Shown here piece after piece: positions 1-36,275 of a stretch of DNA of 36,275 nt. How positions within the stretch are numbered: the stretch's first letter is position 1; every line of letters begins with the position of its first letter. Source of the DNA: Betaproteobacteria bacterium (GTDB lineage Bacteria > Pseudomonadota > Gammaproteobacteria > Burkholderiales > Rhodocyclaceae); contig VEPA01000205.1 in NCBI GenBank assembly GCA_012026675.1, positions 1-36,275 on the forward strand. Direction: 5' to 3'. The position numbers and the translations under genes are program-made. The notes under the pieces are model-generated. The model did not search any database. It worked only from the letters and a program-made list of their open reading frames with translations, and was not told where the DNA came from.

Positions 1-846
<846 letters not shown>

Positions 847-855
847 GGAACCGCT

Positions 856-1209
856 ATGTCCATTTACATCAACAAAGACACCAAAGTCATCACCCAGGGC
901 ATTACCGGCAAGACCGGTCAGTTCCATACGGAAAAATGCCAGGAATACGCCAACGGCAAGAACTGCTTCGTTGCCGGCGTGAATCCGAAGAAGGCCGGCG
1001 AGAAGATTTTCGACATTCCGATTTTCGGTTCGGTCAAGGAGGCCAAGGCGCAAACCGGCGCTACCGTTTCCGTGATCTACGTGCCGCCCGCCGGCGCCGC
1101 CGACGCCATCTGGGAAGCCTGCGAGGCAGACCTCGACCTGGCGATCTGCATCACCGAGGGCATTCCCGTGCGCGACATGCTGATGGTGCGTAACAAGATG
1201 AAGGCCTAG
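856..1209 (+). CDS. sucD: Succinyl-CoA synthetase alpha subunit, N-terminal CoA-binding domain; terminated by in-frame TAG at 1207-1209
   Basis: [26 protein letters not shown]...[19 protein letters not shown] matches the SucD N-terminus; the same frame continues as the rest of SucD. Confidence 0.93.
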
Positions 1210-1215
1210 GAAGCC

Positions 1216-1752
1216 ATGGGCGGCAAGAAGACCCTGCTGCTCGGCCCCAATTGTCCCGGCCTGATCACGCCCGACGAAATCAAGATCGGTATCATGCCCG
1301 GCCACATCCATCGCAAGGGCCGCATCGGCGTGGTCTCGCGTTCCGGCACGCTGACCTATGAAGCCGTTGCGCAGCTCACCGAAATCGGCCTTGGACAATC
1401 GTCCGCGGTCGGCATCGGCGGCGACCCGATCAACGGTCTCAAGCACATCGACATCATGCGCGCCTTCAACGACGATCCGGACACCGACGCGGTGATCATG
1501 ATCGGCGAGATCGGCGGTCCCGACGAAGCCGAGGCCGCCGTCTGGTGCAAGGCCAACATGAAAAAGCCGATCGTCGGCTTCATCGCCGGCGTCACCGCGC
1601 CGGCCGGCAAGCGCATGGGTCATGCCGGAGCGCTGATCTCGGGAGGAGCCGATACGGCCGATGCCAAGCTCGCCATCATGGAAGAGTGCGGTTTCACCGT
1701 GACGCGCAATCCGTCGGAAATGGCCAAACTGCTGAAGGGCCTGCTCAAGTAA
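1216..1752 (+). CDS. sucD: Succinyl-CoA synthetase alpha subunit, C-terminal domain (same frame as 856-1209, possible re-initiation at ATG 1216)
   Basis: [25 protein letters not shown]...[10 protein letters not shown]...[17 protein letters not shown]; 1216-856=360, so in frame. Confidence 0.9.
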
Positions 1753-1765
1753 ACAGGTAAGAGAA

Positions 1766-1792
1766 GAGTCGGCGCTGGTGACACGCCGACTC
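1766..1792. repeat. Perfect 9-bp inverted repeat GAGTCGGCG...CGCCGACTC downstream of sucD (contains one copy of a dispersed intergenic repeat)
   Basis: Read directly: gagtcggcg ctggtgaca cgccgactc. Confidence 0.8.
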
Positions 1793-1830
1793 CACCCAAG
1801 GCCGCCCCGATGTAGCGCTCAGGGGAGACA

Positions 1831-1865
1831 AAGCCGCCCCGGTACAGATCGGGGCGGCTTTTTTG
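1831..1865 (+). terminator. Rho-independent terminator of the suc operon
   Basis: aagccgccccg-gtacagat-cggggcggctttttt: GC-rich stem followed by a T-run. Confidence 0.92.
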
Positions 1866-1919
1866 CGCATAGAATCGTCACACTGCCTTGCTGCACAGGG
1901 CCGAATGTCATTAAATTGA

Positions 1920-1965
1920 TTGACGGACTTGATGCAGGACTGTAAGAATTGCGCTTATTGTCCTG
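1920..1965 (+). promoter_or_regulatory. Candidate promoter/operator for the signalling operon: TTGACG at 1920 (weak -10 about 17 nt downstream) and interrupted dyad CAGGAC-tg-TAAG-aattgcg-CTTA-tt-GTCCTG at 1935-1965
   Basis: 10 of 12 outer positions symmetric around 1950; lies 33 nt upstream of the 1999 ATG. Confidence 0.4.
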
Positions 1966-1998
1966 TTTTAATGCAGGCTCTCTACAGGATAGCAAGGG

Positions 1999-4662
1999 AT
2001 GAAGAAGGCGGACTTCTGGAAGAGTGACTGGTTTTTCGGCGTCGCAGTCAGCATTTTGGTGCTGATTCTTGGCAATGGAAACCTGTTGCAGGGTCTGGAG
2101 CGCAAGGCTTATGACATGGGTGTGGCGGCGACCACGCGTGCACCCTCGGACAAGGTGGCTGTCATTGCCATCGACAAACCCAGTCTCGACAATATTGGCC
2201 GCTGGCCGTGGTCGCGCGACATCATGGCCGACATGGTGGAAAAACTGGCCGGCGCCAAGGCCAAGGTGATCGCCACCACGGTGTTCTACTCCGAGCCGCA
2301 GCGGGATCAGGGCTTGGCGTATATCAACAAGCTGATCGAAACCTGCGGCGTGACGCTGCCGGCGATGGCTGCTGGTGTAGCGCCTGTCGCCGCAGCGCCG
2401 GTACCTGGGGAGGCCGCCGCAGTTCCAGCCCCGGCTGCCGCCCCGGAAAGCGTGGCCGCGCCCGCAGCTTCCTCATGTCCGCAGATAGAGTCGATACTTA
2501 TCGAGGCGGACCAGAAGCTGAATACCGACCGCCGCCTGGCGGATGCCTTCGGCAAGGCCGGCAATGTGGCATTGCCGATGTTGTTCGTGCTGGGCGAGCC
2601 GCGCGGCCGGCCGGACAAGGATCTGCCCGAATTCATTAGAAAGAATGCGGTCAAGCTGACGGGTGGCGCGGACGCTCCTCCTTATCCGACCCTCGGTGTT
2701 GACGCTGGAGTGATCGAGCCCTTGGGCAAGGTGGTGACCGCCATCGGCCACCTCAACGTAACTCCGGATGTGGATGGCGCGATTCGGACCGAACCCCTGG
2801 TGCTGGCCCATTTCGACCTGGCCTATCCGTCCTTGTCCCTGCTGGTCGCGGCCAAGAGCCACAACCTGAACGTGGCGGATATCCAGGTCACGGCGGGCAG
2901 TGCGGTCAAGCTGGGCAAGCTCAAGATCGGCACCGACATCGATACGCGGATGCTGACCTTCTATTACAAGGATCGTGAAGGCGGTCTTCCCGCCTTTCAG
3001 GTCGATTCGTTCTTCGACGTCAAAAGCGGCAAGATTCCCTATGACAAGTATCGCGACAAGATTGTCCTGATCGGACCGACCTCGTCATCGGTGGGCAGCG
3101 TCTTCGTTACCCCCATCAGTCCATCGATGCCTGCCGTTCTGATGCAGGCGCACGCGGTCTCCAGCCTGCTTTCCGAACACTTCTTCGTAGCTCCGACCTG
3201 GGGCTTCTGGGTCGAAAAGCTGGTATTCCTGCTCGTCGCCGCCTACCTCATCGGCGTGCTGCCGCGCATCAAGGCCGGCATGGCCGCGGGAATCACGGCA
3301 GGGGTGCTGCTGGCATTGATCGCCACTCATTTCGCGCTGATGACGACGCAGTTGATGTGGCTGCAGTTGATGGTGCCGGCAACGCTGCTGCTGGTCGGCC
3401 ATTTGCTGCTGACGGTGAAACGTTTCGTCGTCACGGAACGCGGCAAGGAAAAATCGGATGCCGATTCGGCCGAGTCCAACCGCATGCTGGGTCTGGCCTT
3501 CCAGGGCCAGGGGCAACTCGACATGGCCTTCGACAAGTTCCGCAAGTGCCCGATGGACGATGCCCTGATGGAGAACATGTACAACCTGGCACTGGATTTC
3601 GAGCGCAAACGCCAGTTCAACAAGGCGGAAGCGGCGTTCCGTTACATATTCGATTTCAATCCGAAATTCCGCGATATCGAATCCCGCGTCAATCGCGCCC
3701 GGCAGCTTTCGGAAACCGTGATTCTCGGCAGCGGCGGAGGCGGGCGCAGCAACGCCAGCCTGATCGATACCGCCGGCAATGTCGAGAAACCGATGCTGGG
3801 CCGATATGAAATCGAGAAGGAACTGGGCAAGGGCGCGATGGGCGTGGTCTATCTCGGTCGCGATCCGAAAATCAATCGCATCGTTGCGATCAAGACCATG
3901 GCGCTGTCGCAGGAGTTCGAGGCCGATGAACTGGTCGAGGTCAAGGAGCGCTTCTTCCGCGAGGCCGAAACCGCCGGGCGTCTCAACCATCCCAACATCG
4001 TCACCATGTTCGATGCCGGAGAGGAACACGACCTGGCATACATCGCGATGGAGTTTCTCAAGGGCAAGGACCTGGTTCCATACTCCAAGCAGGGCAACCT
4101 GATGCCCTTGCCGCGCGTCATGAGCATCGTTGCGCGGGTTGCCGATGCCTTGTCCTACGCGCACCAGAACAATGTCGTGCATCGCGACATCAAGCCGGCC
4201 AACATCATGTACGAGCCGGAATCAGATCAGGTCAAGGTGACGGACTTCGGCATCGCGCGGATCACCGATTCGTCGAAGACCAAGACGGGGATGGTGCTCG
4301 GCACGCCGAGCTACATGTCGCCTGAGCAACTGGCCGGCAAGAAGATCGACGGCCGTTCCGACCTATTCTCGCTCGGTGTCATGCTCTATCAGATGTCCTG
4401 TGGCAAGCTGCCCTTCGAGGGCGATTCGATGGCGCAACTGATGTTCCGCATTGCCAATGAACCGCATCCGGACATTCGCGGAGTCAACCCCGGACTGCCG
4501 GACTGCCTGGTGGCAATTATCGACAGGGCGATGACCAAGGATCCGGATGCGCGCTACCAGACCGGTGCTGAATTTGCGCAAGACATCCGCACCTGCATGA
4601 CAATGGCGAGTGCCGGTAGCAGCGCCGCCGCCGGCGATTCCGGCGTCGATATCAGCATCTAA
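1999..4662 (+). CDS. CHASE2-sensor, membrane-anchored Ser/Thr protein kinase with TPR-like linker
   Basis: CHASE2 motif (VAVIAIDKPSLDNIGRWPWSRD), three hydrophobic segments, kinase motifs GKGAMGVVYLG, VVHRDIKPANIM, DFGIAR, GTPSYMSPEQL. Confidence 0.93.
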   Translation: MKKADFWKSDWFFGVAVSILVLILGNGNLLQGLERKAYDMGVAATTRAPSDKVAVIAIDKPSLDNIGRWPWSRDIMADMVEKLAGAKAKVIATTVFYSEPQRDQGLAYINKLIETCGVTLPAMAAGVAPVAAAPVPGEAAAVPAPAAAPESVAAPAASSCPQIESILIEADQKLNTDRRLADAFGKAGNVALPMLFVLGEPRGRPDKDLPEFIRKNAVKLTGGADAPPYPTLGVDAGVIEPLGKVVTAIGHLNVTPDVDGAIRTEPLVLAHFDLAYPSLSLLVAAKSHNLNVADIQVTAGSAVKLGKLKIGTDIDTRMLTFYYKDREGGLPAFQVDSFFDVKSGKIPYDKYRDKIVLIGPTSSSVGSVFVTPISPSMPAVLMQAHAVSSLLSEHFFVAPTWGFWVEKLVFLLVAAYLIGVLPRIKAGMAAGITAGVLLALIATHFALMTTQLMWLQLMVPATLLLVGHLLLTVKRFVVTERGKEKSDADSAESNRMLGLAFQGQGQLDMAFDKFRKCPMDDALMENMYNLALDFERKRQFNKAEAAFRYIFDFNPKFRDIESRVNRARQLSETVILGSGGGGRSNASLIDTAGNVEKPMLGRYEIEKELGKGAMGVVYLGRDPKINRIVAIKTMALSQEFEADELVEVKERFFREAETAGRLNHPNIVTMFDAGEEHDLAYIAMEFLKGKDLVPYSKQGNLMPLPRVMSIVARVADALSYAHQNNVVHRDIKPANIMYEPESDQVKVTDFGIARITDSSKTKTGMVLGTPSYMSPEQLAGKKIDGRSDLFSLGVMLYQMSCGKLPFEGDSMAQLMFRIANEPHPDIRGVNPGLPDCLVAIIDRAMTKDPDARYQTGAEFAQDIRTCMTMASAGSSAAAGDSGVDISI

Positions 4663-4672
4663 GGGCCGAACC

Positions 4673-5494
4673 ATGGACATGAGTGCTGTTCTCGAAATAG
4701 TCACCCGCAGCGATCCGGGCATGGTGCGCTCGAATAATGAAGACGCCGTCATGGCGGATGCGGCGGGCGGCTTTGCCGTGCTGGCCGATGGCATGGGTGG
4801 CTACAACGCCGGCGAGGTTGCCAGCGGCATGGCAACGACCTTGCTTGGCACTGAACTGGCAAAGGCCTTTGTCGCGCGTGATCCGAGCAGCATTGATGGT
4901 TCCGGCAAGTCCTGGGCGCAGGTCACGCTGGAAGCTGAAATGATCCGAGTCAATACCGCCATCTATCAGGCGGCGCAGAGCCAGCCGCAGTATGCAGGTA
5001 TGGGCACGACGCTCGTGGTGGGCGTGTTCCACGACAATCGGGTAACCGTTGGCCACATTGGAGATTCCCGGCTTTACCGCATGCGTGGCGAAGATTTTCA
5101 GCAGATAACGCGCGACCATTCGCTGCTGCAGGAACAGATCGACGCCGGCATGATCACTCCCGAGCAGGCGCGCCATTCACAGAACAAGAATCTGGTGACC
5201 CGCGCGGTCGGCGTCGATCCTGAAGTGGTGCCCGAAATACACGATCATGAGGTCTTGCCGGGCGACGTGTACCTGTTTTGTTCCGACGGGCTGAACGACA
5301 TGGTTGACGACGAGGAGATCGGCATGACTCTGGGCGCTCTTTCGGCGAACCTGGAACTGTGCTCAATGCAGTTGATTCAAATGGCCAACGACAACGGCGG
5401 CCGCGACAATGTTTCGGTAATCCTGGTCAAGGTAAAGGGCGAGTACCCAGCCGCGCGTGGCTGGTGGGCCCGTTTCATGACCTGGTTCAAGTAA
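4673..5494 (+). CDS. PP2C-family Ser/Thr protein phosphatase
   Basis: SNNEDA, LADGMGGYNAGEVAS, GDSRLYRMR, ITRDHSL, FCSDGLNDMV, NGGRDNVSVI. Confidence 0.95.
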   Translation: MDMSAVLEIVTRSDPGMVRSNNEDAVMADAAGGFAVLADGMGGYNAGEVASGMATTLLGTELAKAFVARDPSSIDGSGKSWAQVTLEAEMIRVNTAIYQAAQSQPQYAGMGTTLVVGVFHDNRVTVGHIGDSRLYRMRGEDFQQITRDHSLLQEQIDAGMITPEQARHSQNKNLVTRAVGVDPEVVPEIHDHEVLPGDVYLFCSDGLNDMVDDEEIGMTLGALSANLELCSMQLIQMANDNGGRDNVSVILVKVKGEYPAARGWWARFMTWFK

Positions 5495-5527
5495 CGTATT
5501 GCTCCGTGACCCCGAAGGACAACGACA

Positions 5528-6424
5528 ATGGCTAAGCTCATACTCAGCATGGAAACCACGATGCTCAAGGAAATTCCCTTGACCAAGGAGCGCACCACCA
5601 TCGGGCGCAAACCGCACAACGATATCCAGATCGACAACCTGGCGATTTCTGGTGAGCACGCGGTCGTGATCACCATACTTAATGATTCCTTTCTCGAAGA
5701 TCTGGGCAGCACCAATGGCACCTTCGTCAATGGCCAGTCTGTCAAGAAACATTTCCTCAAGAACGGCGACACCATTGAGCTGGGCAAGTACCGTCTGAAG
5801 TATGTCAGCGAACTGCCACAGCAAACTTCGAACGCGGATTTCGAGAAGACCATGATTCTGCGTCCTGGTGCCGCCCAAAAGCCTGCTGCGCCGCCGTCAG
5901 CCCCTGCCCCTGGCGCCGCCGTACCACCCGCCCCTCTTGCACCGGCTGCAGGCATGGCTCCGCCACCGTCCACGGCGGCGCCGGCAGCCTCGCCTGGCGC
6001 TGTGCCGTCCCATCTTACAACATTGCCAGGCACGGCTCCGCCACCGGTCGCGGCGGCCCCTGCAGCCCCGCCTTCTGCCGTACCGCCGGCCCATCTTTCA
6101 ACTTCCCCCGGCATGGCTCCGCGGCCACCCGCGGCGGCACCGGCGACGACTCCGGCGCTACCGTTGGGCGTGATACAGATTCTTTCGGGGGGCAATGCCG
6201 GCAAGGAGATGGAACTGACCAAAACCCTCACCACCCTGGGCAAACCGGGTGTGCAGGTCGCGGTCATCGCACGTCGTCCGCACGGCTACTTCATTACCCA
6301 TGTGGAAGGCGCGAGCTTTCCGGCAGTCAATGGCAAGACGCTGGACGCCCAGGCGCATCAACTGGCGGACCACGACGTGATCGAGTTGGCCGGAACCAAA
6401 ATGGAATTCTTCCTGAAGACCTGA
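5528..6424 (+). CDS. FHA-domain protein: N-terminal FHA, Pro/Ala-rich repeated linker, degenerate second FHA-like domain
   Basis: TTIGRKPHNDIQIDNLAISGEHA...LEDLGSTNGTFVNG; C-terminal GVIQILSGGNAGKEMELTKTLTTLGKPG...LADHDVIELAGTKMEFF. Confidence 0.9.
   Translation: MAKLILSMETTMLKEIPLTKERTTIGRKPHNDIQIDNLAISGEHAVVITILNDSFLEDLGSTNGTFVNGQSVKKHFLKNGDTIELGKYRLKYVSELPQQTSNADFEKTMILRPGAAQKPAAPPSAPAPGAAVPPAPLAPAAGMAPPPSTAAPAASPGAVPSHLTTLPGTAPPPVAAAPAAPPSAVPPAHLSTSPGMAPRPPAAAPATTPALPLGVIQILSGGNAGKEMELTKTLTTLGKPGVQVAVIARRPHGYFITHVEGASFPAVNGKTLDAQAHQLADHDVIELAGTKMEFFLKT
5921..6160 (+). repeat. Three imperfect in-frame tandem repeats of 81/78/~80 bp encoding VPP(A/S)xLxxxPGMAPPPxAAAPAxxPxA
   Basis: Repeat starts at 5921, 6002 and 6080 (gtaccacccgcccctctt / gtgccgtcccatctta / gtaccgccggcccatctt), each containing ggcatggctccgccacc or a close variant. 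Confidence 0.8.
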
Positions 6425-6454
6425 ACCCGAAGGCAGACAATTCCGGGAGACCAT

Positions 6455-8680
6455 TTGAAACAGTACCTCCCTCGCTACGTTCTTGGACTTGTGATTCTTC
6501 TGGTCTTGCTCGGCCATTCGGCGCGCATTTACCAGATTCCTTTCATCAGTCACATGGACTCGCTGATCTATGACGCGAAAGTACGTTTGACCATGCCGCA
6601 AGGGGGCGATCAGCGTGTGGTGATTCTGGATATCGACGAAAAATCCCTGGCTGAGCAGGGGCGATGGCCGTGGGGCCGCGACAAGCTGGCGACCCTGATG
6701 AACAAGCTGTTCGATCAGTACGGCATCAAGCTGGTCGGTTTCGACGTCGTGTTTGCCGAGCCCGACGACAGTTCCGGCCTCAAATCGCTGGAGTCCCTGG
6801 CGAAGAAGGAACTTAAGGACATCACCGGCTTTCAGTCGGCACTGCGCGAACTGCGTCCGCAGCTCGACCACGATGCCCGCTTCGCCGCGGCGCTAAAGAA
6901 CCGGCCGGTCATTCTCGGTTACTATTTTTCCAGTCTGGAAGGAGGCATCAGTTCCGGTGCAGCTCCCGAGCCGGTGTTCCCGGCCGGAACCTTCAGTGGC
7001 CGCCGCATAGCATTTACGCAATGGACCAGTTTCGGCGGCAATCTGCCCGAGTTCCAAAAGGCTGCTGCCGGAGCGGGTCATTTCAATCCGCTGGTGGACA
7101 TTGACGGGACGACGCGCCGGGTACCTTTGCTGGTCGAGTACAAAGGGGCCTATTACGAGTCCCTCTCGCTGGCGATGGTGCGTAATCTGCTCGGCAATTT
7201 GCCGATTATCCCCGGCTACCCGGAAAATGCGCCGTCGTCCTATGCCGGCATGGAGTGGCTGGATCTGAAAGCAGCCGGCGGCGGCGTGATGCGTATTCCG
7301 GTGGATGAAAACGCGGCGACGCTGATTCCCTATCGCGGCTATCAGGGAAGTTTTTCCTATTTCTCGATTACCGATGTGCTCAACGACCGTGTGCCCAAGG
7401 AAAAGCTCGCCGGCAAAGTGGTCGTGGTCGGCACTACGGCGCCTGGACTCATGGATTTGCGGGCCACCCCGGTGGGCGCCGCCTATCCGGGGGTCGAGGT
7501 GCACGCCAATTTGATTGCAGGCATGCTGGATGGTGTGGTCAAGCACAAACCCCCCTACATACTCGGCGCCGATGTACTGCTGGTGCTGATTGCAGGCGCG
7601 GTGATGGTCTTCCTTTTGCCCATGCTGTCGCCGTTGCGGGCGACAATGGTCGGGTTGATTGTTCTCTTGCTGTTGCTCGGCGTGAATTTCAGTTTCTGGC
7701 ACTATTTCAACGTGGTCTTGCCGCTGGCCAACGGCATGATCGCGATCATCCTCCTGTATGCGATGAACATGTCATGGGGCTACTTTGTCGAGTCGCGAAC
7801 CAAGCGGCAGTTGACCGGGTTGTTCGGCCAGTATGTGCCGCCGGAACTGGTCGAGGAGATGAGCCGTGACCCCGAAAACTACAGCATGGCCGGGCGCAAG
7901 GCGGAACTCACCGTGCTGTTTTCGGACGTACGCGGATTTACCACGATATCGGAAGGTCTCGAACCCGACGAGTTGGCCACATTGATGAACCAGTATCTGG
8001 GCGCGATGACCCTGGTGGTACGCAAGCATCGCGGCACGCTGGACAAATACATCGGCGACGCGATAATGGCATTTTGGGGTGCGCCGGTCGACGATCCGGA
8101 ACATGCCAGGAACGCAGTGCTTACCGGGCTGGAAATGCATGTTGCGCTGCAGGAGCTGAACAAGGACCTGATGGCGCGAGGCTGGCCCGAGCTTAAAATC
8201 GGCGTTGGCGTGAATTCCGGTCCGATGACGGTCGGCGACATGGGCTCCCCGGTGCGCCAGTCTTACACCGTGATGGGTGATGCGGTCAATCTTGGTTCGC
8301 GCCTGGAGGGCATCACCAAGCAGTACGGAGTGGGTATGATCGTGGGCGAGGCCACCCGCGAATTGCTGAAGAAGGAATTTGTATTCCGCGAACTGGATCG
8401 GGTGCGAGTCAAGGGCAAGGAAGATCCGGTCGGGATTTATGAACCGGTCGGTGAGGACGGCAAGGTCGCGCGCGAGGATATGGAGGAGATCAAACTGTGG
8501 AATCAGGCCTTGCGTGCCTATCGGGCGCAGGACTGGGATCAGGCGGAAGTGGCGCTGATGAATCTGCAGCGCATCAAGCCGCGCTATGTCTACGATCTAT
8601 ACGTCAAACGCGTTGAACGTCTGCGCAAAGAGCCGCCCGGAGAAAACTGGGACGGCGTCACCATTTTTGAGACCAAGTAG
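6455..8680 (+). CDS. CHASE2-class III adenylate/guanylate cyclase (TTG start)
   Basis: CHASE2 (VVILDIDEKSLAEQGRWPWGRD), TM helices, cyclase FSDVRGFTTISE, TLDKYIGDAIMAFWGAP, YTVMGDAVNLGSRLE. Confidence 0.94.
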   Translation: MKQYLPRYVLGLVILLVLLGHSARIYQIPFISHMDSLIYDAKVRLTMPQGGDQRVVILDIDEKSLAEQGRWPWGRDKLATLMNKLFDQYGIKLVGFDVVFAEPDDSSGLKSLESLAKKELKDITGFQSALRELRPQLDHDARFAAALKNRPVILGYYFSSLEGGISSGAAPEPVFPAGTFSGRRIAFTQWTSFGGNLPEFQKAAAGAGHFNPLVDIDGTTRRVPLLVEYKGAYYESLSLAMVRNLLGNLPIIPGYPENAPSSYAGMEWLDLKAAGGGVMRIPVDENAATLIPYRGYQGSFSYFSITDVLNDRVPKEKLAGKVVVVGTTAPGLMDLRATPVGAAYPGVEVHANLIAGMLDGVVKHKPPYILGADVLLVLIAGAVMVFLLPMLSPLRATMVGLIVLLLLLGVNFSFWHYFNVVLPLANGMIAIILLYAMNMSWGYFVESRTKRQLTGLFGQYVPPELVEEMSRDPENYSMAGRKAELTVLFSDVRGFTTISEGLEPDELATLMNQYLGAMTLVVRKHRGTLDKYIGDAIMAFWGAPVDDPEHARNAVLTGLEMHVALQELNKDLMARGWPELKIGVGVNSGPMTVGDMGSPVRQSYTVMGDAVNLGSRLEGITKQYGVGMIVGEATRELLKKEFVFRELDRVRVKGKEDPVGIYEPVGEDGKVAREDMEEIKLWNQALRAYRAQDWDQAEVALMNLQRIKPRYVYDLYVKRVERLRKEPPGENWDGVTIFETK

Positions 8681-8685
8681 GAATA

Positions 8686-9456
8686 ATGAAGGTACGCATC
8701 CTCGGTTGCAGCGGTGGAATTGGCGGGCGGCATCTGCGCACGACCTCGCTGCTGGTTGACAACGACATTCTGATCGACGCCGGAACCGGTGTCGGCGATC
8801 TGGCGATTGCCGAACTCGCCCAGATCGATCACGTCTTCATTACGCACTCGCATCTGGACCACCTTGCCTGCCTGCCTTTTATGGTCGATACGGTCGGCGA
8901 CATGCGCAGTCGTCCGGTGATTGTGCACGCGACCGAGGCGACACTCGAAATCATCCGTACGCATGTTTTCAACTGGGCCATCTGGCCAGATTTCAGCGTG
9001 ATACCCTCAGCAGAAAAGCCCTTCATGCGATTTGACCCGATACGGGTGGGCGAAAGCCTGGACATCGAAGGTCGCAAAGTAATTCCGCTGCCGGCGAATC
9101 ACACGGTGCCCGCCGTGGGCTATCAACTGGATTCCGGGCATGCCAGCCTGGTGTTTACCGGCGACACCGGCCCTTGCCCTGATTTGTGGAAGCAGGTGAA
9201 TGCGATTCGCAACCTGCGCTATCTGATCATCGAGTGCGCGTTCTCCGACAGGGAAAGGCGGCTGGCCGTGGCGTCCCTGCATTTTTGCCCGAGCATGCTT
9301 CTGGAAGAACTGGCAAATCTGCAACGGGATGCAGAGATATTCATCACCCATCTAAAGCCCGGACAAATCGAATTGACCATGCAGGAGATCGAAGACTGCA
9401 TCGGCAACGAGTTTCGTCCCGGAATGCTGCAGAACAATCAACTCTTCGACTTCTGA
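8686..9456 (+). CDS. Metallo-beta-lactamase-fold protein, likely class II cAMP-phosphodiesterase type
   Basis: ITHSHLDHLACLPFMVD motif, LVFTGDTGPCPDLW, FITHLKPGQ. Confidence 0.8.
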   Translation: MKVRILGCSGGIGGRHLRTTSLLVDNDILIDAGTGVGDLAIAELAQIDHVFITHSHLDHLACLPFMVDTVGDMRSRPVIVHATEATLEIIRTHVFNWAIWPDFSVIPSAEKPFMRFDPIRVGESLDIEGRKVIPLPANHTVPAVGYQLDSGHASLVFTGDTGPCPDLWKQVNAIRNLRYLIIECAFSDRERRLAVASLHFCPSMLLEELANLQRDAEIFITHLKPGQIELTMQEIEDCIGNEFRPGMLQNNQLFDF

Positions 9457-9458
9457 CC

Positions 9459-10526
9459 ATGACTGCGACGGTGAGCGTTGACCTGTTGGCCACCCTGCAA
9501 CCCCTCATGTCGCTGGGCAGCAAGGGCTTGAGCGAATTGCTGCCCCTCTGCCGCACGCACTCCTTTCCGCGTGCCACCGATCCGTTTTCCGTGAAGGACT
9601 GGAGTGGTCAGGTCGTATATCTGGTACGTGGCCAGCTTCTGGTGAAATTGCTGGACGGTGCTTCGCGGGTATTGGTCGGCGGCCACGATCTGGCAGTGGC
9701 TCCCGTGTCGCGTGGCGGAAACTCTCCGCGTTTCAGCAAGGCGATTACCGATGTCGAATTGCTCAGTTTGGAGGAGGATCCGCTGGATATCGTAGTGACC
9801 TGGAACCAGTTGGCCAGTTCAAGCGCGATCCAGAAGAACCTCCCCGATCAAACCGATTGGCGAATGATGTCCAGCATGTTCGCCGTAGACAATCTTACGG
9901 TTGGTGCCTTTGCTTCCCTGCCTCCGGCGAACATCCAGGCGTTGCTGGGCAAGTTCGTCCGTGTTCCGGCAAAGCGTGGCGAGACAATAATCAGGCAGGG
10001 CGACCCCGGCGATTACTACTACCTGATTGAAAGCGGGCGCTGCAAGGTTTCGCGCCTGGTCGCCGGCGCTTCGGTGCAGTTGGCGGAGCTCAAGGAGGGT
10101 GACGCCTTTGGCGAAGAGGCGCTGGTGGCCGATACGGAACGCAATGCGACCGTGGTGATGAATACCGATGGCACCTTGTTGCGCTTGTCCAAACAGGACT
10201 TCAACCAGTTGTTGCTCGCCCCGCTGCTGCAGAAAGTCTCTGGCGACGAAGCCGAGCGACGGGTTGCCGCCGGTGCGCAATGGATCGACGTGCGCTTCCC
10301 GGCCGAATATCAGAGCGACGGTTATCCAGGCGCCATCAACATCCCGCTTAACGACATTCGTCCGGCATCGGCGTCGCTCGATCCGACCATTGAATACATT
10401 GTTTATTGCCAGACGGGACGTCGCAGTTCCGCCGCGGCATTTCTGCTTTCCCAGCGCGGACTTCATGCCACTCTTCTTGACGGCGGCATGAGGGCGCACG
10501 CTGGCGCCATGGAGTCAAGCAAATGA
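9459..10526 (+). CDS. Cyclic nucleotide-binding domain protein with C-terminal rhodanese domain
   Basis: CNB cassette GETIIRQGDPGDYYYLIESGRCKV...GDAFGEEALVADTERNATVV; rhodanese IDVRFPAEY...YIVYCQTGRRSSAAAFLL. ATG at 9459 is 2 nt after the upstream stop. Confidence 0.9.
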   Translation: MTATVSVDLLATLQPLMSLGSKGLSELLPLCRTHSFPRATDPFSVKDWSGQVVYLVRGQLLVKLLDGASRVLVGGHDLAVAPVSRGGNSPRFSKAITDVELLSLEEDPLDIVVTWNQLASSSAIQKNLPDQTDWRMMSSMFAVDNLTVGAFASLPPANIQALLGKFVRVPAKRGETIIRQGDPGDYYYLIESGRCKVSRLVAGASVQLAELKEGDAFGEEALVADTERNATVVMNTDGTLLRLSKQDFNQLLLAPLLQKVSGDEAERRVAAGAQWIDVRFPAEYQSDGYPGAINIPLNDIRPASASLDPTIEYIVYCQTGRRSSAAAFLLSQRGLHATLLDGGMRAHAGAMESSK

Positions 10527-12898
10527 GTGCCGTACCCGCCGCCCCCGCCGAAACAGCCGCGTCCGATGTGGACAGCCGCCTGGCGTTCTTCAAGAACCTG
10601 CAGATCGTCACCAACAAGGTTCATGCCACCTCCAACATCGATGAAATCATGCTGGAGTTGTCCAGCGAAATCTGCAGCCTGTTCAACGCCGATCGCCTGA
10701 CGATCTATTCCATCGGCGAAGACAAGGCTTCCATCGTTTCAAAAATCAAGACGGGTCTGACTTCCTTCAAGGACCTGCGCCTGCCGATCGCGGACCAGAG
10801 TATTGCCGGTCATGTCGCGCTTTCCAAGAAGACCGTGAACATCCGTGACGTCTATGACGAAGCGGAGCTCAAGGCGATCAATCCTTCATTGCGTTTCCTG
10901 CAGGAAGTTGACAAGCGGACCGGCTATCGTACGAAGCAGATGCTGGTGGCGCCGGTTGTCGATTCGCAGAGCAACGAGTTGCTCGGTGTCGTTCAACTCA
11001 TCAACAACAAGGCAGGTACCCCATTTGCAGCGATCGCCCAGGAAGGCATCAAGGGGCTGTGCGAGACGATGGCGATCGCCTTTGCCCAGCGCAGCAAGCC
11101 GGCGCAGGTCGTCAAGACAAAGTACGACTTCCTGGTGTCCGATGCTGTCATATCGCCGCAGGAACTGGAACTGGCAGCACGCACTGCCAGGCGGAAGAAT
11201 CTCGACATCGAAGAAGTGCTGGTTAACGAGTTTCAGGTCAAGCATCAGGCCCTGGGTGTCGCCCTCGGGAAGTTTTTCAATGTGCCTTATGAACCGTTCA
11301 AGCCCGACCGCATCAAGCCCGCTGACCTGCTCAAGAACCTCAAGCGCGATTTTCTGGATCAGGGTAAATGGGCGCCCGTGGAAGAAGGGGCCGACGGTAT
11401 CATGGTGGTCTGCCTGGATCCCGAGCAGGTCAAGGGGTCGCGTATCGTCAACAATATTTTCCCGCGGGCGAAGTTCGTTTATCGGGTCACCACCAAGCAC
11501 GAATTCACGCAGATCCTCGATCAATTGTTTGGCGCCAGCGGCGTCCCCGGCTACACGGACGACAGTTCGGTCGGCGACCTGTTGTCTACTCTCGATCAGG
11601 ACGATTTGGAGGAAGGGGCCGTCAGCGACGATATTTCCGCCGCGGCCGACAACGAACTGGTCAAACTGGTCAACAAGATCATCATCGACGCCTATCAGCA
11701 GGGCGCGTCGGATATTCACATCGAGCCCGGTCTGGGCAAGGACAAGGTGTTGATCCGCTTCCGTCGCGATGGTTCGCTGGCGAAATACATCGAGGTTCCG
11801 GCCAGCTACCGCAATGCCATGGTGGCGCGCCTCAAGATCATGTGCGACCTCGATATTGCCGAGCGGCGCAAGCCGCAGGACGGCAAGATCAAGTTCAAGA
11901 AATATGGCCCGCTGGACATCGAACTGCGGGTGGCGACGATTCCCTCGACCGGCGGCGTCGAAGACGTCGTGATGCGTATCCTTGCGGGCGGCGAGCCGAT
12001 TCCACTGGACAAGCTGGGTGTGCTGCCGACCAATCTGGTCAAGCTCAAGGCGACCATTTCCAAGCCTTACGGACTCTTCTTCGTCTGCGGACCTACCGGT
12101 TCCGGCAAGACCACGACGCTGCACTCGGTGCTGGGTTATCTCAACACGGTGGACACCAAGATCTGGACCGCCGAAGATCCCGTCGAAATCACTCAGAAGG
12201 GCCTGCGCCAGGTTCAGGTCAACAAGAAGGTAATGGACTTCCCGATGGTGATGAAGGCCTTCCTTCGTGCCGACCCGGACATCATCATGGTGGGCGAAAT
12301 GCGCGACGCCGAGACCACCGGCATCGGTATCGAGGCCTCGCTGACCGGCCACCTGGTGTTCGCCACCCTGCACACCAACAGCGCGCCGGAATCGATCATT
12401 CGCCTGCTCGACATGGGCATGGACCCCTTCAACTTCTCCGACGCCCTGCTCGGGATTCTGGCTCAGCGCCTGGCCAAGCGCCTGTGCAAGTGCAAGGAGA
12501 GCTACACGCCGGACGCCGATGAAGTGCGGCTGTTCATGAAGGAGTATTGCAGCGAACTGGACAACACTGCGCCTTTCCTCAAGGACAAGGATGCGGCCTA
12601 CAAGGCAACACTCGAGCGGCTGATCAAGGACTACGGCAAGGACGGCCACCTCGTCTTCACCCGGGCCAAGGGCTGCGATACCTGTGGTGGCAGCGGCTAC
12701 AAGGGGCGTGTCGGCTTGCATGAGTTGATGATTGGTACCGAGCCGATGAAAAAATTGATCCAGGAGCACGCCCGCGTCGCGCAGTTGTTCGCCCAGGCGC
12801 TCGAGGACGGCATGCTGACCCTGAAGATGGACGGTCTGGAAAAGGCCCTGCAAGGGGTGACCGATCTCAAGCAGGTAAGGGCCGTCTGCATCAAGTAA
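10523..12898 (+). CDS. PilB/GspE-family type IV pilus/T2SS ATPase with N-terminal GAF domain
   Basis: GAF (VDKRTGYRTKQMLVAPVVD...GVVQLINN); ASDIHIEPG; Walker A GPTGSGKTTT; RADPDIIMVGEMRDAETT; GHLVFATLHTNSA; CDTCGGSGYKGRVGLHE. Start overlaps upstream stop (ATGA). Confidence 0.94.
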   Translation: MSAVPAAPAETAASDVDSRLAFFKNLQIVTNKVHATSNIDEIMLELSSEICSLFNADRLTIYSIGEDKASIVSKIKTGLTSFKDLRLPIADQSIAGHVALSKKTVNIRDVYDEAELKAINPSLRFLQEVDKRTGYRTKQMLVAPVVDSQSNELLGVVQLINNKAGTPFAAIAQEGIKGLCETMAIAFAQRSKPAQVVKTKYDFLVSDAVISPQELELAARTARRKNLDIEEVLVNEFQVKHQALGVALGKFFNVPYEPFKPDRIKPADLLKNLKRDFLDQGKWAPVEEGADGIMVVCLDPEQVKGSRIVNNIFPRAKFVYRVTTKHEFTQILDQLFGASGVPGYTDDSSVGDLLSTLDQDDLEEGAVSDDISAAADNELVKLVNKIIIDAYQQGASDIHIEPGLGKDKVLIRFRRDGSLAKYIEVPASYRNAMVARLKIMCDLDIAERRKPQDGKIKFKKYGPLDIELRVATIPSTGGVEDVVMRILAGGEPIPLDKLGVLPTNLVKLKATISKPYGLFFVCGPTGSGKTTTLHSVLGYLNTVDTKIWTAEDPVEITQKGLRQVQVNKKVMDFPMVMKAFLRADPDIIMVGEMRDAETTGIGIEASLTGHLVFATLHTNSAPESIIRLLDMGMDPFNFSDALLGILAQRLAKRLCKCKESYTPDADEVRLFMKEYCSELDNTAPFLKDKDAAYKATLERLIKDYGKDGHLVFTRAKGCDTCGGSGYKGRVGLHELMIGTEPMKKLIQEHARVAQLFAQALEDGMLTLKMDGLEKALQGVTDLKQVRAVCIK

Positions 12899-12901
12899 GG
12901 A

Positions 12902-14530
12902 ATGAACATGGAGAATTCCAGCGACCTGATTCGCCGTCTTGAGCAGTTGAATGCCATTGGCGCGGCGCTCTCCAAGGAGCGCGACATCAATCGGCTGCTC
13001 GAGAGCATCCTGATCGCGGCCAAGACCATTACCCATGCCGATGGCGGAACGCTGTACCGCATGACCGAGGACGGCCATGCGCTGCGTTTCGAGATCCTGC
13101 GCACCGACTCCCTGCACATAGCGATGGGCGGCACAACCGGCAAAGCCATCAACTTCCCGAACCTGCCGCTGACCAACGAGAAGGGCGAATCGAATGACTC
13201 GATGGTGGCCGCCTACGCCGCCATCCACGACAAGACAGTCAATATCGCCGATGCCTATACGGAGGCGGGTTTCGACTTTTCCGGCACGCGCAGCTTTGAC
13301 GAGCGCACCGGCTACCGCTCGCAGTCCTTCCTCACGGTGCCGATGAAGAACCACGAGGGCGAGATCATCGGCGTCTTGCAACTCATCAATGCCCAGGACC
13401 CGCAAACGCATCAAGTCACCCCGTTTTCGTCGGCCGACCAGAGCCTTGCCGAATCGCTCTCCTCGCAGGCGGCCATCGCCCTCACCAACCGGCTGCTGAT
13501 CACCCAGCTTGAAGAACTTTTCGAGGCCTTCATCAACCTGATCAACCTGGCGATCGACGAAAAATCGCCCTATACCGGCGGCCATTGCCAGCGCGTGCCG
13601 ACTCTTACCATGATGCTGGCCGAGGCGACAGATGCCATCCAGGAAGGTCCCCTGGCATCGTTCCACATGGATGAGCGCGATCGCTATGAACTCAAGATCG
13701 CCGGTCTGCTGCACGATTGCGGCAAGGTCACGACGCCGGTGCATGTGGTCGACAAGGCCACCAAGCTGGAGACGCTCTTCGATCGCATTCATCTGATCGA
13801 CACGCGTTTCGAGGTGCTCAAGCGGGACGCGGAGATCCACGCCTTGCGCAAGCAGCTTGCCCTGCGTGACAGCGTCGACGCCGCGGCAGAAGCCCGGGTC
13901 TGGCAGGAATTCCAGGATGATGTCCAGGCGCTGGACGCGGATCGCGACTTTTTGCGCAAGACCAACGTTGGCGGCGAGGCCATGAAAGAAGCCGACCAGC
14001 AGCGTGTGCGCGACATCGGCAGCCGCCGCACTTGGCGCAACGTCGATGGCGTCGACACCGAGTTCCTTACCGCCGACGAGATCGAGAACCTTACCATTCG
14101 TGCCGGCACCCTGACGATGAAGGAGCGCGACATCATCAATCACCACATCGTCGCCACCATCAAGATGCTGGAGCAACTGCCGTGGCCGCGGCATCTGGTC
14201 AAGGTGCCCGAATACGCCGGCGGGCATCACGAGCGCATGGATGGCAAGGGCTATCCCAAGGGACTGACCCGCGAGCAGATGTCGGTGCAGGCACGCATGA
14301 TGGGCATCGCCGATATTTTCGAGGCGCTTACTGCCCGTGACCGGCCCTACAAGCCGGGTATGAAACTGTCACAGGCCATGGGCATCATGGCGAAATTCAA
14401 GAAGGGCGGCCACATCGATCCCGACCTCTTCGATGTGTTCGTCAAGCAGGGCGTCTATCGGCGTTACGCGGAACAGTTCCTTGATGCGGGGCAGATCGAC
14501 GAGGTGGATGAGGCGGCCCTTACCGGGTAG
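12902..14530 (+). CDS. GAF-HD-GYP domain protein (putative cyclic-di-nucleotide phosphodiesterase)
   Basis: GAF (FDERTGYRSQSFLTVPM...GVLQLINA); HD LLHDCGKV; HHERMDGKGYPKGL. Confidence 0.92.
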   Translation: MNMENSSDLIRRLEQLNAIGAALSKERDINRLLESILIAAKTITHADGGTLYRMTEDGHALRFEILRTDSLHIAMGGTTGKAINFPNLPLTNEKGESNDSMVAAYAAIHDKTVNIADAYTEAGFDFSGTRSFDERTGYRSQSFLTVPMKNHEGEIIGVLQLINAQDPQTHQVTPFSSADQSLAESLSSQAAIALTNRLLITQLEELFEAFINLINLAIDEKSPYTGGHCQRVPTLTMMLAEATDAIQEGPLASFHMDERDRYELKIAGLLHDCGKVTTPVHVVDKATKLETLFDRIHLIDTRFEVLKRDAEIHALRKQLALRDSVDAAAEARVWQEFQDDVQALDADRDFLRKTNVGGEAMKEADQQRVRDIGSRRTWRNVDGVDTEFLTADEIENLTIRAGTLTMKERDIINHHIVATIKMLEQLPWPRHLVKVPEYAGGHHERMDGKGYPKGLTREQMSVQARMMGIADIFEALTARDRPYKPGMKLSQAMGIMAKFKKGGHIDPDLFDVFVKQGVYRRYAEQFLDAGQIDEVDEAALTG

Positions 14531-14694
14531 CTCCATTCCGCGGGATTGATTGCGGTCCCGGCATTGCATGTATGCGCTGTCCAGTCTCTAACATCGCCGC
14601 CGTAACGCCAGCGCCGACTCTTTAACAGCGCGCCGGATTCTCAAGGGGATCTGCTAGCCCTCTCGCCGTGCCTGCCGGAGCTTTGTTGCGGCAT

Positions 14695-14750
14695 CGCGAC
14701 ATGACCCAACGCGGCAGCAAAGTGACGTTTTTTGTCAAAAAAATGTCGCG
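14695..14750. promoter_or_regulatory. Nested inverted repeats upstream of the pilin: CGCGACAT (14695-14702)/ATGTCGCG (14743-14750) enclosing the A/T palindrome GACGTTTTTTGTCAAAAAAATGTC
   Basis: Read directly. Location upstream of a -24/-12 promoter is compatible with an activator-binding region or with a terminator for the upstream operon. Confidence 0.5.
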
Positions 14751-14787
14751 TGACTGGTCAGAGGCCTGCATAGGCATGGATTTTCGC

Positions 14788-14803
14788 TGGCACAGCTTGT
14801 GCT
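14788..14803 (+). promoter_or_regulatory. Sigma54 (RpoN) -24/-12 promoter for the pilin gene
   Basis: TGGCACagcttGTGCT: matches TGGCAC-N5-TTGCW with one mismatch and exact GG/GC spacing; 47 nt upstream of the pilin ATG. Confidence 0.75.
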
Positions 14804-14850
14804 CTATCCAGTCCAGCGACACCCGTCGCGCTTTCTCCAGGAGAAATCAT

Positions 14851-15030
14851 ATGAGCAAGTTGCAAAAAGGCTTTACCCTGATCGAACTGATGATCGTGGT
14901 TGCCATCATCGGCATTCTGGCCGCCATCGCCATTCCGCAGTTCACGGAGTACACCAAGAAGGCCGAGAACAAGGCCGCCCAGTCGGACGCGAAAAACGTA
15001 CTGACTTCGGCGATTGCAAATTCGACCTGA
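14851..15030 (+). CDS. Short type IV prepilin (59 aa; predicted mature 52 aa)
   Basis: [59 protein letters not shown]; prepilin peptidase site G|F, E5; RBS ccaggag upstream. Confidence 0.93.
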
Positions 15031-15092
15031 TTCAATCAACGGATATTTATTTTTCTATCTGGTTGGTTCGATCCTTATACAAAGGAAATTAA

Positions 15093-15545
15093 ATGAAAAA
15101 GATACTTTTGGTTGGTGTGGTTTCCAGCATTTTTTCGGCAAGCGTGTTTGCCGCGGCCTGTACCGGTACCGGCGGCGCACAGACGGTAGCGGCGCCGACG
15201 TCGACCACCGGCCCGACCGGCGAGCTCTGCGTCTGCAACGGCGGCACGGCGATCAAGAGCACCGTCAATGGCGGTTCCGGCACCCCTGTCGCGACGCCGG
15301 TGTTCATCAAGACCGGTTTCGACGTCCAGTGTTCAAATAACACCTTCGTCAGCTACAACGAAGTTTCCAACACCGCATTTGCCGTGGGATCGGGCTCGAT
15401 CAAGGGCAACCAGTCCTTCGCCGGCAACAGCAATGGTGGCGCGGTCGGGGTTAACGCGAAGTGCACCGGCACCAACGATGCATGTACCGCTGCCAACGTG
15501 ACGTCGGCTACCGCTGCCGCCGCGGCTGCCGCCGCTGGCTCCTGA
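15093..15545 (+). CDS. Small secreted protein with signal peptide, six Cys after the signal peptide and Ala-rich C-terminus; candidate globular partner of the short pilin
   Basis: MKKILLVGVVSSIFSASVFAA signal peptide; RBS aaagga; 62 nt downstream of the pilin; terminator follows. Confidence 0.8.
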   Translation: MKKILLVGVVSSIFSASVFAAACTGTGGAQTVAAPTSTTGPTGELCVCNGGTAIKSTVNGGSGTPVATPVFIKTGFDVQCSNNTFVSYNEVSNTAFAVGSGSIKGNQSFAGNSNGGAVGVNAKCTGTNDACTAANVTSATAAAAAAAAGS

Positions 15546-15563
15546 GTAGTTTTGTTGTCCCTG

Positions 15564-15594
15564 AAAGAGCGCACCCTCGGGTGCGCTCTTTTTC
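15564..15594 (+). terminator. Rho-independent terminator after the pilin/partner pair
   Basis: aaagagcgcaccc-tc-gggtgcgctctttttc. Confidence 0.92.
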
Positions 15595-15607
15595 TTGAGG
15601 TGGCACT

Positions 15608-16408
15608 ATGTGGCAGTTCATGCTTTCCGCCGGGCGGGCCGGGCTTCGCAGCCGCAGCATCCAGGCCATCCTGATCCTCGGCGCCCTGCTGGTCGGCATC
15701 GCCTATCTCGCCGCGTCATTTTCTCCGCGCCAGCCGCAGACGGTGGCCCTCGATGTGGGCCTGTCCGGACTGCGCATTACGCTGGTTCTTTTTTCCCTGT
15801 TCTGGGTGCAGGAACTGGTTGCGCGCGAAATCGAGCGGCGCACCGTCCTGTTCGCCCTGACCTATCCGGTGGCCCGTGGCCACTACATCATCGGGCGCTA
15901 CCTCGGCGTGCTGGGCTTGATTGCCCTGGCGGCGGTGCTGCTTGGGATGCTGCTCTGGCTGGTGGTGCTGACCCTGGGTAAGGGGTATGTCCAGGGGTTC
16001 GCGGTGGTGCTGGGCGCCCCGTACTGGTTGACCGTGGCGGGCTTGTGGGCCGACGCAGCAGTGGTGACGGCTTTTGCCCTTTGGGTGGCCACCTTCTCCA
16101 CGGTGCCGATGCTGCCCCTGGCGCTGGGGCTGGCGTTCGCTGTTGGCGGCAAAAGTTTGGGCGCGGTTGCCGAATATCTGTCCAAAGGGGCGGATGGCGA
16201 CCTGGAACTGATGCGTCTGGCGCCCATCATCGATGCCATACAGTGGGTGCTCCCCGACCTGTCGCGGCTGGATTGGCGCAACTGGCCGATGTACGGTCTG
16301 GTGCCGGACGGTCAGGTGGCGGGGCTGGGTTTGATTCTGGCGGTGAGCTATGCGGCCTTGCTGCTTACCCTGGCGGTGATGACCTTCACGCGCCGGGACT
16401 TCGAATAG
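15608..16408 (+). CDS. ABC-2 type transporter permease (possible PilI-like)
   Basis: About 266 aa with multiple hydrophobic helices; same strand as the ABC ATPase gene at 17253. Confidence 0.8.
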   Translation: MWQFMLSAGRAGLRSRSIQAILILGALLVGIAYLAASFSPRQPQTVALDVGLSGLRITLVLFSLFWVQELVAREIERRTVLFALTYPVARGHYIIGRYLGVLGLIALAAVLLGMLLWLVVLTLGKGYVQGFAVVLGAPYWLTVAGLWADAAVVTAFALWVATFSTVPMLPLALGLAFAVGGKSLGAVAEYLSKGADGDLELMRLAPIIDAIQWVLPDLSRLDWRNWPMYGLVPDGQVAGLGLILAVSYAALLLTLAVMTFTRRDFE

Positions 16409-16419
16409 TCGGCGCTGGC

Positions 16420-17250
16420 ATGACGGCGAGATTGCAGTACAAGACATGGCTGATGGCGCTGGCGCTGGCGGCGGTATTTGTTTCCACCTCCGAGCGACTC
16501 AAGTCCGCGCCTCGGCAATCCGTCTCTGTCGAGATGCAAGTGGCCTTGCCCTTGTTTGTGCAGGTGTTCATGGCCATGGGCGACCGCTACCTCGCCGCCG
16601 ACCTTGCGGCGATTCGCGCGCTGGTGGTGGCGCCTGAGAAGATGCAGCCCGATGAATTCAAGATTCTGGGCAAGGTGCAGAAGGATGTCTCCTGGCTGAA
16701 TCCGGCCCACGAAGACAACTACTACACCGCTTTCGCCATCCTGACCCAGTACGGCGAACTCGATTCTGCGCAGACCATCCTGGCGAGGGCGGGTCGCGTT
16801 CGCTACTTCGATTACCAGCCGTCTTTTTTTTACGCCTTCAATCTTTGGTACCACAAACATGACCCAGCCGGCGCGGCGGCCTGGATGCTTGAAGCCGCGG
16901 AAAAGCTACCCGACCCCGATCAGCGCCTGACCATGCAGAACTTGGCGGCGCGCTGGATGGACAGGGCGCAGGACACGGAACTTGCGATCCGCGTGGTCGA
17001 GGCCATGGCGAAGGAAGCGCGGCGCAAGGATTTTCGCGCCTATCTGGAACTTCGCGTGGTGCGCCTGCGTCAATTGCATCAACTGCGCACCGCCGCCGCC
17101 GCGTACCGCGAACGCTTTGGCAGACCCTTGCCCAATCTGCAGGAACTGGTCAATTCAGGCATGCTTCCCGTTCTGCCGCAAGATCCGTTCGGCTTCGGCT
17201 TCGGTTTCGACCCGCAAGGCGAAATCGTGCTGCGTACCTCACCTCCCTGA
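16420..17250 (+). CDS. Membrane-anchored TPR-like hypothetical protein between the ABC permease and ATPase genes (possible PilG-like accessory)
   Basis: MTARLQYKTWLMALALAAVFVSTSERLK N-terminal anchor; helical repeats; C-terminal LPNLQELVNSGMLPVLPQDPFGFGFGFDPQGEIVLRT. Start chosen at 16420 after the upstream stop. Confidence 0.75.
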   Translation: MTARLQYKTWLMALALAAVFVSTSERLKSAPRQSVSVEMQVALPLFVQVFMAMGDRYLAADLAAIRALVVAPEKMQPDEFKILGKVQKDVSWLNPAHEDNYYTAFAILTQYGELDSAQTILARAGRVRYFDYQPSFFYAFNLWYHKHDPAGAAAWMLEAAEKLPDPDQRLTMQNLAARWMDRAQDTELAIRVVEAMAKEARRKDFRAYLELRVVRLRQLHQLRTAAAAYRERFGRPLPNLQELVNSGMLPVLPQDPFGFGFGFDPQGEIVLRTSPP

Positions 17251-17252
17251 TC

Positions 17253-18158
17253 ATGACCATCGCCATTGACATCCACGAACTGCGCAAGACCTATCCGCGA
17301 AACTGGGCTGCTCCGCCCTTCGAGGCGCTCAAGGGGATTTCGCTGACCGTTGCAGAAGGCGAAGTGTTCGGCTTCATCGGCCCCAACGGCGCGGGGAAAA
17401 GCACCACGATCAAGATACTCACCGGGGTCATGTTGCCTACGGCCGGTTCCGCTGCCTTGTTCGGCGTCGATGTTACCCGGCCGGAAGCGCGGCGCGGCCT
17501 CGGTTACGTGCCGGAAAATCCCAGCCTGCCGGACTACCTGACGCCGATGGAAATCCTTTCCATGGGACTGGCCTTGCATGGCCGCAAGCCAGACCAGGCC
17601 GACAGGTACTGCCTGCACTGGCTGGAGCGGTTCGGCCTGGGCGAGGCCGCGAGAAAGGTGGTGCGCGGCTTTTCCAAAGGCATGGCGCAACGCACGGCGC
17701 TGGCGCATGCGATGGCGGGCGAGCCGCGCCTGCTGATCCTGGACGAACCCTTGTCCGGACTCGATCCGATCGGTCGACGCGATGTGGTGGAGATTCTTGC
17801 GGAATATCGTCAGAAGGGCGGCACCATTTTTCTGACTTCCCATGTGTTGCACGACGTGGAACGTCTGGCGAATCGCTTCGGGCTGATCCACAAGGGCGAG
17901 TTGCGCGCGGTTCGCGCACCGGGCGAACTGGTCGGCGCGGACGACAGGGTGCTGGTACGCAGCGAGGGAACTGCTCCGGCCTGCGACGGCATGGTGTCCG
18001 AGCCCGGCGGGCGCTGGGTGGTCGAGGTGCCGCGTCCGCAACTGTGGCAGGTGCTGGCGGCAATTCAGGCGGCTCAACATACCCTGATCGAGATCAAACC
18101 TACCTTATCCCTGGAAACCGCTTTTCTTCGCGTCGTCCAGGAACCGCAAACCGCCTGA
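17253..18158 (+). CDS. ABC transporter ATP-binding protein (possible PilH-like)
   Basis: GFIGPNGAGKSTTIKILTG, FSKGMAQR signature, LLILDEPLSGLDP, LTSHVLHDVERL. Confidence 0.95.
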   Translation: MTIAIDIHELRKTYPRNWAAPPFEALKGISLTVAEGEVFGFIGPNGAGKSTTIKILTGVMLPTAGSAALFGVDVTRPEARRGLGYVPENPSLPDYLTPMEILSMGLALHGRKPDQADRYCLHWLERFGLGEAARKVVRGFSKGMAQRTALAHAMAGEPRLLILDEPLSGLDPIGRRDVVEILAEYRQKGGTIFLTSHVLHDVERLANRFGLIHKGELRAVRAPGELVGADDRVLVRSEGTAPACDGMVSEPGGRWVVEVPRPQLWQVLAAIQAAQHTLIEIKPTLSLETAFLRVVQEPQTA

Positions 18159-18176
18159 CGTGAGCACCGCCTTGCC

Positions 18177-20144
18177 ATGGTGACCTTCAGCCCAGAGGTC
18201 TATCGCGCCTACGTCGCCGCCTTCGCATTGATCGCGGCGATGATGGTTGCCCGTTCGCAACACAGTCTGGACTGGTCGGCGGATGTGGTCCTGACGGCGG
18301 GATTTTCAGATTTTCTGGTGGTCGCCTTCCTGGCCTTGGCCTATGAGGTGGTGAGGCGCCTTGCCGGGCCGGATACGTTGCTCGGACGCGTGAATCGCCT
18401 GGTTCACTTGATACTGGCTATTGCGATCATTGTGGTGACCGGGCTGGCCCAGGCGCTGTTTCTCAAGACCGGCGAGGTGCTGAACCCCGACATCCTGTTT
18501 TTTTTCCTGCGGCGATCACGTGATCTGGCCGATGTGGCAACAGGGGCCGTTGACCAGGAACTTATTTCGATCCTGCTGCTGTGTATCGGTATCCTGCTGC
18601 TGGGCAGCTTGCGGTTTTCGCAGCGCTTATTGATCGGAGCGCAATATCTTGTTTTCATTTTGCCGATCGGACTGGTGTCCGCGGGCACCCTGGTTTCTTC
18701 GGAAGCGGCGATCGAGGAGCGGGTTGCCTTGCCCGAGCATCTGGCCGCAAAGAATTTGTACCGGGGACAGTACGAGGATTTCTTTGCGAGGCAGCTGGCC
18801 TGGAACAAGTCAGAGACAGCGAACTGGCGGAAGGGAATTCTCACCGGGATGTCGGTTGGTTCCGCGCTTGGAAATGCCGAATACCAGGCGCTAGCCAAGC
18901 AGCAGACCGCCGCGACGATCTATGTGGCGCCGCATGCTCCGCAGCCTGCCGCGAAACCACCCAACATATTGTTCGTGTTGCTGGAATCCGTGCGCCATGA
19001 CGCGCTCGGCGTCCATGCGGCGGCCGGCGAAAAGCAGCCTTCGGACACGCCGTTCCTCGATGAAGTCGCCCGCCAGGGCTGGATGGTGGAGCGCGCCTAC
19101 ACGACGGTGCCGCACACCTCGAAGGCGCTGGTCGGCATCTACTGCGGCACCTTTGCCCGCTTCGAAACCGACATCACGGAAGCGCGCCCCGGCAACCTGC
19201 CGCTGGCCTGCCTGCCTCGCCTGCTGGCTGGCGCCGGTTATCGCAGCGCGCATTTTCAGACTGCACCGGGGACATTTGAGGATCGCCTCCAGTTTCTCGC
19301 CAATGTCGGGTTCGATGATCGCTTTACCCAGGAGTCAATTGCCGGCAAGGACTGGACAAAGCTGGGTTATCTGGGCGTCGATGATCGCGCCATGATCGCG
19401 CCGGCCATCGACTGGATGCGCAGCCAGTCGGCGCAGGGAACGCCTTTCTTTGCTTCGATGCTGACCATCACGGCACACCATCCGTATGCTTCTCCCGGCA
19501 ACATCCAGGCTGTTCACGATCCGGCGCAGGCCAGAGACGCGTACATCAAGGCAGTGCGCTACACGGACGACGTGGTCAGGGAACTCTTCGCCGAAATGCG
19601 CCGGCATGGCCTGCTCGACAATACCCTGGTCGTAATAACCGGTGACCATGGCGAGGCGTTTTCCGAGCATGGCCAGATCGCGCACAATGGCGTGGGCTAT
19701 GAAGAGGGAATACGCGTGCCGCTGATCCTCTATGGCGCTGCCCTCGGCAAGCCGCAGGTGATCCGGGGCCTGCGCCAGCACATCGACATCATGCCGACGG
19801 TGCTGGATCTTGCCGGCATCGGGTTTTCCGGAAAGCTTCCGGGCAAAAGTCTGCGTGGCGATCCTTTCGGTCATTCCGATCTGATAACTTTCTGCTTCTA
19901 CAATGACTACTGCCTGAACCACTTGTCCGCTGACGGCGGCAAGGTTCTGTTCTTCTACGGCAAGCGGACACTGGAGATGTATGACTTGAGCGCGGATCCC
20001 AAGGAGCTGCGGAACCTGTACGCCGCTGACACGCATGCCAATGCCGCGCAGAGGCTGGGCGTTGCGGTACGGATGAAAAAATCCTATGAACTGGCGTATC
20101 ACCCTGTTGCAAACCCTGATGCTGTTGGCCGCAAGATCCCTTGA
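18177..20144 (+). CDS. LTA synthase/sulfatase-family membrane protein (phospho-group transferase-like)
   Basis: N-terminal TM helices, then PNILFVLLESVRHDALG, TTVPHTSKALVGIYCG, VVITGDHGEAFSEHGQIAHNG. Confidence 0.9.
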   Translation: MVTFSPEVYRAYVAAFALIAAMMVARSQHSLDWSADVVLTAGFSDFLVVAFLALAYEVVRRLAGPDTLLGRVNRLVHLILAIAIIVVTGLAQALFLKTGEVLNPDILFFFLRRSRDLADVATGAVDQELISILLLCIGILLLGSLRFSQRLLIGAQYLVFILPIGLVSAGTLVSSEAAIEERVALPEHLAAKNLYRGQYEDFFARQLAWNKSETANWRKGILTGMSVGSALGNAEYQALAKQQTAATIYVAPHAPQPAAKPPNILFVLLESVRHDALGVHAAAGEKQPSDTPFLDEVARQGWMVERAYTTVPHTSKALVGIYCGTFARFETDITEARPGNLPLACLPRLLAGAGYRSAHFQTAPGTFEDRLQFLANVGFDDRFTQESIAGKDWTKLGYLGVDDRAMIAPAIDWMRSQSAQGTPFFASMLTITAHHPYASPGNIQAVHDPAQARDAYIKAVRYTDDVVRELFAEMRRHGLLDNTLVVITGDHGEAFSEHGQIAHNGVGYEEGIRVPLILYGAALGKPQVIRGLRQHIDIMPTVLDLAGIGFSGKLPGKSLRGDPFGHSDLITFCFYNDYCLNHLSADGGKVLFFYGKRTLEMYDLSADPKELRNLYAADTHANAAQRLGVAVRMKKSYELAYHPVANPDAVGRKIP

Positions 20145-20243
20145 ACCTGGTGTGAAAGTCGGCGCTGATGGGACGGCGCGGCAGGAAGTGCCGGCCGGCG
20201 CGATGGGGTGCACCGCGCTTCCGGCGCTGGTATTGCCCAGAGA

Positions 20244-21527
20244 ATGGTCATGAGCGCTACGGATTCGCCCGCGTCGAGATCAGATCTGTTGCCCGCTTGC
20301 GGGCTCGCCATGCTTTGCGGTGCCCTGATCTTTTATATCATCTCCAGCTTTTTTCGGCCGACGCCGTCATACAACGCGTTTGCCGCTGAACCGATTTTTC
20401 TGTTGGCCGGCCCGCTGGTACTGTGGCAGTTCCTGAAAGGAAACCGCATCGGCGCGATGCGTAATTCCCCGGGTGCCGGTCTGGCGGCAGCACTGCTGTT
20501 GCTTGGAGCGGTGTCCACCCTGCTGGCGGAAGACCCGGTCGAAGCCTGGAATCGGCTGCAGCTTTACTACGCCTGCGCGTTGTTGAGCGTGGGGGTGTAC
20601 CTGGCCTGCCGGGACAATGTCAGTCCGGTCGTGGTGACGTTTCTGCTGGCCATTGCGCTGGTCCATGCGTGGTTCCTGGCGGAGCTGATGTCATCCATCT
20701 ACGCATGGGAGGGGCGGAGGTTTGTGCCTCAGGGTGTTGCCACAAACTATTTTGCGCACATCCGCCATTTCGGCTATCTGGGGTTTCTTGCCGCCTGTGC
20801 CAGCACGAGCGTGACTCTGTTGAGCGAACGTCGTTTTCTAAGGTGGATAGGCTTCGTGCTTGGCGTGCTGGCAGTGTATGGACTCATTCAATTCGGGTCT
20901 CGCGGCGCATTCCTCGCGTGGCTTGTTTTCGCTGCCCTGTTGTTCGCAATTGTTCCCGCCAAACGGCATTTTGTCTTGTCGTGTGTGGTAACGGTTTCGC
21001 TAGCAAGCCTTGCTGTTCAATATGTCGATACGAGCCATCCGTTTCCCAACAAGCATCAGCAAAGTGTCTTTACAAGACAATCGGTTGGGTGGGATCATTT
21101 GGAATCGACGCGAGTACGCATTGACTTATGGCAGGCCAGCTTGCTTCAAATCATCAAGCGCCCCGTGCTTGGTCATGGGCCGGATGGCTACGTCCTTAGC
21201 CGGTGTTGCCCAAAAGGAACTGTCCAGCCGCACAATTCCCTGATCCAGTTCATGTTTGAGTTTGGCATCCTGGGAACCGGCATTGCCCTGGCGGCGCTTG
21301 GAGTCTTTCTCTGGCGGCCATTGAAATTGTTGCGCATCAGCCTTGCCCGTGGGCAGCCTGATATTACGCTGGGCATACTGGTATCTTTGCCCGCCAGTCT
21401 GCTAGTGTTTTCAATGGTTGACGGCTTGCTTTATCACGCTGTTCCCTTGCTGAACTTTTCAATAATGATGGGGCTGCTCGGCGCCGCCGCCTCGTGGCGT
21501 CGTGACGATATTTTCGAGGTGGCATAA
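20244..21527 (+). CDS. O-antigen ligase/polymerase (Wzy/WaaL)-like membrane protein
   Basis: About 10 TM helices, IQFGSRGAFLAWLVF and PVLGHGPDGYVLSRCCPKGTVQPHNSLIQFMFEFG (PHN...E signature). Start 20244 or 20250. Confidence 0.88.
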   Translation: MVMSATDSPASRSDLLPACGLAMLCGALIFYIISSFFRPTPSYNAFAAEPIFLLAGPLVLWQFLKGNRIGAMRNSPGAGLAAALLLLGAVSTLLAEDPVEAWNRLQLYYACALLSVGVYLACRDNVSPVVVTFLLAIALVHAWFLAELMSSIYAWEGRRFVPQGVATNYFAHIRHFGYLGFLAACASTSVTLLSERRFLRWIGFVLGVLAVYGLIQFGSRGAFLAWLVFAALLFAIVPAKRHFVLSCVVTVSLASLAVQYVDTSHPFPNKHQQSVFTRQSVGWDHLESTRVRIDLWQASLLQIIKRPVLGHGPDGYVLSRCCPKGTVQPHNSLIQFMFEFGILGTGIALAALGVFLWRPLKLLRISLARGQPDITLGILVSLPASLLVFSMVDGLLYHAVPLLNFSIMMGLLGAAASWRRDDIFEVA

Positions 21528-21533
21528 GTCAGT

Positions 21534-22955
21534 TCAGTATGCACTGCGATCGACAAAGCCCCTGGCGACTGTCAGTCCGATGATCTTGAGGTCCAGCCAA
21601 AGAGACCAGTTCTCGATGTAGTGGAGATCGTATTCGACACGCTTCTGCATTTTCAGCAGCGTATCTGTTTCTCCTCGGTAGCCGTTGATCTGCGCCCACC
21701 CGGTGATGCCCGGCTTGATCTTGTGCCGCGCCATATAGCGATCAATCAGGGCCTTGTACTGCTCATTGTGTTCGAGGGCATGCGGTCGCGGACCGACGAT
21801 CGACATCTCACCCTTTAACACATTTAAGAATTGCGGCAGTTCGTCGAGGCTGGTCCTTCGCAGAAAGGCGCCGAAGCCTGTGATCCGGGCATCTGCTTTA
21901 TGTGCTTGCGTGACCATCCCGGATGGTTCGGTGTGCATCACCATGCTGCGGAATTTGAGTACCGTAATTTCTTCTCCTCCGATGCCTAGACGGCGCTGTC
22001 GAAACAATATTGGTCCCGGCGAAGACAGCTTCACGCCCACGGCGATCAGGAGCATCAGTGGACTGACCAGAAGCAGTATCAGTGAAGCGAGAACAAAGTC
22101 CTCAAGCGATTTTACGATCCGGTCTATCCCGTCCATCCCGGAAGAGCTCAGGCTGATCATCGGGATACCCGCCACTTCAACGATCGAATGATTGAGCAGT
22201 TGAAAACTTGATACATCGGGTACGTAGCGCACATCTGCCGTCGAATGGCGCAAGGCATGTTGTACGTGGTGAATTGTTGCCTCGTCGCGCAGCGGGACAG
22301 CGATCCATACCTGTTCGACACCGTCACCGACAAGTCGTACCAGATCGGCAAGATCGTCACTTCCGTGGATCTGCCCTGCAGGAGCAGATACCGCCCCACG
22401 GTCGTCTGGCACTGATTCCGGCGGGATAATCCCGGCTACCACCAACCCTGCCCATGGCGCATCCGCCAGCCAGGCAGACAGTTCATCAGCCTTCTCCCTG
22501 CTAGCAACAATCACTACCCGCCGCTGGTTGAAGCCACGACGTCTCAGCGCATGAAGCACCGATCGCAAAACGGCGCGGCTCAAGGCAAGGAGGATCCAGC
22601 CCATCACCAGCCAAATCAGGAACCACCCGCGCGAGAACTCCGGTCCCGTTTTGGTCAAAAACGCAAAAAGTGTCAGGACCATCAGCGTTGCCGGCCACGC
22701 CAGCGTAATGGTCCGGATTTCATCCCCAATGGAACGGCCGCGCCAGACCTTGTACATGCCAAAGGCGGGAAACATGATCAGGCACAACAGCACCGCCAGG
22801 ACCATGCCAATGCGGTACCCAGGCAGTTGCGGTGTCTCGCCAAGATAAATCAGGCTCGCCAGCCACCCGGCCAGTATCACCACCATGGCGTCGGCCGTGC
22901 GCAAGGACATGTCCCACAATGTTGCGTAGTCTCTGAGAATGCCTCTGTATCGCAT
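21534..22955 (-). CDS. Undecaprenyl-phosphate glucose phosphotransferase / exopolysaccharide polyprenyl glycosylphosphotransferase (WcaJ-type)
   Basis: Multi-TM N-terminus, C-terminal FRQRRLGIGGEEITVLKFRSM...RRTSLDELPQFLNVLKGEMSIVGPRPHA...KPGITGWAQINGYRGET. Confidence 0.95.
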   Translation of the reverse strand: MRYRGILRDYATLWDMSLRTADAMVVILAGWLASLIYLGETPQLPGYRIGMVLAVLLCLIMFPAFGMYKVWRGRSIGDEIRTITLAWPATLMVLTLFAFLTKTGPEFSRGWFLIWLVMGWILLALSRAVLRSVLHALRRRGFNQRRVVIVASREKADELSAWLADAPWAGLVVAGIIPPESVPDDRGAVSAPAGQIHGSDDLADLVRLVGDGVEQVWIAVPLRDEATIHHVQHALRHSTADVRYVPDVSSFQLLNHSIVEVAGIPMISLSSSGMDGIDRIVKSLEDFVLASLILLLVSPLMLLIAVGVKLSSPGPILFRQRRLGIGGEEITVLKFRSMVMHTEPSGMVTQAHKADARITGFGAFLRRTSLDELPQFLNVLKGEMSIVGPRPHALEHNEQYKALIDRYMARHKIKPGITGWAQINGYRGETDTLLKMQKRVEYDLHYIENWSLWLDLKIIGLTVARGFVDRSAY

Positions 22956-23069
22956 ATGTTCTCTGATTTAGGGGGCCATTCAGATCGTCAATAGGTTGTA
23001 CCGACGATTCGGGTTCGAAGTCTGCTTCTGGCGCAGTCCGGCGCAACGGCAGGTGAAACTGCACGTGCC

Positions 23070-24326
23070 CTATTCATCGACCAGTTCCCTAAGTTGCGAC
23101 TCAACATGTCCCAGCACGAAGTCGCGCCGGAAATTTCGCTCGGCGTAATCCCTGGCACTGGCCCCGAGCCGGGCGCGAAGTGCCGGATCGCGCGCCAGCC
23201 GTAGAATCGCGTCAGCGAATTCTGTGACGTCGCCGGGCCGCACAACGAGTCCGCAGCTTTTCACGATGTCGGCCAGCTCAGTTCCGCTGCGCGCAGTGGC
23301 GACCACCGGCCGTCCGCTGGCCAGCATTCCGGTCAGCTTCGACGGCATTGCGAATTCCGTGACTCCATCACGCTGTGGCAACAGATGAATATCCGCCATG
23401 CGCAACAGCTCGCCAAGCCGGGTCGCCGGCTGAGCATCCAGGAATCGTACGTTTGGCAGTTTTTCGCATCGAGCCATAAGATCACCGCGCCCGGGCCCGT
23501 TTCCGCAGAAGACAAAGGCCAAATTTGGTGTCTGCGCCACCCGAGCGGCAACCTGGAACAGCAGTTCCAAGCCTTGCTTTTTTCCCATACTGCCAGAATA
23601 AAGCGCCACGATGGTGTTATGGCTCAGCCCGAGATCGTTCCGGAGGGCATGGTCCGGCTCAAGCGACGATGCCGGGTCCATATCGGTCCAGTTGCGAAAT
23701 TCGACCAAATGGTCTGGGGCGACTCCCTTGGCCAGTGCCCGTTCAAGCATGCGACGCGAAATGGTCGAGACACGATCGAATTTGCGCATCAGCCAGCGCT
23801 CGCAAGCCAATGCCGCCCGGCGTAGCGTCGTTCCGGGCAGCATCCCGAGGTGAAAAGCGGCATCGATCTCATAATCCTGCACATGCAACCATGAACGCGC
23901 GCCGCAAAGTCGAGCCGTCATCAGAGCGCCTGGTGCGCATAAAATCGACGGCTCTACCACCCACACGACATGCGGTCGCCACAGGGTCTGGAGCAGAATT
24001 GCCGGCAAGCTCGAAAGCGCAAAGCTGAACAAGTGAATAAGCCGCTTAACGCCGGAAGGTTTGCATGGTACCCAGATCGGGCAGCGGATGACCCGCAAAC
24101 TGCCGGTTGCCTCGGCGCCCTTTGCAGGCGAAGCAGCAGTCTCGGTGCCGGTGTATTTCCAGCCGGAAAAGCCTGCCCATACGCTCCAGTCAGGATAATA
24201 AGGCGGTGCCGTCACAACACGCACCTGGTGGCCGTTTGCAGCCAGCCATTCCGCAAACTCGCCAGTGTACTTTCCGGTCCCGGTCAGCTCTGGAGCAAAG
24301 TTTATTCCGTAAATCAGGATTCGCAT
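23070..24326 (-). CDS. Glycosyltransferase family 4 (WcaI-like)
   Basis: MRILIYGINFAPELTGTGKYTGEFAEWLAANGHQVRVVTAPPYYP; GSMGKKQGLELL; FCGNGPGR. Confidence 0.93.
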   Translation of the reverse strand: MRILIYGINFAPELTGTGKYTGEFAEWLAANGHQVRVVTAPPYYPDWSVWAGFSGWKYTGTETAASPAKGAEATGSLRVIRCPIWVPCKPSGVKRLIHLFSFALSSLPAILLQTLWRPHVVWVVEPSILCAPGALMTARLCGARSWLHVQDYEIDAAFHLGMLPGTTLRRAALACERWLMRKFDRVSTISRRMLERALAKGVAPDHLVEFRNWTDMDPASSLEPDHALRNDLGLSHNTIVALYSGSMGKKQGLELLFQVAARVAQTPNLAFVFCGNGPGRGDLMARCEKLPNVRFLDAQPATRLGELLRMADIHLLPQRDGVTEFAMPSKLTGMLASGRPVVATARSGTELADIVKSCGLVVRPGDVTEFADAILRLARDPALRARLGASARDYAERNFRRDFVLGHVESQLRELVDE

Positions 24327-25144
24327 GATCCGGGTGACGTCGTTTCGGTAGGAAAACGTCGTTCATCGACCAACGCAACGCGCTCAAACAGAAAGTCGGC
24401 TTGAAGGCAGCGGCCGCTGTCGTCGTAGGCAGGGTTGTGTATGCCAGAGACATTAAATCCGTGATCTTCGAGCAGCGAAATGACGTCGGACGCCAGCTTT
24501 TGTCCCGTATAGAGTTCAATGAACGAACACTCGCAATAGATGCTTTGAAAAGCATGCAACCGGCCAAGGCAGCCGAGTAGCGCTTCATACTCAAACCCCT
24601 GCACGTCGAGCTTTAGCAGGGCCGGCGACTCGACTTCATTTTCACCAATCAATGCGTCCAGTGGTCGTACCTTCACGATTTCCTGTGCGACCTCCTCAGT
24701 GCCGGGAAACAGCCGTGATTGCTCCGCCGAGATTCCAAGCAAGGAGGATGAATCATCCCGTCCCGACACATGCATCAGCCGTTGTTCTGCATCAGGTCCG
24801 ATCGCGGAAACATGTAATAGCACCCTGGATTCCATCCCGACGGCACGCCGAAACACCGTAGCAGCCTCTTGAAGTGGCTCAAAGGCTATGATTCGGGCAC
24901 GGCTCCACTCGATCGCCGCCAATGTGAATTGGCCCCGATTGGCGCCGATATCGACAATCGTCTTCCAGGGCCGGTCCAATATCGACCGGTGCTCGGAGCC
25001 GGCCAGGACCCCAGTGCGCATCAGCGCCAACAGAAGGCGTGGCCGGACCAACACCGCCATCAGCTTGCGAATGCGCAACAACAGCAGAGAGGTTCTAGCC
25101 ATTGTGTGCCAGACCCGGATTCCGGACATGTCTTGCGGCGCCAT
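24314..25144 (-). CDS. FkbM-family methyltransferase
   Basis: TIVDIGANRGQFTLAA...IIAFEPL...LLKLDVQGFEYEALLG. Confidence 0.9.
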   Translation of the reverse strand: MAPQDMSGIRVWHTMARTSLLLLRIRKLMAVLVRPRLLLALMRTGVLAGSEHRSILDRPWKTIVDIGANRGQFTLAAIEWSRARIIAFEPLQEAATVFRRAVGMESRVLLHVSAIGPDAEQRLMHVSGRDDSSSLLGISAEQSRLFPGTEEVAQEIVKVRPLDALIGENEVESPALLKLDVQGFEYEALLGCLGRLHAFQSIYCECSFIELYTGQKLASDVISLLEDHGFNVSGIHNPAYDDSGRCLQADFLFERVALVDERRFPTETTSPGSCES

Positions 25145-25146
25145 GA

Positions 25147-25962
25147 TCAGCCATCACGGCGGCTCAGATATGAAGTCGTTCGATTCCGCAGTCCGCGCAG
25201 AACATAGTGGATGTTGCCGGCGCAAGCCGTAAGCACTAAGCGGCGCAACTGGAAGAACCTTCGCACGACAGACGAAGGTTCTCGTCCTGCCAGAATTCTC
25301 TGGTACTCCATGTCAAACACTTCCTGCTGGTTCGCGGTCTTTGTCTGGTCGTGCAAACGCAGCCCGCCCCACGTCTGATTGACATGGGCCGCGCGCCTTA
25401 CTCTGAGCAATCGCAGAAACCAGTCATAGTCGAAACCGCAGCTCAGCGACTCGTCCAAATACCCGATTTCCTGGTGCACCTCTTTGCGCCAAAATGCGGC
25501 TTGATTGGTCAACCTCATTCCTTCGGCCAAAATCGAGTGGTAGGTAGGGCGAACGTACTTGAGGTCGCGGAGTACTTTGTCATCGGGGTCGAGCAAATTC
25601 ATATCGCCTATGAGGAGCCCGGCCGCGGCGTGCCGGGATGCTGCTGCGACCAGGCTCGAAAAACAGCCGGGATAGTATATGTCATCAGAATTCTGCCAGC
25701 CGACCCAGTCTCCCGTCGCCATGAACAGTCCCTTGTTGATGGCGTGCGCCTGCCCCCGATCCGCCTCGCTTACCCAGAACGCCAGACGGTCTTCATATTT
25801 GCGGATTATCTCTACGCTGCCGTCGGTGGAGCCGCCGTCGATGATGATGTATTCAAGGTTTGGGTATCCCTGATCCAATACCGACAAGATCGTGCGTTCA
25901 AGATACCTCGCCTGATTGAAACTGGGAGTAACAACGGTGATACGGGGTTGCTCAGTCGTCAT
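25147..25962 (-). CDS. Glycosyltransferase family 2
   Basis: RITVVTPSFNQARYLERTILSVLDQGYPNLEYIIIDGGSTDGS...WVSEADRGQAHAINKG. Confidence 0.95.
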   Translation of the reverse strand: MTTEQPRITVVTPSFNQARYLERTILSVLDQGYPNLEYIIIDGGSTDGSVEIIRKYEDRLAFWVSEADRGQAHAINKGLFMATGDWVGWQNSDDIYYPGCFSSLVAAASRHAAAGLLIGDMNLLDPDDKVLRDLKYVRPTYHSILAEGMRLTNQAAFWRKEVHQEIGYLDESLSCGFDYDWFLRLLRVRRAAHVNQTWGGLRLHDQTKTANQQEVFDMEYQRILAGREPSSVVRRFFQLRRLVLTACAGNIHYVLRGLRNRTTSYLSRRDG

Positions 25963-25981
25963 GGCCGGAAAAACAGTCCGT

Positions 25982-27106
25982 TCAAACCAGTTTTAGATAG
26001 ACTGCCAATGTGTCGGCCGCGCAGCGATCCCACGAGAAGCAGGCCAGGCGATCCCTGCCTTTCGCGATCAGAAACCGACGGCGACTATCCGATCCGACAA
26101 CGCTCTCGATCGCCTCGCGCAGGCTTTCCGGATTCCCAGGGCCGAAATACTCCCCGGCATCTCCTACAACTTCCGGAATGGACCCGGCATTGCTGCAAAT
26201 CACCGGGCAATCATAGGACATGGCTTCAAGGGGAGGGAAGCCAAAACCTTCGTAAAGCGAGGGGTAGACAAAGGCCGCCGCCGACCGGTAGTACTTTTCA
26301 AGTGCAGCATCGCTCCCACCGACCTGGGCCACTTGACTGGAATTGAGGCCGAGGGCGTCAATTTCCTGCAATTCGTTCGGTTGAAATGCGCCGCCGCCAA
26401 AACAGATTAGCCTGAAGTCGTTTCGAAGTTGCGGGGACGCTGCAAACGCAGCAAGCAGGCATGAAAAATTCTTGTATCCGCCACGGCTGCCGACGTAGAG
26501 CAGGAATGATTCCCCTGGGGGCGATTCCGTTTCGCCGCCGGACTCCGTGTTGGTGGCCATCAAGGTGTATCCATGATGAATTACCGTGGTCTTGTCGATG
26601 GGCAATCCGAGAATTTCAATCGCATCGCGCCGCGTGGATTCCGAAACGCATATCACGTGGTCGGCGCGTTGTGCCGCCATCGCCTTGTATCGGGCGGTCC
26701 GGTCGGCACTGGGAAAAAATTCCGGAAATTTTTCGTGGATCATGTCGTGAATCGTCACGACGCGCCTTGCGTTCCTTGAACCAATGCAGTATGGAAAGAA
26801 GTAGGTTTCGTGAATAACATCAGGATTCGACTGATACAGCATTGCGTTTCCCGCCAGCACTGCCAGAAGCCGTCGCGGCCGGTTGCCGATATTCCACTGC
26901 GGCCCGCGATACCCTGACACCAGGCCCTTGGGAAGCATTGTCAAGTAAGCATTGACGTGGAAGGGCGCAACGATGGAAACGTCGGTGTCGGGTTTCTTCG
27001 CGATACGGTCGGCTATTTCGCAAAAATAACGCGACACGCCCCCGTATGTCTGGAACGACCATATCTGTGGATCGTAGGCGATCTTGATCGTTTTTGAGCT
27101 GGCCAC
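25982..27106 (-). CDS. Glycosyltransferase family 4 (mannosyltransferase-like)
   Basis: GGVSRYFCEIADRI; FLLYVGSRGGYKNFSCLL; PSLYEGFGFPPLEAMSYDCPVICSNAGSIPEVVGDAGEYF. Confidence 0.94.
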   Translation of the reverse strand: MASSKTIKIAYDPQIWSFQTYGGVSRYFCEIADRIAKKPDTDVSIVAPFHVNAYLTMLPKGLVSGYRGPQWNIGNRPRRLLAVLAGNAMLYQSNPDVIHETYFFPYCIGSRNARRVVTIHDMIHEKFPEFFPSADRTARYKAMAAQRADHVICVSESTRRDAIEILGLPIDKTTVIHHGYTLMATNTESGGETESPPGESFLLYVGSRGGYKNFSCLLAAFAASPQLRNDFRLICFGGGAFQPNELQEIDALGLNSSQVAQVGGSDAALEKYYRSAAAFVYPSLYEGFGFPPLEAMSYDCPVICSNAGSIPEVVGDAGEYFGPGNPESLREAIESVVGSDSRRRFLIAKGRDRLACFSWDRCAADTLAVYLKLV

Positions 27107-27107
27107 T

Positions 27108-27899
27108 TCAGCCGATTCTCTTCAGCATTGTTTCATGGTCGATTATCGTTTTTGTTCCCAATAGCCAGCGAACACACCAAGCTGAAGCAGGAGCGATCCA
27201 GCGGTTTGTAACTGCATACAGCAAAAGGTGGTTAATCGGCTTCTTCGAAAAGATATGCACGCCATTGGCGCTGGCAAACCGGAGACCCAACTTTGCTGCC
27301 AAGACGTCGAGAGTCCGCCGCTGAAAAAAGCCGATATGCTGCCCGGTGGCAAATGAGTAATACCACCACGCGCCCGGTTGTGGCGGCAAGCCCTCGTACA
27401 ATTCAGTCGTAAACAGGAACGACTCGGCGCCTGTATTGGCAAGGGTTTCCTCTATGAAGGCACCTGGATCTGTTAAATGCTCGATTACTTCAACCGCGGT
27501 AACGGCCTGGCATTTGCCTTTCGACGCATCGAATTCAAAGCCGGCCGCGAGCAGGTTGTCGCAATACTTGTCGGCCCAAAAGAAATCAAACCCGAAATCC
27601 CGCATTAGCCGAACCAGCATGCCGTAGCCGCCCGCAGCGTCCAGATAGCGACCATTGCCTCGTTCGCCCATTGCCCAGTACAGAGCGCTGGCAAACTTGC
27701 ATGCGAGGGAGACGTTACGCATTACCAATCCGGTATCTGCTACGGCAATTGCCCGCGAATAGGCTTCATGGAGCCAATAAGGTTCATGTGCACGCAGGAA
27801 CCCGCAACCGGTGCAGACTTCAAATACCGCCTGATGCTTGCCAATTACCTGGGTTGTAAAGCAGGCAGTCATGCTGCCACTACAAATAGGGCATGCCAT
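27108..27899 (-). CDS. Class I SAM-dependent methyltransferase with N-terminal zinc-ribbon-like CPIC...CTGC motif
   Basis: MACPICSGSM...FEVCTGCGFLRA; YLDAAGGYGMLVRLM; AVTAVEVIEHLTDPGAFIEE. Confidence 0.85.
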   Translation of the reverse strand: MACPICSGSMTACFTTQVIGKHQAVFEVCTGCGFLRAHEPYWLHEAYSRAIAVADTGLVMRNVSLACKFASALYWAMGERGNGRYLDAAGGYGMLVRLMRDFGFDFFWADKYCDNLLAAGFEFDASKGKCQAVTAVEVIEHLTDPGAFIEETLANTGAESFLFTTELYEGLPPQPGAWWYYSFATGQHIGFFQRRTLDVLAAKLGLRFASANGVHIFSKKPINHLLLYAVTNRWIAPASAWCVRWLLGTKTIIDHETMLKRIG

Positions 27900-27914
27900 T
27901 ATTTCATTGAATAC

Positions 27915-28835
27915 TCATTGACCTCGCAGCCATCCGGCAAGTTTTTTCAATATGCGAGTGGTTAGTGGTGACTGGAAATACTGCTTGCTGTATTGATCTG
28001 CCCGGGTGTTTCTGAAAATACCAAGCGGATGCACCAGCGGGAACGTAATTGCGGTGCGTGGCAGATTGGCGACTATGCTTGCCCGTGTAGTGTGCGTTGC
28101 GTCCGCGTCGAAGCCCAGGTTTGAAATCACATTCACTGTCGGGAGAATGCTGATGCGGCCCGCCATCCAGTTGGCGAAGACCCATTGATAGTCCCAGGTG
28201 TCAATTTCGCCCCTGTACGCTCTCTCAAAAATATCTTTCCAGTCGGACGCTTCATTTGCGTTGCCTACCATGTCGGTCAGCCAACCCCCATCCCGTATGG
28301 CCGGCCATTTGGAAAGACTAACGTCGTAGCTGTCTATCCAGCGATCGCGCCAGGTGGCCCAGCCCCAAACATGGAAGTACTTCGAGAAGTAGTAGCTATC
28401 GTCATTGCGGCGGCGACCAAACTGGAAGTTGTCGCCACTGATCATGCCGATACGCTGATCGTATCTGTACCGGTCCAATAATTCCTCGCAGAATCTGAAG
28501 AACGTCGGATCGGGCAAGCAATCATCTTCCAGGATGATGGCTTCTTCCACTTGTTCGAAAACCCAATCTATTCCGCTCGACACCCGCTGCTTGCAGCCGA
28601 GATTCACGTCAGAAAAGTTGGTAAGAATCTCGCAATCCCAATCGACACATTCCAGAATCGCGCGTGTAGCCAACACTTTTTCCATTTCTCCGGGGCGGTT
28701 AAGCCGTGCCCCATCAGCCACTACCAGCAGCTTGGGCGGTTTTGCCCTGGCAATTTCAGCAAAAACGCGCTTCGTGGTGTCTGGTCGATTGAAGATGATA
28801 AAGGCAACCGGGGTAGTCAATTGAAACTCAGCCAT
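27915..28835 (-). CDS. Glycosyltransferase (GT2-like/hemolytic protein HlpA-like)
   Basis: TTPVAFIIFNRPDTTKRVFAEIARAKPPKLLVVADGAR; EEAIILEDDCLPDPTFFRFCEELLDRY; start placed at MAEFQLTT (28835). Confidence 0.85.
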   Translation of the reverse strand: MAEFQLTTPVAFIIFNRPDTTKRVFAEIARAKPPKLLVVADGARLNRPGEMEKVLATRAILECVDWDCEILTNFSDVNLGCKQRVSSGIDWVFEQVEEAIILEDDCLPDPTFFRFCEELLDRYRYDQRIGMISGDNFQFGRRRNDDSYYFSKYFHVWGWATWRDRWIDSYDVSLSKWPAIRDGGWLTDMVGNANEASDWKDIFERAYRGEIDTWDYQWVFANWMAGRISILPTVNVISNLGFDADATHTTRASIVANLPRTAITFPLVHPLGIFRNTRADQYSKQYFQSPLTTRILKKLAGWLRGQ

Positions 28836-29712
28836 GCAGCATCTTCCCGGGGCAATCGAGAATCCGACGCTGCCCATGTTCCGAGCTTACCTTTGGTTGT
28901 CTACCGGGTTTCTTGCGGGGCGGCGTGATATCGGGTTCCAGACGATTGGCATGCGGCACTGCGCCCGTTTGCGCGATGGTGTTGTCGGTAAAAAAAGTGG
29001 TGTTGACAGTTTTTGCATACACCGCATACCCGAGTGAACGCATATATGCAGTCACCGGGTCTGACGCCAAGTCATCGATTGTCAATCCCAGGGTTTCCAC
29101 CAGTACCACCGTTGGCCGGTATTTCTGCCAGTCATTCGACTGAAGCACCTCCAGGTCGAAGCCTTCAACGTCGACGGTGAGAAAGTCGATTGCTTTCCCG
29201 CTCGGCAAATACTTTTTCAAAATTGCCGACAGTGGAACCATAGGTACATCCACCGTAGTTTCGATGGGCCAGTTATCGTTGCATCTCGCGTTCGCCAAAC
29301 TCTGGTCGAATGTATTCAGGGCGGGCTCCTGGAACAAATAAAGTTTTCGCGTTCCTGCTTCCCGGGCGATCCCGCTCTCCAAGTTAATGTCTCGGGGGCG
29401 CTGTTTTCTGAATGCCGACATGCTTCCGGGCATCGCGTCGATATTTATGCCATGCCAGCCTTGTTTATAGAACAAACAAGTATTTGAAAAACGGTACGGA
29501 TGATGAGCGCCAACGTCCACATAGAAGCCGTCATTTATGTGCTTGCCGCCATGCAGCTTGTATAGAAGGGAAGACAACACTCTGTCCTCGCCTTCCTGTG
29601 CATGCGAGAGCTGCCCTTTTTTGTCATGGAAATCAGTTTTTATTTTTTTTAGCATGTCGAAAATATGCTTTCCAAGCATTACCTGGGCAAACATTTTCAG
29701 GCGCTTGTTCAT
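28828..29712 (-). CDS. FkbM-family methyltransferase (second copy)
   Basis: SHAQEGEDRVLSSLL...GFYVDVGAHHPYRFSNTCLFYKQGWHGINIDAMPGS...DFLTVDVEGFDLEVLQSNDW. Confidence 0.92.
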   Translation of the reverse strand: MNKRLKMFAQVMLGKHIFDMLKKIKTDFHDKKGQLSHAQEGEDRVLSSLLYKLHGGKHINDGFYVDVGAHHPYRFSNTCLFYKQGWHGINIDAMPGSMSAFRKQRPRDINLESGIAREAGTRKLYLFQEPALNTFDQSLANARCNDNWPIETTVDVPMVPLSAILKKYLPSGKAIDFLTVDVEGFDLEVLQSNDWQKYRPTVVLVETLGLTIDDLASDPVTAYMRSLGYAVYAKTVNTTFFTDNTIAQTGAVPHANRLEPDITPPRKKPGRQPKVSSEHGQRRILDCPGKMLHG

Positions 29713-29757
29713 CCCTGGTTCGATTCTTGGAAAACACGGATTTGCGCTGCATTGGCA

Positions 29758-31089
29758 TTATTGGTCGCCACGGTGCCTACCCCAGCCTGGATTGACGGAT
29801 GACGTCATTTCATAGAATCTGGCTCTGGTTTTGCTATGAAACAACAGAGCGAGATAGGCTGCAATGCCGTATGACGCAAACGTGGCGAATGCCACGCCAT
29901 TTATTCCGTAAATGGGGATGAGGAAATAGTTAAGAACGACATTCGTGGCAGCCCCCACCAGGGTGTTCAGAGTTGCCAACTTTTGCAGATTCTCGGTCAG
30001 AAACCACTGGCCGTTTGCCACACCCAACCCGACAAATATTCCCGCCCAAACGTGAATTGACAACACGACACCGCCTTCCTGATACATCGCCCCGTAAAGT
30101 GTTGCCATGATACTGTCGGCCATCAACGTAACCGGCACGGCGACACCGACAGCCAAGTAAAGCATCATGGAGTAGAGTCGCCGAAGCCTTTGATTATAAA
30201 GCTCCTGGCTCACGTGTTTTGCATTCACAATGGCAGGAAAGAGCGATGTCGCAACAATTGTTGGCACGAAATACCATGCCTCGGAAACCCTGACGGCAGC
30301 GGAGTACAAACCTACCTCCCGCGTCCCGAGCATTTCTTTGATCATGATCTGATCAATGCGCATATATAAGCTGATTGCAACACCTGAGAGGATAAGTGGC
30401 CAGGAGTTTTTGAGCATTGTTCTAGCTGTCCCCATGGCAAAGTGGCCGAAGAAGCTCCCAAGCTTCCGACGCCAATAGGCAAAAGCCAGAGACAGCGCCA
30501 GGGAAATCTGGTCTATCACGCTTACCACTACAAACCAGAGCAAATCGGCCTGGACGAAGACAAAGTACAGCTTCAGCATGGAGGAGATTGCCAGCTGAAC
30601 TATTTTTGCGGCCGCTACATACTTGGCAAGAACCTTGGACTGGAAATAGAAATCCATCACATCGAAAGACTGGAAAATCAGGCCGCTGCCGATGATGAAG
30701 ATATAGAGAATTGTTGTCCTGTCGTTACCGGTAAATGGCACCGCCGTCGCCAGGATACACAGGGTCAGCAAGGCTCCTGCCATTTTGAGCCAGAACGCAG
30801 TTCCGAGATAAACATCCCGCTTTTCAGGATGGTTGACCAGGTCGCGTACCACAATGCCGTCCAGGCCCAGTTTGGCAATGCTGGCGAAAAGCGTCACGAA
30901 GGCCAAGGCATAGCTATAAACGCCAAACTGCTTCGGCCCGAGGTAGCGGGCAACATAAATGACTACAAACAAGCCGGCGAATATGCGCAGGACTTGCTCA
31001 CCCAACATCCACGACGCGTTTAAAAAATAACGACGGAAGCCCTGGTGACTCGCTATCTCGCAGATAACTGTTTTAATTGCGGTTAGCAC
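29758..31089 (-). CDS. Polysaccharide flippase (Wzx/RfbX family)
   Basis: 12-14 hydrophobic helices; LGPKQFGVYSYALAFVTLFASIAKLGLDGIVVRDLV. Confidence 0.93.
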   Translation of the reverse strand: MLTAIKTVICEIASHQGFRRYFLNASWMLGEQVLRIFAGLFVVIYVARYLGPKQFGVYSYALAFVTLFASIAKLGLDGIVVRDLVNHPEKRDVYLGTAFWLKMAGALLTLCILATAVPFTGNDRTTILYIFIIGSGLIFQSFDVMDFYFQSKVLAKYVAAAKIVQLAISSMLKLYFVFVQADLLWFVVVSVIDQISLALSLAFAYWRRKLGSFFGHFAMGTARTMLKNSWPLILSGVAISLYMRIDQIMIKEMLGTREVGLYSAAVRVSEAWYFVPTIVATSLFPAIVNAKHVSQELYNQRLRRLYSMMLYLAVGVAVPVTLMADSIMATLYGAMYQEGGVVLSIHVWAGIFVGLGVANGQWFLTENLQKLATLNTLVGAATNVVLNYFLIPIYGINGVAFATFASYGIAAYLALLFHSKTRARFYEMTSSVNPGWGRHRGDQ

Positions 31090-31461
31090 TGGGGGCTATC
31101 ACCCATGTCCGGGAGGCGTTTCGGTTCATGCCCAAGATAGTGCGTATGGGGCGCAAAATTGTTGTTGGGTCGTATGCATCGGGCCTCATCATTCTCGCAA
31201 GCCGAGCGTGCCACGCAAAAAACATCGTCGTTGAAAACGTCAATTTGTCGCCAGGGGAGCGCTGACCACCGTGGCAGGCAAATCTCCGATTTTTTTGAGT
31301 TCAGCTTTGACCAAATGGTATCAGAGCCTCCAGCCAGGCCCTTTGTCCCTGGCCATAAACAATCCCCTTATCCCCAAATAGAAATAATCGCATTGGCGCC
31401 AGAAGGGGAAATTGATAGCCTTGCGCCTTCAAGAATATCAATACATTCGAGGAGACTTGGC

Positions 31462-32676
31462 ATGGCGTTGGTCAATCCGCATGGCGGCGGCAGTCTGCGA
31501 CCCCTTTTGCTCGATGGCGAGGCGCTGATCGCCGAGTTGGCACGCGCTTCCTCGCTGCCCAAGGTTAAGGTCAGTTCCCGCGAAAAGGGCGACATCGTCA
31601 TGCTCGGCCAGGGTGGTTTCACCCCGCTCGAAGGCTTCATGACCCACGCCGACTGGCAGGGCGTTTGCGATGGCATGAAGACGGCCGCCGGCCTGTTCTG
31701 GCCGATCCCGATCACGCTGTCAACCGACAAAAACACTGCCGCAGGCTTCCACACCGGTGGGGATATTGCCCTGATCGATCCGGACGATGGTTCGATATTG
31801 GCCACCATGAATGTGACGGAGAAATATTCGATCAACAAGGCCCACGAGTGCGCCATGGTGTTCAAGACCACCGACCTTGAGCATCCCGGCGTCAAGATGG
31901 TCATGGAGCAGGGCGATATCAATCTCGCCGGCCCGATCAAGGTGCTGTCGCTGGGCGGCTTTCCCGAGACCTATGGCGCGCTGCTGATGTCGCCCAAGGA
32001 AACCCGTACGCTGTTCGAATCCTACGGCTGGAGCAAGGTGGCCGCTTTCCAGACGCGCAACCCGATGCATCGCTCCCACGAATACCTGGCCAAGGTGGCG
32101 ATCGAGACCTGCGACGGCGTCATGGTGCATTCGCTGTTGGGCAACCTGAAGCCCGGCGACATCCCCGCCGACGTGCGCACCGAGGCAATCGGCACGCTGA
32201 TCGATCACTATTTCGTCAAGAAGACCGTGGTCCAGGCCGGCTATCCGCTGGACATGCGCTACGCCGGCCCGCGAGAGGCGCTGCTGCACGCGCTGTTCCG
32301 CCAAAACTATGGCTGCTCGCACCTGATCGTCGGTCGCGACCATGCCGGGGTCGGCAGCTACTACGGCCCATTCGATGCCCACGACATCTTCGACGAACTG
32401 CCCAAGGGCTCGCTGGAGACCCAGGCGCTGAAGATCGACTGGACCTTCTGGTGTTACAAGTGCGGCGGCATGGCTTCGGCCCGTACCTGTCCGCACGACG
32501 AGCAGCATCGCCTGCTGCTGTCCGGGACCAAGCTGCGCAAGATGCTTTCCGAAGGCGGCGAGGTGCCCGCGGAATTTTCCCGTCCGGAGGTGCTGGAAGT
32601 GCTGCGCGCCTATTACGCCGGTCTGGCCGAACATGAGAAGGTCGAAGTCAAGTTGTCCGGGCATTCCGCCCGCTGA
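31462..32676 (+). CDS. sat: Sulfate adenylyltransferase (dissimilatory-type ATP sulfurylase)
   Basis: [32 protein letters not shown] (QxRNPxHxxH); [57 protein letters not shown] before ATG 31462. Confidence 0.96.
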
Positions 32677-32738
32677 GTGCTGTTTCGCGTTAAAGCCCGT
32701 TTTTTTGATCCACACCGCAACCAAGGAGTAGAAACCAA

Positions 32739-33251
32739 ATGCCAACCTTTGTTCGTACCGAGAAGTGCGATGGCTGCAAGGGGCAGGACAAGACTGCCTG
32801 CATGTACATCTGCCCGCACGATCTGATGAAACTGGACAAGGACGGTTCCGAAACCGGCCATGCCATGAAAGCCTTCAACCAGGAACCGGAGCAGTGCTGG
32901 GAGTGCTACTCCTGCGGCAAGATCTGTCCGCAGGGCGCCATCGAATGCCGCCACTACGCCGACATAGTGCCGCTGGGCGGTTCGGTGCAGCCGCTGCGCG
33001 GATCCGACTCCATCATGTGGACCATCAAGTTCCGCAATGGCACGCTCAAGCGTTTCAAGTTCCCGATCCGCACCACGGCCGAAGGCTCAATCGATCCCTA
33101 CGGCGGCAAGCCGATGCCCAAGATGTCCGAACTCACCGTTGACGGCGTATTCACCCGTGCCGTCATGGGTGGCTTCCGCGCCGGCAACCCTGCCGAACTG
33201 ATTCGCAAAAAATCGACCAATCGAGGAAACGAAAATGGCTGGAACATTTGA
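32739..33251 (+). CDS. aprB: Adenylylsulfate reductase beta subunit (ferredoxin-like)
   Basis: MPTFVRTEKCDGCKGQDKTACMYICPHDLM...CWECYSCGKICPQGAIECRHYADIVPLGG. Confidence 0.97.
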   Translation: MPTFVRTEKCDGCKGQDKTACMYICPHDLMKLDKDGSETGHAMKAFNQEPEQCWECYSCGKICPQGAIECRHYADIVPLGGSVQPLRGSDSIMWTIKFRNGTLKRFKFPIRTTAEGSIDPYGGKPMPKMSELTVDGVFTRAVMGGFRAGNPAELIRKKSTNRGNENGWNI

Positions 33252-35262
33252 AGCACCGGAAGTCGTCTACGAAGAACTGGACGTTCTGCTCGTCGGCGGC
33301 GGCATGGCCTGCTGCGGCACGGCTTACGAAATCATGCGTTGGGCCGAGGCCCTGAAGGCCGAGACCGGCAAGGAACTCAAGATCAAGCTGGTCGACAAGG
33401 CGGCCATGGATCGCTCCGGTGCCGTGGCGCAGGGCCTGTCCGCGATCAACACCTACATCGGCGACAAGCAGGATCCCGCCGACTACGCGCGCATGGTCTC
33501 CAACGACCTGATGGGCATCACCCGCGACGACCTGGCTTACGACGAGGGTCGCAACGTTGACGACTCCGTGCATCTGATCGAGGAGTGGGGCCTGCCGATT
33601 TGGAAGACCGACCCCGACGGTGTGCGTCACGACGGCGCCGAAGCGCAGAAGGAAGGCTTGCCGGCTCTGAAGGATGGCGGCCAGCCGGTTCGTTCGGGCA
33701 AGTGGCAGATCATGATCAACGGCGAATCCTACAAGTGGATCGTCGCCGAAGCCGCCAAGAAGGCCCTCGGCCTCGACCGCATCGTGGAGCGCGTCTTCAT
33801 TGTGCATCTGATCAACGACAAGAACGATCCGACCCGCATCGCCGGCGCCGCCGGTTTTTCGGTGCGCGAGAACAAGATCTACATATACAAGGCCAAGGCC
33901 GTGATGCTGGCTGCCGGCGGCTGCGTCAACCTGTTCCGTCCGCGTTCGGTGGGCGAGGGCTCGGGTCGCGCCTGGTACCCGGTGTGGAACGCCGGCTCGA
34001 CCTACGCCATGGCTGCCGAAGCCGGTGCCGAGATGACCATGATGGAAAACCGCTTCGTACCCGCCCGCTTCAAGGATGGCTACGGCCCGGTCGGCGCCTG
34101 GTTCCTGTTGTTCAAGGCCAAGGCCACCAATGCCTACGGCGAAGACTACATGGTCAAGAACAAGGAAATGCTGAACGACTACCCGCCCTACGGGCAGGCT
34201 GCCGTGCCCGCGTCCTGCCTGCGCAACCACCTGATGCTGAAGGAAATGAAGGAAGGTCGCGGCCCGATCTACATGGATACCGTCACCGCCCTGGCCAAGC
34301 TGGCCGAGACCCTGACGCCGAAGGAAGTGAAGCACCTCGAAGCCGAAGCCTGGGAAGACTTCCTCGACATGTGCGTCGGCCAGTGCGGCATCTGGGTCGG
34401 CGAGAACGTCGATCCGCGCGAGAAGAACTCCGAACTGATGCCGACCGAGCCCTACCTGCTCGGTTCGCACTCCGGCTGCTGCGGTATCTGGGTTTCGGGT
34501 CCGACCGACGTCGGAGCGCCGACCACGGAAGAGTACGACGGCGTTCCCGCGCACCTGCCGAAGGGCTGGAACTGGGGCTATCGCTCGATGACCACCGTCA
34601 AGGGTCTATTCACTGCCGGCGACGGCGTGGGTGCTTCCGGCCACAAGTTCTCCTCGGGCTCCCATACCGAAGGCCGTCTGGCCGCCAAGTCGATGGTCAA
34701 GTACTGCCTCGACAACGCCGATTTGAAGCCCGAGTTCGACGAGACCCATGAACAGATCGCTGAAACCATCTGGAGGCCGGTGCGTACTTTCCTTGAGCAC
34801 AAGAACTACACCACGGCGATCGACGTCAATCCGAACTACATCACGCCCAAGATGCTGCAGATGCGCCTGCAGAAGATCATGGACGAGTACGTCGCCGGCG
34901 TTGCTACCTACTACAACACCAACGACAAGATGCTGGCCGTTGCGGAAGAGAAGCTCGAGATGCTGAAGGAAGACTCGCTCAAGCTGCGTGCCAAGGACCT
35001 GCACGAGCTGCTGCGCGCCTGGGAAAACTACCATCGCATCCTTACGGCAGAAGCCCACATGAAGCACATCCAGTTCCGCGAAGAGAGCCGTTACCCCGGC
35101 TTCTACTATCGTACCGACAAGAACTTCGTCGACGAGGAGAACTGGCACTGCTTCGTGAATTCGATCTACGACAAGCACAGCAAGAAGTGGACCTGCTTCA
35201 AGCGCAAGCACGTCGACCTCGTCGACAAGTCGAAGCTCTTCAAGGCCGCCGCGCCGCACTAA
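33235..35262 (+). CDS. aprA: Adenylylsulfate reductase alpha subunit (FAD-containing)
   Basis: DVLLVGGGMACCGTAYEIMRWAE; DKAAMDRSGAVAQGLSAINTYIG; FTAGDGVGASGHKFSSGSHTEGR; overlaps aprB by 17 nt. Confidence 0.97.
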   Translation: MAGTFEAPEVVYEELDVLLVGGGMACCGTAYEIMRWAEALKAETGKELKIKLVDKAAMDRSGAVAQGLSAINTYIGDKQDPADYARMVSNDLMGITRDDLAYDEGRNVDDSVHLIEEWGLPIWKTDPDGVRHDGAEAQKEGLPALKDGGQPVRSGKWQIMINGESYKWIVAEAAKKALGLDRIVERVFIVHLINDKNDPTRIAGAAGFSVRENKIYIYKAKAVMLAAGGCVNLFRPRSVGEGSGRAWYPVWNAGSTYAMAAEAGAEMTMMENRFVPARFKDGYGPVGAWFLLFKAKATNAYGEDYMVKNKEMLNDYPPYGQAAVPASCLRNHLMLKEMKEGRGPIYMDTVTALAKLAETLTPKEVKHLEAEAWEDFLDMCVGQCGIWVGENVDPREKNSELMPTEPYLLGSHSGCCGIWVSGPTDVGAPTTEEYDGVPAHLPKGWNWGYRSMTTVKGLFTAGDGVGASGHKFSSGSHTEGRLAAKSMVKYCLDNADLKPEFDETHEQIAETIWRPVRTFLEHKNYTTAIDVNPNYITPKMLQMRLQKIMDEYVAGVATYYNTNDKMLAVAEEKLEMLKEDSLKLRAKDLHELLRAWENYHRILTAEAHMKHIQFREESRYPGFYYRTDKNFVDEENWHCFVNSIYDKHSKKWTCFKRKHVDLVDKSKLFKAAAPH

Positions 35263-35285
35263 GCGTCCTGTCAGCGGTAACATGG

Positions 35286-35320
35286 CAGGCCGGAAGCCGC
35301 GAGGCTCCCGGCCTGTTTTC
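35286..35320 (+). terminator. Rho-independent terminator after aprA
   Basis: caggccgg-aagccgcgaggct-ccggcctg-tttt with inner agcc/ggct stem. Confidence 0.88.
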
Positions 35321-35359
35321 TTTATGTAACCGTAACCCCCAGACGTCACGAGGTTTCTC

Positions 35360-36253
35360 ATGTCCCAGCCCGATATCCCGTTTCCGCAAAGCCCGGTTCT
35401 CCCCACCATGGTGGACGAGAAGTACGTCATCGAGTTCTCCTGCCACAAGGGCATTGGCTGCTGGAACGCCTGCTGTTCCAATATCGACATTTCACTGACG
35501 CCTTACGACGTGCTGCGCATGAAGACGCGGCTCGGCATCACCTCCACCGAGTTCCTCAGGGATTACACGGTGCCCTATGAATTCGACAAGGACAGCATCG
35601 CCGGCGTCAAGTTCCGCCCCGTGGAAGGGGGCACCAGCTGTCGTTTCATGAAGCCGGAAGGCTGCGACATCTACACGGACAGGCCGACCGCCTGCCGCTA
35701 CTATCCGGTGGCCCTGCTGTCGATGCGCAGGCAGGACGAATATGTGGACCGCGACTCCTACGCCATCGTCAAGGAAGATCACTGCAAGGGTCACGAGGTC
35801 AATCGCCGTATCACCATTGCCGACTATCGCGAGGAACAGGGGCTGGAGGAATACGACGAGCTGGCGCGCGGCTGGCGCCAGCTGGTTCTGAAGAAGAAGT
35901 CCTCGGGGCCGCCCATCGGCAAGCCGACCCTGCGCAGCCGCCAGCTGTTCTTCATGGCCTGCTACGACGTCGACCGCTTTCGCGAGTTCGTCAGTGCGGA
36001 ATCCTTCAACAAGCTGTTCGACTTGCCGCAAGCCGAGAAGGAAGCACTGCTGAAGGACGACGTCGCGTTACTGCAGTTCGCCTTCCGTTTCCTGCGCCAG
36101 GTGTTGTTCGGTGAAGAGAGCATCGCACTGAATGCCGAGGAGGCACAGCAGCGCCTGGCCAAGGTCCAGGAGAAGCGCCTGATCGAAGAACGCGAGGCCG
36201 CCAAGAAGCGTGCGCTGGAGGCCGAAACCGAGGGTGACGAAGACTTCGACTGA
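35360..36253 (+). CDS. YkgJ-family Cys-cluster (zinc/iron-chelating) protein
   Basis: FSCHKGIGCWNACCSNIDISLTPYDVLRMK...TSCRFMKPEGCDIYTDRPTACRYYPVA. Confidence 0.85.
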   Translation: MSQPDIPFPQSPVLPTMVDEKYVIEFSCHKGIGCWNACCSNIDISLTPYDVLRMKTRLGITSTEFLRDYTVPYEFDKDSIAGVKFRPVEGGTSCRFMKPEGCDIYTDRPTACRYYPVALLSMRRQDEYVDRDSYAIVKEDHCKGHEVNRRITIADYREEQGLEEYDELARGWRQLVLKKKSSGPPIGKPTLRSRQLFFMACYDVDRFREFVSAESFNKLFDLPQAEKEALLKDDVALLQFAFRFLRQVLFGEESIALNAEEAQQRLAKVQEKRLIEEREAAKKRALEAETEGDEDFD

Positions 36254-36275
36254 CGCGATGCAAAAGAAAAGTCGG

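Follow-up and report, generated by a model that had tools for sequence, protein, structure and literature searches.

A GAF-MshEN assembly ATPase family and its putative cAMP signalling cluster

Gene order and features of the locus

The window, the whole stretch of 36,275 nucleotides analysed here, is contig 169 in a Sulfuritalea-type betaproteobacterial MAG of 3.58 Mb (86% complete), the nearest named relatives of which are Sulfuritalea and other Rhodocyclales. On its plus strand sucCD is followed by genes for a CHASE2 Ser/Thr kinase, a PP2C phosphatase, an FHA protein, a CHASE2 class III cyclase, a metallo-beta-lactamase-fold (MBL) hydrolase, a cyclic-nucleotide-binding (cNMP)/rhodanese protein, a GAF-MshEN-T2SSE motor, a GAF-HD-GYP protein and a 59-aa pilin, after which come a gene for a secreted 150-aa protein and then an ABC transporter (Table 1). 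The motor and HD-GYP reading frames, each with a GAF domain, lie exactly where the first-pass annotation had put them, 3 bp apart. The cyclase, which it had counted as four genes upstream, is three genes 5' of the motor, with the MBL hydrolase and cNMP-binding/rhodanese genes between. Gene gaps from the cyclase to the HD-GYP gene are 5, 2, -4 and 3 bp, the cNMP-binding/rhodanese and motor genes overlapping by 4 bp, so that this run of genes is very probably co-transcribed. An artefact of the MAG is rejected, since many independent genomes and named assemblies have their genes in the same order.

Table 1. Coordinates of the cluster genes and of the promoter-like site in the window
Feature	Position	Strand	Basis
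CHASE2 Ser/Thr protein kinase	1999..4662	+	Pfam
PP2C protein phosphatase	4676..5494	+	Stp1 family above cut-off
FHA-domain protein	5528..6424	+	Pfam FHA
CHASE2 class III nucleotide cyclase	6455..8680	+	Pfam CHASE2 + Guanylate_cyc
Metallo-beta-lactamase-fold hydrolase	8686..9456	+	PF02112 PDEase_II, partial match
Cyclic-nucleotide-binding + rhodanese domain protein	9459..10526	+	Pfam cNMP_binding 81.2 bits
GAF-MshEN-T2SSE assembly ATPase, 791 aa	10523..12898	+	Pfam GAF, MshEN, T2SSE above cut-off
GAF-HD-GYP protein, 542 aa	12902..14530	+	Pfam
Sigma54-type promoter-like site TGGCACAGCTTGTGC 5' of pilin	14788..14802	+	Pattern match
Short type IV pilin, 59 aa	14851..15030	+	N_methyl PF07963 41.6 bits

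Two further observations concern the window itself. The sucD gene has an in-frame TAG at 1207-1209, where relatives have AAG; either one base has changed to give a nonsense codon or the assembly is wrong here. On the minus strand, a 1114-aa open frame (10886-14230) runs antisense to both GAF genes; lying opposite two conserved genes, it has probably arisen as a side effect of GC-rich coding sequence.

In 34 of 63 loci a prepilin gene lies on the strand of the motor and within 6 kb 3' of it; on the opposite strand there are none. The pilins 3' of the motor have 57-61 aa in Sulfuritalea and its relatives and full length elsewhere, and for 22 of 42 pilin genes a sigma54-like site stands ~60-110 bp 5'. 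In the window, the 59-aa pilin and then the secreted 150-aa protein (14851-15545) recall the Geobacter short pilin and its Spc partner; the secreted protein has no Pfam or NCBIfam family match. The same genome encodes three other assembly ATPases: TfpB (contig 186), a PilB-like protein with PilC (contig 59) and GspE (contig 44). T2SSF platforms are found only on contigs 179, 59 and 44, so the window motor would have to share one, with the reservation that a count from an 86%-complete MAG may have missed a platform.

The motor, its GAF domain and the HD-GYP neighbour

The motor consists of a GAF domain (residues 20-191), an MshEN domain (199-340) and an ATPase (375-785). Its T2SSE match scores 357.6 bits (PF00437), and conservation of the Walker A, Walker B and His/Asp motifs (GPTGSGKTTT, DPDIIMVGEMRD and TLHTN) places it among the T2SSE (PilT/VirB11-like) ATPases. 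The earlier description of a GAF fused to a PilB motor holds for the fusion and fails for the name: the motor scores 449.2 bits against the PilB equivalog TIGR02538, below the cut-off of 675.65, and stays under the cut-offs of two more NCBIfam equivalogs of the PilB/TfpB/GspE set (TIGR02533, 405 against 630.25; NF053534, 365.5 against 850). In a tree built on the ATPase domain only, all 18 of the sampled GAF motors form one clade (support 100/99) apart from TfpB/PilB, GspE and the other sampled ATPases; long branches elsewhere blur the position of this clade, not its unity. A canonical PilB that happens to carry something fused to its N-terminus is rejected both by the separate clade and by the scores under the equivalog cut-offs. 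The picture of a simple GAF-PilB fusion understates the case: this family of motors is old, stands apart and has a signalling cluster of its own.

This family of bacterial motors is widespread and apparently undescribed. Of 30 genomes sampled at the order level outside the genus, 18 have the motor. The class sample adds 4 of 142 other genomes, and a phylum sample of 200 genomes adds ~28, the last mostly from another class. It occurs in most of the Burkholderiales families sampled, and divergent members, at ~40% overall identity, are found in other Pseudomonadota. Three loci titled Bordetella parapertussis (L133, L143 and L146) have environmental-style isolate names and look like betaproteobacterial MAG loci, and the label seems doubtful. 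Other sensor-motor fusions exist, as illustrated by an FHA-MshEN-T2SSE motor in genome G249 (L205:55-2691); given this protein and the MshEN motors, fusion of a sensor to a motor is already known as a kind.

The GAF domain had been set against the MshEN domain of canonical motors. It is indeed present, yet does not replace MshEN, which is kept in degenerate form (Pfam 25.0 bits, residues 252-339, plus a 53-residue motif region at 199-251). The c-di-GMP motif of MshE is a tandem of RLGxx(L/V/I)2xxG(L/V/I)2xxxxLxxxLxxQ (PMC5013675). In most members of the motor family, R, L, G, G and Q of motif I have become T, K, Y, A and A, and R, G, G and Q of motif II have become D, E, F and F; the motif is lost in both MshEN halves in nearly all of them. 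The NCBIfam model of this motif, NF053729, recognises a different motor encoded in this genome, on contig 59 (65.3 bits against 38), and neither the window motor nor the other family members tested. With the motif lost and NF053729 absent, gating of the motor by c-di-GMP through MshEN is disfavoured; apparently the usual site for a messenger has been lost, and the motor carries a different sensor.

ATPase-less GAF-MshEN proteins of 341-551 aa also recur (L066:7173-8198, on contig 34 of the MAG itself; L178:2417-3739; contig 42 of G018; contig 12 of G008). One of them directly adjoins a GAF motor, and they are possibly regulatory partners.

Both GAF domains exceed the Pfam cut-off (motor, 36.0 bits, residues 39-186; HD-GYP protein, 52.0 bits, residues 28-194). 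The N-terminal pattern first noticed in the two proteins occurs in full exactly twice when all six frames of the window are read; for RTGYR by itself, two occurrences compare with 0.1 expected per shuffled window, so that a chance motif is rejected. In the rest of the genome, two CyaB-like GAF-GAF-PAS-cyclases (L159:2927-5404 and L160:3696-6002), a possible second cAMP source with self-sensing GAFs, have the motif in their GAFs, and it is absent from the ordinary GAFs examined there. The proposed PDE/cyclase subtype is borne out by phmmer searches of the PDB: cAMP-bound CyaB2 GAFs come first for the motor (1ykd, E 2.4e-28), followed by PDE2A, PDE5, PDE10 and PDE6, and PDE5/6 GAF-A come first for the HD-GYP protein. 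The structural comparison suggested with it points the same way, as the AF2 model of the motor N-terminus (pLDDT 79.9) retrieves 1ykd, PDE and Lcd1 GAFs in Foldseek, and the matches to the AlphaFold models of both proteins comprise 4mcw, 1ykd, PDE5A, PDE2A, PDE10A and the cAMP-bound Lcd1 GAF. Similarity of fold alone does not fix the ligand, because the PtsP GAF 3trc superposes equally well on the motor GAF.

In CyaB2 GAF-B, cAMP is contacted by R291, T293, I308, D356 and N359 (PMC4411481), which align with R58, T60, I75, D130 and T133 of the motor. R58, T60 and D130 are invariant in 104 of 104 members (all 96 from Burkholderiales and all 8 distant ones), down to ~40% overall identity, and are kept in the 12 scorable loci that have no neighbouring cyclase. 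Position 133 is T in 95 of 96 Burkholderiales motors, N359 being replaced by T in other PDE-type GAFs as well; at position 75, 89 of 96 have I or V and the distant members an aromatic residue. Across 97 sequences, 28 of 172 GAF positions are invariant, and 16 stay so after the distant members are added, against only 3 in the MshEN region.

The NKFDE motif, a requirement for cGMP binding by PDE2 and PDE5 (PMC11977230), is incomplete in the window motor, with N-N-F-A instead of N-K-F-D. Burkholderiales motors keep N161 and F168, with K mostly changed to N162 and D mostly to A172; the distant members have K/R in 7 of 8 and D in 7 of 8. K/R is present at 163 in 91 of 96 Burkholderiales motors and E/D at 174 in 95 of 96, and this shifted K163/E174 pair could form a re-registered salt bridge that replaces the K-D pair of NKFDE. 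Isolated CyaB2 GAFb binds both cAMP and cGMP (PMC4411481), so the sequence does not separate the two.

Besides its GAF, the GAF-HD-GYP protein has a long linker helix (177-221) and the HD-GYP domain. The HD, GK, HHE and DGxGYP catalytic residues are each invariant or present in 80 of 81 homologues, as expected of an HD-GYP c-di-GMP phosphodiesterase. Its AF2 model (pLDDT 80.3) has PmGH of Persephonella marina (4mcw, TMt 0.75) as top Foldseek match, and PmGH likewise has a ~42-45-residue helix between GAF and HD-GYP; PmGH differs in organism and context, and the available part of its description reports no ligand for its GAF. Among the 81 homologues, D133, T136, N163, F175 and E184 of the GAF are invariant and D179 is kept in 76. 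The position of R291 is occupied by G48 (G in 78 of 81), and that of the NKFDE lysine by A or S. The first-pass annotation held that degenerate pockets would speak against ligand binding, and on this point the outcome is mixed: the direct contacts of the motor GAF are intact, but its NKFDE motif is altered and the HD-GYP GAF has glycine for R291.

Conservation of the cluster and sources of cAMP

Upstream neighbours were counted in 73 loci with at least 9.6 kb of 5' DNA and downstream neighbours in 80 loci with enough 3' DNA. Genes for FHA, PP2C and MBL proteins are near the motor in 72, 70 and 69 of the 73 loci, and those for the cyclase, the kinase and the cNMP protein in 60, 56 and 52. The GAF-HD-GYP gene lies near and 3' of the motor in 78 of 80, two of these matches (L063 and L065) being short, at ~30% identity, and possibly other GAF proteins. 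Another 14 distant loci have a different gene order, with the cyclase near the motor in 6 and the GAF-HD-GYP gene in 7. The CHASE2 kinase and cyclase are found together in 56 of the 73 loci and are both missing from 13, with the cyclase alone in 4 and the kinase alone in none; this joint loss suggests that the two sense one signal.

Two metal-binding Asp, the base-selecting Lys531 and Thr605, and the Asn/Arg transition-state residues of the CHASE2 cyclase are invariant in 78 homologues, and we take Lys531/Thr605 to be the adenylyl-type (ATP) pair of class III enzymes. Class III cyclases are present in 18 of 18 motor-bearing and 7 of 12 motor-lacking Burkholderiales genomes (Fisher p 0.006, a value that ignores ancestry and genome size), as well as in all 8 motor-bearing genomes of a phylum-wide sample. 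In the four genomes with cyclase-less motor loci that were searched, 2-11 class III cyclases are encoded elsewhere. G070 and G141 carry CyaA, a class I enzyme that makes cAMP; G070 has the motor and no class III match. No motor-bearing genome that was checked is without a cyclase of the adenylyl type, which in G070 is class I CyaA only.

Two more proteins of the cluster bear on cyclic nucleotides. The phosphate-binding cassette of the cNMP-binding/rhodanese protein, FGEEALVADTERNAT, aligns with PKG/PKA cassettes, and the protein is a predicted independent cyclic-nucleotide receptor. The MBL protein matches PDEase_II in part (44.9 bits against a cut-off of 23.7) and yeast PDE1 in the PDB (4ojv, 2.8e-6), with PhnP and the RNase Z family scoring similarly, which makes it at most a tentative candidate for a cyclic-nucleotide phosphodiesterase.

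Possible gating of the motor and its alternatives

The closest solved sequence relative of the motor GAF is in CyaB2, an Anabaena adenylyl cyclase (1ykd), with which it shares the subtype, R291/T293/D356 and, as I/V, I308. CyaB2 carries tandem GAFs with NKFDE on a cyclase, whereas the window motor has a single GAF with altered NKFDE. Single cAMP-gated GAFs exist, an example being Lcd1 (PMC8846402), a cAMP-dependent GAF-GGDEF protein of Leptospira (5w10; TMt 0.79 to the motor GAF), the output of which is c-di-GMP synthesis and not a motor. MshE of V. cholerae and PilB2 of C. perfringens are, like the window motor, assembly ATPases with an N-terminal second-messenger input, MshEN; the window motor differs from this type in lacking the c-di-GMP motif, in its extra GAF before MshEN and in belonging to a distinct ATPase clade. 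Tlr0485 of Thermosynechococcus (cited in PMC8846402), a cAMP-activated phosphodiesterase with the same GAF-HD-GYP order, is a precedent for cAMP gating of HD-GYP, and is not reported beside a pilus motor. In the Pil-Chp/CyaB/Vfr system of Pseudomonas, cAMP controls type IV pili via transcription, not directly on the motor (PMC11656802), and a 2024 review of PilB control describes cAMP via gene expression and does not mention GAF (PMC11656802). In the open-access literature, to which the search was confined with subscription papers outside it, no described GAF-PilB fusion was found, nor a precedent for a direct action of cAMP on the motor, whereas the HD-GYP arm has Tlr0485.

The GAF subtype, the contacts invariant in 104 sequences, the cyclase linkage and the co-occurrence across genomes lend strong circumstantial support to a cyclic-nucleotide-gated motor, as first proposed, with cAMP as the most likely ligand; the altered NKFDE, the glycine at the R291 position of the HD-GYP GAF and the 13 of 73 loci with no cyclase nearby weigh against it. 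On balance, the protein is probably a pilus assembly motor that is gated by cAMP and belongs to a cluster dedicated to cAMP signalling. On an outside signal, the CHASE2 cyclase in the membrane would produce cAMP, which would then bind the GAF domains of the motor hexamer, one per subunit. By way of the long helix of the GAF and of MshEN/N1, this binding would alter the docking of the motor or its ATPase activity, and with it the capacity to assemble the pilin from the gene just 3' of the cluster's GAF genes. cAMP from this source would also bind the GAF of the HD-GYP protein and change c-di-GMP breakdown, as reported for Tlr0485. The kinase, PP2C and FHA genes would contribute a level of control by phosphorylation, and removal of cAMP may fall to the MBL protein. 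In this scheme we infer the identity of the ligand, the allosteric effect and its sign, the pilin partner and the sharing of PilC and secretin encoded elsewhere.

It is unlikely that the motor GAF is a ligand-free structural module for dimerisation or docking, derived from a cyclic-nucleotide GAF, with regulation passing through the kinase, PP2C and FHA proteins. The incomplete NKFDE of Burkholderiales motors would fit such a module, as would FHA, PP2C and MBL genes that are more constant neighbours than the cyclase, and the FHA-MshEN-T2SSE motor makes phospho-input to motors of this kind plausible. A GAF with a structural role only is not, however, expected to keep R58, T60 and D130, which are among the invariant positions and persist at cyclase-less loci, and is disfavoured on that ground. 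Binding of some other small ligand by the GAFs (cGMP, another nucleotide or a metabolite), with the cyclase neighbours acting via the cNMP-binding/rhodanese protein, seems quite improbable. GAFs are versatile, that of DcpA binding GDP (PMC6416229, PMC8846402), the cluster has its own candidate receptor, and the HD-GYP GAF is closest to the cGMP-binding PDE5 GAF-A. Yet the cNMP gene is absent from 21 of 73 loci and the cyclase from 13, so that the linkage is not better explained in this way, and both the adenylyl-type residues of the cyclase and the class I CyaA of G070 and G141 argue for cAMP.

That the cluster is a loose signalling island, in which motor, cyclase and HD-GYP protein are neighbours but act separately, we consider very improbable. 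The cluster does follow sucCD, and in a few loci the MBL gene is the only one left next to the motor (L062); against this stand the tight packing of the genes from the cyclase to the HD-GYP gene, with an overlap or gaps of 2-5 bp, and the renewed association of the motor with a cyclase or a GAF-HD-GYP gene in the differently arranged distant loci.

Gating of the motor by cAMP extends to a broader, more tentative reading, to which we give somewhat less than an even chance: the motor clade would have swapped its messenger input, the c-di-GMP site of MshEN having decayed and a CyaB-type cAMP GAF now gating the motor, with the same cAMP pulse controlling c-di-GMP breakdown via the GAF-HD-GYP protein. 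If true, cAMP would switch the motor directly, with no need for transcription. Known before were the control of type IV pili by cAMP via transcription (Vfr) and direct control of the motor by c-di-GMP. With a conserved family that has an intact-looking cAMP pocket, direct gating of the motor is now testable, with clear residues for mutation and in cultured, non-pathogenic hosts (Sulfurisoma, Methyloversatilis), and cAMP may switch pilus building on or off directly at the motor, not only through gene expression.
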